From positions 62,001 to 126,000 of the forward strand of contig WSYC01000005.1 of NCBI GenBank assembly GCA_009773635.1: 64,000 nucleotides of DNA. The letters run 5' to 3'. A program made the position numbers and the translations under genes. The notes under the pieces were generated by a model. It had not been told where the DNA came from. It saw nothing but the letters and a program-made list of their open reading frames with translations, and searched no databases. Below, one piece after another: positions 1 through 64,000 of this stretch; position 1 is the first letter of the stretch, and each line of letters starts with the position of its first letter. The DNA is from Beijerinckiaceae bacterium. Its GTDB lineage: Bacteria; Pseudomonadota; Alphaproteobacteria; Rhizobiales; Beijerinckiaceae.

Positions 1-1
1 A

Positions 2-340
2 TGGCGCGGCAAGCCGATTTTCGTCCGGCACCGCACGAAGGCCGAGATCGAATCCTCCCGCAAGGAAGATTCCCTGATCACGATCGATCCGGAAGCGGAT
101 TCGAAGCGTGTGAAATCCTTCGAAGGCAAGGCGCAGGACCAGTGGATTGTCGTTTACGGCAGCTGCACCCACCTCGGCTGCGTTCCGACCAGCTTCGCCG
201 GCGATTTCGGCGGCTGGTATTGCCCGTGCCACGGCTCGCACTACGACAACGCCGGACGCATCCGCCGTGGCCCGGCCCCGAAGAACCTCTTCATCCCGGA
301 TTATGCTTTTCTGTCCGGTTCCAAGATCCGCATCGGCTGA
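2..340 (+). CDS. petA: Ubiquinol-cytochrome c reductase Rieske iron-sulfur subunit, 3' part
   Basis: This is the C-terminal 112 residues of the Rieske protein of the cytochrome bc1 complex, which passes electrons from ubiquinol to cytochrome c1 on the periplasmic face of the inner membrane. Both cluster-binding boxes are visible: C-T-H-L-G-C and C-P-C-H-G-S-H, which supply two Cys and two His ligands to the 2Fe-2S cluster. The N-terminal Tat/transmembrane anchor lies outside the window, so the gene is cut by the window edge and is not truncated biologically. petB follows after 66 bases, as in the standard petABC (fbcFBC) operon. Confidence 0.97.
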   Translation, partial: WRGKPIFVRHRTKAEIESSRKEDSLITIDPEADSKRVKSFEGKAQDQWIVVYGSCTHLGCVPTSFAGDFGGWYCPCHGSHYDNAGRIRRGPAPKNLFIPDYAFLSGSKIRIG

Positions 341-406
341 CGTTTGGCGTGAACGATTTCCGGACGAACGATGTTCGGATGACAGATTTCAAGGTGAGAC
401 ACGAGA

Positions 407-1684
407 ATGGCTGAGCATCATTCCTCCTATGTGCCCTCGACGGGCATCGAGCGCTGGCTCGACGCGCGCCTGCCGATCATCCGGCTGATGCACGATTCGG
501 CGGTTTCCTACCCGGTTCCGCGCAACCTCAACTACTTCTGGACCTTCGGCGCGATCCTGATGTTCATGCTGGTCGCCCAGCTTGTGACCGGCATCGTGCT
601 GGCGATGCACTACACGCCGCATGTCGATTTTGCCTTCAATTCGGTCGAAAGCATCATGCGCGACGTGAATTATGGCTGGTTGCTGCGCTACATGCACGCC
701 AACGGCGCCTCGATGTTCTTCATCGCGGTTTACGTCCATATCGCGCGCGGCATGTATTACGGCTCCTACAAGGCGCCGCGCGAAGTGCTGTGGATCCTCG
801 GCGTGGTGATTTTCTTGCTGATGATGGCGACGGCGTTCATGGGCTACGTGCTGCCGTGGGGGCAGATGAGCTTCTGGGGCGCGACCGTGATCACCAACCT
901 GTTCTCGGCGGTGCCGGTGGTGGGCGAGGCGATCGTGACCTGGCTCTGGGGCGGCTATTCGGTCGATAACCCGACGCTGAACCGCTTCTTCTCGCTGCAT
1001 TACCTGCTGCCGTTCATGATTTTCGGCGTCGTGATCCTCCACGTCTGGGCGCTGCACCACGTCGGGCAGAACAACCCGGCCGGTGTCGAGGTCAAGAATG
1101 TCGCCAAGGACACGATGCCCTTCACGCCGTTCGCGACCGTGAAGGACCTCTTCGCGATGGTTGTCTTCATGATCTTCTTCGCGTGGTTCGTGTTCTATCA
1201 GCCGAACTTCCTCGGCCATGCCGACAACTACATTCCGGCAGACCCGCTGAAGACCCCGGCGCATATCGTGCCGGAATGGTACTTCCTGCCGTTCTACGGC
1301 ATCCTGCGGGCCATCCCCGATAAGCTCGGCGGCGTTATCGCCATGTTTGCCTCGATCGCGGTGCTGGCCTTCCTGCCCTGGCTCGATACCTCGAAGGTCA
1401 AGTCCGGCCGTTACCGCCCGACATTCCGGATCTTCTTCTGGATCTTCGTGGTTGTGACGATCCTCTTGGGCTACACCGGCTCGCAGCCGACGGACAAGGT
1501 CGTGCTCAGCCTTGGCGGGCGGACGATCCTCGACATGGTCGGCTTCGCGCAGATCCTGACGGTGATGTACTTCGCTTATTTCTTCGTCGCGCTGCCACTG
1601 CTTGGCCTGTTTGAAAAGCCGAAAGCTGTTCCGGCGTCGATCGCGGACTCGGTCCTCGGCGATAGCGCTGCGGCCCACAAGTGA
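407..1684 (+). CDS. petB: Cytochrome b of the bc1 complex
   Basis: A 425-residue integral membrane protein, the usual length for alphaproteobacterial cytochrome b. It carries the two b hemes and the Qo and Qi sites. The four axial heme histidines are seen in two pairs spaced by 14: H97/H111 in helix B and H198/H212 in helix D. The Qo-site P-E-W-Y motif is at residues 289-292. The start is preceded by a GGTGAG-type ribosome site. It sits between petA and petC in one operon. Confidence 0.98.
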
Positions 1685-1712
1685 GATGAGACGGGAAGAA
1701 GGAACTGCCAAG

Positions 1713-2585
1713 ATGACAATCGCTTCTCGCTCCCTGATCGCTGCTCTCGCCATTGCCGGTCTGGCAACGGCCGGCTCCTCCGCTCTTGCGGCGGGCGGAA
1801 ACGAGCACCCGCCGGCCCAGAAATGGACCTTCTCCGGGCCGTTCGGCACCTATGATCGCGCCCAGCTCCAGCGTGGGTTCAAGGTCTACAAGGAAGTCTG
1901 CGCCGCCTGCCACGGCCTCGAAAAAGTATCGTTCCGCAATCTCGCGGAAGCGGGCGGTCCGGGGTTCACGGCAGGGCAGGTCAAGACCCTTGCCGCCGAT
2001 TACAAGATCAAGGACGGTCCGAACGAGAGCGGCGACATGTTCGAGCGCCCCGGTCGCCCGTCGGATCGCTTCCCCAGGCCGTTCGCGAATGACGAAGCCG
2101 CCAAGGCCTCCAACAACGGCGCCGTGCCGCCGGATTTCTCGGTGATCGCCAAGGCCCGGACGTATGAGCGCGGCTTCCCGATGTGGGCGATCGATATCGT
2201 CACCCAGTATCAGGAGCAGGGCGTCGACTATATCACCGGTTTGATGACTGGCTATGTCGCGCCGCCTGCGGGTGTGAAGGTCGAGGACGGGCTGCACTGG
2301 AACACGTACTTCCCGGGCAACAAGATCGCCATGGCGAACCCGCTCATCGGGTTGTTCGACGATTCCGGCAAGGCCAGCGATCCGGGCTTCTATACCGACG
2401 GCACACCGGTGACGCGTGAGCAAGTGGCCCGCGACATCTCCGCCTTCCTGATGTGGGCCGCCGAGCCCAAGCTCGAGGAACGCAAGCAGATCGGGGCCAA
2501 GGTCATGCTCTGGCTGATCCTGCTGGCGGGCCTGCTCTACTTCACCAAGAAGCGCATCTGGTCCCGCCTCGAAGGCGCGCATTGA
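1713..2585 (+). CDS. petC: Cytochrome c1 of the bc1 complex
   Basis: A 290-residue periplasmic c-type cytochrome that accepts electrons from the Rieske protein. From the ATG at 1713 there is a Sec signal peptide of about 27 residues, then the heme attachment motif C-A-A-C-H at residues 63-67, the probable axial Met in N-K-I-A-M, and a C-terminal membrane anchor. A longer reading frame starts upstream, but the 1713 start is chosen because it gives a proper signal peptide and has GGGAAGAAGGA just before it. Last gene of the operon, followed by an intrinsic terminator. Confidence 0.96.
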   Translation: MTIASRSLIAALAIAGLATAGSSALAAGGNEHPPAQKWTFSGPFGTYDRAQLQRGFKVYKEVCAACHGLEKVSFRNLAEAGGPGFTAGQVKTLAADYKIKDGPNESGDMFERPGRPSDRFPRPFANDEAAKASNNGAVPPDFSVIAKARTYERGFPMWAIDIVTQYQEQGVDYITGLMTGYVAPPAGVKVEDGLHWNTYFPGNKIAMANPLIGLFDDSGKASDPGFYTDGTPVTREQVARDISAFLMWAAEPKLEERKQIGAKVMLWLILLAGLLYFTKKRIWSRLEGAH

Positions 2586-2611
2586 TCGCTTTTCTCGGAA
2601 TGCGACGCAAG

Positions 2612-2635
2612 AAGGGGCCTTACGGCCCCTTTTTT
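2612..2635 (+). terminator. Intrinsic terminator of petABC
   Basis: The inverted repeat AAGGGGCC-TTAC-GGCCCCTT is followed by a run of T, starting 26 bases after the petC stop. It points along the petABC operon and separates it from apt. Confidence 0.9.
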
Positions 2636-2729
2636 ATGGCTGCCTTGCCCGTGCTGAGCGCTTTCGCGCTTTGAGGTCAGCCCCTTCTTTGGCAGCATCG
2701 TGCCGGGTATTTTCAGGACTGGGATCAAC

Positions 2730-3260
2730 ATGCAATCTCTTCGTGACGCCATCCGCACCATCACGGATTATCCCAAGCCGGGCATCCAGTTCCGGGATAT
2801 CTCGACGCTGCTGGGCAATCCGCGGGCGTTCCGGCGGGCGGTCGACGAGCTGGTGCAACCTTACGCGGGAGCCCGCGTCGACAAGGTTGCGGGGATCGAG
2901 GCGCGCGGCTTCATCCTCGGCGGCGCGATCGCGCATCAGCTCTCCTGCGGCTTTGTGCCCATCCGCAAGAAGGGCAAGCTGCCGCATCAGACCGTTTCGA
3001 TTTCCTACGCGCTGGAATACGGCACTGACGAGATGGAAATCCACCTCGATGCGGTCGAGAAGGGCGAGCGTGTGATCCTCGTTGATGACCTCATCGCGAC
3101 CGGCGGCACCGCGACCGCCGCCGTGCAATTGCTCCAGAAGCTCGGCGCGGAGGTCGTGGCGGCGTGCTTCGTGATCGATCTGCCGGAACTCAACGGTCGC
3201 CGCAAGATCGAGGCGCTCGGCGTTCCCGTGCGGACGCTGGTGGCGTTCGAGGGGCATTAA
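2730..3260 (+). CDS. apt: Adenine phosphoribosyltransferase
   Basis: A 176-residue cytoplasmic enzyme that makes AMP from adenine and PRPP. The type I phosphoribosyltransferase PRPP loop [13 protein letters not shown] is at residues 115-127, and the N-terminal [12 protein letters not shown] segment is typical of bacterial Apt. The ATG at 2730 is preferred to one 30 bases upstream because it gives the canonical family start. It is convergent with mtnN, whose product releases adenine, so the two form a salvage route. Confidence 0.95.
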
Positions 3261-3267
3261 AACCGGT

Positions 3268-3915
3268 TCAGGCGATCCGTTCCGCCCGCGACAGCAGGTC
3301 CGGCAACCGGTCGATGATATCAGCAAGCTCCTGATCGAGATGGCCGAGCAGCTCGGTCCAGTCATCATAGTGATGAAGTTCGCGCGCGCCGTCCGAGATG
3401 CCGCGCAGGCCGATCAGCGGCACCCCGAACTGCTGGCACGCCCGCAGCGTCGCGAAGCTTTCCATATCGACCATATCGGCATCGACGCCCACATAGGCCG
3501 CGCCGGAGACGATACTGCCGCCGGTCGAGAGCCGCGCGGCGGGGATATCCGGCAGGCGGACGGGCAAGGTGATCTCTGGCGGATGATCGAGAAAGGGCGT
3601 CACACCCTTGGCAAAACCGAGCGGGGAGGCATCCATATCCCGATAGGAGACAGAGGCGACCTGATAGACCTTGCCCTGTTCGAGCGTGTTCGAGCCCGCG
3701 GAGCCGAGGCTGAGCACGTAGTCAGGCAAGGCGCCGAGATCGAGGCAGGCTTCGAGCGCGCGGGCAGCCCCGATCGCGGCCTCGATCGGGCCGACGCCGG
3801 TGTTGACCGGTGTGATTCGCGCGCGCAGCGCCGGGCCGTATTCGGCCTCCGTCGCCATCAGCACCAGCAGGCGCGTTCCGGCAGCATGCAACAGGGGCGG
3901 CGGGTGGCGCTTCAT
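3268..3915 (-). CDS. mtnN: 5'-methylthioadenosine/S-adenosylhomocysteine nucleosidase family protein
   Basis: A 215-residue phosphorylase-superfamily nucleosidase, expected to split methylthioadenosine and/or S-adenosylhomocysteine to adenine plus the thio-sugar. Family marks are the early M-A-T-E-A-E-Y segment, the L-G-S-A-G-S glycine loop, the D-M-E-S-F segment that binds the ribose, and the catalytic-Asp segment R-G-I-S-D-G-A. It is slightly shorter than E. coli MtnN (232 residues). The start lies one base after the stop of the MaoC gene, so the two are probably one transcript. The exact substrate preference is inferred. Confidence 0.85.
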   Translation of the reverse strand: MKRHPPPLLHAAGTRLLVLMATEAEYGPALRARITPVNTGVGPIEAAIGAARALEACLDLGALPDYVLSLGSAGSNTLEQGKVYQVASVSYRDMDASPLGFAKGVTPFLDHPPEITLPVRLPDIPAARLSTGGSIVSGAAYVGVDADMVDMESFATLRACQQFGVPLIGLRGISDGARELHHYDDWTELLGHLDQELADIIDRLPDLLSRAERIA

Positions 3916-3916
3916 C

Positions 3917-4909
3917 TCAGGTTCGGGCCTCCCAGAGCACCGCGCCGGTGAAGGCGAAGACCGGCTGGCCGTGCTGGTTCAGCGCGTAATTGCGCTGCGT
4001 GACGATGCCCCAGCCTGGCTTCGAGGCCGAGCGGCGCGCATCGAGCACGCGGGCGTAGTAAGTGAGGGTGTCACCGGCCAGAACCGGCTTGATCCAGACG
4101 AGATCGGTGAAGCCGAAGCCGGGCCCGCGCCGGGGCAGCGGGCCGCGCGCCTCATGCGCCTGCCAGAAATCGATGACGGTGCGCATCCATCCCGCAGCGG
4201 TGTGCCAGCCCGAGGCAGCAAGACCGCCGAAATGCGTCGCTTTGCCCGCGGCTTCGCTAAGGTGGAATGGCTGCGCGTCAAACGAACGTGCAAAGCGGAT
4301 GATCTCATCCGCGGAGAAATGGTGCGCGCCAAACCGGCGGAGCGCACCGGGTTCGATCTCTTCGACAAAGCCGAAAGGGTCGCCGTTGGTGGTGGGGACG
4401 AAATCCTCGACAGGGGGACGGGTGAGGTTCGGCACTGGCTCCGGTGCGATACTGCCGGGCTCGCTGAGCCCGATCATGATCAGGTTGATCTGTTCAAGGA
4501 CGCGAACCCCGTCCTGATTGTCGAGTTCGAACCGGAAGTTGACAAAACCTCGATCCGGCTTGGTCGTGGAGGCGCGCCGATCGAGGATCGTCATCCGCCC
4601 GGACAGCGTATCGCCAGCCCGGACCGGCGCGGACCACTTCAGGCTGGAGACGCCGGGTGAGCCCATGCCGGCGGATTTCAGGATGAAATGATCGATCATC
4701 ATCCGCATGTTGAGCGCGGCGGTATACCAGCCGGAGGCGATCAGTCCGCCGACGCGGACTGCTTGCTCGGAGGCGCCATCAAGGTGCATCGGCTGTGGGT
4801 CGAAGTCGCGGGCGAAGGCCAGCATGCCCGCCTCGGTGACGGTTATCGGGCCATAGGCCTCTGACGTGCCGGGGATGAAATCCTCGAAGTGCCTGAGATC
4901 ACCCTGCAT
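3917..4909 (-). CDS. MaoC-like protein with two hotdog domains
   Basis: A 330-residue protein built from two tandem hotdog (MaoC/enoyl-CoA hydratase-like) halves of about 150 residues each. Each half carries the recognisable pair F-A-R-x-F-D-x-Q-P and A-S-G-W-[YH]-T-A, so this looks like an internal duplication or fusion. Single-domain MaoC proteins hydrate enoyl-CoA esters with a D/H dyad. The double form is common in alphaproteobacteria, but its substrate is not known to me. It lies directly upstream of mtnN on the same strand. Confidence 0.8.
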   Translation of the reverse strand: MQGDLRHFEDFIPGTSEAYGPITVTEAGMLAFARDFDPQPMHLDGASEQAVRVGGLIASGWYTAALNMRMMIDHFILKSAGMGSPGVSSLKWSAPVRAGDTLSGRMTILDRRASTTKPDRGFVNFRFELDNQDGVRVLEQINLIMIGLSEPGSIAPEPVPNLTRPPVEDFVPTTNGDPFGFVEEIEPGALRRFGAHHFSADEIIRFARSFDAQPFHLSEAAGKATHFGGLAASGWHTAAGWMRTVIDFWQAHEARGPLPRRGPGFGFTDLVWIKPVLAGDTLTYYARVLDARRSASKPGWGIVTQRNYALNQHGQPVFAFTGAVLWEART

Positions 4910-4936
4910 GACCGGCTCCCGTACGCCTGAGGTGGT

Positions 4937-6034
4937 TTAGTTGGCGAACCGGAAGTGCAGCACATCGCCGTCGGCGACGACATATTCCTTGCCTTCGAGG
5001 CGGAATTTTCCGGCCTCGCGCGCGCCGGCCTCACCCTTGAAGGCGACATAGTCGTCGTAGGCCACCGTTTCGGCGCGGATGAAGCCCTTCTCGAAATCGG
5101 TATGGATCACGCCGGCAGCGGCGGGGGCTTTTGTGCCGGTTTCGATGGTCCAGGCGCGGGCTTCCTTCGGGCCTACCGTGAAATAGGTGATGAGCCCGAG
5201 AAGCGCGTAGCCCTCCCGGATGACGCGGTTGAGACCGGGTTCAGCAAGGCCGATGGCATCGAGGTAATCCTTCTGCTCGGCAGCATCGAGCACGGCGATC
5301 TCGCTCTCGATCTTGGCGGAAACGACGACGGCGCGTGCACCTTCCTCCTTCGCGCGGGCGAAGACCTTGGCGGTGAAGGCATTGCCCTTGTCCGCCGAGG
5401 CTTCCTCGACGTTGCAGACGTAGAGAACGGGCTTCGAGGTCAGCAAGCCGAGCATCTCGAAAGCCTTCTTCTCGGTCGGCTTGACCTCGACGAGACGGGC
5501 CGGCTTGCCCTCGCGCAAGAGCACCAGCGCGCGGCTCATGAGGTCGAAGGCTTCCTTGGCCTCCTTGTCGCCGCCCTTGGCCTTCTTCTCGATCGGGATG
5601 ATGCGCTTCTCGAGGCTGTCGAGATCGGCGAGCATCAGCTCGGTTTCGATCGTCTCGATATCGGCGACCGGGTTGATCTTGCCCTCGACATGCGTGATAT
5701 CGCTGTCCTCGAAGCAGCGCACGACATGCGCGATGGCGTCGCATTCGCGGATATTGGCGAGGAACTGATTGCCGAGGCCTTCGCCCTTCGATGCGCCGCG
5801 CACGAGGCCGGCGATATCGACGAAGGTGAGCCGCGTCGGGATGATTTCCTTTGAACCCGCGATCTTGCACAGCATCTCCAGCCGGTCATCGGGCACGGCG
5901 ACATCGCCGACATTGGGCTCGATGGTGCAGAACGGGTAGTTCGCGGCCTGCGCGGCGGCGGTCTGGGTCAACGCGTTGAAGAGGGTCGATTTGCCGACAT
6001 TCGGCAGCCCGACGATACCGCATTTGAAGCCCAT
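4937..6034 (-). CDS. ychF: Redox-responsive ATPase YchF (Obg-like)
   Basis: A 365-residue P-loop protein of the Obg family with ATPase preference, associated with ribosomes and the oxidative stress response. The start M-G-F-K-C-G-I-V-G-L-P-N-V-G-K-S-T contains the G1 Walker A loop. The D-I-A-G-L-V-R-G-A-S-K-G-E-G-L-G-N segment is the G3/switch region, and the C-terminal TGS domain ends V-A-D-G-D-V-L-H-F-R-F. The length is exactly that of the family. It follows pth on the same strand, a conserved alphaproteobacterial order. Confidence 0.97.
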   Translation of the reverse strand: MGFKCGIVGLPNVGKSTLFNALTQTAAAQAANYPFCTIEPNVGDVAVPDDRLEMLCKIAGSKEIIPTRLTFVDIAGLVRGASKGEGLGNQFLANIRECDAIAHVVRCFEDSDITHVEGKINPVADIETIETELMLADLDSLEKRIIPIEKKAKGGDKEAKEAFDLMSRALVLLREGKPARLVEVKPTEKKAFEMLGLLTSKPVLYVCNVEEASADKGNAFTAKVFARAKEEGARAVVVSAKIESEIAVLDAAEQKDYLDAIGLAEPGLNRVIREGYALLGLITYFTVGPKEARAWTIETGTKAPAAAGVIHTDFEKGFIRAETVAYDDYVAFKGEAGAREAGKFRLEGKEYVVADGDVLHFRFAN

Positions 6035-6098
6035 GACCTGTTCCGTTCCGATGTTTGCAAGGAGTATGCGGCCTTTTCAGCCGCAGGGGTGTTGCTGT

Positions 6099-6746
6099 CT
6101 AGTCTTTTTTCGGTTTTGGCGCAGCGGTTTCGGCTTTGCTGGCATCCGCCTTGCCAATCTCTGTCTTGCCATGCCCGCGCGCTTCCATCGCAAGGTGCAC
6201 GCGTGTCTGGAACAGCGCGGCATCGCCGCCCACCATCAAGTCGGCGAAATCCGCACAGGCATCGCAGAGGTCTTCCACCCACGGGCCTTCCGCCTTCGCG
6301 AAATCGTTGAGCACATAGGCATGCACCAACGCCTTGTCGCCGGGATGGCCGATGCCGAGGCGGATGCGCGGATAGTCATTGCCGCAATGCGCGGTGATCG
6401 AGCGCAGGCCGTTATGGCCGGCGTTGCCACCGCCGGTCTTGATCCGCAGCTTGCCGGGCGGCAGATCGAGTTCGTCATGGAAGACGAAAACCTGATCGAG
6501 CGCGATCTTGTAGAAATCCATTGCCGCCCGTACCGCGCGGCCGCTTTCGTTCATGAAGGTCGCGGGCTTGAGCAGCACCACCTTCTCGCCGTTGAGGGTA
6601 GCTTCGCTCGCCTCGCCCTGGAAACGGGATCGCCACGGCGCAGCGCGCCAGCGCCGATGGATCGCATCGAGCGCCATGAAACCGATGTTGTGCCGATTGC
6701 CGGAATAGCGGGCTCCGGGGTTCCCAAGGCCGACGAGAAGCTGCAT
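6099..6746 (-). CDS. pth: Peptidyl-tRNA hydrolase
   Basis: A 215-residue cytoplasmic hydrolase that recycles tRNA from peptidyl-tRNA released early from ribosomes. The canonical start [11 protein letters not shown] fixes the ATG at 6746. The catalytic His lies in N-R-H-N-I-G-F, and the F-H-D-E-L-D-L-P segment and the [11 protein letters not shown] segment are also present. The C-terminal tail is rich in Lys and Ala, a lineage-typical extension. An intrinsic terminator separates it from rplY, so it probably has partial independent expression. Confidence 0.96.
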
Positions 6747-6761
6747 CGCCACGCCCTCATG

Positions 6762-6794
6762 AAAAAAGGATCGCGGCGCGAGGCGCCGCGATCC
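6762..6794 (-). terminator. Intrinsic terminator after rplY
   Basis: A perfect 12-bp stem, GGATCGCGGCGC paired with GCGCCGCGATCC around a 3-base loop, is followed on the minus strand by TTTTTT. It lies between the rplY stop and the pth start, so it may attenuate rather than fully block read-through into pth-ychF. Confidence 0.9.
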
Positions 6795-6804
6795 GTCAAA
6801 AGCC

Positions 6805-7395
6805 TCAGGCCTCTGCTTCGCCCTTCGAGCCGCCGGCCGGAACGATCGTCGCGATCGTGACGTCCTTCTCGTGGCTGATGAGCTTGGCGCCAGCCGGCAG
6901 GGAGATGGCCGAAACATGGATCGAATCGCCGATCTTCGCCGTGGAGACGTCGACATCGATGTGATCCGGGATGTTCTCGGCAGGCACCATGAATTCAAGG
7001 CTGTGATGCACGAGGTTGAGCGCGCCGCCAGCCTTCAGGCCCGGCGAGGCTTCCTGGCCGATGACATGGACCGGGACTTCGACCTTGACCATCGAACCTT
7101 CGCCGAGGCGCAGGAAATCGACGTGCATCGGGAAATCGCGGACGACATCGAGCTGATAATCGCGCGGGATGGCGCGGATCTTCTCGCCTTCAACATCAAT
7201 GGTGAACAGCGTGGTGAGGAAGTGGCCGGCGTAGATCAGCCGGTTGGTTTCCTTGAAATCGAGCGTGATCGACACGGGCGCCTGACCGCCGCCGTAAATA
7301 ACGGCCGGAACGCGGCCTTCACGACGAACAGCACGGGCGGCCCCCTTACCGGCCCGCTCACGGCGCAGGGCCGAGAGGTTCTTAATAGTGGACAT
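6805..7395 (-). CDS. rplY: 50S ribosomal protein bL25 (Ctc type)
   Basis: A 196-residue long-form L25 that binds 5S rRNA. The N-terminal L25 domain (about 1-95) is followed by the TL5/Ctc-type C-terminal beta domain, with the segment H-V-D-F-L-R at the join. The ATG at 7395 is chosen over a TTG 12 bases upstream because GGAGAG sits 4 bases before it. rplY-pth-ychF is a conserved order. Here prs, the usual next neighbour, is separated from rplY by a two-gene insert. Confidence 0.95.
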
Positions 7396-7426
7396 TGGTC
7401 TCTCCAAACAAAAACAGGAGCTATCG

Positions 7427-7445
7427 CGCCACTTTTTGAGTGGCG
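7427..7445 (-). promoter_or_regulatory. Hairpin in the rplY leader
   Basis: A 6-bp stem (CGCCAC / GTGGCG) with a 7-base A-rich loop on the minus strand lies about 32 bases upstream of the rplY start. It could be a leader structure. No known L25 autoregulation motif was recognised. Confidence 0.35.
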
Positions 7446-7580
7446 TCAGCCCCGAGCGTCATGCCGCTTCCTCCAAGGGTGTAGGTCGGCACGCGCGTGC
7501 TTAACGGAAAAGGTGGGGCAGGGCAAGAGTTCCACCGGGCAAGAGTGCCCCTGAACATGAGTGCCCCCGGCGCGGTGGCC

Positions 7581-8147
7581 CTATGTCGGGCGCACGGGAT
7601 AACCGTCTTTCTTGATCATCTGCCAGTTCTCATAAAACAGAAGCCCGTCCTGACGCGGCAGTACCTTCACCTGCCGTGTATCGCCCCAGACGTGGCTGAC
7701 ATGGTTGCGAAAGGGCGTGTAGAATCCGAGCGAGGTCCAAGCCTGCGCCGTCCCGCCATTGAGCCCCATCAGCGAGCGGGCGGCAGCCTCGAGAAACCCC
7801 CAACCCTTCGAGCCACCCGCTACCCGGCAACCGGCGAAATAGATCATCGCGCTCGGCAGGAAGAGATTGTCGAAGCCCTTGTTGTAGAACTGGGTGTACC
7901 AGGTGTCGCGGTTGATCCATTCCTTGCCGAAAAGGATCACGCCCTTGTTGCCGTGTCCGGTAAAAATGGCGTTCTGGAAGCGGATACCCTGCTGGATCAG
8001 CGACTGCATTTCCGCACGCATGCGTGCATGTCCCTCGCCGACGTTGAGGACGAGCGAGTTTTCTTCCTTCTCGCGGGCGAACCAGCGCGTCTGGCGGCTG
8101 GTGACATCGTTGATGATCAGCAATCGGTATTTGGTCTGCTCGCTCAT
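7581..8147 (-). CDS. Small caspase-fold (clan CD / DUF4347-like) candidate
   Basis: A 188-residue cytoplasmic protein with no signal peptide. It shows the ordered signature of clan CD proteases: a strand ending in T-G-H65-G, then a hydrophobic strand ending in F-A-G-C107-R with G-G-S-K-G-W-G-F after it. H65 and C107 would form the His/Cys dyad. The overall pattern resembles DUF4347 and gingipain/caspase-like folds better than any esterase. The start has AAAGGA 7 bases upstream. It is divergent from a secreted protein gene and sits inside the conserved prs/rplY neighbourhood, which suggests insertion. Family and activity are inferred from motif order only. Confidence 0.5.
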   Translation of the reverse strand: MSEQTKYRLLIINDVTSRQTRWFAREKEENSLVLNVGEGHARMRAEMQSLIQQGIRFQNAIFTGHGNKGVILFGKEWINRDTWYTQFYNKGFDNLFLPSAMIYFAGCRVAGGSKGWGFLEAAARSLMGLNGGTAQAWTSLGFYTPFRNHVSHVWGDTRQVKVLPRQDGLLFYENWQMIKKDGYPVRPT

Positions 8148-8366
8148 CGCTTAATCCTTTCGCGGCGCGAAGTGCCGGCTCCGGTGAGCACGGGAGTGCG
8201 AATCTTCGCGAAAGGAGATGAGCGAGGCTGTGCGCACCGGCACAGCGATATCGTTTCAGGACCGCCGGCGAATTGTGATAAAAAAATAAGGATGGAGCGA
8301 TATAATACTTTGATTCGGCTCTATATTCTCGTGTCCTGGCGGCATTCAACTGGAAAGGCTTCACTT

Positions 8367-8870
8367 ATGTCCGCATCAAAACTCCGTATCCTCTTTCTGG
8401 CGGGCCTTGTCGCACTTTTCCCGGCGGTTGCTGTCGCAAAATCCTACACCATTCCGGACCCGAACCCGGTTGCCGTGGTGACCATCCCGGATGATTGGGA
8501 AACCACTGTGATCCCCAAGGGAATCGAGGTCGAATCCGAGGACGAGGAAATCTACATCGCGATCGAGGTCATCGAGGTCGCCAAGGTCGACAAGGCGATC
8601 GAAGAGGCGATCAACTGGCTCAAGAGCAAGGATGTGGTGGTGGATGCCGCCACGCAAAAGCAGGCCGATATTACCATCAACGGCATTCCCGGCTTTGAAG
8701 TGCAATGGACCGGCAAGGACGCGGATGGGCCGACCAACGTCAGCCTGACCCTGCTTGTCACCAGCGAGAGCAAGGGCCTCATGGTGACCTATTGGGCGTC
8801 ACCGGAAGGCGAAAAAGACAACATGAAGGCGCTCAAGGGCATCATCGAGAGCCTGAAATCGGTGAAGTAA
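8367..8870 (+). CDS. Exported protein of unknown function
   Basis: A 167-residue protein with a clear Sec signal peptide (cleavage expected after A-V-A-V-A). The mature part begins S-Y-T-I-P-D-P-N-P, is acidic, and alternates strands and helices with no cysteines. I do not recognise the family. GGAAAGG precedes the ATG at 8367. An intrinsic terminator follows. It is divergent from the caspase-like gene across 219 bases, so the two may share control. Confidence 0.75.
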   Translation: MSASKLRILFLAGLVALFPAVAVAKSYTIPDPNPVAVVTIPDDWETTVIPKGIEVESEDEEIYIAIEVIEVAKVDKAIEEAINWLKSKDVVVDAATQKQADITINGIPGFEVQWTGKDADGPTNVSLTLLVTSESKGLMVTYWASPEGEKDNMKALKGIIESLKSVK

Positions 8871-8895
8871 ATTCCCGGCCACGCAACCGAAACGA

Positions 8896-8921
8896 GCCGC
8901 AGGTCAACGCCTGCGGCTTTT
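8896..8921 (+). terminator. Intrinsic terminator between convergent genes
   Basis: GCCGCAGG-TCAACG-CCTGCGGC is followed by TTTT, 25 bases after the exported-protein stop and just before the convergent prs stop. Confidence 0.85.
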
Positions 8922-8925
8922 CATG

Positions 8926-9867
8926 TCAATCGAACAGGCTCGACACACTCTCTTCGCTCGCGGTGCGGCCGATGGCCTCGCCGATCAGCGACGCCACCGA
9001 GATCACCCGGATGTTTTTCGCTACCCGCACGGCTTCGGTTGGCTGGATCGTGTCGGTGACGACGAGCTCCTTGAGCTTCGATGCCGTGATGCGCGCAACT
9101 GCGCCGCCCGAGAGCACGCCATGCGTGATATAGGCGGAAACATCGGTTGCGCCATTCGCCAGCAGTGCCTCTGCTGCGTTGCATAGCGTGCCGCCGGAAT
9201 CGACGATGTCATCCACCAGAATGCAGGAATAACCGGTGACATCGCCGATGATGTTCATCACTTCCGATTCGCCGGCGCGCGGGCGGCGCTTGTCGACAAT
9301 GGCGAGCGGGGCGTTGATGCGGTTGGCGAGTGCGCGGGCGCGCACCACGCCGCCGACGTCCGGCGAGACAACCATCACCTTGCCGGCCTCGAAACGCGTC
9401 TTGATGTCGTTGACCATCACCGGCGCCCCGAAGAGATTGTCGACCGGCACGTCGAAAAAGCCCTGGATCTGCGCGGCATGGAGATCGAGCGTCAGCACGC
9501 GGTCCGCCCCGGCGTGCGTGATCAGGTTCGCGACCAGCTTGGCCGAAATCGGCGTGCGCGGCGCGGATTTGCGATCCTGCCGGGCGTAGCCGAAATAGGG
9601 AATCACCGCCGTGATGCGCTTGGCCGAGGAGCGGCGCAAGGCATCGGTGATGATGAGCAGTTCCATCAGGTGGTCATTGGTGGGGAAGGCGGTCGACTGG
9701 ATGATGAAGACATCCTCGCCGCGCACGTTCTCCTGAATTTCGACGAAGATCTCCATGTCCGCGAAGCGGCGGACCTGACATTTCGCCAGCGGCTGGCGCA
9801 GATAGGCGGCGATGGCTTCCGCCAGCGGACGGTTGGAATTGCCCGCGACGAGTTTGATCTTGTCCAT
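8926..9867 (-). CDS. prs: Ribose-phosphate pyrophosphokinase
   Basis: A 313-residue enzyme making PRPP from ribose 5-phosphate and ATP, the precursor for purines, pyrimidines, His, Trp and NAD, and the co-substrate of Apt in this window. The start [15 protein letters not shown] fixes the ATG at 9867. The flexible-loop segment F-G-Y-A-R-Q-D-R-K, the [11 protein letters not shown] segment and the PRPP loop [11 protein letters not shown] are intact. Length is standard. Confidence 0.97.
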
Positions 9868-10039
9868 GCTCACGCTTTCCCCGGGCTGGTGCCCGCTGTC
9901 GATGCCGATGGGCTTGCTGGTAGCGCGCCCGGGCGGATGTTTCAACATGACAGGCGTATAACATCACAGCCGAATCCGGCGACCATCCCGGAAATTCACC
10001 GATTCCGACCCACGTTGGCCCCACGTGCCTGAAACAGCG

Positions 10040-10573
10040 TCACTCGGCGGGTTCGACCTGCGCGACAGCCGGGGCCGCGCCGCTGGCATGGCGGACGAGA
10101 TCATCGAGGCTCATCTGCGCGATCTGCCGCATCGCGGTTTCGTCGAGGGCAGACCACGGCGCTGATGGCGGCGCACTCATCTGCGCCGCGCCCTTGATGC
10201 GGGCGGCGCGCGTCTTGCCGTTCTCGGAGGCATCGAGCACCCAGGCAAAGCCGGTCTTGCCATCATCGGAGGCATAGGCATCAAGGTAGGTTTTCACCTT
10301 GAGGGTCGTCGGGCCACCGGCGCCGGCAACGACCTCGAAACCGCGTTTGCGCGCTTCCTGCGCCAACACAGCCTCGAATTTCTGCGCAAGCTCCGGTGCG
10401 GGGCCCTGAATGGGAAGGAAAGCAACCTGCGTGCCCGGCGCATTGGCTCCACCCGACGGCGCAAGGGCGGACATCGACGTCTGGCAGGCAGAAAGGCCGA
10501 GCGCGAGAATGATCACGGCCAGAAGCCGCTGACCCATGCCGCTGGCGCGCGGCGGGTTCAGGATATCTACCAT
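10040..10573 (-). CDS. Predicted lipoprotein of unknown function
   Basis: A 177-residue protein with a lipobox L-S-A-C at residues 27-30 after a hydrophobic stretch, so it is probably an envelope lipoprotein. The mature part has an N-terminal Ser/Gly/Ala-rich linker and then a compact domain containing V-A-F-L-P-I-Q-G-P-A-P-E. The start at 10573 is supported by GGGAG 8 bases upstream; a second Met at residue 13 has no ribosome site. Family not recognised. Same strand as the PAAR-like gene upstream. Confidence 0.7.
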   Translation of the reverse strand: MVDILNPPRASGMGQRLLAVIILALGLSACQTSMSALAPSGGANAPGTQVAFLPIQGPAPELAQKFEAVLAQEARKRGFEVVAGAGGPTTLKVKTYLDAYASDDGKTGFAWVLDASENGKTRAARIKGAAQMSAPPSAPWSALDETAMRQIAQMSLDDLVRHASGAAPAVAQVEPAE

Positions 10574-10727
10574 TGAACGGCTCCCCGTCTGCCGGTCCGC
10601 CGGACGGACCTGTTCTTTAAGGTTTCTTAACCCTGATCATCCGCCGGGGAAAGAGGCGGGCGGTTCAACCGGGCGGCATGGTAAACAGCGGGCGTAGCGA
10701 AAATGCGCAAATCTCGACGTAATCGCC

Positions 10728-11069
10728 CTATTTCGGGCAGGGCGTGACGCTGCTCGCCCCCGTGGCCGCCGGCTTCCCGTTGATGAAGACCGACGAAGAG
10801 CCGGTGACGATCGTGCCGCCGCATCCGGTCTGACTGCCGACCGTGGCCGCGGGTCGACCGCCGATCGTCACGTTGGACGATCCGCCCTGCACCGCTGTCG
10901 GCCCTGCCGGATCGCCCTGACGTGCCGCGGGCGCGCGCTCGATCGTCACGTTCGGCGCGCCGATCAGCGGATCTGGCGGCTCGTTCGCGGCCCATGCCGG
11001 GAGGGCCGCAACGAGCGGGTGCAGGGCCAGGACGGGAACGAGGGCGAGAGCGAGAACAAGCGTGCGCAT
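10728..11069 (-). CDS. Sec-exported PAAR-like repeat protein
   Basis: A 113-residue protein with a strong Sec signal peptide (about 1-27, ending P-A-W-A-A). The mature part holds three PAAR-type repeats with the cores V-T-I-E-R-A-P-A-A, V-T-I-G-G-R-P-A-A and V-F-I-N-G-K-P-A-A. PAAR proteins normally form a zinc-capped cone at the tip of the type VI spike and stay cytoplasmic until fired. Here a signal peptide is present, the mature chain has no histidine, and it has only two cysteines (T-G-C-G-G and T-P-C-P-K). No type VI genes are in the window. The fold call is fairly safe; the role is unknown. Confidence 0.75.
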   Translation of the reverse strand: MRTLVLALALVPVLALHPLVAALPAWAANEPPDPLIGAPNVTIERAPAARQGDPAGPTAVQGGSSNVTIGGRPAATVGSQTGCGGTIVTGSSSVFINGKPAATGASSVTPCPK

Positions 11070-11141
11070 GCGGGCCTTCCGGCTAGATGGCTGGTGCACT
11101 CTATCAGTGTTTTTACCGGCCGGCACCCGATGCCGGGTTGA

Positions 11142-12293
11142 TCAGCGGATCACAAGATCGAGGTTGCCGGCGTTGATCGCCTCCGCGCCGCTCTCGCCGA
11201 CAAGATAGGTGCGCCCGAGGCACATCGCGGTTTCGCTCGTCGAATCCATCAGGATCATATGCGCGAACAGCACCATGCCGGGCGCAAGAACCCAGGGATT
11301 GCCGGCGTAGAACATCGGCCAATCCATCCACGACGGCGTGAATTTCGCGCCGAGTGAATAGCCGCAGGCGTTGAGCCGGTGCTGGCCGAGCCCGTGGGCA
11401 TCGAAAACACCGGCATGCGCGGCGAAAACATCGCCGGCGATCTTGCCGGGCACCATCGCGGCCTGACAGGCATCAAGCGCCTCGCGCGCGGCAGCGTGAT
11501 ACGCCAGATGCCGCTTTGATGGCGCGCCAATGATATGCGTCCGCATGATCGCGGCGTGATAATGCCGGAAGGTGCCGGCGAATTCGAGGGTGAGCTGATC
11601 CTGCGCGTCGAGTTTCCGTCGCCCGGCCTTGTAGCGGCACAGCAGCGCATCCCCACCCGAGCCGATGATGAATTCGTTGGCAGGGTAGTCGCCACCGCCG
11701 GCGAAGATCGCGTTGTGCTGGGCGGCGAGGATTTCCCCTTCACCCGCTCCGGCGCGGGTTGCTGCAATCGCTGCGGCATCGGCGAGATCGGAGAGGCGGG
11801 CCGCCTCGTGGACGTAGACGATTTCCTCGGCGGATTTGACCGCCCGCAGCGCTGTCACGATTGTGGAGGTGTCCACCAGTGTCGCGAAGCCGTCGAAGGC
11901 GGCTTCGAGCTTCTTCCCGTTCGCATGGACGAGGCCGTAGCTCTCGAATTCGCAGCCGATCCGCTTGCCCGCGAGATCAAGATCGACAGCCAGCGCCTTG
12001 AGATCGAGCGCCGGATTGGCGCCAGCGCCGTCCTTCCAGATGCGGATATCCGTGAGATTGGACGTTCGTTCAGCCTGCCGCAGATCTGCCGAGCGCGTCA
12101 ACAGGGCCATCGTGCCGTCGGCCTTGAGCACGAGACACTGGAAAAAGCAGAAGCCGAAAGTGTCGTAGCCCGTCAGCCAGAACATGCTCTCCTGCTGGAA
12201 CAGGAAGAGCGCGTCGAGCTTTTCGGCGGCCATGCGCGCCGTCAGCGCGTCGCGGCGGCGGGTAAATTCGGCGGGGGTGAAGTGCAGGGCCAT
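11142..12293 (-). CDS. M24-family (creatinase/aminopeptidase P fold) hydrolase
   Basis: A 383-residue pita-bread-fold protein with an N-terminal creatinase-like domain (F-W-L-T-G-Y-D region) and a C-terminal M24 domain. Positions that ligate metals in true M24 peptidases look changed: the first Asp pair reads L-E-F-A-G-T-F-R-H-Y-H, and the G-M-V-L-F-A-H segment lacks the expected Glu. This suggests a metal-free enzyme like creatinase or ectoine hydrolase (DoeA) rather than a prolidase. The ATG at 12293 has GGA 7 bases upstream; a GTG two codons earlier is possible. Substrate not assignable from sequence. Confidence 0.75.
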   Translation of the reverse strand: MALHFTPAEFTRRRDALTARMAAEKLDALFLFQQESMFWLTGYDTFGFCFFQCLVLKADGTMALLTRSADLRQAERTSNLTDIRIWKDGAGANPALDLKALAVDLDLAGKRIGCEFESYGLVHANGKKLEAAFDGFATLVDTSTIVTALRAVKSAEEIVYVHEAARLSDLADAAAIAATRAGAGEGEILAAQHNAIFAGGGDYPANEFIIGSGGDALLCRYKAGRRKLDAQDQLTLEFAGTFRHYHAAIMRTHIIGAPSKRHLAYHAAAREALDACQAAMVPGKIAGDVFAAHAGVFDAHGLGQHRLNACGYSLGAKFTPSWMDWPMFYAGNPWVLAPGMVLFAHMILMDSTSETAMCLGRTYLVGESGAEAINAGNLDLVIR

Positions 12294-12401
12294 GTTCACA
12301 TCCGATTTGTCGATAATTTGTCAACGTTATCGGATTGATGGGAAATGTCCACCCTAGGATTAGCATGCCGGACATCAGCCTGCACCGCACCGGCACAAAC
12401 G

Positions 12402-12434
12402 AAAAACCCCGCTCCCCGGGGTCGGGAAGCGGGG
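12402..12434 (-). terminator. Intrinsic terminator of the His-rich gene
   Basis: A CCCCGCT / AGCGGGG stem with an extended GC-rich centre is followed on the minus strand by TTTTT, about 60 bases after the stop at 12494. Confidence 0.85.
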
Positions 12435-12493
12435 CTCTGGACTGGTCCGGCGTTGCGGGCACCGGATCAGGTCGCAGCCTGGTTCAGGAAAGA

Positions 12494-12775
12494 TCAGCCG
12501 CAAACCTTGCGGCGAACGACGACATAGCCGCCGACATAAGGGTCATAGATGCGCTTGCGGGCGATGTAGCACTCGGTATAGCCGACACCGACGAGGCCGA
12601 TGCCGCCCCAATAGTGGTGGCCGCGCCAACGATGGTGACCGCCGTGATGGCCATGATGGCCGCCGTGATGGCCGCGCATGCCGTGGCCGCTGCGGGCTTC
12701 GGCGGCAGGGGCGAAAGCGACGGCCAGCGTGAGGGCGGCAGCCGCAGCGGTGAGGGTCTTGGTGAAGAGGTTCAT
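12494..12775 (-). CDS. Small secreted His/Gly-rich protein
   Basis: A 93-residue protein with a Sec signal peptide (A-A-A-A-A-L-T-L-A-V-A-F-A-P, cleaved near E-A-R-S). A short His-Gly-rich tract follows (about residues 28-48), then a C-terminal module with two cysteines: Y-T-E-C-Y and R-R-K-V-C-G. The tail is shared with the gene at 13141-13407, so the two are paralogues. The His tract could bind metal. The ATG at 12775 is chosen because it starts the signal peptide. Confidence 0.75.
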   Translation of the reverse strand: MNLFTKTLTAAAAALTLAVAFAPAAEARSGHGMRGHHGGHHGHHGGHHRWRGHHYWGGIGLVGVGYTECYIARKRIYDPYVGGYVVVRRKVCG

Positions 12776-13026
12776 GGTGGTCTCCTTGTGGTCGGGCCAT
12801 CGGGGGGTGTGGCGGGCGACCTTTGCTTGGGGCATTGGGTTGCATTCGGGGTTCAGGCGCTGCTCGGGGGCGGGCAGTGATGAGAGATTACCGCCGGGCT
12901 TCCGGGTTGACGGTGCGCTGGCGCACCAGAGTGAAGCCTGAGGAGGAATTTTTTAATCGATCGAATATGGATGCTGCTTCACCCTGATTCTGTTCGACCA
13001 GCAGCGCTTCTCACCGCTTGAGACAT

Positions 13027-13062
13027 AAAAAGCCCCGCTTCCGAGCGGTTCGGAAGCGGGGC
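13027..13062 (-). terminator. Intrinsic terminator of the second small secreted gene
   Basis: A 12-bp stem, GCCCCGCTTCCG with CGGAAGCGGGGC, is followed on the minus strand by a short T run. It lies about 80 bases downstream of the stop at 13141. Confidence 0.85.
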
Positions 13063-13140
13063 CAGTCGAGGTGCGGGTGGGATGGGCAGAGGAAAGTCCC
13101 GCGCCTCAAACGAGACGGATAAGGGAGGGCCGGGAAGGGC

Positions 13141-13407
13141 TTATTCGCAGACCGTGCGGCGCACGATCACGAAGCGACCGCGATAGTCGTCCCAGACGCG
13201 CTCACGGACACGGTAGCAATCCGAGCCATGATAGCCGGCGTTGGCATTGCTGGCGGCGATCGCGGTGCCGACAACGGCGGCGCCGATCAGGCCGGCGGCG
13301 AGGAAGCCACCACGGCCCCAGCGGGCTTCGGCGGAAACGGGGGCGAAGGCGACGGCCATCGTGAGGGCGGCGGCAGCGGCGGCGAGGGTTTTCTTGAAGG
13401 TGGTCAT
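13141..13407 (-). CDS. Small secreted protein, paralogue of the His-rich protein
   Basis: An 88-residue protein with a signal peptide almost identical in pattern to its neighbour (A-A-A-A-A-L-T-M-A-V-A-F-A-P). A Gly/Ala-rich hydrophobic stretch (F-L-A-A-G-L-I-G-A-A-V-V-G) follows and could span or dip into the membrane. The same two-cysteine tail is present: S-D-C-Y-R-V and V-R-R-T-V-C-E. The middle differs from the paralogue, which has the His tract instead. Function unknown. Confidence 0.75.
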   Translation of the reverse strand: MTTFKKTLAAAAAALTMAVAFAPVSAEARWGRGGFLAAGLIGAAVVGTAIAASNANAGYHGSDCYRVRERVWDDYRGRFVIVRRTVCE

Positions 13408-13616
13408 CGGGGTGCTCCTGAGGGTTTGAATTCGGGTTCTGGGGGTGGGCACTGTCATCGGCGGTTTTCATTCCCGCCGGTCTTGTTTCGGCGATGTGTG
13501 GACCCTACGCCGTGCCCGCCGGGGTCGCGGTGCGTTGGCGCACATTTGAGAAATGCTGTTCGGGAATCGTCCCGGCACCTTTGCGGTTTGCCCGGGAGCC
13601 CCTATCTGTCGAAGAC

Positions 13617-15642
13617 ATGACACCGCGCCCGAAACCGCCCGGCTCCACCGCCGTGCCCGAACCGGAAGTCTTCGACGATGCGGTCGAGGGCGACGATGAC
13701 GCGTCCGAAGGCGAGGGCGTGGCGGTCGGGGAGCCCGAGGCCGAAATCGAGGCGACACCGCAACGACTGGCCTCCGGCATGGCGGTGATCCGCACGTTCT
13801 GGGAGACCCTGCCGGGCTCGCCCGGTGTTTACCGCATGTTCAATCAAGAGGGTGAGGTCCTCTATGTCGGCAAGGCGCGCAACCTGAAGGCGCGCGTATC
13901 GACCTATGCGCGGGGTGATGCGCCGAACAACCGTATCGCCCGGATGATCGCCGAAACCGCCGGGATGGAGTTCGTCATCACGACGACCGAAACCGAGGCC
14001 CTGCTGCTCGAAACCAACCTCATCAAGCAGCTCAAGCCGCGCTACAACGTGCTGATGCGGGATGACAAATCCTTCCCGTACATCCTGATCGCGGGCGATC
14101 ATGCCGCGCCGCAAATCCTCAAGCATCGCGGCGCACGCAATCGCAAGGGCGATTATTTCGGCCCGTTCGCCGCGGCGCAGGCGGTCAACCGCACGCTGAA
14201 TGCGCTCCAGCGCGCCTTTTTGCTACGCACCTGTACGGACAGCTATTACGAGAACCGCTCACGGCCGTGCCTGCTGCACCAGATCAAACGCTGTTCGGCG
14301 CCGTGCACCGGCGAGATTTCGCTCGCGGATTATGCCTTGCTGGTCGACGAGGCGAAGGCCTTCCTCTCCGGCAAGAGCGGTACGATCCGCGCCAAGCTCG
14401 GTGCCGAGATGATGGCGGCGGCGGAGGAACTCGATTTTGAGCGCGCCGCACAGCTGCGCGACCGCATTTCCGGGCTTTCCACGGTGCAGGCCAATCAGGA
14501 TATCAATCCGGCGGGCGTCGAGGAAGCCGATGTCTTCGCTGTTCATGCCGACGCCGGGCAGTTCTGTATCGAGGTGTTTTTCTTCCGCACCGGTCAGAAC
14601 TGGGGCAACAAGGCGTATTTTCCGCGCGCCGACAAGGCGCTGGAGCCAGCGGAGGTGCTCGATTCCTTCCTCGGCCAGTTCTACGACGAGCGCCCGGCGC
14701 CCCGCCTCGTGATGCTGAGCGAGGACGTCGAGAATCGGGCGCTTCTTGCCGAAGCGCTCTCGATCCGTGCCGGGCATAAGGTCGAAATTCTCGTCCCGAA
14801 ACGTGGCGAGAAGCGAGAAGCGGGATATGGTGCAGCATGCGCTCACCAATGCGCGCGAAGCCTCCGGGCGCCGCCTCGCGGAGACCGCAAGCCAGGCGAG
14901 ATTGCTCGAAGGCGTTGCCGCCGCATTCGGGCTCGCTGCGCCACCGCGCCGGATCGATGTCTTCGACAATTCCCACATCTCGGGCACGAATGCCGTCGGC
15001 GCGATGATCGTTGCCGGCGCGCGCGGCTTCTCGAAAACCCACTACCGGACGTTCAACATCCAGTCGACCGAGATCACGCCCGGCGATGATTATGGCATGA
15101 TGCGCGAGGTGATGACGCGGCGCTTCTCCCGGCTCATGAAGGACGCGCCGCGTGATGCGGCGTCCGAGGACCCCGAAGCCCTGCCGCAATGGCCGGATCT
15201 CGTGCTGATCGATGGCGGCAAGGGGCAGCTTGAGGCGGTCCGCGGTGTGTTCGGGGAACTCGGTATCGAAGGCGTGCCGCTTGTCGGTGTCGCCAAGGGG
15301 CCGGATCGCGATGCCGGGCGTGAGACGTTTTTTATTCCGGGGCGCGAACCGTTCAAATTGCCGCCGCGCGACCCCACGCTCTATTTTATCCAGCGCTTGC
15401 GCGATGAGGCGCACCGCTTCGCCATCGGCACGCATCGCGCCAAACGCAAGCGCGAGATGGGGAAGAACCCGCTCGATGAAATCACCGGCATCGGCCCCTC
15501 CCGCAAGCGGGCGCTGCTGCTGCATTTCGGCACGGCGAAAGCCGTCAGCGGCGCGAGCTACGCCGATCTCGCCAAGGTTTCGGGCATCAACGAGACGACG
15601 GCGCGGCTTGTCTACGATTTTTTTCACGAGAAGCAGGGCTGA
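13617..15642 (+). pseudogene. uvrC: Excinuclease ABC subunit C, interrupted by a +1 frameshift
   Basis: UvrC makes the dual incisions of nucleotide excision repair with UvrA and UvrB. The first frame (from 13617) holds an acidic N-terminal extension, the GIY-YIG nuclease (G-V-Y-R-M-F ... L-Y-V-G-K-A), the Cys-rich R-S-R-P-C-L-L-H region and the UVR helix pair. It leaves frame after V-P-K-R-G-E-K-R. The second frame resumes at D-M-V-Q-H-A and holds the RNase H-like nuclease (F-D-N-S-H-I-S-G) and the HhH tail. The break is a perfect duplication of GAGAAGC at 14808-14821. Removing one copy gives one frame of 672 residues, normal for this lineage. Either the gene is recently broken or switchable, or the base call is wrong. 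pgsA follows. Confidence 0.9.
14808..14821 (+). repeat. 7-bp tandem duplication causing the uvrC frameshift
   Basis: GAGAAGC occurs twice in a row. With one copy the reading frame of uvrC is continuous. With two, the first frame runs out of homology at once and ends at 15089. Confidence 0.9.
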
Positions 15643-15743
15643 GGACCAAAAGCCGGGATTGCACCGGAAATTGCGTGCTCGAAGCTTGACCACGCGCCCC
15701 CCGCATGGTGCTAAGACAGGGTAACACGGGAGATGGCTGCACT

Positions 15744-16361
15744 GTGACGACAAGGCGTGAACCGGCATGGAAGCGGCGGGTGGTCTCTTTGCCCAACCTG
15801 CTCACCTATGGCCGCATTCTGGCCATTCCGCTGATCGTCGGGCTGCTGTTCTGGCCGGGCGATGTGGCGATGCGCTGGTACGCGCTCGGCATTTACGCCC
15901 TCGCCGGAATTTCCGATTATTTTGACGGCTATCTGGCGCGCGTCTACGCGCAGCAATCCTCGCTCGGGCGCATGCTCGACCCGATCGCCGACAAGCTCCT
16001 GATCGCGGCTTGCCTCCTGATGCTGGTGTCGGATGGATCGATCCATTCCTGGTCGATCTGGGCGGCGATCGTGATCCTGAGCCGTGAAATCCTCGTCTCC
16101 GGGCTCAGGGAGTTTCTCGCGGAGGTGAAGGTGTCCGTCCCGGTCTCCAGGCTGGCGAAATGGAAGACCACGGCGCAGATCGTCTGCGTCGGCTTTCTCA
16201 TCGCCGGTCCGGCGGGCGATGCCCTGTTGCCGAAGGGCTGGACGAGCGTGATCGGCATCATCCTCTTGTGGGTGGCGGCGATCCTGACGATCATCACCGG
16301 CTATGATTACATGAAGGCCTCGATCCGGCATCTGATGGATGACGATGCGGTGGAACCATGA
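15744..16361 (+). CDS. pgsA: CDP-diacylglycerol-glycerol-3-phosphate 3-phosphatidyltransferase
   Basis: A 205-residue inner-membrane enzyme making phosphatidylglycerol phosphate. The CDP-alcohol phosphatidyltransferase signature is complete: D-Y-F-D-G-Y-L-A-R ... G-R-M-L-D-P-I-A-D-K, with four membrane segments after V-S-L-P-N-L-L-T-Y-G-R. A GTG start at 15744 with GGGAGA about 10 bases upstream is preferred; an ATG at 15705 would add 13 residues. It sits in the conserved order uvrC-pgsA-moaD-moaE. Confidence 0.92.
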   Translation: MTTRREPAWKRRVVSLPNLLTYGRILAIPLIVGLLFWPGDVAMRWYALGIYALAGISDYFDGYLARVYAQQSSLGRMLDPIADKLLIAACLLMLVSDGSIHSWSIWAAIVILSREILVSGLREFLAEVKVSVPVSRLAKWKTTAQIVCVGFLIAGPAGDALLPKGWTSVIGIILLWVAAILTIITGYDYMKASIRHLMDDDAVEP

Positions 16362-16374
16362 AGGTGGGTGGGCT

Positions 16375-16626
16375 GTGAAAGTCGTCTATTTCGCCTGGCT
16401 GCGCGAGCGTGTGCAACGCCCCGAGGAAGAGATCGCCTTCCCGGCTTCGGTCGTGAGCGTGGCGGATGCGCTCGCCCATCTTGCGACCCTCGGCGAAAAC
16501 TATGCCTATGCGTTTGAAAAGCCGGAGATCATCCGGGCCGCGCTCGACAAGAAGCACGTGAAGCCGGATGCGCCGATTGCCGGTGCGCGCGAGATCGCCT
16601 TCTTTCCGCCGATGACCGGCGGCTGA
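16375..16626 (+). CDS. moaD: Molybdopterin synthase small subunit MoaD
   Basis: An 83-residue ubiquitin-fold sulfur carrier. It ends F-F-P-P-M-T-G-G; the terminal Gly-Gly is adenylated and thiocarboxylated before sulfur transfer to precursor Z. The GTG start at 16375, with GGTGGGTGGG upstream, gives the family start V-K-V-V-Y-F-A-W-L-R. It lies 13 bases after pgsA and 40 before moaE. Confidence 0.93.
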   Translation: MKVVYFAWLRERVQRPEEEIAFPASVVSVADALAHLATLGENYAYAFEKPEIIRAALDKKHVKPDAPIAGAREIAFFPPMTGG

Positions 16627-16666
16627 AGCCGGCTCAGCGGGGATGCCCGACACGAGGAATGCGCCG

Positions 16667-17122
16667 ATGCCCCGCCTGACCATCCGGGTTCAGCCTGAGG
16701 ATTTCGACCCCGCCCGCGAAGCCGAGGCGCTCGCGCATGGGCGGGCCGATGTCGGTGGCATCGTCACTTTCACCGGGCTGTGCCGTGATGAGGGTGGCGC
16801 GCTCGCAGCGCTGGAGCTTGAGCATTACCCGGGCATGGCGGAGGACGAACTCTCCCGCATCGCCGCAGAAGCTGCCGCGCGTTGGCCGCTGTTCGGCATC
16901 ACCATCCTGCATCGGTATGGCCTCATCCGGCCGGGCGAGCGGATCGTGCTGGTGGTCTGTGCTGCCGCGCATCGCCGCGCAACTTTTGAAGCGGCTGATT
17001 TCCTGATGGATTTTCTCAAGTCGCGGGCACCCTTCTGGAAAAAGGAGCACCGGAAGGATGGATCTGCCAGTGAGTGGGTTTCTGCCAAGGACTCAGATGA
17101 GAGTTCGCTCCTGAGATGGTGA
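16667..17122 (+). CDS. moaE: Molybdopterin synthase catalytic subunit MoaE
   Basis: A 151-residue partner of MoaD that inserts two sulfurs to make molybdopterin. Typical segments are G-G-I-V-T-F-T-G-L-C-R-D-E, L-E-H-Y-P-G-M-A, the R-Y-G-L-I-R-P-G-E loop, H-R-R-A-T-F-E-A-A and the catalytic K-x-x-A-P-F-W-K-K-E. The ATG at 16667 follows GAGGA. The cofactor is needed by MsrP elsewhere in the window. Confidence 0.94.
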   Translation: MPRLTIRVQPEDFDPAREAEALAHGRADVGGIVTFTGLCRDEGGALAALELEHYPGMAEDELSRIAAEAAARWPLFGITILHRYGLIRPGERIVLVVCAAAHRRATFEAADFLMDFLKSRAPFWKKEHRKDGSASEWVSAKDSDESSLLRW

Positions 17123-17214
17123 AAATAGTTGTCACAATGGCGGCAAATGCAAGATTTCAACACTTAATTAAATCAGAAGTTGCATAATTCTGGCTCTTCT
17201 AGAAAGGGCTGATA

Positions 17215-18120
17215 ATGCCGATTGTAAAGCCGGAAAGACCGGGAGGCAGCGCAGAAAGCGATAGGCCGCTGCGCATTCTCATTGTGGATGATCAGCTTGT
17301 CGTTCGCGGCGCGCTTCGCTCGGCGCTCGACAAGCTCGAGCGCCCGATTCTGGTGATCGAAGCCGGGACGGGCGAAGAGGCACTCGGCATCATGCAGAAT
17401 GCGCAGGTCGATGTTATTTTCTGTGATATTCAGCTCCCCGGCATTTCGGGGCCGGAAGCCTTGGCCCATGCCTATGGTGTGGCGGCGGAGCGGCCGTTCA
17501 TGGTGTTGATGTCGACACGGCACACCTCCGAGTTCCGCGTGATCGGGCAGGGAATCGGGGTCTATGAATTCCTGGCCAAGCCCTTCAAGGCCTTCGATGT
17601 GCTCAATGCCATTGCCGCCTACGACCGGCTGCGACGCGTCACCCGCACGCTGCTGATCGACGACAGCGCCACCGCCCGCAAGCTGATGACGCGGATACTC
17701 GGGCGATCGCAGTTTCACATCGAGCTGCATGAGGCCGCGAGTGGCGCCGAAGCGATCAGGCTGGCGCATGCGACCGATTTCGATGTCATCTTCTGTGATT
17801 TCAATATGCCGGATCTCGATGGTGTCGAGACCGCAGGAAACCTGCTGCGGCTTAATCCGGCTGCGCAAATCGTGCTGATTTCAACGGAGCAGCAGGCGAG
17901 CATGGTGCGCTCGGCGCAATTTGTCGGCGCCTTCGCGTTTCTGAAAAAGCCGTTCGACGCCTCCGATGTCGATGCTGTCCTGCACGATGCCTTCGCGATC
18001 AAGCGCCCCAGCATCGCCAAGCCGACGCACGCCATCTTCTCCAACGAGGAGGCCGTGCGCGGGAGAGGCGGTGCCGCGAAGGCCGTCGGGAAGGCTCTCG
18101 GCGGGGCAGGCGTCGCCTGA
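17215..18120 (+). CDS. Double receiver-domain protein without output domain
   Basis: A 301-residue cytoplasmic signalling protein. Receiver 1 (about 20-140) has D-D at 25-26, the phospho-acceptor D71 in F-C-D-I-Q-L-P-G, and K122. Receiver 2 (about 144-265) has D-D at 149-150, D195 in F-C-D-F-N-M-P-D, and K245. The last 35 residues are a low-complexity Ala/Gly tail with no DNA-binding or enzyme domain. Both receivers look active. No kinase is adjacent, so it is an orphan, perhaps a phosphate sink or an adaptor. Confidence 0.85.
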   Translation: MPIVKPERPGGSAESDRPLRILIVDDQLVVRGALRSALDKLERPILVIEAGTGEEALGIMQNAQVDVIFCDIQLPGISGPEALAHAYGVAAERPFMVLMSTRHTSEFRVIGQGIGVYEFLAKPFKAFDVLNAIAAYDRLRRVTRTLLIDDSATARKLMTRILGRSQFHIELHEAASGAEAIRLAHATDFDVIFCDFNMPDLDGVETAGNLLRLNPAAQIVLISTEQQASMVRSAQFVGAFAFLKKPFDASDVDAVLHDAFAIKRPSIAKPTHAIFSNEEAVRGRGGAAKAVGKALGGAGVA

Positions 18121-18157
18121 CCGCGCCGGGTTTCGTGTCAGGAGTCTCGCCGGGGTG

Positions 18158-19051
18158 TCAGCCGCCCCGGGCGTCTGCCGCGTAGTCTTCCATCAGCGTG
18201 CGGCTGATGTTGCCGGGCTTGAAGGTATAGGGGCCGATTTCGGACACCGGCGTCACTTCCGCCGCCGAGCCGGTGATGAAGCATTCGTTGAAGCCCGCGA
18301 GTTCCTCCGGCATGATCCGGCGCTCGATAACGTCCATGCCGCGCTTTTTCGCGAGCGCGATGACGGTCTGGCGGGTGATGCCGTTGAGGAAGCAATCGGC
18401 TGTCGGCGTATGGATCGACCCATCCTTGGTGAAGAAGATGTTCGCGCCGGTGCATTCGGCGACGCGGCCCTGCCAATCGAGCATCATCGCATCGGAATAG
18501 CCCTTCTTCTCCGCCTTGTGCTTGGAGATCGTGCAGATCATGTAGAGGCCGGCGGCCTTGGCATGGACGGGCGCGCACATCGGGTCCGGACGACGGTATT
18601 CCGCGATATCGAGGCGGATGCCCTTCATCTTGGTCTCCGGGTCGAACATCGAGGGCCAGGTCCAGGCTGCGATCGCGACATGGATCCGGTTGTTCTGCGC
18701 CGACACGGCCATCATTTCCGAACCACGGAAGGCGACCGGGCGCACATAGAGATCCCCGCCGCCATTTTTCGCGACGACCTCAGCCTTGGCGGCCTCGATC
18801 TCGTCCAAGGTATGGGGGATTTCGAAATCCATGATCCGTGCCGATTCGAAAAGGCGCTCGGTATGCCATCGGCTGTGATAAACCTTGCCGTTGTAGGCAC
18901 GTTCCCCCTCGAAAACCGAGGAGCCATAGTGCAGGCCGTGGGTGAGGACATGGACCCGTGCATCGCCCCAGGCGACAATCTCGCCGTTCATCCAGATAAA
19001 GCCGTCGCGTTTGTCAAAGGGGATGATGGCGGGGGTAGTGGCGGTCGACAT
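18158..19051 (-). CDS. ilvE: Branched-chain amino acid aminotransferase
   Basis: A 297-residue class IV PLP aminotransferase that makes Leu, Ile and Val from their keto acids. Family marks are G-L-H-Y-G-S-S-V-F-E-G-E-R-A-Y near residue 40, the Lys-bearing segment M-I-C-T-I-S-K-H-K-A-E near 180, and the E-C-T-G-A-N-I-F cofactor loop. It is divergent from the PetP-like regulator, an arrangement repeated in many alphaproteobacteria, across 269 bases that contain an operator-like inverted repeat. Confidence 0.93.
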   Translation of the reverse strand: MSTATTPAIIPFDKRDGFIWMNGEIVAWGDARVHVLTHGLHYGSSVFEGERAYNGKVYHSRWHTERLFESARIMDFEIPHTLDEIEAAKAEVVAKNGGGDLYVRPVAFRGSEMMAVSAQNNRIHVAIAAWTWPSMFDPETKMKGIRLDIAEYRRPDPMCAPVHAKAAGLYMICTISKHKAEKKGYSDAMMLDWQGRVAECTGANIFFTKDGSIHTPTADCFLNGITRQTVIALAKKRGMDVIERRIMPEELAGFNECFITGSAAEVTPVSEIGPYTFKPGNISRTLMEDYAADARGG

Positions 19052-19249
19052 GGACGTGTCCTTCCTCGGGTTCCCGTTGCCCGGCGCCGTTGATCACGCC
19101 GGGGACGATGCTCCTTGAGATGTTCACCGCCGATTGGTGCTCCTGCTCCGCCGTGGCTTGCCATTCGGCAATGGATCAGGTTCAGAATTGGCTGCAAGCG
19201 AACTATCATTGCGCATCGATTGGCAATACGGGTAACAATGCATCGGAAT

Positions 19250-19270
19250 TATGTCAACATCATTGACATA
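19250..19270. promoter_or_regulatory. Inverted repeat between ilvE and petP, likely MarR operator
   Basis: TATGTCAA-N5-TTGACATA has perfect 8-bp arms, extended by AATT on both sides with one base offset. It ends 50 bases before the petP start. Size and symmetry fit a MarR-type dimer site, so autoregulation and possibly control of ilvE are inferred. Confidence 0.55.
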
Positions 19271-19320
19271 AATTTATACCGCTTCCAGGATGCTGGAGCC
19301 TTGGACAGGAACTCAACGCA

Positions 19321-19848
19321 TTGAAAACCTCCGTGGAATTGACCTCGCCGGGTAAGATCGTCTCGCCCCTGAAGCGCGGGTCCGATGACGCCAGTGCGCA
19401 AGCGCCGAATGATGTCGATCTGATCGAGCTGCTGTTTTTCGCCTATCGTGATTTCGTGGGTGAGCCGGACCGGCTTCTGGCGCGGCATGGCTTTGGCCGG
19501 GCGCATCACCGGGTGCTGCATTTCGTCAATCGCCGCCAGGGGCTGAATGTCGCGGAGCTGCTGGAGATTCTTGAAATCACCAAGCAGAGCCTCGCACGGG
19601 TCCTGAAAGACCTGATCAACGCCGGGTTTGTCCAGCAGCAGGCCGGCGCGGAAGACCGCCGGCAGCGCCTTCTGTTTCTCACCGGGCGCGGCAAGGAACT
19701 GGCCGATGCGCTGGTCGGCATGCAATCAGCGCGGATGGAACGGGCGTTGGCCGCCGCTGGTGCGCAACATCGCCCTGTTATTGCCCGGTTTCTCGCCGAA
19801 CTGATTGACAAGGAGCGCACCGGCATCAATCCCGAGGCGACAGAATAG
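19321..19848 (+). CDS. petP: MarR-family regulator, PetP-like
   Basis: A 175-residue winged-helix regulator: a disordered N-terminus, a helical dimer part, the recognition region V-A-E-L-L-E-I-L-E-I-T-K-Q-S-L-A-R-V, and the wing A-E-D-R-R-Q-R-L-L-F. It starts at a TTG with AGGA about 10 bases upstream. The order MarR regulator, OmpR-type regulator (66 bases later) and kinase matches petP-petR of Rhodobacter capsulatus, where the pair is needed for growth and bc1 expression. The symbol rests on this context and is not certain. Confidence 0.75.
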   Translation: MKTSVELTSPGKIVSPLKRGSDDASAQAPNDVDLIELLFFAYRDFVGEPDRLLARHGFGRAHHRVLHFVNRRQGLNVAELLEILEITKQSLARVLKDLINAGFVQQQAGAEDRRQRLLFLTGRGKELADALVGMQSARMERALAAAGAQHRPVIARFLAELIDKERTGINPEATE

Positions 19849-19914
19849 CAAAGCCTGTGATAGAGGGCGCAGCGCCTTGATCCCGGGCCTCGTCGCAAAA
19901 GGAGAGCCGATCTG

Positions 19915-20628
19915 ATGCGCAAGGCAGTCGTGACTGACGAGGCACCGCATATCCTGATCGTCGACGACGACGACCGGATCCGGACGTTGCTCTATCGCTT
20001 CCTGACCGAGAACGGCTACCGCGTCACCACCGCCGACAATGCCCGCGAAGCGCGGGCGCGGATGGAGGGGCTGGTGTTTGACCTGCTCGTCCTTGATGTG
20101 ATGATGCCCGGCGAGAGCGGGATCGAGCTTGCTCGCGCCGTCCGCCAGACTTCCGCTGTCCCCATCCTGATGCTGACGGCGCGCGCCGAGATCGACGACC
20201 GGATAATCGGGTTGCAGACCGGTGCGGATGACTATCTCACCAAGCCGTTCGATCCGCGTGAATTGCTGCTCAGGATCAGTTCCATCCTGCGTCGCGCGGC
20301 GTTGCCGCCGCCCGGCCCGACAGAGGCCGAGCCGGAAACCGTGAAATTCGGGCCCTTCGTCTTTCATCTCCAGCGCGGCGAACTCCGGCAGGATGAGGAG
20401 CACATCCGCATCACCGAGCGCGAGCGCGAGATGCTGCGCGTTCTGGCGTCCGGGCTTGGCGAAACCTTGCCGCGCGAGGCTCTGGCCGAGCATGGTTCGG
20501 CCTCCAACGAGCGCACCATCGACGTGCAGATCAACCGGCTCCGGCGCAAGATCGAGGTCGATCCCGGCAATCCGCTCTACCTCCAGACAGTACGTGGTAT
20601 TGGCTACAAGCTGGTGATCGATCGATGA
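19915..20628 (+). CDS. petR: OmpR-type response regulator, PetR-like
   Basis: A 237-residue regulator with an N-terminal receiver (acidic D-D-D-D at 17-20, phospho-acceptor D61, K in L-T-K-P-F-D) and a C-terminal winged helix (R-T-I-D-V-Q-I-N-R-L-R-R-K-I). Length and context match PetR of R. capsulatus. Its stop overlaps the kinase start (ATGA), so the two are translationally coupled. The bc1 operon, its classical neighbour, is about 17 kb away here. Assignment as PetR is by context and length. Confidence 0.8.
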   Translation: MRKAVVTDEAPHILIVDDDDRIRTLLYRFLTENGYRVTTADNAREARARMEGLVFDLLVLDVMMPGESGIELARAVRQTSAVPILMLTARAEIDDRIIGLQTGADDYLTKPFDPRELLLRISSILRRAALPPPGPTEAEPETVKFGPFVFHLQRGELRQDEEHIRITEREREMLRVLASGLGETLPREALAEHGSASNERTIDVQINRLRRKIEVDPGNPLYLQTVRGIGYKLVIDR

Positions 20629-22136
20629 TCGCCCTTCGGCGCTGGCTCTCCCGCGTCGGTGTTGGCGCTGGCCATATCTGGCGCGGGTTCGCGAGCGGTA
20701 TTGGTTTTGTGGTTGCGGTTGCCGGTGTGGTTTTCCGGCTTCTGGCGCGCGGCCTCGCGGCGCTGGCTGCCTGGTCACCTGTCCGCCGCATTCTGGAGCC
20801 GATCGGGCGCGCCGAAACCCGCATCAGCCGCAGCCTCAACCGGATCCTGCCCAAGCGCCTCTACACGCGGGCGCTGATGATCATCATCGTGCCGATGGTG
20901 CTGCTTCAGGCGGTGGTCGCCTATATCTTCATGGAACGGCACTGGCAGAACGTGACGTCGCGTCTCTCGGCCGCGCTGACGCAGGATATCGCCGCGCTGA
21001 TCGACATCTACGAGCGCTTTCCGCAGGATGCCGAGGGCAAGGTCCTTACCCAGATCGCCGATCGGCGGCTCGGGCTGGACGTGGATTTCCTGCCGCTGGA
21101 GCCGCTGCCGCCGCCGCTCCAGAAGCCCTTCTTCGATATTCTCGATCAGGCGCTCTCGACCGAGCTGCGCACGCGGATCAAGCGCCCGTTCTGGCTGGAT
21201 ACGGTGGGCTCGTCCTCGATTCTCGAAATCCGCATCCTGCTCGATCGGTCGATGATGCGGGTCACGGCGCGGCGCAGCCAGGCCTATGCCTCCAATTCGC
21301 ATATTTTCCTCGCGTGGATGTCCGGTTCGTCGCTGGTGCTGATCGGCGTCGCGATCCTGCTGCTACGCAACCAGATCCGCCCGATCCTGCGGCTGGCGGA
21401 TGCGGCGGAGGATTTCGGCAAGGGGCGTGACGTGCAATATCGGCCGCGCGGGGCGCGCGAGGTGCGCCGGGCCGGGCTCGCATTTCTGGAAATGAAGGGC
21501 CGCATCGAGCGCTCGATCGAGCAGCGCACAACCATGCTCAACGGCGTGAGCCATGATCTCCGAACGATCCTGACCCGCTTCCGGCTTTCGCTGGCGCTCC
21601 AACCCGATGGGCCGGAGGTCGAGGACATGAAGCGCGATGTCGACGAGATGAACCGCATGCTGGAAGCCTATCTCGCGTTCGCACGCGGGGAGGCCGCGGA
21701 AAGCGCATCCCCCACCGATATCCGGGCGTTGCTGGAAGATTTCAAGACCGATGCTGAACGTACCGGGCACTACGCCCTGCTCTCGGTGGAGGGCGATCCG
21801 GTGGTCAGCGTGCGGCCGCAGGCCTTCCGGCGCCTGCTCGGCAACCTCGTTGCCAACGCTGCACGCTATGGCGACCGCATCGAGATCCACGCCGTGCATG
21901 ACGAGCGCTATTTGACGGTGACGGTCGATGACGATGGGCCCGGCATTCCCGAGGACATGCGCGAGGAGGTCTTCAAGCCCTTTCTCAGGCTCGATGCTGC
22001 CCGCAATCAGGATCACGCAGGCACGGGGCTTGGCCTTGCCATCGCGAGAGACATCGCGCGGGGGCACGGCGGGGATATCGTGCTGATGGAATCACCGCTT
22101 GGCGGATTGAGGGCACGGGTCAAAGTGCCGGCGTAA
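20625..22136 (+). CDS. EnvZ-type sensor histidine kinase
   Basis: A 503-residue membrane kinase, partner of the upstream regulator by overlap. A hydrophobic N-terminal stretch (about 22-50) precedes the usual sensor module: a membrane segment near 83-103, a periplasmic domain of about 120 residues and a second segment near 228-247. HAMP follows, then the H-box V-S-H310-D-L-R-T-I-L-T-R and the ATPase domain with N-L-V-A-N-A-A-R-Y-G (N box), D-D-D-G-P-G-I-P (G1) and G-T-G-L-G-L-A-I. The H-box has Ile where Pro is usual. Confidence 0.92.
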   Translation: MIALRRWLSRVGVGAGHIWRGFASGIGFVVAVAGVVFRLLARGLAALAAWSPVRRILEPIGRAETRISRSLNRILPKRLYTRALMIIIVPMVLLQAVVAYIFMERHWQNVTSRLSAALTQDIAALIDIYERFPQDAEGKVLTQIADRRLGLDVDFLPLEPLPPPLQKPFFDILDQALSTELRTRIKRPFWLDTVGSSSILEIRILLDRSMMRVTARRSQAYASNSHIFLAWMSGSSLVLIGVAILLLRNQIRPILRLADAAEDFGKGRDVQYRPRGAREVRRAGLAFLEMKGRIERSIEQRTTMLNGVSHDLRTILTRFRLSLALQPDGPEVEDMKRDVDEMNRMLEAYLAFARGEAAESASPTDIRALLEDFKTDAERTGHYALLSVEGDPVVSVRPQAFRRLLGNLVANAARYGDRIEIHAVHDERYLTVTVDDDGPGIPEDMREEVFKPFLRLDAARNQDHAGTGLGLAIARDIARGHGGDIVLMESPLGGLRARVKVPA

Positions 22137-22142
22137 CGCCGA

Positions 22143-22499
22143 TCAGAAAAGCCGCCCGCCGTTCGGCACCTGCCGCTCCGGTGTTACCAGCACGACCTCG
22201 CCATCCGCATCGGGGAAGCCGAGCGTCAGCACCTCGGACATGAACTTGCCGATCTGACGCGGTGCGAAGTTGACCACTGCCGCCACCTGCCGCCCCATGA
22301 GCGCCTCCGGTTTGTAATGCCGGGTGATCTGCGCCGAGGAGCTCCGAGTGCCGAGCGGGCCGAAATCGATCGTGAGCTTCCATGCCGGCTTGCGCGCTTC
22401 GGGGAAGGGATCGACCGCGATGATCGTTCCGACGCGGATATCAACGGCTTCGAAGGCGTCAAAGCCGATGCGCGGCGCGGGTACAGATGTCTCGCTCAT
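22143..22499 (-). CDS. csaA: tRNA-binding domain protein CsaA
   Basis: A 118-residue OB-fold protein homologous to the C-terminal domain of methionyl-tRNA synthetase, described as an export-related chaperone in Bacillus and as a tRNA binder. Family marks: [24 protein letters not shown] and the end P-N-G-G-R-L-F. It lies 3 bases downstream of the TetR gene on the same strand, and converges on the kinase gene. Confidence 0.93.
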
Positions 22500-22502
22500 G
22501 GA

Positions 22503-23195
22503 TTAGGCGATATCCGCTTCAGGTTTCATCCGGCGGCGGTCGGCGCGAGCCTCATTGGCCGCACGGCAGAACCCGCGCAAGGGCGCCATCAGCCGGTTGA
22601 GGCCTTCGGCGCGCCGCAGCACCCATTCCCCGCGCGACAGCTCGCGGTCGAGCGCTGCCATGGTTTTGGGAAGGTCTGTGCCGTCGTCATCGAGGAAGGT
22701 GCGGAAGGCACGGGCAAACACGAGGATCGCCCCCTGAAGCTTCACGAAGCCCAATGGACCGTCGGTCTCGATATCCGCGGAGGCGAGCAGGTAGCGCCAG
22801 GAATTGAGTGCCTGCTGATTGAGCGCCGCGAGCCCGAGGAGGTCGCCGGAAAAGGCCGCATGGATCGATTTCAGCGCCGCGCGATAGGGCATCAGCGCGT
22901 CGAACCGGCGGATCATCAGATCGAGCACCCGGTCGCGCGCGGGCTCGTCCGCGAGGTCGGTGGCGCGGCCTTCGAGCACGACGCGGTCGATGCGGCGGAT
23001 GAAGCCGCCGAGCATCGCCCCCTTCGAGGGGAAGAGATCGCGGAGATCAGCGAGGCTGATGCTGGCACGGGTCGCGATATCATCAAGGGTAATGGCATCC
23101 CAGCGGTTCTCGGCGGCGAGCGCCATCAGCGCATCGACGACGCGGGTGCGGGCATCTGGTTTCATGTCCGGAGAAGTGTCTGCCTTGCGTGCCAT
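22503..23195 (-). CDS. TetR-family transcriptional regulator
   Basis: A 230-residue protein. The N-terminal helix-turn-helix (about 15-60: I-T-L-D-D-I-A-T-R-A-S-I-S-L-A-D-L-R-D-L-F) is TetR-like, followed by an all-helical ligand or dimer domain. The recognition helix is somewhat divergent (F-P-S-K-G in place of F-x-x-K-E). Its target is unknown. Probably co-transcribed with csaA. Confidence 0.8.
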   Translation of the reverse strand: MARKADTSPDMKPDARTRVVDALMALAAENRWDAITLDDIATRASISLADLRDLFPSKGAMLGGFIRRIDRVVLEGRATDLADEPARDRVLDLMIRRFDALMPYRAALKSIHAAFSGDLLGLAALNQQALNSWRYLLASADIETDGPLGFVKLQGAILVFARAFRTFLDDDGTDLPKTMAALDRELSRGEWVLRRAEGLNRLMAPLRGFCRAANEARADRRRMKPEADIA

Positions 23196-23292
23196 TTTGG
23201 CCTCCAGGGTTGCCGGTCACTATGATCGCTGCTCAAAAGGTAGCGCTCAATCCCGGCAACACAAGGGCGCTTGGCCCGCGGGTGCCCTGGGC

Positions 23293-24108
23293 CTAGCCCG
23301 CGAGTGCCTTTGCCCGAGCGCGGGCCGCCTTGACCGCTTTCGTCATCAGCGGCTGCAAGCCGTCCTGCGCCATGAGGTGTTCCAGCGCCGCGGCGGTGGT
23401 GCCGCCGGGCGAGGTGACATTCTGCCGCAACGTCGCCGGGGCGGTCTCGGCATCCTGAAACAGGAGTTCGCCGGCACCCTCGATCGTCGCGCGGGCAAGC
23501 TTCATCGCCAGTGCGGGTGGAAGGCCAAGCTCCTCGCCGGCTTTGGCCAGCGTTTCCACGAGGTAGAAGACATAGGCCGGACCCGAGCCGGAGACGGCCG
23601 TCACCGCGTCGATCAGTGCTTCATTCTCAACCCATTCGAGGCGGCCGGTGGTTTTCAGCAGCGCGAACACCAGCGCTTTTTCGGCATCATCGAGATTGCC
23701 GGCGGCATAGGCGCCGGTCATCCCGCGCCCGATCGCGGCCGGGGTGTTCGGCATCGCGCGGACGAGCTTGCTGACCTGAGGCAGGCGCGCCTTGAGGTCC
23801 GCGATGCTCTTGCCAGCAAGAATCGAGACCAGAATCGTCTCGGCTGTCACATGCGCTGAGAGCGTCTTTGCCGCCGAATCAAGCATCTGTGGCTTGATCG
23901 CGAGAAGAACAAGGCGCGAACCGGTCCCGGCGGCCGGGTTCAGCGAAAACCCTTCGGCCTCAGCCTGCTTGCGGAGCGCGTCGGACGGATTGGGGTCAAT
24001 CACCGAGATCATCGATGCCGGCCAGCCGGCCTTGAGCGCACCGCCGAGCATCGCGCCACCCATCTTTCCGGCACCGAAAATCAGCAGCGGCACAAACGTG
24101 TTCGTCAT
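23293..24108 (-). CDS. proC: Pyrroline-5-carboxylate reductase
   Basis: A 271-residue enzyme for the last step of proline synthesis, using NAD(P)H. It has an N-terminal Rossmann loop F-G-A-G-K-M-G-G-A-M, the A-I-K-P-Q segment, R-A-M-P-N-T-P-A, and the signature region S-G-S-G-P-A-Y-V-F ... T-S-P-G-G-T-T-A-A-A-L. Standard length. It follows ybjN by 44 bases on the same strand. Confidence 0.96.
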   Translation of the reverse strand: MTNTFVPLLIFGAGKMGGAMLGGALKAGWPASMISVIDPNPSDALRKQAEAEGFSLNPAAGTGSRLVLLAIKPQMLDSAAKTLSAHVTAETILVSILAGKSIADLKARLPQVSKLVRAMPNTPAAIGRGMTGAYAAGNLDDAEKALVFALLKTTGRLEWVENEALIDAVTAVSGSGPAYVFYLVETLAKAGEELGLPPALAMKLARATIEGAGELLFQDAETAPATLRQNVTSPGGTTAAALEHLMAQDGLQPLMTKAVKAARARAKALAG

Positions 24109-24152
24109 GATGCTTCCCGTCGAAAAACTGCCTCGAGCCGGATGTTTCGTGC

Positions 24153-24653
24153 TCAGGCTTCGCCCGCCGTCTCGAACATCGCCGTATCCAGCGCTTCGGT
24201 CGCCGTTTTACCTGCCCAGACGACGAACTGGAAGGCCTGATAGTAGCGCTCGCAGGCTTCGACGGCGATTTTCATCGCGGTTTCGCATTGATCCGTGGAG
24301 GGGTGAACCCCACCGGCCAGCAGCAGGGAATGGCGGAACATCACAGCATTGCCGCTGGTCCAGACATCGAAATGACCGACCCACATCTGCTCGTTGAGTT
24401 TCGCGATCAGCTGGATCACTTCGGTGCGGCGACGATCCGGGACCTTGAGATCGAAGGCGCACCCGAGGTGCAGTGCTTCCATCTCGGAAAGCCAGGTAAA
24501 GCTCATCTGGTATTCGCACCAGCGGCCGGTGACGGAGATCGAAATCTCGTCCTCATCGTCGCGTTCGAAGGCCCAACCGTTGCGCAGTGCGATCTGCTCG
24601 ATGAGATCGACCGGGTTTTCGGGGCGCACGCTGGCGTGGACGGCTAGGGGCAT
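24153..24653 (-). CDS. YbjN-domain protein
   Basis: A 166-residue protein of the YbjN family (type III secretion chaperone-like fold). The marks are W-A-F-E-R-D-D-E-D-E-I, the acidic start of the fold, and L-N-E-Q-M-W-V-G-H-F-D-V-W. The ATG at 24653 gives the expected start before R-P-E-N-P-V-D-L-I; an earlier in-frame stretch has no family character. ybjN-proC order is common in this group. The precise role is not established. Confidence 0.85.
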   Translation of the reverse strand: MPLAVHASVRPENPVDLIEQIALRNGWAFERDDEDEISISVTGRWCEYQMSFTWLSEMEALHLGCAFDLKVPDRRRTEVIQLIAKLNEQMWVGHFDVWTSGNAVMFRHSLLLAGGVHPSTDQCETAMKIAVEACERYYQAFQFVVWAGKTATEALDTAMFETAGEA

Positions 24654-25092
24654 CAAGGGGCCTATGTTGTTGCTATGGCCGGGCCTGATGCTCGAACGGG
24701 GCGCAAGAACCCGCATTCGCGCCAAACCGGGCACGGCACTGAACGTCAGAATTACGCGGAACAAGGGTACACCACGCTTCACCCACCCGAAGCTCAGGCA
24801 AGCTGCCTTCCCTTCGGGCTAACGCGGACTGTCTTCGTGCCGAACCACTCGGTTGATGGCGCGAATCACCCTGAGCGAAACTAGCATGGCCAGATTCGCG
24901 CTGTCGCCCGCTTTTTGCAGGCTTATCCTCAGCGACGTTCAGGGAGAGTCGCACCAGCACCGTGCCGGTGGCGTGAAAGTCATCGTCCGGCAAACCATCG
25001 GGGATTCGCCGGGGGGCTACAACCGGGCCGGGAGGCGTGATCCACAAGCCCGGTGCCTGTCCACAGGGCTCAGGATATTTTTTATGCCCGGT
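24654..25092. other. 439-base gap between ybjN and ubiK with a stem-loop
   Basis: I see no convincing protein gene here. A hairpin with CCCGAAG (24786-24792) and CTTCGGG (24812-24818) arms encloses a smaller GGCA/TGCC stem. The minus-strand open frame has no ribosome site and a composition unlike a protein. The region could hold a small RNA or long leader, but it does not match the 4.5S, tmRNA or RNase P RNA cores I know. Confidence 0.4.
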
Positions 25093-25350
25093 CTATTTTT
25101 TGGTTGCGATTGCCGCTTCAAGCTCGGCGAGTCGCGCAGCGAGGCGATCATTTTCGTCGCGGGCGGCGATCGCCATGGTGCGAACAGCCTCGAACTCTTC
25201 ACGGCTGACGAAATCCGCATCGCGCAAAATCCGCTCGATCTGGCTGCGGGCGAAGGAATCCGCCTCCTTTTGCACGCCTTGTGCGAGGCCGACGGCGCCG
25301 GTCATCACGCGGGAGAGTTCATCGAGAAGGCGGGTCGGGGGTTCACGCAT
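25093..25350 (-). CDS. ubiK: Ubiquinone biosynthesis accessory factor UbiK (BMFP family)
   Basis: An 85-residue helical protein with a C-terminal coiled coil (E-N-D-R-L-A-A-R-L-A-E-L-E). The family start (L-L-D-E-L-S-R-V-M-T-G-A-V-G-L-A-Q-G) and the F-V-S-R-E-E-F-E-A-V-R segment are clear. In E. coli UbiK forms a complex with UbiJ and aids ubiquinone synthesis; the family was earlier called membrane-fusogenic BMFP. Divergent from lgt. Confidence 0.9.
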   Translation of the reverse strand: MREPPTRLLDELSRVMTGAVGLAQGVQKEADSFARSQIERILRDADFVSREEFEAVRTMAIAARDENDRLAARLAELEAAIATKK

Positions 25351-25488
25351 CGTCAGGCTCCGTCATCAGAAAACCGGAATCAGGCGAGAGGACCAATTTT
25401 CCGGGCTGGAAGTTGAACGCGCTTCTAGCATGCGATTGCGGTGTTGGTTAGAGAAGATCGACCCGATGGCCGTGAAAGACGTGATGGC

Positions 25489-26316
25489 ATGACCCTTCCC
25501 GACATTGACCCCGTTGCCTTCCAGATCGGGCCGCTGGTGATCCGCTGGTATGCGCTCGCCTATATCGCCGGCCTGCTGCTCGGCTGGCTTTATATGCGCA
25601 AGCTTGCCGCCAACGCGCGGCTATGGGGTGCTTTGCGCCGCCCGACGTCCGAGGATCTCGACGATCTCCTGGTGTTTGCCGCGCTCGGTGTGGTTGTGGG
25701 CGGTCGCCTGGGTTTCGTGCTGTTCTACCGGCCGGAATTCTACTTCGCGAACCCCCTTGAAATCCTCCAGACCTGGAAGGGCGGCATGTCCTTTCACGGC
25801 GGGTTGTTCGGGGCGTGGCTGGCGGTGTTCCTGTTCGCGCGCCGCCGCGGGCTCGATGCTTTCGCGATGTCCGATATGGCCGCGGTCGTCGCGCCGCTGG
25901 GGCTGCTGTTCGGGCGGCTCGCGAATTTTATCAAGGGTGAGCTCTGGGGACGGCCGACCGATGTGCCCTGGGCTTTTGTCTTTCCCGATGCCGGGCCGGA
26001 ACTGCGGCACCCCAGCCAGCTCTATGAGGCCGGGCTGGAGGGATTGCTGCTGCTGATCGTGCTCGGCGTTCTCGTGCGCCGCATCGGCTTTGCCCGGCCG
26101 GGCCTTCTGGCCGGCGTGTTCGGGATGGGCTATGCCGTCGCGCGCTTTTCCGTGGAGTTCTTCCGCGAGCCGGATCGCTATCTCGGGTTTATCGCCGGGG
26201 GCTGGCTGACGATGGGCATGGCCTTGTCGATCCCGATGTTTGGTGCCGCGCTCTGGCTGGCGCTCAGGGCCTTGCGCTCTGGCCCGCAGACACTTCGCCC
26301 GGAGAACGCTGCGTGA
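25489..26316 (+). CDS. lgt: Prolipoprotein diacylglyceryl transferase
   Basis: A 275-residue inner-membrane enzyme with about seven membrane segments that adds diacylglycerol to the lipobox cysteine of prolipoproteins. The family signature is seen in G-G-R-L-G-F-V-L-F-Y, the essential H-G-G-L segment and G-R-L-A-N-F-I-K-G-E-L-W-G-R, with H-P-S-Q-L-Y-E after it. The ATG at 25489 is chosen by homology to the family start. Its last 4 bases overlap the next gene. Confidence 0.96.
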   Translation: MTLPDIDPVAFQIGPLVIRWYALAYIAGLLLGWLYMRKLAANARLWGALRRPTSEDLDDLLVFAALGVVVGGRLGFVLFYRPEFYFANPLEILQTWKGGMSFHGGLFGAWLAVFLFARRRGLDAFAMSDMAAVVAPLGLLFGRLANFIKGELWGRPTDVPWAFVFPDAGPELRHPSQLYEAGLEGLLLLIVLGVLVRRIGFARPGLLAGVFGMGYAVARFSVEFFREPDRYLGFIAGGWLTMGMALSIPMFGAALWLALRALRSGPQTLRPENAA

Positions 26317-27407
26317 CCCCGCTTGAGATCGAAATCGCCGGCGAAATCCGCGCCAATGGGCCGATCGGGATCGATCGGTTTATGGCGCTGGCACTCGGCC
26401 ATCCCCGGCATGGCTATTACATGACGCGCGATCCCTTCGGGCTGGCGGGTGATTTCGTCACCGCGCCGGAGATCAGCCAGGTTTTTGGCGAATTGCTCGG
26501 CCTTGTCGCGGCGATGACCTGGCAATCGCTCGGCGAGCCCGATCAGGTCGCATTGGTTGAACTTGGTCCGGGGCGCGGCACGTTGATGGCTGATGCCTTG
26601 CGTGCTGCAAAAGCCCTGCCGGGGTTCACAGCCTGCCTCGACGTCCATTTCGTGGAAATGAGCCCGGTGCTCCAGCGCGCGCAGGCGGAAGCGCTGAAAG
26701 ACAGCGGCAAGCACCCGACATGGCATGCCTCCATCGACAGCCTGCCGGATGACCGGCCGCTGATCATTCTCGCCAACGAATTTTTCGATGCCCTGCCGAT
26801 CCGCCAGTTCCAGCGCTATCAGGGCGAGTGGCGTGAGCGGCTTGTGGGAATCGGTGGTGACGGCACGCTGGCGCTCGGGCTCGACCGGACCGCTGCGCAG
26901 GGCCTTACGCTTGATGGCCCGGATGGCGCTGTGTTCGAGACCTCGCCGATCTCGCTCGATATCATGCGGCGGCTTGCGGAAAGAATCGTCGTTCAGCGCG
27001 GACTCGTGCTCGCGATTGACTACGGTTACGCCAAATTCTCGTTCGGCGAGACGCTGCAGGCGGTGCGGCGGCACAAGTTCGCGCCGGTGCTGGCGAACCC
27101 CGGCGAGGCCGATATCACCGCGCATGTCGATTTCGCTGCCCTCTCGATCGCCGCGAAGCGGGGCGGGGCGAAGGTCTATCCGGTGCTGACGCAGGCGACG
27201 CTGATGGAACGGCTCGGCATCCGCCACCGCGCGGAAATCCTCAAGCGCAAGGCCGATGACCCGGCCGAGGTCGATGCCGCGATCGACCGGCTCGCAGGCA
27301 CGGACAGCCACGCGATGGGGCTGCTGTTCAAGGCACTCGCCATCACCAGTGATGACCTCGGCCCACCGCCAGCCTTCGATCTCACCGATCCCCTTCTCGC
27401 CGCGTAA
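26313..27407 (+). CDS. Class I SAM-dependent methyltransferase of the MidA/NDUFAF7 family
   Basis: A 364-residue protein. SAM motif I is L-V-E-L-G-P-G-R-G-T-L-M-A-D, with F-V-E-M-S-P at the next strand, I-L-A-N-E-F-F-D-A-L-P at motif II, and A-I-D-Y-G-Y later. The mitochondrial member methylates an arginine of complex I subunit NDUFS2; bacterial substrates are not settled. The GTG start overlaps the lgt stop (GTGA), so the two are coupled. lgt-methyltransferase-pgeF is a recurring alphaproteobacterial order. Confidence 0.9.
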   Translation: MTPLEIEIAGEIRANGPIGIDRFMALALGHPRHGYYMTRDPFGLAGDFVTAPEISQVFGELLGLVAAMTWQSLGEPDQVALVELGPGRGTLMADALRAAKALPGFTACLDVHFVEMSPVLQRAQAEALKDSGKHPTWHASIDSLPDDRPLIILANEFFDALPIRQFQRYQGEWRERLVGIGGDGTLALGLDRTAAQGLTLDGPDGAVFETSPISLDIMRRLAERIVVQRGLVLAIDYGYAKFSFGETLQAVRRHKFAPVLANPGEADITAHVDFAALSIAAKRGGAKVYPVLTQATLMERLGIRHRAEILKRKADDPAEVDAAIDRLAGTDSHAMGLLFKALAITSDDLGPPPAFDLTDPLLAA

Positions 27408-27424
27408 CACGCCGGAGCTCCACC

Positions 27425-28192
27425 ATGGTCAATCCCGTCCTCTCTCCGGCATTGAGCAAGGCCGGCATCCGGCATGCGTTTTTCACCCGCGAGGGCGGGG
27501 TTTCCGAAGGCGTTTACGCCGGGCTCAACGGCGGGATCGGTTCGAATGACGCGCCGGAAGCGGTGAGTGAGAACCGCGCGCGGATGGCGCGCTACCTTGA
27601 TGTGGCACCCGAGCAGCTGCTCTCGCTCTACCAGATCCATTCCCCGACCGCGCTGAGGGTCACCGAGCCTTGGGCGCGCGAGGATCGGCCGCAGGCGGAT
27701 GCCATGGTCACAGTCAAGCCCGGCATCGCGCTCGGTGTCGGCGCGGCAGATTGCGGACCGATCCTTTTCGCTGATCCGGTCGCCGGGGTTGTCGGCGCCG
27801 CGCATTCGGGCTGGAAGGGTGCGGTTGGCGGCGTTCTCGAATCAACCATCGCCGCGATGGAAGCCGAAGGCGCGAAGCGCTCCCGCCTGATCGTCGCGCT
27901 CGGGCCGATGCTCAGCCAGGCGAATTACGAGGTCGGCCCGGAGTTCAGGGCTACATTTCTGGCTGAAAACACCGCGAATGATCGCTTCTTCCGGGAGGGC
28001 CCCCGCGCAGGCTACCCGCATTTCGATCTGCCGGGCTATATCGTCAGCCGGCTCGAGCGGGCGGATGTCGGCGAGATCGAGAACCTCGCGCTCTGCACCT
28101 ATGCGGACGAGGCGCGCTTCTATTCGTATCGTCGGAAAACCCATCGCAACGAGCCCGACTATGGTCGGTTGATTGCGGCCATCCGCCTTTAG
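27425..28192 (+). CDS. pgeF: Laccase-domain protein PgeF (YfiH)
   Basis: A 255-residue cytoplasmic protein of the YfiH/LACC1 family, linked to peptidoglycan editing in E. coli and to purine nucleoside phosphorolysis in other members. Marks: F-F-T-R-E-G-G-V-S-x-G-V-Y-x-G-L-N, Q-I-H-S, the metal-site segment A-D-C-G-P-I-L-F-A-D, and A-A-H-S-G-W-K-G. All conserved Cys/His positions are present. Third gene of the lgt operon. Confidence 0.93.
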   Translation: MVNPVLSPALSKAGIRHAFFTREGGVSEGVYAGLNGGIGSNDAPEAVSENRARMARYLDVAPEQLLSLYQIHSPTALRVTEPWAREDRPQADAMVTVKPGIALGVGAADCGPILFADPVAGVVGAAHSGWKGAVGGVLESTIAAMEAEGAKRSRLIVALGPMLSQANYEVGPEFRATFLAENTANDRFFREGPRAGYPHFDLPGYIVSRLERADVGEIENLALCTYADEARFYSYRRKTHRNEPDYGRLIAAIRL

Positions 28193-28201
28193 GAAGCTGC
28201 A

Positions 28202-28963
28202 TTACTCAAGAATATCCGGCGTTTTCCAGCTGAGGTGCTGGCCGGAGTCGACCGCGATCATCTGGCCGGTGATACTGTCCGCTTCCGCCAGAAACCGCAC
28301 CGCACGGGCGATTTCCTCCGGCTTGACGGGGCGTGCGAGCAGCGTGCCGGCGACCTCGCGGGCAAAGCCCTCGGGGCCATCGCGCAGATTGGGAAGCGTC
28401 GGGCCGGGGCCGACGGCATTGACGCGGATGCGCGGTGCCAGTGCCTGCGCCAGCGTTTTGGTAGCCGCAAACAGCCCGGATTTCGATAGCGAATAGCTCA
28501 GGAACTGCGGATTGGGCCTGAGAACCCGCTGGTCGATGATGTTGACGATCGCGCCTTTGACATCAGCCGGCAGTGCCGCGGCGAAAGCCTGTGCCAGCAG
28601 CACCGGCGCTTGCAGGTTGGTCGCGAGCTGCGCACTGAAGCCGGCAGCATCGATGGTCGCGATGGAATCATCGAGGAAAATCGATGCATTGTTCACGAGC
28701 ACTGTCGGTGGCCCGAATGGCGCTGAGGCGCGCGCATAAAGCGCGGGCAGGGCGGCGAGATCAGCCAGATCACCCTGCGCAATTGCTGCGCGGGCGCCAT
28801 GCTCCCTCAGGTTCGTGGCGAGCGCCTCAGCTTCCATGAGCGAGCGGTTGCAGTGAAGGATGATGGCATAGCCCGCCTGCGCCAGCTCCCGGCAGATCGC
28901 GGCACCGATCCGTTTGGCTCCGCCGGTGACCAGCGCAATTCTGTCGTTGTCGAGGGCAGTCAT
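28202..28963 (-). CDS. Short-chain dehydrogenase/reductase, pteridine-reductase-like
   Basis: A 253-residue Rossmann oxidoreductase. The cofactor loop is T-G-G-A-K-R-I-G, the TGxxxRxG variant that marks pteridine reductase/FolM-type SDRs and favours NADPH. It has N-N-A-S, an I-I-D-Q-R segment in place of the usual catalytic Ser strand, and Y-x-x-x-K (Y-S-L-S-K). The C-terminus has P-G-P-T-L-P. It lies 33 bases downstream of a glycosyltransferase on the same strand. Substrate inferred only. Confidence 0.8.
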   Translation of the reverse strand: MTALDNDRIALVTGGAKRIGAAICRELAQAGYAIILHCNRSLMEAEALATNLREHGARAAIAQGDLADLAALPALYARASAPFGPPTVLVNNASIFLDDSIATIDAAGFSAQLATNLQAPVLLAQAFAAALPADVKGAIVNIIDQRVLRPNPQFLSYSLSKSGLFAATKTLAQALAPRIRVNAVGPGPTLPNLRDGPEGFAREVAGTLLARPVKPEEIARAVRFLAEADSITGQMIAVDSGQHLSWKTPDILE

Positions 28964-28996
28964 GGCATCGCATCCGGGCTACTGTGGCGTCGATGT

Positions 28997-29785
28997 CTAT
29001 TTAGGGTCCTGCTTCTGCTTTTCGAGCGTGCGGCGCTCGTAATCCTTGGCAACGCGCAGCCAGCGGAAAAACGCGAAATTCATCGCGGTGATGAAGCCGT
29101 AGAACCCGCGGACGAAATGCCGCCTGAGGATATAGGCCTTGAAGAACGCGGCCGGAAACTCGACGAGCAACCGCCACGTCGGGATCGATTTTCCGCGCGC
29201 GGCGAGGTCCGACACCTGCTGGTCGGCATAGGCGTTGAGCTTGGCGATCTGGTCGCCGATCGAGCGCACCGAGAAATGGTGGATGATGCCCTTGAGCCGC
29301 GCGACACGGGCGCCCGGCGCAAGGTCAACGCGATCGTGCACAGGCGAGGCGGAGTAGCGGCCCTTGTCGCGTCGGTAGAGCCGCACCGGCGGCAGGGCAT
29401 AGGCGAGGGGATGCGGCGCGGCCTCGCCGGGAAAAACCTCCGCGATGCGGATTTCATAGGCGTCCGCCATGGGGCCATTGCCCGCGAGCAGCACCCGGAT
29501 TTCATCGGCAAGATGCGGGGGTATCCATTCATCCGCATCAAGGTTGAGGAGCCACTGGTGCCGGCACTGCTCTTCAGCGAAGCGTTTCTGCGGGCCATAG
29601 CCCTCCCAGTCGCGATACAGGGTGCGCGCGCCGGTCGCCGCCGCAAGGGCAACCGTGTCGTCGGTCGAGCCGGAATCCACGACGACGATATCGTCGCTCA
29701 ACGCTTTGATGGCGGCTAACGTCCGCGGCAGCCGATCCGCCTCGTTGCGGGTGATGATGAAAATGGAAAGCGGTAGGCCAGCCAA
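28997..29785 (-). CDS. Family 2 glycosyltransferase, WaaE/KdtX-like
   Basis: A 262-residue enzyme of the lipopolysaccharide-core type. The GT-A core is S-I-F-I-I-T-R-N-E-A-D-R-L, D-D-I-V-V-V-D-S-G-S-T-D-D-T and the D-A-D-E-W metal site, followed by Q-K-R-F-A. The C-terminal part is basic and amphipathic, fit for the membrane surface. The start is the TTG at 29785 because AGGAG sits exactly 5 bases upstream; a TTG 96 bases earlier would add a charged tail of no family character. Probable beta-glycosyl transfer to inner core, inferred. Confidence 0.82.
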   Translation of the reverse strand: MAGLPLSIFIITRNEADRLPRTLAAIKALSDDIVVVDSGSTDDTVALAAATGARTLYRDWEGYGPQKRFAEEQCRHQWLLNLDADEWIPPHLADEIRVLLAGNGPMADAYEIRIAEVFPGEAAPHPLAYALPPVRLYRRDKGRYSASPVHDRVDLAPGARVARLKGIIHHFSVRSIGDQIAKLNAYADQQVSDLAARGKSIPTWRLLVEFPAAFFKAYILRRHFVRGFYGFITAMNFAFFRWLRVAKDYERRTLEKQKQDPK

Positions 29786-30049
29786 GCCAACTCCTGTTCC
29801 CGGTTCATTTGCCGGGTGTTCCTGTTCGTCTCGGTCTGGCTTCGCACGCCGCGCCGAGGCTGACAAGCCATGCGTGTTCAAGGCCCTAGCGCTGTTAAGA
29901 ATTGATTATTCTTAACAGTAAAATGATGAAATTAATCAATTATTTTCTGTGCGGTAAGGCTTCTGTTTAGCTTAACGATCCCGCGTGTTAAGTCTTTCAA
30001 ACAATGAATGACGGGGGGTTTGTAGAAACAATCTTCCCAGGAGACCTCG

Positions 30050-30673
30050 ATGCGCCACTATCTGAAGTCAACGCTGATCTGCATTGCGGTTTTGAATGGT
30101 ATTTCCTATGCGTCTCGCGTGCAGGCGGCGGATCTTCCCGGGAATAAGCCGTTTTATTCCCCGATGTTTTCGGCCAATTGGGGAGGTTTCTACGGCGGTT
30201 TGCACCTTGGCTATGCTAGTGGCCGCACGCGTTCTGCGGATATCGACGGGTTCGTTTCAGGCGCGCACGTCGGGTTCAATGTGCAAAGCGGGGCTATTGT
30301 CTTCGGCGGGGAGCTTGATCTGAATTATTCGGGTGTCGACTATCGTGCCTTTGCCGACACTTTCCGCCAGAAATGGAACGGCTCCGGTCGCATTCGCGCT
30401 GGCTATGCCTTTGAGCGCTTCATGCCGTTCGTGACCGGTGGTCTTGCGTTTACCTCGGGCACCATGAAGGCTGGCGGTGTCAAGGAATCCAACGTTCACA
30501 CGGGTTATGTTGTTGGTATTGGTGGTGAAATGATGATTACAAACAACATTTCTGCAAATATCCAGCTCCTGCATTTCCGCTATGGCGCTCAAACTTATAA
30601 TGTTTTGCCAGTTTCCAGGAGCGCCAATATTGTGACTAACGAGCTCCGTATCGGAATGAACTATCGATTCTGA
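30050..30673 (+). CDS. Outer-membrane beta-barrel protein (Omp25-like)
   Basis: A 207-residue protein with a signal peptide ending V-Q-A-A-D-L-P and an eight-stranded barrel pattern: W-G-G-F-Y-G-G-L-H-L-G-Y, G-G-E-L-D-L-N-Y-S, R-I-R-A-G-Y and the terminal N-Y-R-F, whose final Phe is the BAM recognition residue. It has AGGAG before the start. Base composition is less GC-rich than its neighbours. Paralogue of the next gene. Confidence 0.88.
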   Translation: MRHYLKSTLICIAVLNGISYASRVQAADLPGNKPFYSPMFSANWGGFYGGLHLGYASGRTRSADIDGFVSGAHVGFNVQSGAIVFGGELDLNYSGVDYRAFADTFRQKWNGSGRIRAGYAFERFMPFVTGGLAFTSGTMKAGGVKESNVHTGYVVGIGGEMMITNNISANIQLLHFRYGAQTYNVLPVSRSANIVTNELRIGMNYRF

Positions 30674-30926
30674 TTTCAATTTTGCCGTATTTGTTCTGAT
30701 AATTATCGAAAAATCCAGAAGACTTGCCACAACTATGGCCGGAATGTGAGTTTTGATGCCATCAAAAGAACTCAACCGGACTGAAAAGAGGGACTTCACA
30801 AGCAAGGGAAGTCGGAACCGGATGGGTTTTTCGGCGTTCTAGATGTTGAATTTCGCCAAAGGCGGACAGACCGGCCAACGTTCCAGTGAGCACGGGCCGG
30901 ATAACGTGAAATAAGGAGTATGGACT

Positions 30927-31565
30927 ATGAAGAAGCTTTCGATCGTTGCGGGCCTGGGTGCCGCAGTTCTGGCCACCGGCGCGTTCGCCGCGGATCTGCC
31001 GCGCAAATCCGCTCCCGTCGCGCCTGCGTATGCGCGGGCCCCGATCTTCACCTGGACGGGTTTTTACGTCGGTGTGAACGCCGGCTACGGCTTTGGCGGG
31101 ATGACCGGCCCGGGCTCGGGCATCTTCAAGGATCCGTCGGGCTTCATCGGCGGCGGTCAGGTCGGCTACAACTACCAGATCAATCAGGTCGTCGTCGGCC
31201 TTGAGACCGATCTTCAGTATTCGGGCATCAGCGGCAAGAGCGCGGCGGTCGGTTCGAAGGGCAGCATCCCGTATTTCGGGACGGTCCGGGCCCGTGCGGG
31301 TGTCGCGATGGACCGCTTCCTGCCGTACATCACCGCGGGCTATGCCTACGGTGGCACGGATCTGACTGTCCCCGGCGCCTCGACCAAGACGATGCACCAC
31401 GGCTATGTCATCGGTGGCGGTGTTGAATATGCCTTCACCAATAATATCACCGCGAAGGTCGAGGGTCTTTACATGGATCTCGGCGAGAAGTCGGTTCTCG
31501 GCGCCACCCGCAAGATCGGCTTCGAGGGCGGTGTTGTCCGCGCCGGCGTGAACTACAAGTTCTAA
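30927..31565 (+). CDS. Outer-membrane beta-barrel protein (Omp25/porin family)
   Basis: A 212-residue barrel of the Hyphomicrobiales Omp25 group. It has a signal peptide, then A-A-D-L-P-R-K and a Pro/Ala-rich linker, then W-T-G-F-Y-V-G-V-N-A-G-Y, alternating strands and the end V-N-Y-K-F. AAGGAG precedes the start by 8 bases. A strong terminator follows. Codon use is typical of highly expressed genes here. It shares organisation with the gene at 30050 but differs in sequence, so the duplication is old. Confidence 0.92.
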   Translation: MKKLSIVAGLGAAVLATGAFAADLPRKSAPVAPAYARAPIFTWTGFYVGVNAGYGFGGMTGPGSGIFKDPSGFIGGGQVGYNYQINQVVVGLETDLQYSGISGKSAAVGSKGSIPYFGTVRARAGVAMDRFLPYITAGYAYGGTDLTVPGASTKTMHHGYVIGGGVEYAFTNNITAKVEGLYMDLGEKSVLGATRKIGFEGGVVRAGVNYKF

Positions 31566-31654
31566 TTGCGGAACACATTCTAATTGCGAGAGCGGGCGCC
31601 AAAGCGTCCGCCAGCAGCCAGTTCGACGACGGGGAAACCGTTGTTGGGGGGCGA

Positions 31655-31690
31655 AAAGGGTCCGGGGTGAATGCCCCGGGCCCTTTTTTT
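31655..31690 (+). terminator. Intrinsic terminator of the second barrel gene
   Basis: AAAGGGTCCGGGG pairs with CCCCGGGCCCTTT around a 6-base loop, with a continuing T run. It stands about 90 bases after the stop and directly before the convergent GST gene. Confidence 0.92.
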
Positions 31691-31692
31691 GA

Positions 31693-32301
31693 TCAAGCCG
31701 AGGGCTTGCTTGCGGCAAAGGCCGGGTTTTTGGCGTTGAATGCTTTGAGGAAGGCTGAAAGCTGCGGATATTTTCCCGATGACAGGCCCGAGAAGCGGAA
31801 TTCATACCATTCCAGCAGGCAGGCAACGCTGATCGTGCCGATATCCGGCATTGCAGAGGCGACCGGCGGCGCGGCTTCCAGCACAGCCAGCCCGCGCTCG
31901 ACCTTGCCCGCCTGATGGGCGATCCAGGCCGGTTCGTGCTTCTCCGGCGTGCGGAAACGACCCTCGTAAAGCTGGAGAATTGCGGCGTCGATGATGCCAT
32001 CCGCCAGTGCCTGAAGTTTCAGCGTCCTGAGGCGTCCATCCCAATCGGCCGGGATGATCTTGCCACCGCCGGAGACGTGGTCGAGATATTCGATGATGAC
32101 GCGGGAATCGTAGAGCGTCGTGCCATCCTCGAGGATCAGGCAGGGGATCTTGCCGAGCGGGTTGTCCTTCCGCAGGGGATCGTCCGGGTTCATGGTATCG
32201 GTGCCGATGATCTCGATCTTGTCGGTCATGCCGACGATGTGAGCGGCGAACTTGACCTTGCGCCCGAAGGGCGAGGCCGGGGACGAACGAAGCTTGAGCA
32301 T
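31693..32301 (-). CDS. Glutathione S-transferase family protein
   Basis: A 202-residue protein. The N-terminal thioredoxin-fold domain has S-S-P-A-S-P-F-G-R-K-V (likely Ser active site), G-K-I-P-C-L and the glutathione-binding Y-D-S-R-V-I-I-E-Y-L. The C-terminal domain is helical. Cytosolic detoxification is the usual role; substrate unknown. Convergent with the barrel gene. Confidence 0.9.
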   Translation of the reverse strand: MLKLRSSPASPFGRKVKFAAHIVGMTDKIEIIGTDTMNPDDPLRKDNPLGKIPCLILEDGTTLYDSRVIIEYLDHVSGGGKIIPADWDGRLRTLKLQALADGIIDAAILQLYEGRFRTPEKHEPAWIAHQAGKVERGLAVLEAAPPVASAMPDIGTISVACLLEWYEFRFSGLSSGKYPQLSAFLKAFNAKNPAFAASKPSA

Positions 32302-32461
32302 GAAGCTGATCCTGTGTGCGGCCGTGCGGGCCGAGGGGGATGGTCAATCGCGCCGGGTGCGATCTCAGGCGGTCAGGATTGCGCGTGCCGCTGTCGCTGG
32401 CAAGATGGAAACGTGCGGAGTGGTTCTGCACGAGAGCGATACAATCGGCCGGAAGGGCGGC

Positions 32462-33304
32462 TCAAGGCCCGGCGAGCCAGTCAACCCGCCAGCGCGCGAC
32501 ATTGCGCCGGGCAAGACGCTTCGAGAGTTCCGGCAGCAGAAGAGAGAGTTCGTCGGCCAGCTTCCACGGCGGATTGGCGATCGCAAGCCCGCAGGCGGCA
32601 AGCGGTCCGGCCTGGCCGATATGCTCGACGTGCAGCTCCACCACCATCAGCTTGGCAAAGCCGGATGTCTTCAGGCTGGCCTCGAAGTGCGCCACGGTGG
32701 TCGGATTCTTGATCGGGTACCAGAGCATCAGCACGCCGGTGGACCATTTCCGCGCCATTTCCCGCGTCATCTCGGCCATCCGGTCGAAGTCGTCGGTCTT
32801 CTCGAACGGCGGATCGACCAGCACCAGGCCGCGCCTTTCGCGCGGGGGAATCTGCGCCTTCCAGGCGAGATAGCCGTCGATTTCGTTGATGACGATCCGC
32901 TCGTCACGCGGCAGCGCACGGCGCAATGCATGACAGGTTTCAGGGTGCAATTCGTTGAACGATGCCCTGTCATCAGACCGCAAGGCGCGCTGGATCAGCG
33001 CGGGCGAGCCGGGATAGTGGCCCTCGAACGGCGTCAGCTCCCTGAGTGCCGCGCGATAGGGCGCAAGCACGGCCTCGGCCGCCGGGCTCAGGCGCACTTT
33101 CTCCAGTTTGCCGATGCCATCCACCCATTCGCCGGTGCGGGCGGCGTCGTCCGACCGGAGATCGTACATCCCCGCGCCGGCGTGGGTGTCGATCACCCGG
33201 AACGGTGTATCCTTGAGGGCGAGATGGTCGAGAATGCGCACGAGCGTGACGTGCTTGATCACATCCGCGAAATTGCCGGCATGAAAGGAGTGGCGGTAGT
33301 TCAC
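32462..33304 (-). CDS. rlmJ: 23S rRNA (adenine-2030-N6)-methyltransferase
   Basis: A 280-residue SAM-dependent methyltransferase. The start N-Y-R-H-S-F-H-A-G-N-F-A-D-V-I-K-H is the family hallmark and fixes the GTG at 33304. D-T-H-A-G-A-G-M-Y-D is motif I and L-V-D-P-P-F-E is the catalytic D-P-P-[FY] motif IV. Length is standard. It lies 15 bases downstream of the RNase T2 gene. Confidence 0.94.
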   Translation of the reverse strand: MNYRHSFHAGNFADVIKHVTLVRILDHLALKDTPFRVIDTHAGAGMYDLRSDDAARTGEWVDGIGKLEKVRLSPAAEAVLAPYRAALRELTPFEGHYPGSPALIQRALRSDDRASFNELHPETCHALRRALPRDERIVINEIDGYLAWKAQIPPRERRGLVLVDPPFEKTDDFDRMAEMTREMARKWSTGVLMLWYPIKNPTTVAHFEASLKTSGFAKLMVVELHVEHIGQAGPLAACGLAIANPPWKLADELSLLLPELSKRLARRNVARWRVDWLAGP

Positions 33305-33319
33305 CGGGGTTGTGCCGGC

Positions 33320-33982
33320 TTATTTCGCTGCGGGCACGGTCACGTCCCGCACTCGGCAGGAATCGCGGCTGACTTCCTCGCAAGGGCGGAACTGGCGCAG
33401 GTCGCGCGTCATGCAGATGCGCACCTCCTCCAGCATCTCGCGCTTGCAGGTCACCGCCATCATGTCGGGCCTGAGGCCGGGATTGGCGAGTGCGAAGGCG
33501 CGCTCGATCTCGACGACACTCATCCGCTGTGCTGTTTCCGGCGCGGCAAGCTGCTTGGGCACGCTGATGCGGGCACGGGCGGCGCCGGTAGCCGTGAAAT
33601 AGCCGGCCGGGCTTTCCCCCGTGCAGGTGCCGTGCTTCTGCCATTCATGGCGCGCGAGGCCGGGGTCCGGGAAAACGCGTTCGCCGATATCCATCGCGTT
33701 GCGGCTGGGGGTGCGCCCGCCCGGCGTGCAGAAGGCGGGATAACCGCGCTCATACTGCGGCCAGAGCCCGTGGACGACGAACCCGGGGTTCTTGCCCTTG
33801 TCGCATTGCGCGTTGCCGCGTCGTTTGCCGGTGAGATCGCAATAGGTCGCCGACCACGACAGCGAGAGCACGTAGAAATCGAACCGCCCCATCGGCGCGC
33901 CGCGATCCTCGCGCGGCTGCGCCTGCGCGGCTGTGGCTGTCAGAGCAACCAGAAACAGAAGGGCGCGGGCGAGCACGTTCAT
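33320..33982 (-). CDS. Ribonuclease T2 family protein, exported
   Basis: A 220-residue secreted RNase with a Sec signal peptide (about 1-22, ending A-A-Q-A-Q). Both catalytic blocks are present: CAS1 reads F-V-V-H-G-L-W-P-Q-Y and CAS2 reads H-E-W-Q-K-H-G-T-C, giving the two catalytic His plus Glu and Lys. Six cysteines could form disulfides. The start overlaps the stop of the upstream small secreted protein by 4 bases, so translation is coupled. Confidence 0.92.
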   Translation of the reverse strand: MNVLARALLFLVALTATAAQAQPREDRGAPMGRFDFYVLSLSWSATYCDLTGKRRGNAQCDKGKNPGFVVHGLWPQYERGYPAFCTPGGRTPSRNAMDIGERVFPDPGLARHEWQKHGTCTGESPAGYFTATGAARARISVPKQLAAPETAQRMSVVEIERAFALANPGLRPDMMAVTCKREMLEEVRICMTRDLRQFRPCEEVSRDSCRVRDVTVPAAK

Positions 33983-34425
33983 CGGTCGAGGCGGTTGCAA
34001 CCCGGCATCGCGGTGTGGTTGCGATCGTAGCCATCGAGGCAATACTGGATGCCTTCACCCATACCGACAATGCCGGCGCCTTCGATGATCGCGTAGCGCA
34101 GCTTGAGCTTGCGGTTGGTCGACATCACGGCAACCGCCTGACAATAGCGGCGCGGGATCAGATCGAGCCCATGCGGCCGGAACGCTGCCTGCCGGACCTG
34201 TTCGATAGTCACGATCTCGGCATCGGAGTTCCAGAACCGGCGCTCGACCGCCGAGAAGCGGGACTGGATGCGGGCGAGCACACCGGGGGAATCGCAGGCC
34301 GACAGCTCGGCCGAGTAGCCATATTCGCGATTTTCAGCCGGAATCTGTTCGCGGGCGTTGAGCGGTGCCGCAAGAAACGTCGCTGCCACCGCCAGTCCGA
34401 GAAGTGCCTTGTGAAACCCGCGCAT
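33979..34425 (-). CDS. Small exported protein coupled to RNase T2
   Basis: A 148-residue exported protein with a signal peptide (ending P-L-N-A-R-E) and four mature cysteines in S-A-C-D-S, R-Y-C-Q, Q-Y-C-L-D and G-C-N-R. I do not recognise the family. Its ATG at 34425 is chosen because GGGAG lies 6 bases upstream; the ATG 6 bases earlier touches that site. The ATGA overlap with the RNase gene implies equal production, so it could be a partner, chaperone or inhibitor of the RNase (inference). Confidence 0.75.
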   Translation of the reverse strand: MRGFHKALLGLAVAATFLAAPLNAREQIPAENREYGYSAELSACDSPGVLARIQSRFSAVERRFWNSDAEIVTIEQVRQAAFRPHGLDLIPRRYCQAVAVMSTNRKLKLRYAIIEGAGIVGMGEGIQYCLDGYDRNHTAMPGCNRLDR

Positions 34426-34544
34426 CGTCATCTCCCGAAATCTCGCTTGGGAAGTGTTTCGCGCCGCTTTCGCGCAAGGTCAAGCGATCCAGCGATCATG
34501 CCCGGGAAAACCGCGGCGCTGTTGCGCTTTCCCTTCAGTTGCCG

Positions 34545-35534
34545 TCACTCGTGGCCGACAACCTCGCGCGGCTTGTAGGGTTCCTCCAGCCGTTTGAACA
34601 CGCGCGGATCGACCTGAAGCTTCAGCGCGGCCAGCGCATCATCGATATGGCTCATCCTGGAGGCGCCGAGGATCGAGCCGGTGACAAAGGGTTTCGAAAG
34701 CACCCAGGCGGTCGCCAGAACGGCGGGGGAAACGCCGAGCTTTTCCGCTTCCTTCACCAGCCGCTTGCGGATCATCTCGTCCTGCGGATTGCCGATCGCC
34801 AGTTTTGCAACGTGTTGATCGGTCCGGCCGCGCACGGTGGTTTCGTTGGTGACGGGCTTCGAAAGCCCGCTTCCGGCGAGATAACCACGCGCCAGCGGCG
34901 ACCACGGCGTCATCGCCAGCCCCTCGCTCTCGAGCAGCGGGATCATCTCGCGCTCCTCCTCGCGATAGACGAGGTTGTAGAAGTTCTGCATCGAGGCAAA
35001 TTCGGCGTAGCCCTTGGCGCGCTGGTGCCCCAGCAGCTTCATCAGCTGCCACGCGAACATCGAGGACGCCCCGAGATAGAGCACCTTGCCGGCGCGGACG
35101 AGATCGTTCAGTGCCTCCGTGATTTCCTCGATCGAGGTGTTGGGATCGAGGCGATGAATGATCAGAAGGTCGATGTAATCGGTGCCGAGGCGTTTGAGCG
35201 AACCATCCACGGCCTCGCGGATGTGCTTGCGCGACAGGCCGGACTGGTTGGGCTTCGGCCCCATCGCGTTGAAGACCTTGGTCGCGATCACCACCTCGTC
35301 GCGCCGGGCGTATTCCTTCAACGCCTTGCCGGTGATGCGCTCGCTCTCGCCAAGCGAATACATGTCGGCGGTATCGAAGAAATTGATCCCGGCCTCGATC
35401 GCGCGGCGGAAGAACGGCATCGAGGGTTCCTCGGGGAGCACCCATTCGCGCCATTTGGGGTCGCCATAGGTCATGCAGCCGAGAGCGAGGCGCGAGACCT
35501 TCATGCCGGTCTTGCCGAAACGAACATAATCCAT
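34545..35534 (-). CDS. Aldo/keto reductase
   Basis: A 329-residue TIM-barrel NADPH reductase. Catalytic tetrad positions are visible: D-T-A-D-M-Y (Asp and Tyr), the Lys in V-V-I-A-T-K, and the His in L-L-I-I-H-R-L-D. The C-terminal I-L-G-A-S-R-M segment binds the cofactor phosphate. It is similar in type to YajO/Tas-like reductases. AGGAAGGA precedes the ATG at 35534. Substrate not assignable. Confidence 0.92.
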   Translation of the reverse strand: MDYVRFGKTGMKVSRLALGCMTYGDPKWREWVLPEEPSMPFFRRAIEAGINFFDTADMYSLGESERITGKALKEYARRDEVVIATKVFNAMGPKPNQSGLSRKHIREAVDGSLKRLGTDYIDLLIIHRLDPNTSIEEITEALNDLVRAGKVLYLGASSMFAWQLMKLLGHQRAKGYAEFASMQNFYNLVYREEEREMIPLLESEGLAMTPWSPLARGYLAGSGLSKPVTNETTVRGRTDQHVAKLAIGNPQDEMIRKRLVKEAEKLGVSPAVLATAWVLSKPFVTGSILGASRMSHIDDALAALKLQVDPRVFKRLEEPYKPREVVGHE

Positions 35535-35615
35535 GGGATATCCTTCCTGAGTTGGTGGAAGGATGGCGCGCCGCGCGAACCGTTTCAAGGGGTTCGGTTG
35601 TCCATGAAGCGGCAG

Positions 35616-36854
35616 TTAGTTGCCCTTGGGGTTGTCCGGCAGCCGCAGGCGATTATTGGACGGCGTCGCGGCCCGGCGCGGAGCAGGTTTTGGCGCGGGC
35701 ACGTATTCCGTCTCCTCGACCGGCTGCGTCCGGGGAGCCGGAAGGTTGCCACGCGGGCGGGGAAGGTCCGGGATCGAGCCGGTCGCGAGGTCGAACTGCT
35801 TGGGATCGAAATCGGGCTCGATTTCATTGTCCTGACGGAATTCCCCGTCCTGCGGATCGGGTTGGCGGGCGAGCAGGCCGGTGTTGGCGGCGGGCAGCGG
35901 CGTGCCGCCAGCCGGGCGCGGGGCATAGGGCGGCTGCGCCCCATAGGGCTGCGGCGGGCGGTTATACTGCGCGCCGTTCGCCATCTGCTGCGGGTAGGCC
36001 GGCTGCTGCGACTGGCTGAAGGCATAGGCGTTTTGCGGCCCACCCCAGGGGTTCACGCCCGGCATGGGGCGCTGCGGTGCGGCGACCTGCGGCTTGCAGT
36101 AGCGGCGCTGGCCGCGGGCGTCGTGATGCGCGAGATCGAGATGGAAATGGTCGTAATGCAGCGCGTCCGAGCCCGGCCCGAGCACGGTCTTGAAGCGCTG
36201 GCAGGCGCCGTGGAACACATCGCGCAGGAAGCCCTGTTCCTGCTCGGTGCCGCGCCAGCCGCCCTTGACGGTGACGACATTGCCGTCGTTCAGCACGAAA
36301 CTCATGACATCGATGGCGTTGCCATAGGCATGCTCGGAGAGTTTCGCATTGGGGTTATGGTTGCGGCGGCGGCACGCATAGGAACCACCGGTGCGGATTT
36401 CCCGGACACCTTGCCCGAGCCAGGCAATCGCGGCCGGCTGGACGGCGGTGGCGATCCAGTCATCGGTCCAGGCGACCATCGGACAGCCGAGAGTAGCCTC
36501 CGGCTTCAGCACCGTGAGTTCGACGATGCCGGTCGCGAAACTCGCGTTCGTTGCGCCGGTCGAGGCGAGCGCCAGCGCCACCGACTGGGAATCATTCTGG
36601 AAGGCCGCGACCTTGAGCGGCAGATCCGAGCCGCAGGGGCCGGGGCCATCGATCGGTTTTGTCGGGCGGATATAGGCGCTCTGCTTGACAATGCCGGAGC
36701 GCATGCACGCCGCTTCCGCCTCCGCCCGCCAGGGCTCGCGCGGTTCGAAGCGCGCAAAACCGCAGCCGCTGATGAGAACACCGACGCCCGTGACCACCAG
36801 CAGCAGGCGGGACAGACGCGCGAGCACAAGAGGGGGATGGCCAAAACGCAACAT
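35616..36854 (-). CDS. Extensin-like peptidase-fold lipoprotein
   Basis: A 412-residue envelope protein with a lipobox L-I-S-G-C near residue 31. The extensin-like domain (about 45-260) carries the M15-type metal-site pattern S-E-H-A-Y-G-N-A-I-D-V and H-Y-D-H-F-H-L-D-L, the layout of D-Ala-D-Ala peptidases. The remaining C-terminal 150 residues are Pro/Gln/Ala-rich and probably disordered, perhaps a wall-spanning tail. Likely acts on peptidoglycan. Confidence 0.85.
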   Translation of the reverse strand: MLRFGHPPLVLARLSRLLLVVTGVGVLISGCGFARFEPREPWRAEAEAACMRSGIVKQSAYIRPTKPIDGPGPCGSDLPLKVAAFQNDSQSVALALASTGATNASFATGIVELTVLKPEATLGCPMVAWTDDWIATAVQPAAIAWLGQGVREIRTGGSYACRRRNHNPNAKLSEHAYGNAIDVMSFVLNDGNVVTVKGGWRGTEQEQGFLRDVFHGACQRFKTVLGPGSDALHYDHFHLDLAHHDARGQRRYCKPQVAAPQRPMPGVNPWGGPQNAYAFSQSQQPAYPQQMANGAQYNRPPQPYGAQPPYAPRPAGGTPLPAANTGLLARQPDPQDGEFRQDNEIEPDFDPKQFDLATGSIPDLPRPRGNLPAPRTQPVEETEYVPAPKPAPRRAATPSNNRLRLPDNPKGN

Positions 36855-36955
36855 CCGCTAAAAATGCCGCGATCCTGGTAACCTTCCGTTAAGCGAAAGG
36901 GTTACGAAGGCGTTAAAGTGACTCTGATCAGAAAACGTGAACGAAGAGAACCTCG

Positions 36956-37192
36956 ATGCAAGGCAAGGCGCGCTTTATTTTTCCGGCCATCCTCTCCGGC
37001 GTCATGGCCTTTCTCATGACCGCGGTGATCACCTATCTGAACCTCGGCATGCCGCCGGATTTTGTTGCCCGCTGGCTCAAAGCCTTCGTGATCGCCTGGC
37101 CGCTGGCCTATTGCGCCGCGCTGATCGCCTCGCCGATCGCGCGGAAGGGCACGGCGTGGATCGTGGCCAAGATCGAAGGCCAACAATCATGA
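36956..37192 (+). CDS. DUF2798 family membrane protein
   Basis: A 78-residue protein with two membrane helices (F-P-A-I-L-S-G-V-M-A-F-L-M and A-F-V-I-A-W-P-L-A-Y) and the family P-I-A-R-K motif before the last helix. Function unknown. Its stop overlaps the amidase start (ATGA). Confidence 0.82.
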   Translation: MQGKARFIFPAILSGVMAFLMTAVITYLNLGMPPDFVARWLKAFVIAWPLAYCAALIASPIARKGTAWIVAKIEGQQS

Positions 37193-38451
37193 TGCGGGCA
37201 CTCGATCTCGCCGAGGCCGTTGAAAGTGGCGACCTCTCGCCCGCTGGTATCGTCGAACTGGTGGCGGAGGCCATCGCCGCACAGGCGGTGGATATCCGCG
37301 CCTTCACTCATCTTGATCTCGACAGCGCGCGCCTGCGCGCCGCGCGAATGAAGCCGGAGGGTGGGCTTTTCGGCCTGCCGGTGGGACTGAAAGACATCAT
37401 CGACACCGCCTCGATGCCAACGGAATACGGCTCGCCGATCTACCACAGGCATCGCCCGAAGGCCGATGCGCCGGTCGCGGTGATGGTTGAGGATGCCGGT
37501 GGAATTCTTCTGGGCAAGACGGTCACGACCGAATTCGCCTTCCTCAACCCGCCGGTGACGCTGAACCCGCACGACGTGGCGCGAACACCGGGCGGTTCAT
37601 CCTCCGGTTCGGCGGCGGGGGTTGCGGCCGGGTTGATGCCGCTGGCGCTCGGCACGCAGACCGGGGGCTCGGTCATCCGCCCTGCGAGCTTCTGCGGCGT
37701 CGCGGCGATCAAGCCGTCCTACCGCCTCCTGCCGATGACCGGCGTGAAGCCCTTCGCGCCGCTGCTCGATACGCTTGGTGTTTTCGGCGCACGGGTGGTG
37801 GATATCGCCTTCGGGCTTGCGGCGATCTCGGGGCGCGATCTGCGCGTCGACGGGCAGGATTTCGGCACGCCGACCTTCGGCGTCACGCGGTTGGCGTTTG
37901 CCGGTGCCGCTGAACCCGAGGCCGAGGCGGCGCTCGAGGCCGCCATTCGCGCGATCGAGGCGGCTGGCGGCAAGGTTGTCGAGATCGATCTCCCGCCCGT
38001 TTTCGCCGAGGCACAGCTCGCGCATCGTATCATCAACAACTACGAGGGGGCGCTGTCGCTGGCCTGGGAGCATCGGCATTGCCGCGACAGGCTTTCGCCG
38101 ATCCTGCTGGCGATGCTGGATGAGGGCCACGCCATCCCGGTGGCGGACTATGATGCCGCCCGCTCGAAGGCCAACCGCGCCCGCAAGACGATGCGTGATG
38201 TCTTCGCGCCGATCGATGCCCTGCTGACGTATTCAGCGCCGGGCATGGCCCCGTCGACCGAAACAACCGGCGATCCGCGCTTCAACAAGCTTGTGACGCT
38301 GCTTGGTCTGCCGGCGGTGAATGTGCCGTTCTACCGAAGCGGCGAGGGGAATATGCCTGTGGGCGTGCAGGTCGTCGGCCGTTTCGGCGATGACCATCGG
38401 ACATTGGCTGCGGCGGCGTTTGTGGAGGCGGCAGTTGCCAAGGCGAGTTGA
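37189..38451 (+). CDS. Amidase-signature family enzyme
   Basis: A 420-residue hydrolase. The Ser-cisSer-Lys triad is seen as Lys in L-P-V-G-L-K-D, with G-G-S-S-S-G-S-A-A-G-V-A-A-G and the nucleophile Ser in T-Q-T-G-G-S-V. The start at 37189 overlaps the DUF2798 stop, so translation is coupled. It is shorter than GatA (about 490) and lacks gatB/gatC nearby, so it is probably a stand-alone amidase. Substrate unknown. Confidence 0.92.
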   Translation: MMRALDLAEAVESGDLSPAGIVELVAEAIAAQAVDIRAFTHLDLDSARLRAARMKPEGGLFGLPVGLKDIIDTASMPTEYGSPIYHRHRPKADAPVAVMVEDAGGILLGKTVTTEFAFLNPPVTLNPHDVARTPGGSSSGSAAGVAAGLMPLALGTQTGGSVIRPASFCGVAAIKPSYRLLPMTGVKPFAPLLDTLGVFGARVVDIAFGLAAISGRDLRVDGQDFGTPTFGVTRLAFAGAAEPEAEAALEAAIRAIEAAGGKVVEIDLPPVFAEAQLAHRIINNYEGALSLAWEHRHCRDRLSPILLAMLDEGHAIPVADYDAARSKANRARKTMRDVFAPIDALLTYSAPGMAPSTETTGDPRFNKLVTLLGLPAVNVPFYRSGEGNMPVGVQVVGRFGDDHRTLAAAAFVEAAVAKAS

Positions 38452-38475
38452 GGCGAGTTCGCGGGCGCGAAGGAC

Positions 38476-38979
38476 TCACAACCAGCGACGGACGCCGGAT
38501 TTGTAGCCGAGGTATCCGGCCCCGAATTTGCGTTCGAGATACGCCTCCTCGCGCGCGATCACGCCATGACGGAGGACAAGATAGAAGGGGACCAGTGCGG
38601 CAAGTTGCCAGAGGCTGTTGAATCCGATCGAAAACCCGATCTGTCCAAGGAGCATGCCGGAATACATCGGGTTGCGCGTGAAGCGATATGGGCCGACGGC
38701 GACAATGGCGGTTGTTGGCTTGTGGGGTTCGATCCGCGTCCCCGCTTTACGAAAAGTCAGGATCGCCCAGAGCGAGAGAGCGAAGCCAGCCCCAAAGATC
38801 GCAGCCCCGACCCAGATACGGGAAACAGCAGCAGGGATGTATGGCAGCGGCAAAAACCAATCCAATGCGAGACCGAGGGCTATGGCCAGCGCCCAGGCGA
38901 CCGGCGGTGGAATAACAACGTTGGCCTTGTCCATATCCTGAGTTTTGCTGGCATTTATGCCTTTGTCGAAATTCATCAT
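38476..38979 (-). CDS. Isoprenylcysteine carboxyl methyltransferase-like membrane protein
   Basis: A 167-residue membrane protein with four or five helices and the ICMT/PEMT-type SAM-binding motif G-P-Y-R-F-T-R-N-P-M-Y, followed by E-E-A-Y-L-E-R-K-F-G-x-x-Y. In bacteria such proteins methylate lipids or small molecules. Two adjacent ATGs could start it. It converges on the amidase. Confidence 0.88.
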   Translation of the reverse strand: MMNFDKGINASKTQDMDKANVVIPPPVAWALAIALGLALDWFLPLPYIPAAVSRIWVGAAIFGAGFALSLWAILTFRKAGTRIEPHKPTTAIVAVGPYRFTRNPMYSGMLLGQIGFSIGFNSLWQLAALVPFYLVLRHGVIAREEAYLERKFGAGYLGYKSGVRRWL

Positions 38980-39259
38980 CGTTCAATTCCGCCCCTGCTG
39001 ACTGCCTAAATGTCGTGGACGTGACATGTCCGGCCGGGGCTGCCAAATGAACTTAATTTGTATCTGGCCGGGGGGTTGCCGGAAAATATCGAGGCATTGA
39101 GCTTTATTGGTCATGAGGAGCCGAAGCATCAAATCTGTTGAAAATTGGCACAGGCGCAGCAAACGCCCGTTAACCTTTCCGCAACGCATCAACGAAAACC
39201 CATTGCCAACAAATTAAGGAGGCGTAAACTTCCCGTGTCTCCAACCGAGGAGTGTGATC

Positions 39260-39343
39260 ATGAGCGCTTCATTCAGGCTTGATTATCTGGCGTTCCTTGC
39301 GTCGTTCGGGCTGTTGGTTGCAATCGTTTTCGGGGCCATCTGA
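39260..39343 (+). CDS. 27-residue single-helix membrane microprotein
   Basis: A very short gene read directly from the sequence: GAGGAG stands 7 bases before the ATG, and the product M-S-A-S-F-R-L-D-Y-L-A-F-L-A-S-F-G-L-L-V (first 20 residues) continues hydrophobic to the stop at 39341. One membrane helix with a short N-terminal polar head. The strong ribosome site and isolated position argue for a real gene. No function can be given. Confidence 0.6.
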   Translation: MSASFRLDYLAFLASFGLLVAIVFGAI

Positions 39344-39405
39344 GGTCCAAGCTCGCCGGTCCGGCGCGATACTGAGCTTTTCTCCAAGACCCGCCCCGCT
39401 GCCGC

Positions 39406-39738
39406 TCAGCTTTGCGGGCAGGGGCTGCCGATGGATTTCCACGATGTGACATTGAGATCCATCGAGCAGCGGAACACCTGGCTGTTCAGACAGATCTGCA
39501 TCCCCAGCTGAAACGAATTGCCGTGCGCCCTGCACGTGCACTCGGGATGGTTTTGCGCGTGCCGAGCCGCCTCGGCATTCTCGAACGAGACGACCGGCCT
39601 TGGTGCAGGGCTATGGTGGTCGCTGGCCTGTGCCGTGATGGCGCAGAGCAGGATGGCGATGCCAGACACGGGGCATGAAATGCCGTGAAACGTCCTCCGG
39701 CGATGGCGTGATGCGGGTCGTCCTCCTGAAATCGGCAT
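39406..39738 (-). CDS. Small exported Cys-rich protein
   Basis: A 110-residue protein with a basic N-terminal region, a hydrophobic signal core (I-A-I-L-L-C-A-I-T-A-Q-A-S) and a mature domain with five or six cysteines: C-T-C-R-A-H-G, M-Q-I-C-L, F-R-C-S-M and S-P-C-P-Q. The C-x-C-R ... C-L ... C-x-M-x-L-N-x-x-S-W layout recurs in Hyphomicrobiales exported proteins of unknown function. GAGGGA precedes the ATG at 39738. Confidence 0.65.
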   Translation of the reverse strand: MPISGGRPASRHRRRTFHGISCPVSGIAILLCAITAQASDHHSPAPRPVVSFENAEAARHAQNHPECTCRAHGNSFQLGMQICLNSQVFRCSMDLNVTSWKSIGSPCPQS

Positions 39739-39956
39739 GCGAGAAATTCCCTCTTGCGATTTGTGACAGGTTTTCTTGGCGGACTTATCTCACTCTTGGA
39801 CAGGCTTGCTCGTTGGACAGGTCTCTGTGAGAGATCACTTTCCAAGCCCGAAGGATCCCGCGTGTTCCTCAACCTGTCAATCGAGCGTTTGCGTAAAGTG
39901 ATTTTAAGAAATGCAACCTAGAATTGTATTTTGAAATCTGATTTCAGGATCTGTCG
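39739..39956. other. Divergent promoter region
   Basis: This AT-richer stretch lies between the Cys-rich gene (minus) and the PepSY-like gene (plus). It holds a 16-bp element shared with the HD-GYP promoter, listed separately. No gene seen. Confidence 0.5.
39907..39922 (+). promoter_or_regulatory. Shared 16-bp upstream element, copy 1
   Basis: AGAAATGCAACCTAGA lies 34 bases upstream of the PepSY-like ATG. An identical copy stands at 41475-41490 in the same orientation to its own gene and 32 bases from that start. Likely a promoter or activator element. Confidence 0.55.
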
Positions 39957-40298
39957 ATGCCAGCCTTTTCCAGATGCTGTCCGGGCGCGCTCTCGTTGGT
40001 GCTTGTATCCTCGCTGGCGGTGCCCGCTCTTGGTGCTGCCGCCAAGGTCGTGGACAAGGCCGCCGACAAGGCTGTCCACAAGCCGGTCGGCAAGCCTCCC
40101 AATCCGTTCTGCGCGAGTGTGCCACGCCTCAACTGGCTTTCCGCGGAGGAGGTTGAAATGCGGCTCAGGGAACAGGGGCTCAGCCTCGTCCGGCTCCGGC
40201 TGGCGGATGACAAATGCTACGCGGTGCTGGTGCGCGACGCATCCGGCCAGACACGCGATCTGATCCTGCATCCCGTGACTGCCGAAATCGTGCGCTGA
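39957..40298 (+). CDS. Small exported PepSY-like protein
   Basis: A 113-residue exported protein with a signal peptide (about 1-27, ending A-L-G-A-A), a Lys/Ala/Asp linker (K-V-V-D-K-A-A-D-K-A-V-H-K) and a C-terminal PepSY-type domain: L-S-A-E-E-V-E-M-R-L-R-E-Q-G, then Y-A-V-L-V-R-D-A-S-G and the final V-T-A-E-I-V. Such domains often inhibit peptidases or bind partners in the periplasm. Confidence 0.7.
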   Translation: MPAFSRCCPGALSLVLVSSLAVPALGAAAKVVDKAADKAVHKPVGKPPNPFCASVPRLNWLSAEEVEMRLREQGLSLVRLRLADDKCYAVLVRDASGQTRDLILHPVTAEIVR

Positions 40299-40323
40299 GC
40301 GCGCGGCCAGTCTGTGGGTGGCA

Positions 40324-41442
40324 TTAAGCCGCCAGATTGGTTTCCAGTGCGATCGGCTTGAACGCCTCGACCAGCGACATGTCGAGTTTGCCATCCATGG
40401 CTCCGAGAATGCCGTAGGCCGCCTCGTTCGGCAGCGGCAGCTTGTAGGCGCGTTGCTCGATCAGCGCGGCGAAGATATCCGAGATCGTCACGATACGGAC
40501 GAGATCCTTGATCTCCCGCCCGCTCAGGCCATTCGGATAGCCCGAGCCATCCAGCATTTCGTGATGATGCGTTACGACGTCGATCATTTCCGGCGCAAAA
40601 CCGCCTTGCCGCGTCAGGATGTCCCGCCCGTGCAGGGTATGTTCGCGGACAATCGCGGCCTCGTCAGGGGTCAGCCCTGTCGGCTTTTCGAGAAGTGGGA
40701 CAGGGATAACGGCCTTGCCGACGTCATGCAGCAATCCACCCAGCGCAAGCCGCCGCAGGTCCTCCTTGCGCATGGTGAGATGCTGCCCAAAGCCCACAGC
40801 GATCCCGGTCACCAGCAGCGAGTGCCGGAATGTCTGGCTGTGATGCGCCTTGACGGCTTCGACCCAGTGGCCGAGCCCGGTTTCGGCCAGCGTATCGATG
40901 ACGATGTCGCCGCGATCGTAGAGTTCATATTGGGTCAGCTTGGAGCCGCTCACGGCAAACTCGAACAGTTGTTCGAGCACTTCCGTGCCGGCGGAAAGAC
41001 CGGCCGCCTGACGGCCAAACTGGCTCGCCCACGCGCGGCGCCGGGCCTTGTCGAGCAGGGAGGCTACAACGCGGGACACTGTGCCTGCCGCAATCGGCCT
41101 CGGGATGACGCCTTCGGCGCCGATGGCATGCGCGCGCACCGCCAATGGCCGCGAGAGCGTTTCGATGACGCAGGCGATCCCCGGCTGTGGCTTTGGCAGT
41201 TTCCGGCACGCCGTCCGGATCGCTTCCATATCGATTTCATTGGCAAGCGGGGCGTCGATAATCAATTCCAGCGGCTCGGTCCAAGCGTAGCCCGGCAGTT
41301 CCGCGAGAGTGCACTCGACAAAGCGGTGGCGCTCCGCCAGCGCTGTGCGGATATCCGCGCGGGGGCTTTCATGGCCGTGGACGAGGAGGAGTTGGGTCTG
41401 ATGGCGGGTCACGGCGTGCATTTCCTGTCGGCTGACAAGCAT
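40324..41442 (-). CDS. HD-GYP domain c-di-GMP phosphodiesterase with degenerate receiver
   Basis: A 372-residue cytoplasmic protein. The N-terminal 120 residues have a receiver-like alternation but lack a clear acidic pocket and phospho-acceptor, so this is a pseudo-receiver. The C-terminal HD-GYP domain is complete: L-L-H-D-V-G-K, H-T-L-H-G, and H-H-H-E-M-L-D-G-S-G-Y-P-N-G-L. It should hydrolyse c-di-GMP to pGpG/GMP. ATG at 41442 chosen; a GTG one codon earlier is possible. Divergent from a PilZ gene. Confidence 0.88.
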   Translation of the reverse strand: MLVSRQEMHAVTRHQTQLLLVHGHESPRADIRTALAERHRFVECTLAELPGYAWTEPLELIIDAPLANEIDMEAIRTACRKLPKPQPGIACVIETLSRPLAVRAHAIGAEGVIPRPIAAGTVSRVVASLLDKARRRAWASQFGRQAAGLSAGTEVLEQLFEFAVSGSKLTQYELYDRGDIVIDTLAETGLGHWVEAVKAHHSQTFRHSLLVTGIAVGFGQHLTMRKEDLRRLALGGLLHDVGKAVIPVPLLEKPTGLTPDEAAIVREHTLHGRDILTRQGGFAPEMIDVVTHHHEMLDGSGYPNGLSGREIKDLVRIVTISDIFAALIEQRAYKLPLPNEAAYGILGAMDGKLDMSLVEAFKPIALETNLAA

Positions 41443-41474
41443 CACACCACAAAAGCTGAAACAAAAAATAAAAC

Positions 41475-41490
41475 TCTAGGTTGCATTTCT
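41475..41490 (-). promoter_or_regulatory. Shared 16-bp upstream element, copy 2
   Basis: Read on the minus strand this is AGAAATGCAACCTAGA, identical to the copy at 39907-39922. It lies 32 bases before the HD-GYP start codon and is followed, as in copy 1, by a T-rich stretch. Confidence 0.55.
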
Positions 41491-41581
41491 AGATCGCGCG
41501 ATAAACCATATTCGAAGGCTCCGATTGCCCCCGCTAATGACTTGTTTACAATGTTCGTCATTGCACAGGCAGGAGTTGATA

Positions 41582-41953
41582 ATGCAGGACATTGCGAGAG
41601 CGGAACGCCGCGCGGAATACCGTCGGCGCGCGTTGATGGCGGGAACATTGCGGTTCAAAACCCGGAGCGGGACGCTTTCCTGCGTTGTCCGCGACCTTTC
41701 GGTGACCGGCGCGAAGCTCGTGATCAGCAGCCCGATGTGGATTCCCGAACAGTTCGAGCTGGAAATCCAGCATCAGGATATGCGCATCGATGCCCGGCCG
41801 GTCTGGCGGGGCGCAACCGAGATGGGCATCGCTTTCATCGGCAAGCGTAACGAACAGGGCCGTTCGGCGCGCGCTGAGGAAAAAGTGATTTCGCTCGAAG
41901 CCGAGCGCGAGAGACTTCAGCGCCGCGTACGCCAGCTTTCCGAGGAATTCTAA
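41582..41953 (+). CDS. PilZ-domain protein
   Basis: A 123-residue protein with a c-di-GMP-binding PilZ domain. The R-x-x-x-R motif is in E-R-R-A-E-Y-R-R-R and the D-x-S-x-x-G motif is D-L-S-V-T-G-A. A C-terminal helix ([14 protein letters not shown]) is probably coiled-coil. The ATG at 41582 has AGGAG 6 bases upstream. It is divergent from the HD-GYP gene and overlaps the uvrB 3' end by 4 bases on the other strand. Confidence 0.88.
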
Positions 41954-44679
41954 CGCCGCCGACCGGCCGGTCTGCCACCGCCTTTGTGGCGCGCCGTGCC
42001 GGAAAGCGGCACTTCGCGATCCGTGCCCGGCCCCATCGCATCCAGCGAGGGCTTTGACGCGCGGGTTGGGGGCAGGTTCGCCGCCGCGCCGTATTGCGAG
42101 GCTGCGGCCTTGCCAGCCTTGGCCGTTACGCCCTTCTGACGAACGGATGGCTCGTCGAACACCGCCATTTCTGTCATCTTGAGCCGTTTGATCTCGTCGC
42201 GCAAGCGTCCCGCTGTTTCGAATTCGAGATCGGCGGCGGCCGCACGCATGCGCTTTTCAAGATCGGCAATCACAGCCTCGAAGTTGTGGCCGATCGAGAT
42301 CGCCTGATCCGCGACACCCTTGTCCACGGTCACGCGATCGCGCTCGTAGGGGCTGTTCATGATGTCGTCGATGTTGCGCTTCACGCTCTGCGGCGTGATG
42401 CCGTTCTCGAGGTTGTAGCGCGTCTGCTTTTCCCGGCGGCGGGTGGTTTCCGCCATGGCGCGCTCCATCGACCCCGTGATCTTGTCGGCGTAGAGGATCA
42501 CGCGGCCATCGACATTGCGCGCGGAGCGGCCGATGGTCTGCACCAAGCTGGTCTCGGAGCGCAGGAAGCCTTCCTTATCCGCATCGAGGATTGCGACCAG
42601 CCCGCATTCGGGGATGTCGAGGCCTTCACGCAGGAGGTTGATGCCGACGAGCACATCGAAAGTGCCGAGCCGGAGATCCCTGATGATCTCGATGCGCTCC
42701 AAGGTGTCGACATCCGAATGCATGTAGCGCACGCGGATGTTGTTTTCGTGGAGATATTCGGTGAGGTCTTCCGCCATACGCTTGGTCAGCACAGTGACGA
42801 GCGTGCGATAGCCCGCCTTCGCCACCTCGCGAACTTCGCCCAATAAATCATCGACCTGCGACCGCGCCGGGCGGATCAGCACCTCCGGGTCGATCAGCCC
42901 GGTTGGGCGGATGATCTGCTCGACGAAAACACCGCCGGTGCGTTCCATTTCCCAATCGCCGGGCGTTGCCGAGACATGCACGGTCTGCGGGCGCATCGCC
43001 TCCCATTCCTCGAACCGGAGTGGACGATTGTCGAGGCAGGAGGGCAGGCGGAAGCCATATTCGGCGAGCGTCGCCTTGCGCCGGAAGTCGCCCTTGTACA
43101 TCGCGCCGATCTGCGGAACCGTGACATGGCTTTCGTCGGTGAAGACCAGTGCGTTATCCGGCAGATATTCGAACAGCGTTGGCGGCGGTTCGCCCGGCTT
43201 GCGCCCCGTGAGGTAGCGCGAATAATTCTCGATCCCCTGGCAGACGCCGCTCGCCTGCAGCATTTCGAGATCGAACTGCGTCCGTTGTTCCAGTCGTTGC
43301 GCCTCGATGAAGCGGTTCTGCTGGTTGAGTTCCTTCAGCCTGTCCTTCAACTCGGTCTTTATGCCCTTGACGGCCTGATCGAGCGTCGGGCGCGGCGTGA
43401 CGTAGTGGCTGTTGGCATAGACCTTGACGAACTTCAGATCGGCGGATTTATGCCCCGTCAGCGGATCGAATTCCGCGATGCTTTCGATCTCGTCCCCGAA
43501 GAGGTTGATGCGCCACGCCATGTCTTCCAGATGCGCCGGAAAGAGCTCGATAACATCGCCGCGCACCCGGAAGGTGCCGCGCGCGAAATCCATGTCCGTG
43601 CGCCGGTATTGCAGCGCCACGAGATCGGCGATCAGCTGGCGCTGTTCGATGCGCTCGCCGACCTCGGCCGAAAAACTCATTGCTGTGTAGGTCTCGACCG
43701 AGCCGATGCCGTAGATGCACGAGACAGAGGCGACGATGATGACATCATCGCGTTCGAGGAGCGAGCGGGTGGCGGCGTGCCGCATCCGGTCGATTTCCTC
43801 GTTGATGGTCGATTCCTTGGCGATATAGGTGTCCGTGCGCGGAACATAGGCTTCCGGCTGGTAGTAGTCGTAATACGAGACGAAATACTCGACCGCGTTG
43901 TCCGGGAAGAAGCTCTTGAACTCGGAATAGAGCTGCGCCGCCAGTGTCTTGTTCGGCGCGAGGATCAGCGCCGGGCGCTGCGTCTTCTCGATCACCTGCG
44001 CCATCGTGAAGGTCTTTCCCGAACCGGTAACGCCGAGCAGGACCTGATCGCGCTCCTGTGCATGCACCTGCTCGACGAGCTGGCGGATAGCTTCCGGCTG
44101 ATCGCCCTTGGGCTCGAACGGCGCCTGCATCCGGAAGCGGATGCCGCCTTCGGATTTCGTCGGGCGTTCGGGCCGGTGCGGCACCCAGAGCTTCTCGTCC
44201 CTGAACAGCGGATTGCCGCTCTCGAGCAGGGCTTTAAGCGCCTGCGCGGTGGCTTCCACACCCTTCGAGGAGGTCTCGGTGTCGGCCTCCGACAGGCCAT
44301 CGAGCCCGCCGCCCATGCGGAGTTCATCAGAGAAGGCGGGCGCGCCGTTAAGCCCGACGACATTGCCCTGCATCACCCGGCGCGGTTTGGCAGCGGTGAT
44401 CTCGGCGTAGGTCTGGGGTTCGCTCTCGCTCGTACGCCGGCGCGAGACGGGCGCTTCTGTTTGCGGCAAACCGAGCGCCCTCGCCAGCGCGGGATTGACG
44501 CCCTGAATCGAGCCGGCGTCATAACCGGCCTGCGGTGCTTCGGCGAAGCCTGCTTTCTTGTTCGCATTACCGGAAGCCTGCGGCAGGGCAGGGTTCAACA
44601 GCTGCGCGAGATGCGCATCAAGTGGCTGAACCGCGGGCCTCGATGCCTTGGACCGCGGAGGAGTCGGGGATTTCGCCAT
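41950..44679 (-). CDS. uvrB: Excinuclease ABC subunit B
   Basis: A 909-residue DNA-damage helicase-like protein of nucleotide excision repair. From about residue 190 it is a full UvrB: Walker A G-V-T-G-S-G-K-T, the beta-hairpin [14 protein letters not shown], the helicase motif [20 protein letters not shown] and the UvrC-contacting UVR motif near residue 830 (I-A-D-L-E-K-R-M). About 180 residues of Pro/Ala-rich N-terminal extension and a basic tail explain the length. Both UvrB and a broken uvrC are in this window. Confidence 0.96.
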
Positions 44680-44776
44680 GCCCCGAACATGGCGTGCCAC
44701 ACGCCGGGTGACAAGATGCTGGGTAGCGTGAGTCTGCCCGTTTGCCCATCAATCCTGACAGATTATGGCAGGAGCC

Positions 44777-46846
44777 TTACCCCGCGATACGCTGCGAGGT
44801 CTCCGCAATGATGCGCGGCAGGGTTTCCACCAGCGTGCTGGTAGTGCGTTCCATTTCATCGGCGACACCTTGCACAGATTCAGCCGAAGCATGGGCGTCC
44901 GAACCGAGCCGCGCGATGGCGTTCACCTGTTCGCTGACCGCGCGGACGGCATCCGCAAGGGCATGGATCGACTGGCCGAAGCCTTCGCTGGTCATGTGCT
45001 GCTCGTGAACCGCAGAGGCGATCGCGGTGTTGAGACCCTGGATCGTGCCGACATCGCCGGAGAGCGCCACGGCCTGCTCGGCTGCCTGCCGGGCGATGAT
45101 CTTGAGTTCCGAAACCTTGGCCTCGATCGTCCGGGTGGCGTCCATCGTGCGGGCGGCGAGATCCTTCACCTCGCCGGCCACCACCGCGAAGCCCCGGCCG
45201 GCGGTTCCGGCGCGGGCGGCCTCGATCGTGGCGTTGAGCGCCAGCAGGTTTGTCTGGCTGGCAATCGCGTTGATCAGATCGATGATCGAGCCGATCGCAA
45301 GGGCGACCTCCTCGAACTTGGCAGCGGATTCCCGCGAAAGATCGGCGCGGCCGAGCACTTCCTGCGTCAGGCTGGCGTTGCGGCTCGTCTGCTCCGCGAT
45401 CTCGGCGATCGAGCGAGAGAGTTCATCCGAGAGGCGGGTGACCTCATCGACCGTTCCGCGCGAGCTTTCGGTTGCGACATGCGCCTCGTCCTGTGCGGCG
45501 CGGACGGCGTTGACCGTCGTCAGCATGGCGATCGATTTTTCGTTGAGGGTTGCGGCGGCCATCTGCAAGGTGCTGGTTGCGGCGCCGGCGGCATCGTTGA
45601 ATTCGTCCTCCATCTGCCGGAGGATCTGCCGGCGGGTTTCGCCGAGCTGGGCGTTGGCAGCCTCACGTTCTTCCATCAGCTTCTGGCGCTCGCTCGCAGC
45701 TTCGATGAAGCGGCCGACAGCATTCGAGATCCGGCCGATCTCGCTGCTCTCCGGCATCTGCGGCGGCGGGATAACGTCAGTTTCGCCGCGCATCGAACGT
45801 TCCAGTGCATCGGATGCCCGACGGATCGGTGTCGACAGGCTGAAGCCGATCAGAGCCGTTGCTCCGAGCCCGACGACGATCGCGACAACCTGAAACAGGA
45901 CCATGCTGATGAGCTCGGTCCGCGCCCGGTCGCCTTCGATCGTGCTGAGCTTGTGAAGCTGTCCGGCGAGATCGGTCTCCAGCGCTTTCAGGCCTTCGAT
46001 GCGTTTGTCGGTGAGGCTCCACCAGTCTTCACTCGATACCGTCGCCGGTTTGCCTTCCCGGCTGGTGTCGATCACGCTCCGCTCGGCTTCGGCGTGTTTT
46101 GTCGCGGCGTCCGCCGGGATCCGCTTCTCGTAGGCTGCAATGCCGCTGTCTCCGAGGGCAAACCTGAACTGGTTGAGAAACAGCTCCTGCGCACCGGTGT
46201 GAATGATAAAGGCTTCCACCAGGGCATCTTCCGCCTTTTCGGCCGAAATGATCGCGTTGCCCGTGGCGCGCTGAAGCCCGGCGCGCTCCTTGGCAAACAG
46301 CAGTGAGCGCAATGCGGCACGCGTATCCGCCAGGGCCTCGTTGGAGCCGCTGGCCCCCTGCACGGCCGAGCCCTGGATGAGATCGTTGATCACTCCGCCG
46401 TAGAACGCCAGCAGTTCGACGATCTCGATGTTGCTGGTGATGATCTTTTCACGGGTCGTCTTGATGTCTTCCGCGAGCTTCTTGATAGCATCCGTGAATT
46501 TTGCTGCCCGGTCCGACAACAGCCCTTCCGTCTTCGCGGCTTCAAACGCGCCCGAGAAGGCTTCAAGCGCCTTGTCCGCCGCTTCCTGCGATGCCAGCAT
46601 CCGGTTCCGGTGGGCGGTGCGCCCCTCGGTCGCGACGATCAGCCCGGCGGAAGCGCCGCGCTCGTTCTGAAGGGCGTGGATGAGATCACCCGCAACCGCG
46701 CCGAGCTTGACCGAACGATCAAGCGCCGAGGCATCCTGCATCCGGCCAATCGCAACCGGTGCGAGCTGCCAGACGGTAAAGGCCACGCAAAAAACCGGGA
46801 CCAGAAAAAGCAGGGCCAGAATCTGGCGGATCGAAAGCTTGTGCAT
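44777..46846 (-). CDS. Methyl-accepting chemotaxis protein with NIT sensor domain
   Basis: A 689-residue receptor. An N-terminal membrane helix is followed by a large periplasmic NIT-type domain (about 45-300), recognised by A-L-Q-N-E-R-G-A-S-A-G, the family signature for nitrate/nitrite sensors. A second helix (about 310-335), HAMP, then the signalling domain with the hairpin tip S-I-I-D-L-I-N-A-I-A-S-Q-T-N-L-L-A-L-N-A follow. ATG at 46846 preferred to a TTG 9 bases upstream. No CheR/CheB pentapeptide is seen at the end. Ligand inferred from the family. Confidence 0.92.
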   Translation of the reverse strand: MHKLSIRQILALLFLVPVFCVAFTVWQLAPVAIGRMQDASALDRSVKLGAVAGDLIHALQNERGASAGLIVATEGRTAHRNRMLASQEAADKALEAFSGAFEAAKTEGLLSDRAAKFTDAIKKLAEDIKTTREKIITSNIEIVELLAFYGGVINDLIQGSAVQGASGSNEALADTRAALRSLLFAKERAGLQRATGNAIISAEKAEDALVEAFIIHTGAQELFLNQFRFALGDSGIAAYEKRIPADAATKHAEAERSVIDTSREGKPATVSSEDWWSLTDKRIEGLKALETDLAGQLHKLSTIEGDRARTELISMVLFQVVAIVVGLGATALIGFSLSTPIRRASDALERSMRGETDVIPPPQMPESSEIGRISNAVGRFIEAASERQKLMEEREAANAQLGETRRQILRQMEDEFNDAAGAATSTLQMAAATLNEKSIAMLTTVNAVRAAQDEAHVATESSRGTVDEVTRLSDELSRSIAEIAEQTSRNASLTQEVLGRADLSRESAAKFEEVALAIGSIIDLINAIASQTNLLALNATIEAARAGTAGRGFAVVAGEVKDLAARTMDATRTIEAKVSELKIIARQAAEQAVALSGDVGTIQGLNTAIASAVHEQHMTSEGFGQSIHALADAVRAVSEQVNAIARLGSDAHASAESVQGVADEMERTTSTLVETLPRIIAETSQRIAG

Positions 46847-47192
46847 CGGGATCAAACCATATGTTTTGATAATCCGGTCATTATGCGGTGCCGTCGTGAA
46901 AATTTTCTTAAAGTGGTGAAATTGACGCGAGAATTAGCGATATAAATCAGATATTTATATTTTTCAGGTGCTTTTGCCTTATCCTTTGTCTGCTCTGTTG
47001 TGGTCTCATCGAAATTCTGCATCGAAACCACCCGGAAAAGCAGGGCGTGATATGATCAATCGGTCATGCTTTGGTCATTCTTCTGCATGAAGTCTGTTGA
47101 TACTCTTCCACGTGATTGATCCGGGTCTTCGGGTTGCAAATCCCGCGCTTGGAGAAGCCCCTCGCCGGGCGCGAAAACATCGAGGGGACGCT
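46847..47192. other. 346-base divergent promoter region
   Basis: AT-rich region between the chemoreceptor and the DUF1800 gene. It holds the inverted repeat TATAAAT-N5-ATTTATA at 46941-46959, and no protein gene. Confidence 0.45.
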
Positions 47193-48680
47193 ATGGCAGC
47201 ATCGGACGGGAAGGCACGCGTCGCCCTGCAACGCTTCGGTCTTGGGGCAAAGCCCGGCGGATATGCCTTGCGTGATCCGCGCGATGCCGTTCTTGCGGAG
47301 ATCGATCCCGCCAAGGCGCGCGTCTCCCGGGACGAGCAGCCGGACACGGCGCGTGGCATCCAGATCGTCGCGGAGATTGAAGAGCGCCGCCGTCAGATGC
47401 GGGCTGCGGCACGGCAAACCGCCCAGGCGACCCCGGCAGCCCAACCACCTGCGATGATGGCCGGCAATGGCGATATGCAAGCTGCCGCCACTCAAGCACC
47501 TGCCATGCAACCCGGCGAGCAGGCGAAAACCCCGCCGGTTGCAGCGCCTCCGCCCGACCCGGACGGGATCCGTATCCGCGACCTCATGCTGGCGGAGGCC
47601 AAGGCGCGGATCGAGCAGGGAATCGCGGCGGACATCGGCTTCGCGGAGCGCTGGGTCGCGTTCTGGTCAAACCATTTCTGCGTCGCGCTCCGGCGCGGGC
47701 AGATCATGCAGGGCGTGATCGGCCCGTATGAGCGCGAATGCATCCGGGCCAATGCTTTCGGCACCTTCCGCGAGATGCTTGTCGCGGTCGAAACGCATCC
47801 GGCGATGCTGCACTACCTCGATCAGCGCCAGTCGATCGGCCCGGCATCCCCTGCCGGCCAGCGACAGAAGAAGGGGCTCAACGAGAACCTTGCACGCGAA
47901 ATTCTGGAACTGCACACGCTGGGTGTCGGCGGCGGCTATAGCCAGAGCGATGTGACGAGCTTCGCCAGGATCCTCACGGGCTGGTCGATCAGCAACAACG
48001 AGGAAAACCTCGATGGCTACGGCGGGTTCTTCTTCGCGCCGAACCGGCATGAGCCGGGCGCGCAGACCGTTCTGGGCAAGAGCTACGCGCAGCCGGGCAA
48101 GGAGCAGGGCCTCGCGGTACTCGAGGATATCGCCCGCCACCCGTCGACGGCGCGGTTCATCGCGCGGAAGATTGTCAGGCATTTCGTTGCCGATAGTCCG
48201 CCGCCGGCGCTTGTTTCGCGGCTGGAGCAGGACTTCCGCAAGACCAGCGGCGATCTTGCCTCTTTGGCGCGGGCACTGGTCACGTCGGACGAGGCATGGA
48301 CGGCCCCGCAGGCCAAGCTCAGGACGCCCTACGAATTCCTGACCGCGGCACTGCGTGCCACCGGCGAGAAGCCGGACAGAGTGCCGCAGCTTCTCAATGC
48401 GCTGACCCTGATGGGCCAGCAGCTCTGGAACCCCGCCGGACCGAACGGGCATCCGGATGACGAGGCCTCGCTGATCGCCCCCAAGGCGATCAAGACCCGG
48501 CTTGAATTTGCCATGCAGGTCGGCCGGCAGGTCGGCGGGCGCATCGATCCGCGCGAGCTTGCCGACCAGCTCTATGGCAGCGCGCTCGGTGCGGAGACGC
48601 GGCAGGCGATCGCCCGCGCCGAAGCCCGCCCGCAGGGCATCGCGATTCTGCTGATGTCGCCCGAATTCCAGAGGAGATGA
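47193..48680 (+). CDS. DUF1800 family protein
   Basis: A 495-residue protein. The family features L-Q-R-F-G-L-G-A near the start, W-V-A-F-W-S-N-H-F, N-E-N-L-A-R-E-I-L-E-L-H-T-L-G-V and F-A-R-I-L-T-G-W are present. A low-complexity Ala/Pro/Gln insert lies near residues 70-120. GAGGGGA precedes the ATG at 47193. It is followed immediately by DUF1501, a pair found in many bacteria. Function unknown; envelope-associated export is likely. Confidence 0.9.
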   Translation: MAASDGKARVALQRFGLGAKPGGYALRDPRDAVLAEIDPAKARVSRDEQPDTARGIQIVAEIEERRRQMRAAARQTAQATPAAQPPAMMAGNGDMQAAATQAPAMQPGEQAKTPPVAAPPPDPDGIRIRDLMLAEAKARIEQGIAADIGFAERWVAFWSNHFCVALRRGQIMQGVIGPYERECIRANAFGTFREMLVAVETHPAMLHYLDQRQSIGPASPAGQRQKKGLNENLAREILELHTLGVGGGYSQSDVTSFARILTGWSISNNEENLDGYGGFFFAPNRHEPGAQTVLGKSYAQPGKEQGLAVLEDIARHPSTARFIARKIVRHFVADSPPPALVSRLEQDFRKTSGDLASLARALVTSDEAWTAPQAKLRTPYEFLTAALRATGEKPDRVPQLLNALTLMGQQLWNPAGPNGHPDDEASLIAPKAIKTRLEFAMQVGRQVGGRIDPRELADQLYGSALGAETRQAIARAEARPQGIAILLMSPEFQRR

Positions 48681-48682
48681 TG

Positions 48683-49951
48683 ATGTCCGGCTCCCCGTCC
48701 TCACCGCTCTACTGCGAATCGATGCCAATAACCCGGCGCTCCTGTGAAGGTTTGCCGCTCACGCGGCGCGGCCTCCTCGGCGCTGGTGTCAGCTTTTTCG
48801 CCTGGACGCATATGCCGAAGCTGGCGTCCGCTGCCGGTACGCGCGACCCGCGATTCCTGACGGTGATCCTGCGCGGCGCGATGGACGGACTGTCGGCGGT
48901 CGCACCCGTCGGCGACCCCGATTACGTCGCGCTGCGTGCCGGCATTGCGCTTGGCAAGGACGGCGAGAATGCCGGCATTGGCCTCGACGGCTTCTTCGTG
49001 TTGCACCCCATGATGAAGAATTTCGCGCGGCTCTACCGGGAGAAGCAGGCGCTTGTGATCCACGCGGCGGCATCGCCCTATCGCGAGCGCTCGCATTTCG
49101 ACGGGCAGGATGTGCTGGAAAGCGGTCTGCCGGGTGTCGGCAAGGCCGACTCCGGCTGGCTCAACCGCGCGCTGATGGCGCTGCCGAAGGGCGATCGGAT
49201 CGCGACCAAGGGCGGGCTCGGTGTCGGCACCGTGACGCCGCTGGTGTTGCGTGGCGAAGCGCCGGTAATGGGCTGGGCGCCGCAACGCCTGATCGAAACC
49301 AATGATGATCTCGCCCGCCGCGTGATGGACCTTTACACCCACACCGATCCGGCGCTGGCGCGAGCCCTCAAGGCCGGGTTGACAGCGGACAGTCTCGCCA
49401 AAGGCGGTGCCCAGATGCCGCAGGGCGGCGGCGATCCCGGCATGATGGCACGGGCGGCTGCCGGCGCTGCACGATTGATGATGAAGGACGAGGGGCCACG
49501 CATCGCGGTGCTCTCCTTCGATGGCTGGGATACCCATGCCAATCAGGGCGGCGTGAAGGGGCGGCTGGCGGATCTTCTGGGTGGCCTCGATGGGGCTTTT
49601 GCCACCTTCGAGAAGGAATTCGGCGCGGCCTGGAAGGAAACAGCGATCCTCGTCGTTACGGAGTTCGGCCGCACGGCAAAGATCAACGGCACCGAAGGTT
49701 CGGACCACGGCACGGCAACCGTCGCCATACTGGTCGGTGGAGCGGTCAACGGCGGGCGTATCATCGCGGATTGGCCGGGCCTGAAGGCGAACCAGCTTCA
49801 CGAGGCGCGTGATCTCAGACCGACGACGGACCTGCGCGGCATCATCAAGGGCGTGCTCGCAAGCCAGCTTGGGCTTTCCGCGGCAACGCTCGGTGACAAG
49901 GTGTTCCCCGGCTCCGGCATGGTGAAGCCGGTCGAAGGGCTCATGACCTGA
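48683..49951 (+). CDS. DUF1501 family protein, Tat-exported
   Basis: A 422-residue protein with a twin-arginine signal (L-T-R-R-G-L-L-G-A-G) near residues 26-35. The alkaline-phosphatase-like fold signs are S-H-F-D-G-Q-D, D-G-W-D-T-H and T-E-F-G-R-T. Three ATGs in a row overlap the DUF1800 stop; 48683 is chosen because GAGGAG is 6 bases before it. Probably acts with the DUF1800 protein. Confidence 0.9.
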   Translation: MSGSPSSPLYCESMPITRRSCEGLPLTRRGLLGAGVSFFAWTHMPKLASAAGTRDPRFLTVILRGAMDGLSAVAPVGDPDYVALRAGIALGKDGENAGIGLDGFFVLHPMMKNFARLYREKQALVIHAAASPYRERSHFDGQDVLESGLPGVGKADSGWLNRALMALPKGDRIATKGGLGVGTVTPLVLRGEAPVMGWAPQRLIETNDDLARRVMDLYTHTDPALARALKAGLTADSLAKGGAQMPQGGGDPGMMARAAAGAARLMMKDEGPRIAVLSFDGWDTHANQGGVKGRLADLLGGLDGAFATFEKEFGAAWKETAILVVTEFGRTAKINGTEGSDHGTATVAILVGGAVNGGRIIADWPGLKANQLHEARDLRPTTDLRGIIKGVLASQLGLSAATLGDKVFPGSGMVKPVEGLMT

Positions 49952-50033
49952 ACAGCGCGCAATTCAGCTTGCCCCGAATCACCGGAGCGGGCAGGAAGCG
50001 GGTCTGTTTTCCCGCTTTTCCTGAAAGAACGCC

Positions 50034-50291
50034 GTGTCGTCCTCCATTGAACTGATCGGCGGCATTGCCGCGACCATCACCACGCTGTGCTGGGTGCCGC
50101 AGGCGCTCAAGGTGATCCGCACGCGGGAGACGCGCGCGATCTCGCTGGTGATGTATTGCATGCTCGCGGTCGGCATCGCGCTCTGGCTGGTCTACGGGTT
50201 GCTGATCGGCTCCTGGCCGCTGATCGGCGCCAATGCTGTGACGATCATTCCGGTGCTGATCATCCTCGGGATGAAGCTGCGGTTCGGATAA
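50034..50291 (+). CDS. SemiSWEET sugar transporter
   Basis: An 85-residue three-helix half-transporter of the MtN3/PQ-loop family, active as a dimer. The P-Q motif in C-W-V-P-Q-A-L-K-V-I is present, with S-L-V-M-Y and a final L-I-I-L-G-M. GTG start. Convergent with a sugar dehydrogenase gene, the stops touching. Confidence 0.9.
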   Translation: MSSSIELIGGIAATITTLCWVPQALKVIRTRETRAISLVMYCMLAVGIALWLVYGLLIGSWPLIGANAVTIIPVLIILGMKLRFG

Positions 50292-51425
50292 TCAGCGTCC
50301 CGGAACAAGCCGCAGCAGCGCGCCGTCCGTCTCGTCACTCAGCAGGTAGACGTATCCATCCGGCCCCTCGACGACATCGCGGATGCGCTTGCCAAACGCT
50401 TCGAGATAGCGCGTCTCGCCGGTGATAACGTCACCTTTCAGCTCCAGCCGTGCGAGAAGCGAGCCTGCAAGGCCGCCCACGAGCAGACTTCCGCGCCAGG
50501 CCGGGAATTTGTCGCCGGTGTAGAAGGTCGCGCCGGAGGGGGCAATCGACGGGTCCCAGTAGAACAGCGGCTGCTCCATCCCGTCCTTGCGGGTGCCGAT
50601 GCCGATCTTCGCACCGGAATAATCGATGCCGTAGGTGATCACCGGCCAGCCGTAGTTCCTGCCGGCCTCCGGGGCGTTGATTTCATCGCCGCCGCGCGCG
50701 CCGTGCTCGGCGGTGTAGAGCCGCCCGGTTCCCGGGTGAAGCGTCGCGCCCTGCACGTTGCGGTGGCCGTAGGACCAGATCTCCGGGAGGGCGTCGGGTG
50801 TTTTCAGGAAGGGGTTGTCTGAGGGAATGCTGCCATCGGGCCGGATGCGCACGATCTTGCCGAGGTGGCTCGTGAGGTTCTGCGCGTCGGTGCGGCGCGA
50901 ATAGCGGTCGCCGAGCGTCACGAACAGGTTTCCCGCCCTGTCGAACACGAGCCGGCAGCCGAAATGCAGGGTGGAATCCACCGCCGGCATCTGCCGGAAG
51001 ATCACGCGGCCATCAGTGAGCCGCGTGCCGTCCTCGTTGAAACGGGCGCGGAACACCGAGGTGCCGTTGCCGCTCTCGCGTGCCTCCGAAAAGCACAGGA
51101 AGACCTCGCGATTGCCCGCGAATTGCGGATGCAACGCAATGCCCAGCAACCCGCCCTGACCGCGCGCCAGCACCGGCGGCAGCCCGGAAACCGGGCCGGA
51201 GAGCGTGCCGGTTCTGAGGTTGGCGATCCGGAGCCGGCCCTGCCGCTCCGTGATCAACGCCCGCCCATCCGGCAGGAAGGCCATGCCCCAGGGGTGGACA
51301 AGCCCCTTGACCGCGATTTCGACACGCGGCTCGTCAGGCGGAGCCGCCAGCACGCTCGCGGGCAGAAGCACCGCGAGGGTCGCGACGATCCGACGAATCG
51401 CGCGCGGCGCGCGGGGAAAGATCAT
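50292..51425 (-). CDS. Exported PQQ-dependent aldose sugar dehydrogenase (YliI type)
   Basis: A 377-residue beta-propeller dehydrogenase with a Sec signal peptide ending V-L-A-A-P-P. The soluble-glucose-dehydrogenase signature is seen in H-P-W-G-M-A-F-L-P-D-G, E-R-Q-G-R-L, L-G-I-A-L-H-P-x-F and the catalytic-site G-H-R-N-V-Q-G-A. Predicted to oxidise aldoses in the periplasm with PQQ. Its start overlaps the stop of the Bug-type binding protein (ATGA). Confidence 0.9.
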   Translation of the reverse strand: MIFPRAPRAIRRIVATLAVLLPASVLAAPPDEPRVEIAVKGLVHPWGMAFLPDGRALITERQGRLRIANLRTGTLSGPVSGLPPVLARGQGGLLGIALHPQFAGNREVFLCFSEARESGNGTSVFRARFNEDGTRLTDGRVIFRQMPAVDSTLHFGCRLVFDRAGNLFVTLGDRYSRRTDAQNLTSHLGKIVRIRPDGSIPSDNPFLKTPDALPEIWSYGHRNVQGATLHPGTGRLYTAEHGARGGDEINAPEAGRNYGWPVITYGIDYSGAKIGIGTRKDGMEQPLFYWDPSIAPSGATFYTGDKFPAWRGSLLVGGLAGSLLARLELKGDVITGETRYLEAFGKRIRDVVEGPDGYVYLLSDETDGALLRLVPGR

Positions 51426-52414
51426 TCCGCCTTGATTCCGGCAGCCTTGATGATCTCGGCCCAGGTGTCGATTTCCTGCTTGAGGTAGGGCGCGAATTCG
51501 GCGGGACCGCGCACGTTCAGCGCAAAGCCGAGGGCATTGATCTTCTCGGCAACTGCCGGGGATTTCAGCGCCGCGACGATTTCCTTCGAGAGTCGGTCGA
51601 GCACCGCTGCCGGCACCTTGGCCGGGGCGAAGAACGCTGCCCAGCTTTCCGCATCCGCATTGGCGACGCCCTGTTCGCGGAAGGTCGGCATATCCTTGAG
51701 CTGGGCCACGCGCGTTGCCGAGGCCACGCCGAGGCCGCGCATCTGCCCGCCCTGGATCTGCGTCAGCACGCTCGGCAGTGTCGAGAGCGACACATCGATC
51801 GAACCGCCGATGATGTCCTGCACCAGCGGCGGCGCGCCCTTGTAAGGCACGTGCTGCATGGTGATGCCGACGCGCTTCATCAGCAGCTCCATGGAGAGGT
51901 GCGAGCCCGAGCCATTGCCGGTCGAGCCGTAGTTGAGCTTGCCCGGCTGGGCTTTCGCGAGTGCGATCAGCTCCTGCAGCGATTTCACCGGCAGCGCGTT
52001 CTTCACCACCAGCGCATGTGGGAAAGCACCGGCACCGGCGAGCGGGGCGAAATCCTTGATCGCGTCGTAGCCCGGCTCCTTCAGCAGGAACATGTTGTTG
52101 CCATGCGTCTGGTTGTTGCCGAACATGATCGTATGGCCGTCGGCCTCGGCGATCGCCACGGCGCGGATGCCGATCGAGCCGGAGGCACCGGCCTTGTTCT
52201 CGACGACGACCTTCTGCTGCAGCGGCCCCTCGATCGTCTGCGCGACGAGGCGCGCGATCACATCCGTCGGCCCGCCGGCAGGATAGGGCACCACCAGGGA
52301 GATGGTCTTTGACGGGAACGCGGCCTGCGCGCGCAGCACGGCCGGTGCAGTGACCATGGCACCGGCTGTGGCGAGGAAATGGCGGCGGTTCAGGCGGCGT
52401 TCAGTCGTGGTCAT
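51422..52414 (-). CDS. Bug-family tripartite tricarboxylate transporter binding protein
   Basis: A 330-residue periplasmic receptor of TTT-type transporters, with a Tat-like signal (L-N-R-R-H-F-L-A-T-A-G). The Bug marks are I-S-L-V-V-P-Y-P-A-G-G-P-T-D, N-Y-G-S-T-G-N-G-S-G-S-H-L and V-P-Y-K-G. The TctA/TctB membrane subunits are not in the window, so this is an orphan receptor, which is common in the family. GGAGGGA precedes the ATG at 52414. Confidence 0.93.
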   Translation of the reverse strand: MTTTERRLNRRHFLATAGAMVTAPAVLRAQAAFPSKTISLVVPYPAGGPTDVIARLVAQTIEGPLQQKVVVENKAGASGSIGIRAVAIAEADGHTIMFGNNQTHGNNMFLLKEPGYDAIKDFAPLAGAGAFPHALVVKNALPVKSLQELIALAKAQPGKLNYGSTGNGSGSHLSMELLMKRVGITMQHVPYKGAPPLVQDIIGGSIDVSLSTLPSVLTQIQGGQMRGLGVASATRVAQLKDMPTFREQGVANADAESWAAFFAPAKVPAAVLDRLSKEIVAALKSPAVAEKINALGFALNVRGPAEFAPYLKQEIDTWAEIIKAAGIKAE

Positions 52415-52547
52415 CGGTTCCCTCCGGGGCAGTGTTCTCATGCCATTTTGCGAAGGGGAGCAGAAAACTGGCACCTTGGCCGTCTTTTCGCCCGGTTTCT
52501 TCTTGATGGCTCGTGCCAACAGACATAAAGCGGTCGTGCCCCTTTGA

Positions 52548-53819
<1,272 letters not shown>

Positions 53820-53842
53820 CGGACTGACGGGCGGGTTCGACG

Positions 53843-54766
53843 ATGACCATCGCACGGATCCGCCCGCTGTGGCGTGCAGGCCTCGCTGTCCTGCTGCTGG
53901 CCGCCGCCTTCGCCGCGCCGGTGTGGCTGGTGCGGGCGCAGGAAAACCCGATGGCGGCCCCGACCTTCCCGGTTGATGACGACGAACCCGAAGCTGCCCG
54001 TCCACAGCCGACCATCGGCCCCTCGACCAACGACCGTTTCACGACCGTCATCGCCCCGCTGCCGCCAACCCGGCCCTGGCCCGCGCCTGCCGGCGAGGCC
54101 GCTCCGCAACCGCAGTCAGCGCCCGCAGCCGGAACTGCTCCGCAAACGCAGCCGGAGACCGAGGTTGCTGCCCCGGCAACGCCTTCCACCGCGCTCGTTC
54201 CGGTCGACGCGCCGCTGCCGCCGCGTCGCCCCGGGGCCGCGCCTGTCGTCGAGGCAGCAACACCGGAGCCACAGGAAGCAGCACCGCGCCTGCCGACGAT
54301 TTCCGGCCCCGATATCGATTTTCCTTTATCGATCGAGCCGGATATGCGCGTCGCTTTTGCACCAACCATTGCCCTGCCGTCGACCACCGCCGAAATCGAG
54401 GCAGAGGAGGAGCGGACGCCCGAGCCGACCTTTGTCGAAAAACAGACCGATGCGGTGGACATTGCCTGCATCAAGCCGGAGGTCATGAGCCTGATCCGCA
54501 CGGCGGGCGAAAATTTCGGCGGCACACCCGTCATCACCTCCGGGCAGCGCAATCGTGGCCGTAGCGGCTCCTTCCATCGCAAGTGCATGGCGGCGGATTT
54601 CTTCGTACCGGGGATCGAGCGCGCGCGGCTCGCGAAATATCTGCGTGGCCTGCCGGGAGCCGGTGGTGTCGGCACCTATTGCCACACCAAGTCCGTCCAT
54701 ATCGACATTGGCGAGCCGCGCAACTGGTCACAATGCGGGCGGCGCTTCCGGTTTGCACAGCGCTGA
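53843..54766 (+). CDS. Exported M15/YcbK-like peptidoglycan peptidase
   Basis: A 307-residue protein with an N-terminal signal or anchor, a Pro/Ala-rich linker of about 180 residues with repeated P-L-P-P-[TR]-R-P motifs, and a C-terminal M15-type zinc peptidase domain. The metal-site layout is S-F-H-R-K-C-M-A-A-D-F-F and S-V-H-I-D-I-G. Four cysteines in the domain may form disulfides. It resembles the YcbK family; substrate is expected to be peptidoglycan. Confidence 0.82.
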   Translation: MTIARIRPLWRAGLAVLLLAAAFAAPVWLVRAQENPMAAPTFPVDDDEPEAARPQPTIGPSTNDRFTTVIAPLPPTRPWPAPAGEAAPQPQSAPAAGTAPQTQPETEVAAPATPSTALVPVDAPLPPRRPGAAPVVEAATPEPQEAAPRLPTISGPDIDFPLSIEPDMRVAFAPTIALPSTTAEIEAEEERTPEPTFVEKQTDAVDIACIKPEVMSLIRTAGENFGGTPVITSGQRNRGRSGSFHRKCMAADFFVPGIERARLAKYLRGLPGAGGVGTYCHTKSVHIDIGEPRNWSQCGRRFRFAQR

Positions 54767-54878
54767 ACGCTCTTCCCCTCGGCGTGACGAAACGTCCGGT
54801 GCTCTCGATTTCGGGTGGTGACGTTGCGGCTTCCATGCGAGGCTTGCACCAACTCTCGTGATTCCGGATCGGTTTTTC

Positions 54879-55835
54879 ATGTCCCAGACTTCAGGTGCAT
54901 CCCCTGCGCCCGCGACGATGTCGCGCGCCATGACTTCCCGTGAATGGGGCCTGCTTGTGCTGCTCTCGGTCATGTGGGGCGGCTCCTTCCTGTTCAACGG
55001 AATTGCGATCAAGGAAGTGCCGGTCTTCTCGATCGTCGCCTTCCGTGTGCTCCTCGGGGCGCTCGCGCTGCACCTCGTGCTGCGGGTAAGCCGGATTCCT
55101 TTTCCCTGCGACTGGCACTCGCTGCGCGGCTACGCCGGCATGGCGGTGCTCAACGGCGCGTTGCCGTTTTGCCTGATCGTCTTCGGCCAGACGCGGATCC
55201 AGAGCGGGCTTGCCTCGATCATCAACGCGACGACACCGATCTTCACGATGCTGCTGGCGCATTTCCTGCTCTCCGCCGAGCGGCTCGATGCCCGCCGCAT
55301 CGTGGGTGTCCTGCTGGGGTTTGCGGGGGTGATTGTGCTGTTCTCGGACAAGATCGGCGCCGGTTCCGGCGAGGTCATCGGTCTTGCCGCCTGCACCCTG
55401 GCGGCGCTGTCCTATGGGCTTGCGAATGTTTTCGGCCGCGTCTTCATCAAGCCGGGCGCGAACCCGATCGCGCTGGCAACCGGACAGCTGACGCTGGCGG
55501 CCTGCCTCATGGTGCCGGTGGCACTGGTGATTGATCGGCCCTTTTCTCACGCGCTGCCAGGAACAACCGCAATCATGGCGCTGCTGATGCTTGCACTGGT
55601 CTCGACCGCCGCAGCCTATGTCGTGTTTTTCCGGATCCTGACGCGCGCCGGGGCAACGAACGCCTCGCTGGTGACGCTGCTCATTCCCTGTTCGGCGATC
55701 CTCTTTGGCGTCCTTTTGCTCGATGAACGTCTCGGCTTGCGTGAGATCGCCGGATTTGCGGTGATTGCGCTCGGCCTGCTGGTGATCGACGGGCGGATTC
55801 TGGGGTCAATTTCCGGGGCAAAAGCAGCCGGTTGA
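54879..55835 (+). CDS. EamA/DMT superfamily transporter
   Basis: A 318-residue membrane protein with ten helices and two EamA repeats, each ending in a conserved glycine-rich helix. W-G-G-S-F and F-N-G-I-A are typical of the first repeat. The ATG at 54879 is used; a GTG at 54858 and later ATGs are also possible, as no strong ribosome site is seen. Probable metabolite exporter. Confidence 0.88.
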   Translation: MSQTSGASPAPATMSRAMTSREWGLLVLLSVMWGGSFLFNGIAIKEVPVFSIVAFRVLLGALALHLVLRVSRIPFPCDWHSLRGYAGMAVLNGALPFCLIVFGQTRIQSGLASIINATTPIFTMLLAHFLLSAERLDARRIVGVLLGFAGVIVLFSDKIGAGSGEVIGLAACTLAALSYGLANVFGRVFIKPGANPIALATGQLTLAACLMVPVALVIDRPFSHALPGTTAIMALLMLALVSTAAAYVVFFRILTRAGATNASLVTLLIPCSAILFGVLLLDERLGLREIAGFAVIALGLLVIDGRILGSISGAKAAG

Positions 55836-55910
55836 GCCTCCCGGGCGCTTCTGTCCAATTCGCCCTTGCCAGAACGGCTGGACATACTACCCTTTAATGG
55901 TATGAACCAT

Positions 55911-55928
55911 TTGTTTATATATAAACAA
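55911..55928. promoter_or_regulatory. 18-bp perfect palindrome upstream of the acyl-CoA ligase
   Basis: TTGTTTATATATAAACAA is fully self-complementary and lies 71 bases before the ATG at 56000. In a GC-rich genome this is a strong operator candidate. The regulator is not identifiable here. Confidence 0.55.
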
Positions 55929-55999
55929 TCGACGCAGTTAGACGTCGAAAAGGATGGAGCGCCCCCCGAAAAAGGGAGCGCCAAGGGGAGATGAAGTCC

Positions 56000-57682
56000 A
56001 TGTCGCACCAAGCTGTGCCGTCGCGCCCGTGGCTTGCCGGGTATCCGAATGCCGTTCCGGCTGATATCGATGTGCCGCTGCTGCCGACGTTGGCGGAACT
56101 GATTGTCCGCAGTTCGCAGGAATTCGCGGACAAGCCGGCCTTCATCAGTTTCGGCAAGACCTTGACGTTCCGGGAGATCGGCGCGGCTGCAAGTGCCATT
56201 GCCGGCTATCTTCAGGCGCAGGGGTTCAGGAAGGGCGATCGCATCGCCATCATGATGCCGAATGTGATGGCTTATCCGGCGGTGATGTTCGGCTGCCTCA
56301 TCGGCGGCTACACGGTTGTCAACGTCAATCCGCTCTATACGGTTCGGGAGTTGACGCATCAGATCAACGATTCCGGGGCCGAGGCGATTTTCGTTCTCGA
56401 GAATTTTGCCTCCGTTGTGGCTGAAGCGCTGCCGCATACCAACCTCAAGAAGGTCGTGATCGCGCAGGCGGGCGATCTCCTCGGCCTCAAGGGCAAGATT
56501 GTTTCCTTCGTTGCAAAATACGTGAAGAAGGTTGTTCCGGCCTACACGCTTCCCGCCGCAACGATGCTGCCCGATGCGCTGCGCGCCGGCGCTGCCGCGG
56601 GTATGAAGCCCGTTGATGTCACCCTCGATGATCTGGCCTTCCTCCAGTATACCGGTGGCACGACCGGCGTGTCGAAGGGGGCGGCGCTGACGCATCGCAA
56701 TGTCGCGGCGAATGTCGTGCAATGCGACGCCTTCCTGGGCTGGGCGATCCGGCCGGTGCCGGACAATGTGATGGTCACGGCGTTGCCGCTCTATCACATC
56801 TTCGCGCTGACCTGCTGCTGCCTGTTCATGATGCGGATCGGAGCCGCGTGCCTGCTGATCGCCAATCCGCGCGATATTCCGGGCTTCATCGGCATCCTCC
56901 AGAAGACGCGCTTCACGCTGATGTCCGGCGTCAACACCCTCTACAACGCGCTGGCGAACCACCCCGATATCCGCAAGGTGGATTTCTCGAACCTCAAGTT
57001 CTGCGTCGCGGGGGGGATGGCGACCCAGAGCGCTGTCGCCAAGAACTGGAAGAGTGTGACCGGCTGTTCGATCGTCGAAGGCTACGGCCTTTCCGAGACC
57101 TCGCCGGTGCTGACGATCAACCGGCCGGACCTGCCGGAGTTCTCCGGCACGATCGGCTATCCCATGCCTTCGACCGATATCGAGCTGCGGGACGCGGACG
57201 GCAAGGCAGTGCCGATGGGCGAAGCGGGGGAAATCTGCGCGCGTGGCCCGCAGGTGATGCCGGGATACTGGCAGCGGCCGGACGAGACGGCGAAGGTCAT
57301 GACCGCCGACGGCTTCTTCCGCACCGGTGATATCGGCGTCCAGCTGCCGGATGGCACCTTCAAGATCGTCGATCGCCTCAAGGATATGATCCTCGTCTCC
57401 GGCTTCAACGTCTATCCCAATGAGGTCGAGGAGGTCATCGCGCAGCATCCGGGCGTGCTGGAAGTCGCTGTGATCGGCGTGCCCGACCCGCAGTCGACCG
57501 AGGCGGTCGCGGCCTATATCGTCAAGAAAGACCCGGATCTTGATGCCGAAACCATCCGTGCGCATTGCCGGACGACCCTGACCGCCTACAAGGTTCCGCG
57601 CGTCATTCACTTCCGGGAGGCGCTGCCGAAAACCAACGTCGGCAAGGTGCTTCGCCGCATGCTGCGCGAACCGGCAGCCTGA
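56000..57682 (+). CDS. fadD: Long-chain acyl-CoA synthetase
   Basis: A 560-residue AMP-forming ligase that activates fatty acids with CoA and ATP. The AMP-binding P-loop is Y-T-G-G-T-T-G-V-S-K-G-A, then Y-G-L-S-E-T-S-P, the D-x-x-x-x-G and hinge segment R-L-K-D-M, and the catalytic Lys in K-T-N-V-G-K-V-L-R-R. Length and motifs fit FadD. The ATG at 56000 is chosen since GGGGAG lies 9 bases upstream; the ATG at 55991 touches that site. Confidence 0.92.
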   Translation: MSHQAVPSRPWLAGYPNAVPADIDVPLLPTLAELIVRSSQEFADKPAFISFGKTLTFREIGAAASAIAGYLQAQGFRKGDRIAIMMPNVMAYPAVMFGCLIGGYTVVNVNPLYTVRELTHQINDSGAEAIFVLENFASVVAEALPHTNLKKVVIAQAGDLLGLKGKIVSFVAKYVKKVVPAYTLPAATMLPDALRAGAAAGMKPVDVTLDDLAFLQYTGGTTGVSKGAALTHRNVAANVVQCDAFLGWAIRPVPDNVMVTALPLYHIFALTCCCLFMMRIGAACLLIANPRDIPGFIGILQKTRFTLMSGVNTLYNALANHPDIRKVDFSNLKFCVAGGMATQSAVAKNWKSVTGCSIVEGYGLSETSPVLTINRPDLPEFSGTIGYPMPSTDIELRDADGKAVPMGEAGEICARGPQVMPGYWQRPDETAKVMTADGFFRTGDIGVQLPDGTFKIVDRLKDMILVSGFNVYPNEVEEVIAQHPGVLEVAVIGVPDPQSTEAVAAYIVKKDPDLDAETIRAHCRTTLTAYKVPRVIHFREALPKTNVGKVLRRMLREPAA

Positions 57683-57768
57683 AACGCTTCCGCGTGCGGT
57701 GACGGTCTCGTGATTTTGACGCGAGCGCGCCGCACGCTACCGTTCTCCCGACAGTGAGGGAGAACGTC

Positions 57769-58734
57769 ATGCATTATCACCGCCGCCAGGGTTGGGAACT
57801 GCCCGAGAATACTGCCACGCCCGAGCATCTCGTGATGTCCCGGCGTAGCCTGCTCGGCGGTGCCGCTGCTCTGGGTGGTGGCTTGCTTCTGGGCGCGTCA
57901 TCTCGCCCGGCGCTGGCGGCGACGCAGGCCGAGACCGACGCGTTCCACCCCTATGTGCGCAACCCGGCCTATACGCTTGACCGGGCGCTGACGGAGGAGA
58001 AGGTCACCTCCGTCTACAATAATTTCTACGAATACGGGACATCCAAGAGCATTTCTGCCGCCGCCCAGCAGCTCAACGTGCGACCCTGGGTGCTCAAGGT
58101 CGATGGCATGGTGGAAAAGCCACGTGAGATCGGCATCGACGATCTCATGGCCGCCATGCCGCGCGAGGAGCGGCTCTATCGCTTCCGCTGCGTCGAGGCG
58201 TGGTCGATGACCATCCCGTGGTCCGGCTTCCCGATGAAGGCACTGGTGGATTATCTGAAGCCGCTCTCCTCCGCGAAATACGTGCGGATGGAAACCTTCT
58301 ACGATCCGAAAATGGCGCCCGGCCAGCGTGCCCCATTTTACCCCTGGCCCTATGTCGAGGGCGTCACGATCGAGGAAGCCGCGAACGACCTCGCGTTCAT
58401 CGTGACCGGGGCTTACGGCAAGCCGCTGGCGAAGCAGTTCGGCGCGCCGCTGCGCCTCGCACTGCCGTGGAAATACGGCTTCAAGTCGATCAAGTCGATT
58501 TCGAAGATCACCTTCACCGACAAGCGCCCGGTGGGCCTGTGGGAAGCCCTGCAATCGAGCGAATACGGCTTCTGGGCCAATGTGAACCCGGAGGTCAGCC
58601 ATCCGCGCTGGAGCCAGGCGACCGAGAACGTGCTCGGAACCAACACCCGTGTGCCGACGCAGCTGTTCAACGGCTACGCCGAGCACGTCGCGGGGCTCTA
58701 CAAGGGGTTGGAGAAAGAGCGGCTCTGGGCGTGA
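57769..58734 (+). CDS. msrP: Periplasmic methionine sulfoxide reductase, molybdoenzyme subunit
   Basis: A 321-residue Tat-exported (S-R-R-S-L-L-G-G) molybdopterin protein that repairs oxidised methionines in the periplasm. The Mo ligand is C141 in F-R-C-V-E-A-W-S. The Y-L-K-P, F-Y-D-P and L-P-W-K-Y-G-F segments are family-typical. AGGGAG sits 7 bases before the ATG. The heme partner MsrQ, normally next to it, is not in the window. Its last 87 bases recur at 59684-59770. Confidence 0.95.
   Translation: MHYHRRQGWELPENTATPEHLVMSRRSLLGGAAALGGGLLLGASSRPALAATQAETDAFHPYVRNPAYTLDRALTEEKVTSVYNNFYEYGTSKSISAAAQQLNVRPWVLKVDGMVEKPREIGIDDLMAAMPREERLYRFRCVEAWSMTIPWSGFPMKALVDYLKPLSSAKYVRMETFYDPKMAPGQRAPFYPWPYVEGVTIEEAANDLAFIVTGAYGKPLAKQFGAPLRLALPWKYGFKSIKSISKITFTDKRPVGLWEALQSSEYGFWANVNPEVSHPRWSQATENVLGTNTRVPTQLFNGYAEHVAGLYKGLEKERLWA
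58648..58734 (+). repeat. msrP tail, copy B1 (functional)
   Basis: The last 87 bases of msrP, from the codon for Arg in R-V-P-T to the stop. They align without gaps to 59684-59770 with about ten mismatches. Confidence 0.9.
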
Positions 58735-58740
58735 TTGCTG

Positions 58741-58762
58741 AAAAAACGCGGCGACCCGCCGC
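58741..58762 (-). terminator. Minus-strand intrinsic terminator behind msrP
   Basis: A GCGGCG-ACC-CGCCGC hairpin with a six-A run on its left reads on the minus strand as a stem followed by TTTTTT. It faces a minus-strand gene, though the gene to its right (PAS protein) is on the plus strand. Confidence 0.6.
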
Positions 58763-58850
58763 AAATGCAGGGTATGCGTCAAAAAATACAACTAGAAGTT
58801 AATATTTTTCCATCATGGTTGTGCCGGCGCCGAGCTTGCAGGACAATTTC

Positions 58851-59633
58851 ATGACCATTCACGTTCCCTCAGGCCATCTAGAAATACTCTCCCGATTGCA
58901 GCGGACAGTTGGCGTCCACATGTGGACGCTTGACCTCGATCACGGCGTATTCCAGTTCGAGATCGGGCAGAACACCGATTCGGGTACCTGCCGCTCGCTG
59001 CCGCTGGAAATACTCCGTTCATTGCTGGCTCCAGAGGAAATGCAGATCGTTGCTGCGCATTGGAGGGAGGCGGCCCTAAGCGGCATTGCCGGCCCGGCAT
59101 TGCTGCCCTTCGTCAAGGCCGACGGTGCTCGGTCACAGGTCGAATCGGCTTGTTGCCTGCTGCGCGACGGTCAGACGAATTCTCTGTTGGGTGTGTTCCG
59201 CCGACCATCCGTGATTGTGAGCAATCAGCAGGAGATCGGGATGCACAAGGAGAGGCTGCTCGTCGAATATGTCGAAGCCTTCATCGATAATTCGCCGAGT
59301 GCGATCGTTGTCGCCAGTCCCGGCGGCTCCATCATCAGTATCAATCAGGAATGCCTGCGCTTCCTGGGCAAGTCGCATCGCAGTGAGGTGCTGCGGAAGT
59401 CCTTGCATGAGATTCTGCGCGCGATCGATATCGGGCTGGGGGATATTGTTGCGCAGGTGATGGGATCGACCAAGCCCATGCGGGGGCGCTACGACGTGCA
59501 ACTGGGGCACGGCAAGCGGCATACGCTGTACTGGCGTTTTTTCGCGCTGAGCGGCAGCTTTTCGACTTCACCGCCGAAGGTCTTTGCCTTCGACGTGAAT
59601 TCGGGAGGTCCACGCGCCGGCTCACCTCAATAA
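58851..59633 (+). CDS. PAS-domain protein, possibly 3'-truncated
   Basis: A 260-residue soluble signalling protein. The first 120 residues look like a divergent PAS fold; a clearer PAS domain spans about 140-240 (F-I-D-N-S-P-S-A-I-V-V-A-S-P-G-G ... I-N-Q-E). There is no kinase, GGDEF or DNA-binding output. Its last codon and stop lie inside repeat A1 (59627-59686), so the gene ends exactly where lysR-tail DNA begins and may have lost its output domain. AGGA 7 bases upstream supports the ATG at 58851. Confidence 0.7.
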   Translation: MTIHVPSGHLEILSRLQRTVGVHMWTLDLDHGVFQFEIGQNTDSGTCRSLPLEILRSLLAPEEMQIVAAHWREAALSGIAGPALLPFVKADGARSQVESACCLLRDGQTNSLLGVFRRPSVIVSNQQEIGMHKERLLVEYVEAFIDNSPSAIVVASPGGSIISINQECLRFLGKSHRSEVLRKSLHEILRAIDIGLGDIVAQVMGSTKPMRGRYDVQLGHGKRHTLYWRFFALSGSFSTSPPKVFAFDVNSGGPRAGSPQ

Positions 59634-59686
59634 ACCCAGCGCTGTGCCTTGCTGACGAGAAAATCCCTGAAAACCTGCACGCGCGC
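59627..59686 (-). repeat. lysR tail, remnant copy A1
   Basis: Sixty bases identical, but for one, to the 3' end of lysR at 60192-60251. It is a dead fragment joined directly to the msrP tail fragment, with a 3-base overlap at CGC. Confidence 0.9.
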
Positions 59687-59770
59687 GTCCCGACGAAGTT
59701 GTCCAACGGCTACGCCGAGCATGTCGCGGGGCTCTGCAAGGGGCTGGAGAAAGAGCGGTTGTGGGCGTGA
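59684..59770 (+). pseudogene. msrP tail fragment, remnant copy B2
   Basis: A fragment matching the last 87 bases of msrP including the stop codon. It has no start and is about 89 percent identical to the functional tail. The next base begins the stop codon of the exported protein on the other strand. Confidence 0.88.
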
Positions 59771-60169
59771 TCAGAACTCGCCTTCGACGACTTCGACGTT
59801 GAAGTTGATGGTGGAAGCATATTTCTTCCCCCAACGATCTGTTCCAAGAAGCTGAACAACTACTCGGTCACGGCCGATCTTCAATGGGGACAACCGCACT
59901 GTTGTAATCGCAGTTTGTGTCTCGCCAAGGGAAAATCCGTCGATAATTCTGAATCCGTTTTTCGCATTCAGTGAACTGCCAATGTTGTATGAGCACCAGC
60001 GTTTCTTTTCTGATTTATTGAATCGAGACATTTTCCAATTCACGTCAACCGTGCAACCAGTACAGATTCTCGTTGAATCCGCGCGACACTTATCTGCCCA
60101 TGCAACGCTTGATGAGGCTGTGACAGTCAGTGCTGCTGTTGCAGCGACGAAAATCCAATGCTTTTTCAT
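59771..60169 (-). CDS. Small exported protein of lower GC, cargo of the msrP-lysR junction
   Basis: A 132-residue exported protein: signal peptide (about 1-27, ending S-S-V-A-W-A), then D-K-C-R-A-D-S-T-R-I-C-T-G-C and a further R-W-C-S-Y, i.e. four cysteines, followed by a beta-rich region. Within 59821-60120 I count about 49 percent GC, well under the neighbours. Family not recognised. It lies 22 bases after the lysR stop on the same strand and may be read through from it. Confidence 0.7.
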   Translation of the reverse strand: MKKHWIFVAATAALTVTASSSVAWADKCRADSTRICTGCTVDVNWKMSRFNKSEKKRWCSYNIGSSLNAKNGFRIIDGFSLGETQTAITTVRLSPLKIGRDRVVVQLLGTDRWGKKYASTINFNVEVVEGEF

Positions 60170-60191
60170 TTTGAATCCCGCTTTAAAAAAT

Positions 60192-60251
60192 TCAATAAAC
60201 CCAGCGCTGCGCCTTGCTGACGAGAAAATCCCTGAAAACCTGCACGCGCGC
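60192..60251 (-). repeat. lysR tail, copy A2 (functional)
   Basis: The last 60 bases of lysR, repeated at 59627-59686 with one mismatch. Confidence 0.9.
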
Positions 60252-61082
60252 AACCTGTTTGAGCGCCTCGGGATAGACAAGGTAGCAATCGAGGTGCGGC
60301 ATCGTCTCGCCCTGCAGCAACTGCACCAGCGGTGATGTCTGGTCGACCATGTAATCCGGCAGCACGGCGATGCCCGCCCCGCCGGTTGCCGCGTGATGCA
60401 GCGCGGTGATCGAATTGACAACCAGCGCCGGCAGGCGCGGCTCCTTGCGTTCGCGCCCGGCGGTGCAGTGCCAGTTGATATCCTCGAGATAGCCCGGAAT
60501 ATCGCCGCCGAACGCGACCAGCCGGTGCTCGTCGAGATCGCCGATCACGCGCGGCGCGCCAAAGCGCTTCAGATAATCCGGTGACGCGTAGACATGAAAA
60601 TGCACGGCGAACAGCCGTCGACGAATCAAATCCGCCTGCACTGGTGCGCGCAACCGCAGTGCGACATCGGCCTCGCGCATGGCCAGATCAAGCTCGTCAT
60701 CGGTCAGGATGACCTGAAGCCGGATATCGGAATACATATCCAGAAACTCGGAGAGGCGCGGGGTCAGCCAATTGCCGCCAAGCGCGACATTCGCGGTGAT
60801 TTTCAGCTCGCCATTGGGTTTTTCGCGGCTGTCGGAGAGGCTGGCGCGCGTCTGTTCGAGTTTGGTGACGAGTTCACGTGCGGTGCGGAACAGCAGTTCG
60901 CCCTGTTCGGTCAGCACCAGCCCGCGGGCATGGCGATGGAACAGCGGCACGTCCAGTTCGCCCTCGAGCGCGGAAACCTGCCGGCTGACGGCGGATTGCG
61001 ACAGGCCGAGGACCTCGCCGGCGCGGGTGAGGCTGCCGGCTTCTGCAGCGGCATAGAAGATCCTGACGCGATCCCAGTCCAC
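60192..61082 (-). CDS. LysR-family transcriptional regulator
   Basis: A 296-residue regulator. The N-terminal winged helix-turn-helix (about 1-60: G-S-L-T-R-A-G-E-V-L-G-L-S-Q-S-A-V-S-R-Q) is typical, followed by a linker helix and the two-lobed effector domain. A LysR gene beside trxB is a repeated alphaproteobacterial pairing. Here 125 bases separate its start from the trxB stop on the same strand. Targets unknown, possibly thioredoxin reductase. Confidence 0.92.
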   Translation of the reverse strand: MDWDRVRIFYAAAEAGSLTRAGEVLGLSQSAVSRQVSALEGELDVPLFHRHARGLVLTEQGELLFRTARELVTKLEQTRASLSDSREKPNGELKITANVALGGNWLTPRLSEFLDMYSDIRLQVILTDDELDLAMREADVALRLRAPVQADLIRRRLFAVHFHVYASPDYLKRFGAPRVIGDLDEHRLVAFGGDIPGYLEDINWHCTAGRERKEPRLPALVVNSITALHHAATGGAGIAVLPDYMVDQTSPLVQLLQGETMPHLDCYLVYPEALKQVARVQVFRDFLVSKAQRWVY

Positions 61083-61207
61083 GGTAGCTCCCCCGACGTT
61101 TCCAAACCCAAGGCTTCCAATTTCGGAAGTCAGTTATGCGGATTTAGCATAGCACAGAGCGGATCGGGTTTGGCAACACCGTAGTTTCCACAACGCGGGG
61201 CGGCGCG

Positions 61208-62197
61208 TTACTCCGCGGCAATCTTGCCGGCTGCGTGCGTGGTCATGAAGCGTTCGGCTTCCAGTGCCGCCATGCAGCCGAGCCCGGCGGCGGTGACAGC
61301 CTGCCGGAACTGGTCATCGGCGACATCGCCGGCGGCAAAAACGCCGGGGACATTTGTCTGCGTCGTGCCGGGGATGACCTTGAGGTAGCCGGAATCCTTC
61401 ATCTCCAGCTGGCCGGCGAAGAGGCCGGAGGCCGGCGCATGGCCGATGGCGACGAACACGCCATCGGTTTTCAGCTCTGTAACCGCGCCGGTCTTGACGT
61501 TCTTCACCTTCAGATGCGTGACGGAAAGCGGCCCCTCGGTGCCGCAGATTTCCTCGATCGCGCTGTCCCAGATCACCTCGACCTTCGGGTGGGCGAAGAG
61601 CCGGTCCTGCAGGATGCGCTCGGCCTTGAAACTGTCTCGACGGTGGATGACCCGGACCTTGCTCGCAAGATTGGCGAGATAGAGCGCTTCCTCGACGGCG
61701 GAATTGCCGCCGCCGACCACAACAACCTCCTTGTTGCGGTAGAAAAACCCGTCGCAGGTCGCGCAGGCGGAAACGCCGAAGCCCTTGAACTTGTCTTCCG
61801 AGGGGATGCCGAGCCATTTGGCTTTCGCGCCGGTGGCGATGATCAGGGTGTCGCAGGTGTAGCGCACGCCATCATCCCCCGTGAGTGTGAAGGGGCGACG
61901 GGAGAGGTCGACGGCGCTGATGTGATCCGAGATCATTTCGGTGCCGACATGTTCCGCCTGCGCCTTCATCTGCTCCATCAGCCAAGGACCCTGGATCGCC
62001 TCGGCGAAGCCGGGGTAATTCTCGACCTCGGTGGTGATCATGAGCTGCCCGCCCGGCTCGAAGCCCGAGATCAGCAGCGGCTTCATCATCGCGCGCGCGG
62101 CATAGATCGCGGCGGTATAGCCGGCGGGGCCGGAGCCGATGATGATCACCTTGGCGTGGCGGGGCGGTTCTCCCTGGCGTTGTGCCTCTTGACTCAT
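61208..62197 (-). CDS. trxB: Thioredoxin-disulfide reductase
   Basis: A 329-residue flavoenzyme that reduces thioredoxin with NADPH. FAD loop G-S-G-P-A-G-Y-T-A-A at 21-30, the redox pair C145-A-T-C148, NADPH loop G-G-G-N-S-A-V-E-E-A, and the C-terminal F-A-A-G-D-V-A-D-D. GGAGAG lies 7 bases before the ATG at 62197, and the stop of the ELM1-like gene lies one base upstream, so they form one transcript. Confidence 0.97.
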   Translation of the reverse strand: MSQEAQRQGEPPRHAKVIIIGSGPAGYTAAIYAARAMMKPLLISGFEPGGQLMITTEVENYPGFAEAIQGPWLMEQMKAQAEHVGTEMISDHISAVDLSRRPFTLTGDDGVRYTCDTLIIATGAKAKWLGIPSEDKFKGFGVSACATCDGFFYRNKEVVVVGGGNSAVEEALYLANLASKVRVIHRRDSFKAERILQDRLFAHPKVEVIWDSAIEEICGTEGPLSVTHLKVKNVKTGAVTELKTDGVFVAIGHAPASGLFAGQLEMKDSGYLKVIPGTTQTNVPGVFAAGDVADDQFRQAVTAAGLGCMAALEAERFMTTHAAGKIAAE

Positions 62198-62198
62198 C

Positions 62199-63266
62199 TC
62201 AACTCTCCTTCGGCCGGGGGAGCGCCCCTCTGAATTCCTGATAGCGCCGCGCAAGCTCGATCGCGATCGCGGGCGTCGCATCCATAGGTTCATAGCTATA
62301 GGGATCGATGGCGCCAGAGAAGGGGCGGAGAACCCCCAACCCTTCAAGTCCACGCAAGAATTGATCGATTTTCCGTGATCGGCCGGTCGCGCGGAAGACA
62401 TGCACCGGTTTGCCGGTGGCGAGCGCCTCGCCGATCATGTTGACCGATTCCGCTGTCACCACCAACGCATCCGCGTTGGCGAGCAGGGCGCGATAGGGGT
62501 TGTCGGCCAGGTTGTCAGGATTTCGGCCATCCCAGAACCAGCCGCCACTGGCCTCGATCCGCGTGCGGGCTGCCTCCGCCAATTCCGGTGGCGTGCGGCG
62601 CGAGGTGGTCGCCATGATGCCGACGCCGCTCTGCGCAAGGTGGCCGAGAACATCCCAGAAGCGGCGGATATCCGCGTCGGTGAAGTGGAAATCCTTGGAA
62701 GTGCCGCCGATCAACACCGCGACACGCGGGGTCCTGAGGGCGGCAATCGGTGCGGGCGGATCGGAGCGCAGGGCGGAAAGACTCTCCGGCGTGATCCGGT
62801 GCGGGGAGGTGAGGGTTGTCATCACGTTGTCCCCGCGCAGGCGATCGTGTTCCGGCACCCAGAGGAAATCCGCGATGCCGGCGTCCGTGCGCGGATCTTT
62901 CAGAAAAACCGTGAAGGTCCGCCCGCCCGAAGCCCGCTTGATCGCAGGAAGATATGGCGCGGCCCGACGCCCGGAGGCAATCACGAGATCGGGAAACGGC
63001 GGTTGCAGCGGGCCTCCCGCCCGGCCGGGCGCCTCCGCAGGATCAAGGGCGAGAAAGGGCAACCGCCAGCTCAGCGGCATCAGCCAGGCCCATGGCGCAC
63101 GCGGAGCAATCACTTTCTCGATCGGCTTCAACCCCAGCCGCTCGGCGATGCCGAGGCATTGGGCGAGATCGCCGGCCTTGCCATCCGTCAGCACCCAGCA
63201 GGAAGTGCCGCCGAGGGAGGATCGGGCAAGGGCCAAGGCCGATGGTGGTGAGGGCGCAGCAGGCAA
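62199..63266 (-). CDS. ELM1-like protein (mitochondrial-fission ELM1 family)
   Basis: A 355-residue protein of the family named after plant ELM1, widespread in alphaproteobacteria. Marks: W-V-L-T-D-G-K-A-G-D, D-L-V-I-A-S-G-R-R-A-A, L-I-G-G-T-S-K-D-F, and T-A-E-S-V-N-M-I-G-E-A-L-A-T-G-K-P-V. The fold resembles GT-B glycosyltransferases, so a sugar-transfer role is plausible but unproven. TTG start at 63266 with GGAAG 7 bases upstream. Confidence 0.87.
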   Translation of the reverse strand: MPAAPSPPSALALARSSLGGTSCWVLTDGKAGDLAQCLGIAERLGLKPIEKVIAPRAPWAWLMPLSWRLPFLALDPAEAPGRAGGPLQPPFPDLVIASGRRAAPYLPAIKRASGGRTFTVFLKDPRTDAGIADFLWVPEHDRLRGDNVMTTLTSPHRITPESLSALRSDPPAPIAALRTPRVAVLIGGTSKDFHFTDADIRRFWDVLGHLAQSGVGIMATTSRRTPPELAEAARTRIEASGGWFWDGRNPDNLADNPYRALLANADALVVTAESVNMIGEALATGKPVHVFRATGRSRKIDQFLRGLEGLGVLRPFSGAIDPYSYEPMDATPAIAIELARRYQEFRGALPRPKES

Positions 63267-63450
63267 GGGCGGTCTTCCGGTTCAGGCAGGCAGGTTCAAG
63301 CGGCTTTATGTAACATAAGACTTCGGGTTGCCGTTCTCGCGCAATTTCTATACGCCTCGCGGGGCGGTTATTGTCCGCCACGATGCTGATGTCTACCGGG
63401 CAAGCCGGGGGCAGGGCACCGCGCCCCCGATTTTCATACCCGGTTGGTCT

Positions 63451-63927
63451 ATGCAGCGCACCCTCACCCTTGATGCCATCGACTGGAAGATCCTCGGCGA
63501 ACTGCAGGCCGATGGCGCGCTCACCAATGTGGAACTGGCCCGAAGGGTGGGGCTCACACCGCCACCCTGCCTCCGGCGCGTTCATGCCTTGCGGGAGGCG
63601 GGCTATATCCAGGCCTACCGCGCGATTCTCGATGCGCCGCGGCTCGGATATTCCGTTGTGTGCTTTGCCTTCGTGCATCTTGCGAGTCAGGCGGAGAGCG
63701 ATCTCGCGGCATTCCACGCCAAGGTTTCCGGCTGGAAGAGCGTGCGCGAATGCTGGACGCTCTCGGGTGACTTCGATTTCCTGATGAAATGCGTCACCGA
63801 AGACCTGCCGAGCCTTCAGGCCTTCATCTCCGACATCACCGCGACGCCGAACGTGCGCAACGTGCGCACGGCGCTGGCGCTCGGCAAGGTGAAAGACGAG
63901 GGCATGGTGCCGATTTCCAGAGGGTGA
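63451..63927 (+). CDS. Lrp/AsnC-family regulator
   Basis: A 158-residue regulator. An N-terminal helix-turn-helix (I-D-W-K-I-L-G-E-L-Q-A-D-G ... L-A-R-R-V-G-L-T-P-P-P-C-L-R-R-V) and a C-terminal RAM ligand domain are complete. The ATG at 63451 is chosen to match the family start; the ribosome site is weak. Divergent from the ELM1-trxB operon across 184 bases. Confidence 0.9.
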   Translation: MQRTLTLDAIDWKILGELQADGALTNVELARRVGLTPPPCLRRVHALREAGYIQAYRAILDAPRLGYSVVCFAFVHLASQAESDLAAFHAKVSGWKSVRECWTLSGDFDFLMKCVTEDLPSLQAFISDITATPNVRNVRTALALGKVKDEGMVPISRG

Positions 63928-63931
63928 TGGC

Positions 63932-64000
63932 TCAGTTCAGCCCGCGCACGATCCAGTAGGCGAAGTTGCCGGTCAGCGCCTCGACGCGCCGCGGCTCGCT
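63932..64000 (-). CDS. 3' end of an unidentified gene
   Basis: The last 22 codons, encoding E-P-R-R-V-E-A-L-T-G-N-F-A-Y-W-I-V-R-G-L before the last Asn and the stop at 63932, of a gene that enters from the right edge. Frame and codon use fit a real gene but the fragment is too short to name. Convergent with the Lrp-type gene. Confidence 0.5.
   Translation of the reverse strand, partial: SEPRRVEALTGNFAYWIVRGLN

Follow-up and report, generated by a model that had tools for sequence, protein, structure and literature searches.

The question raised by this locus is how two unrelated genes came to lie in series between msrP and lysR, each of them framed by the same pair of gene ends. The window, that is, the whole stretch of 64,000 nucleotides from a Beijerinckiaceae bacterium that was analysed, carries the following features at this site; the two cargo genes are as described in an earlier note on this DNA.

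55991-57682, plus strand: acyl-CoA-ligase-like gene upstream of msrP, here called fadD, a putative name given from its sequence; matched in 17 of 17 junction stretches
57754-58734, plus strand: msrP, catalytic subunit of methionine-sulfoxide reductase, the left conserved neighbour (NCBIfam NF003767, E 1.3e-121); matched in 17 of 17 genus genomes
58648-58734, plus strand: B1, intact 3′ end of msrP (direct repeat D1)
58851-59633, plus strand: cargo gene for a 260-aa protein with two PAS domains predicted in tandem (Pfam PAS_8, E 3.3e-6)
59627-59686, minus strand: A1, a second, truncated 3′ end of lysR, with the PAS-lysR joint retained (direct repeat D2)
59679-59690, no strand: fusion point in the GC-rich CACGCGCGC, lysR-like to 59686 and msrP-like from 59687 when compared base by base with A2 and B1
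59684-59770, plus strand: B2, a truncated and partly decayed 3′ end of an msrP, directly abutting the stop codon of the exported gene (direct repeat D1)
59771-60169, minus strand: exported cargo gene, 132 aa, with an N-terminus judged by eye to be signal-peptide-like
60192-60251, minus strand: A2, intact 3′ end of lysR (direct repeat D2)
60192-61082, minus strand: lysR, LysR-family regulator, the right conserved neighbour (Pfam LysR_substrate and HTH_1)
61208-62233, minus strand: gene beyond lysR, presumably trxB-like from its sequence; a match occurs in 16 of the 17 junction stretches, and the remaining contig stops before trxB

Duplicated gene tails and the genes between them

An unprompted direct-repeat search recovers both of the tail duplications that the earlier note had reported: 58643-58735 pairs with 59679-59771 (msrP tail; 93 nt, 87%) and 59627-59686 with 60192-60251 (lysR tail; 60 nt, 98%). 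When the entire window is compared with itself by same-strand BLASTN, B1/B2 score E 1.1e-25 and A1/A2 E 1.9e-22; among pairs of 40 nt or more that lie no more than 6 kb apart, just one further pair reaches E <= 1e-6, at 12685/13314. The mismatch counts first reported are reproduced as well, at 10 of 87 positions for the B copies within the original limits and at one of 60 (59/60 identical) for A1 and A2. The difference in divergence between the two repeats is marginal, both with the joint counted (12/90 for B vs 1/60 for A, p 0.016) and with it left out (9/84 vs 1/60, p 0.046), and the same contrast is found in the ordinary tails of the species pair G012-G014 (11% and 1.7%).

Both cargo frames are open in the fused layout, which reads msrP, PAS gene, lysR tail joined to msrP tail, exported gene, lysR. 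At the joint within CACGCGCGC the register of B1, the window's own msrP, agrees at five of the eight bases 59679-59686. Rfam reveals nothing reaching the gathering threshold in the window.

No output domain was seen in the PAS protein; its AlphaFold2 model is of low confidence (mean pLDDT 65.7), and in Foldseek it matches structures that contain two PAS domains, FixL among them (E 5e-10, TM only 0.36). The exported protein matched no Pfam family, and its low-confidence model (pLDDT 63) is β-rich and found no structural match at E <= 0.001. Neither cargo was matched in the plasmid search, among PHROGs at E <= 0.1 or by PADLOC, and a search of viral contigs, made for the exported protein only, revealed no relative of it; carriage by a plasmid or virus was rejected on these grounds.

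Content of the junction in the genus and beyond

In this genus the msrP-lysR junction is a set of non-homologous alleles (empty, PAS, exported gene) within a conserved gene block. The two flanking genes converge in all 17 genomes, the contig of G009 stopping inside lysR, and the LysR protein at the junction is 84-96% identical in 15 of the 16 relatives, the sixteenth being interrupted by a contig end. The fadD-msrP spacing is conserved in 11 of the 11 relatives measured. As the earlier note had anticipated, relatives hold either the PAS gene or the exported gene between these flanks: ten of the 17 junctions are empty, three carry PAS alone (G004, G006 and G007), three carry the exported gene alone (G005, G008 and G009), and the window genome alone carries both. 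Each cargo, wherever it occurs in these genomes, is found at this junction and in a single orientation, and no second match to either protein was detected elsewhere in the 17 genomes at E <= 0.001. With PAS and the exported gene each in 4 of 17 genomes, about 0.9 double carriers are expected if the two are independent and one is observed; mutual exclusion of the idiomorph type is thus not supported statistically.

Stacked tails are absent from all 16 relatives and occur in one of 63 junctions, the window's own. The internal joints of the stack have counterparts in the relatives. The joint between B2 and the exported gene, in which the msrP stop is immediately followed by the cargo stop with 30 bases alike, is the joint found in G008 and G009. 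The joint between the PAS gene and A1 resembles those of G004 and G007, the PAS stop falling at that of lysR. Two joints are not flush: the PAS gene of G006 ends about 110 bp short of lysR, and the exported gene of G005 ends 9 bp past the msrP stop. The likeness of the internal joints to the single-cargo joints of relatives suggests that the window represents two alleles fused once, within a GC-rich stretch.

The block of msrP, lysR and trxB with a changing gap extends to many other Alphaproteobacteria, being present at 46 of the 99 loci examined. The gap in these 46 wider convergent junctions ranges from 22 to 3608 bp, and the trxB-like gene adjoins lysR in 41 of them. Homologues of the exported gene are also found in five other genomes of the family, where neither msrP nor a lysR of at least 45% identity lies nearby (about 1.5 kb); nine neighbours, scanned in four of these five genomes, share no theme.

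The same flanks enclose differing content in relatives, as at a variable site exchanged by flank recombination. The earlier note had gone further and suggested an exchange hotspot devoid of mobile-element genes. The variability holds, and no tRNA was found in 63 gaps and no integrase or transposase among 25 of the 30 Pfam families from 47 gap frames, which argues against a site driven by an integrase or a tRNA. An integron-type cassette array was likewise rejected: the interval from msrP to lysR contains no integrase gene, and its only repeats are the gene tails. However, when eight further convergent junctions in the window were compared among relatives, four varied by at least 300 bp, so the msrP-lysR site is variable but not special, and this control rules out an exceptional hotspot. 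The loss or replacement of msrQ was also considered; within the genus, genes of the Ferric_reduct family sit on a different contig from msrP or at a distance of over 250 kb from it, so nothing points to either.

A reading in which the PAS and exported proteins are functional alternatives strikes us as improbable. On that view, selection dependent on frequency or niche would keep the locus polymorphic across the genus, recombination in the flanks (through gene transfer agents, for instance) would trade the alleles, and the window genome would be a rare double carrier that gains from both.

Origin of the stacked arrangement

The best-supported mechanism for the stack is homology-facilitated illegitimate recombination (HFIR), which probably brought together, on a single occasion, one allele of the window lineage and one of a close relative. 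A cell of the window lineage holding one cargo allele would have taken up DNA of a close relative holding the other; the incoming fragment would have been anchored by homologous pairing in one flank, either lysR or msrP, both of which flank the site in all 17 genomes (with the one contig ending inside lysR). Its other end would then have been joined illegitimately, lysR tail with msrP tail, at a short GC-rich microhomology, leaving the two alleles in series and the truncated tails as the scar. Illegitimate joints of HFIR are GC-rich in published cases. The CGCGCG overlap of the earlier proposal is compatible with a join by microhomology, whose true length the donor sequence would reveal. The layout, the single-allele states of relatives and the likeness of the joints are shown; that there was a single step, which way the DNA moved, the precise microhomology and the vehicle are inferred. 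GTA_TIM and ComEC (each in 16 of 17 genomes) would be possible DNA routes, their presence not implying use.

The distances between msrP tails bear upon the identity of the other parent. Over 90 positions, B2 shows 12 differences from B1, against 17, 22 and 27 from the tails of the three carriers of the exported gene alone and 17 to 33 from those of the 16 relatives, such that the window's own msrP is nearer than all of them. This rules out a donor among the known exported-gene carriers, the group with which a comparison had been proposed, and points to a close relative outside the sampled genomes as the other parent. Two of the changes in B2 fall at residues identical in B1 and in 16 of 16 relatives, which points to decay following truncation. 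The suggestion that B2 came from another lineage is thus retained only for a close, unsampled one. A foreign flank in the window genome was sought using trees and gene-wise identities, and no signal was obtained.

Exchange through the flanks may have left an independent trace in G009, although the mosaic is not a clean one. Over fadD its nearest neighbour is G010, which has no cargo, whereas over msrP it is G008, which has the exported gene; the switch occurs within msrP. Within the fadD-msrP alignment, the informative sites of columns 2250-2749 favour G008 by 31:1, as against 70:167 in the preceding columns, the split point having been picked from the data and the comparison comprising one genome trio. 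Other bins depart from this pattern, with 1250-1499 favouring G008 (19:7) and the final 84 columns favouring G010 (7:4). A tree that unites the exported-gene carriers G005, G008 and G009 in a single clade is also rejected (AU p 0.0002).

The same end product would result from a transient tandem duplication (merodiploid) of msrP-cargo-lysR, with one cargo in each copy, followed by a deletion from the first lysR to the second msrP at CGCGCG. Transformation is reported to create tandem duplications in Streptococcus pneumoniae (PMC3784515), which provides a precedent. This route is nevertheless unlikely, since it requires two events and the prior presence of both alleles in one cell, and the window contains no further tail-like repeat within 6 kb.

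Vertical descent from a genus ancestor that possessed both cargoes, with later losses and with tail repeats of corresponding age, is very unlikely. The distribution of the cargoes does fit inheritance with losses: the exported gene is confined to the clade of G005, G003 and G008-G011 and PAS lies outside it, the window genome (G000) excepted, the rpoB tree having been built without G006. On the flank tree at least three changes are needed for PAS and at least four for the exported gene. Against descent stand the lack of a second tail in any of the 16 relatives and the 98% identity of A1 and A2, which is similar to that of the closest species pairs and unlike deep branches, lysR tails of other species differing by a mean of 14%. 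Furthermore, the PAS proteins of G004 and G006 pair with each other (54.8% identity vs 37-43% for other pairings), a pairing that the flanking proteins reject (AU p 0.019, with G006 on a long branch).

That an assembly or library artefact fused the alleles of two strains is barely credible: the assembly is in 35 contigs, but its estimated contamination is 0% at 98.7% completeness, the repeats are internal to a contig 126 kb long or longer, and the B2 changes at otherwise invariant residues are what would be expected of a long-standing remnant and not of two working genes newly mixed.

Comparison with known systems

Literature searches, which also covered bacterial idiomorphs and flank-driven hotspots, gave no account of the msrP-lysR(-trxB) junction among the papers listed, and nothing on convergent-gene insertion hotspots or on stacked alleles with illegitimate recombination. 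With single alleles in the relatives and the fused product kept in the window genome, the natural rules of such one-sided illegitimate joins could become readable once the other parent is sequenced, and the widespread msrP-lysR-trxB block with its changing gap offers a handy comparative site for single-gene gain and loss at convergent junctions.

HFIR, which joins one end through homology and the other through a short junction that lacks it, is known from Acinetobacter, Streptococcus pneumoniae and Pseudomonas stutzeri (PMC2884548) and from conjugation in E. coli (PMC3240628); the case in the window differs in being deduced from a natural scar. The type VI effector-immunity arrays of Vibrio cholerae resemble it (PMC5361080) in their alternative cargoes at one site, serial addition and displaced gene ends, and the same mechanism is proposed there. 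Their cargo is of one functional class, whereas the window holds two unrelated genes between housekeeping genes, both of them intact and with only the tails of the flanking genes duplicated. The dimorphic segments known from E. coli, S. aureus and S. pyogenes, for which PMC2884548 proposes homology-assisted illegitimate recombination, are likewise short alternatives that occupy a single position in the backbone, and most of them lack mobile elements; they are small and vary within species, whereas here whole genes vary across the species of a genus. Flank-exchanged hotspots likewise hold changing content flanked by conserved genes, where neither an integrase nor a tRNA was found, but are multi-gene and make up about 1% of chromosomal regions, whereas the window has a one-gene site that is unexceptional among its convergent junctions. 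The stack in the window illustrates, cleanly and in nature, a process that is already known; it is not a new kind of system.

Interleaved gene tails between msrP and lysR

The earlier note's reading of two interleaved direct repeats holds. Comparing the full 64 kb with itself on the same strand recovers a pair of msrP 3′-ends (E 1.1e-25; 10/87 differences) and a pair of lysR 3′-ends (E 1.9e-22; 1/60). Limited to copies no more than 6 kb apart, a length of 40 nt or more, and E ≤ 1e-6, the comparison yields just three repeat pairs, these two included. The intact msrP was identified by NCBIfam NF003767 and the intact lysR encodes a LysR-family regulator. The assembly containing the window comprises 3.24 Mb in 35 contigs. 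The features are:

58648-58734: B1, copy of the msrP 3′-end, direct repeat with B2
58851-59633, plus (msrP) strand: PAS gene between msrP and lysR, open, 260 aa
59627-59686: A1, copy of the lysR 3′-end, direct repeat with A2
59684-59770: B2, copy of the msrP 3′-end, direct repeat with B1
59771-60169, minus (lysR) strand: exported-protein gene between msrP and lysR, open, 132 aa
60192-60251: A2, copy of the lysR 3′-end, direct repeat with A1

The third pair consists of imperfect direct repeats (12685-12786 and 13314-13419, 80%); on the minus strand these show similar signal-peptide starts by eye, apparently those of two adjacent paralogous secreted-protein genes.

At the fusion point, lysR sequence runs to 59686 and msrP sequence begins at 59687, inside CACGCGCGC; five of the eight bases at 59679-59686 match the window's own msrP, which need not equal the msrP of the other parent. 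Among 63 msrP-lysR gaps (17 from the genus and 46 from a wider set, two of which, L054 and L055, are by their length the contigs of G004 and G010 again), only that of the window has tail copies. In relatives G008 and G009 the msrP stop directly abuts the exported-gene stop (TGATCAGAACTCGCCTTCGACGACTTCGA), and the same sequence is found at the end of B2, while the intact msrP (B1) leads into the PAS side; in G005, 9 bp separate the two stops. The end of the PAS gene coincides with the lysR stop or lies a few bases from it in G004 and G007, as is also true of the window PAS gene at A1; in G006 the gene stops about 110 bp short of lysR. Because these joints resemble those of single-cargo relatives, B1-PAS-A1 and B2-exported gene-A2 have the appearance of two ordinary alleles placed one after the other.

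Cargo at the junction in the genus and beyond

The genus sample consisted of the window genome and 16 others. All 17 possess msrP with a convergent lysR across the junction, the G009 contig stopping inside lysR. As had been anticipated, some relatives carry between these genes the PAS gene alone (G004, 43% identity to the window protein; G006, 43%; G007, 38%) and others the exported gene alone (G005, 54%; G008, 50%; G009, 55%). The remaining ten have no gene there, the protein matches on either side being 16-182 bp apart; only the window genome has both. Each cargo has one and the same orientation in all carriers, and a search of all 17 genomes gave no further match to either protein at E ≤ 0.001. 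That the cargoes exclude each other is not demonstrated, since genes present in 4/17 genomes each would by chance meet in about one, and one was observed; the striking point is their common address. In the gene-free gaps of the clade G012-G016 (loci L138, L141, L137, L139, and L135), of about 180 bp, a unit of 68-76 nt occurs twice in tandem; those of G003, G010, and G011 contain a different palindromic repeat, recognized by eye.

The wider loci comprised 14 family lysR loci, 80 msrP loci from GTDB genomes (590 were found, of which the best 80 were used), and five exported-gene loci. Both genes are present and convergent in 46 of these 99, many others ending too early to tell; the gap spans 22 to 3608 bp (median 535.5), whereas the control gap between lysR and trxB, the gene beyond it, stays between 19 and 343 bp (median 79 over 41 loci). 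Within the genus, however, one of 11 relatives has a control gap of 982 bp. The msrP-lysR gaps supplied 48 frames with a length of 70 aa or more, and the 47 other than the G004 PAS gene were scanned. Thirty Pfam families match at E ≤ 0.01, including ornithine cyclodeaminase (two members), PhzF, HAD, aminotransferase, TPP enzyme, NMT1, and GGDEF/EAL; many other frames look spurious.

The site, which the earlier note thought might be an exchange hotspot, is variable but not exceptional, as five of nine convergent junctions, this one included, vary by at least 300 bp, compared with 8/41 other window junctions (hand-counted over 51 conserved window genes in up to 11 relatives, with the threshold set afterwards and some gaps perhaps containing uncalled genes). 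It is a typical variable convergent junction carrying an unusual scar. Other convergent junctions lie at 7555-8925, between conserved genes (1371 bp here, 15-2596 bp in ten relatives) and likely a further variable cargo site; at 31566-31692 (75-4176 bp in five relatives); and at 38452-41949 (1012-2929 bp in ten relatives, possibly with uncalled genes).

The PAS protein is predicted, with low confidence, to consist of two PAS domains without an output domain, from which a sensory-adaptor role might be guessed. Its profile gave only weak partial matches in 281 other family genomes, inside longer frames of 26 genomes (best E 5.8e-6). The exported protein, modeled as β-rich, matched no family or fold at E ≤ 0.001; its profile found distant relatives in 5/281 other family genomes, and 397 genomes sampled across the order yielded one more. 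The gene is AT-richer than its surroundings in all four carriers (46.8-51.3% versus 60.7-64.1% GC), the start codons being uncertain in G005 and G008, and the values for the G008 and G009 copies (dN 0.064, dS 0.211) are compatible with purifying selection.

Possible exchange through the flanks and the source of B2

Trees of rpoB (16/17 genomes, with no match in G006) and of the flanking genes (17 genomes) recover a supported clade made up of G005, G003, and G008-G011. The window aside, the exported gene occurs only within this clade and the PAS gene only outside it, and exported-gene carriers within the clade are rejected as one group (AU p 0.0002). In fadD, the acyl-CoA-ligase-like gene upstream of msrP, G009 is nearest to cargo-less G010 (94.5 vs 90.2% to G008), whereas in msrP it is nearest to exported-gene carrier G008 (93.5 vs 91.6% to G010). 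In a stretch of 500 columns that stops 84 columns short of the msrP stop, informative sites favor G008 by 31:1; over all the columns preceding this stretch the ratio is 70:167 (Fisher p 1.9e-10, uncorrected, for a split picked on the data). Exceptions blur this pattern: one of the preceding bins also leans to G008 (19:7) and the last 84 columns to G010 (7:4). The PAS proteins group G004 with G006 (54.8% identity, support 84/87), a pair rejected by the flanks, including msrP and lysR (AU p 0.019; the G006 branch is long). Both conflicts fit exchange of cargo together with some adjoining flank; much of the remaining distribution could be accounted for by vertical descent and gene loss.

Over 90 positions B2 has 12 differences from B1 and between 17 and 33 from each of the 16 relatives; comparison with carriers of the exported gene alone (G005, 17; G009, 22; G008, 27) revealed none nearer than the window's own B1. 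The first two codons, at the joint, account for three of the 12 differences. B2 also reads Ser in place of Phe and Cys in place of Tyr at positions identical in B1 and all 16 relatives, as would be expected of a non-functional relic. The A and B repeats differ only marginally in divergence (p 0.016; 0.046 without the joint), and the ordinary species pair G012-G014 has the same tail contrast. Since B2 is nearest to B1, this contrast is marginal, and some changes are relic-like, the earlier note's origin of B2 in another lineage is right only for a close, unsampled one, not a distant one.

A single-event model

The simplest model is a single event, in which a DNA fragment from a close relative would have entered the window lineage, one flank pairing by homology and the other end joining at a short microhomology, that is, homology-facilitated illegitimate recombination. 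Either allele may have been the resident one, as neither window flank stands out in trees or identities. Routes for chromosomal DNA appear to exist in the genus (GTA_TIM and ComEC, each in 16/17 genomes), though gene presence does not show use. The window genome has two GTA_TIM genes on different contigs (G000:C25:61445-62353 and G000:C27:109681-110589); G001 has three, G016 none, and 14/15 others one each.

Passages of PMC2884548 describe this type of recombination in three naturally competent species and propose it for dimorphic segments, and an excerpt of PMC3240628 reports it for E. coli conjugation. It has likewise been proposed, in part of PMC5361080, for the stacked effector-immunity arrays of Vibrio cholerae, and a section of PMC5635113 reports variable spots traded via flanking core genes without mobile elements.
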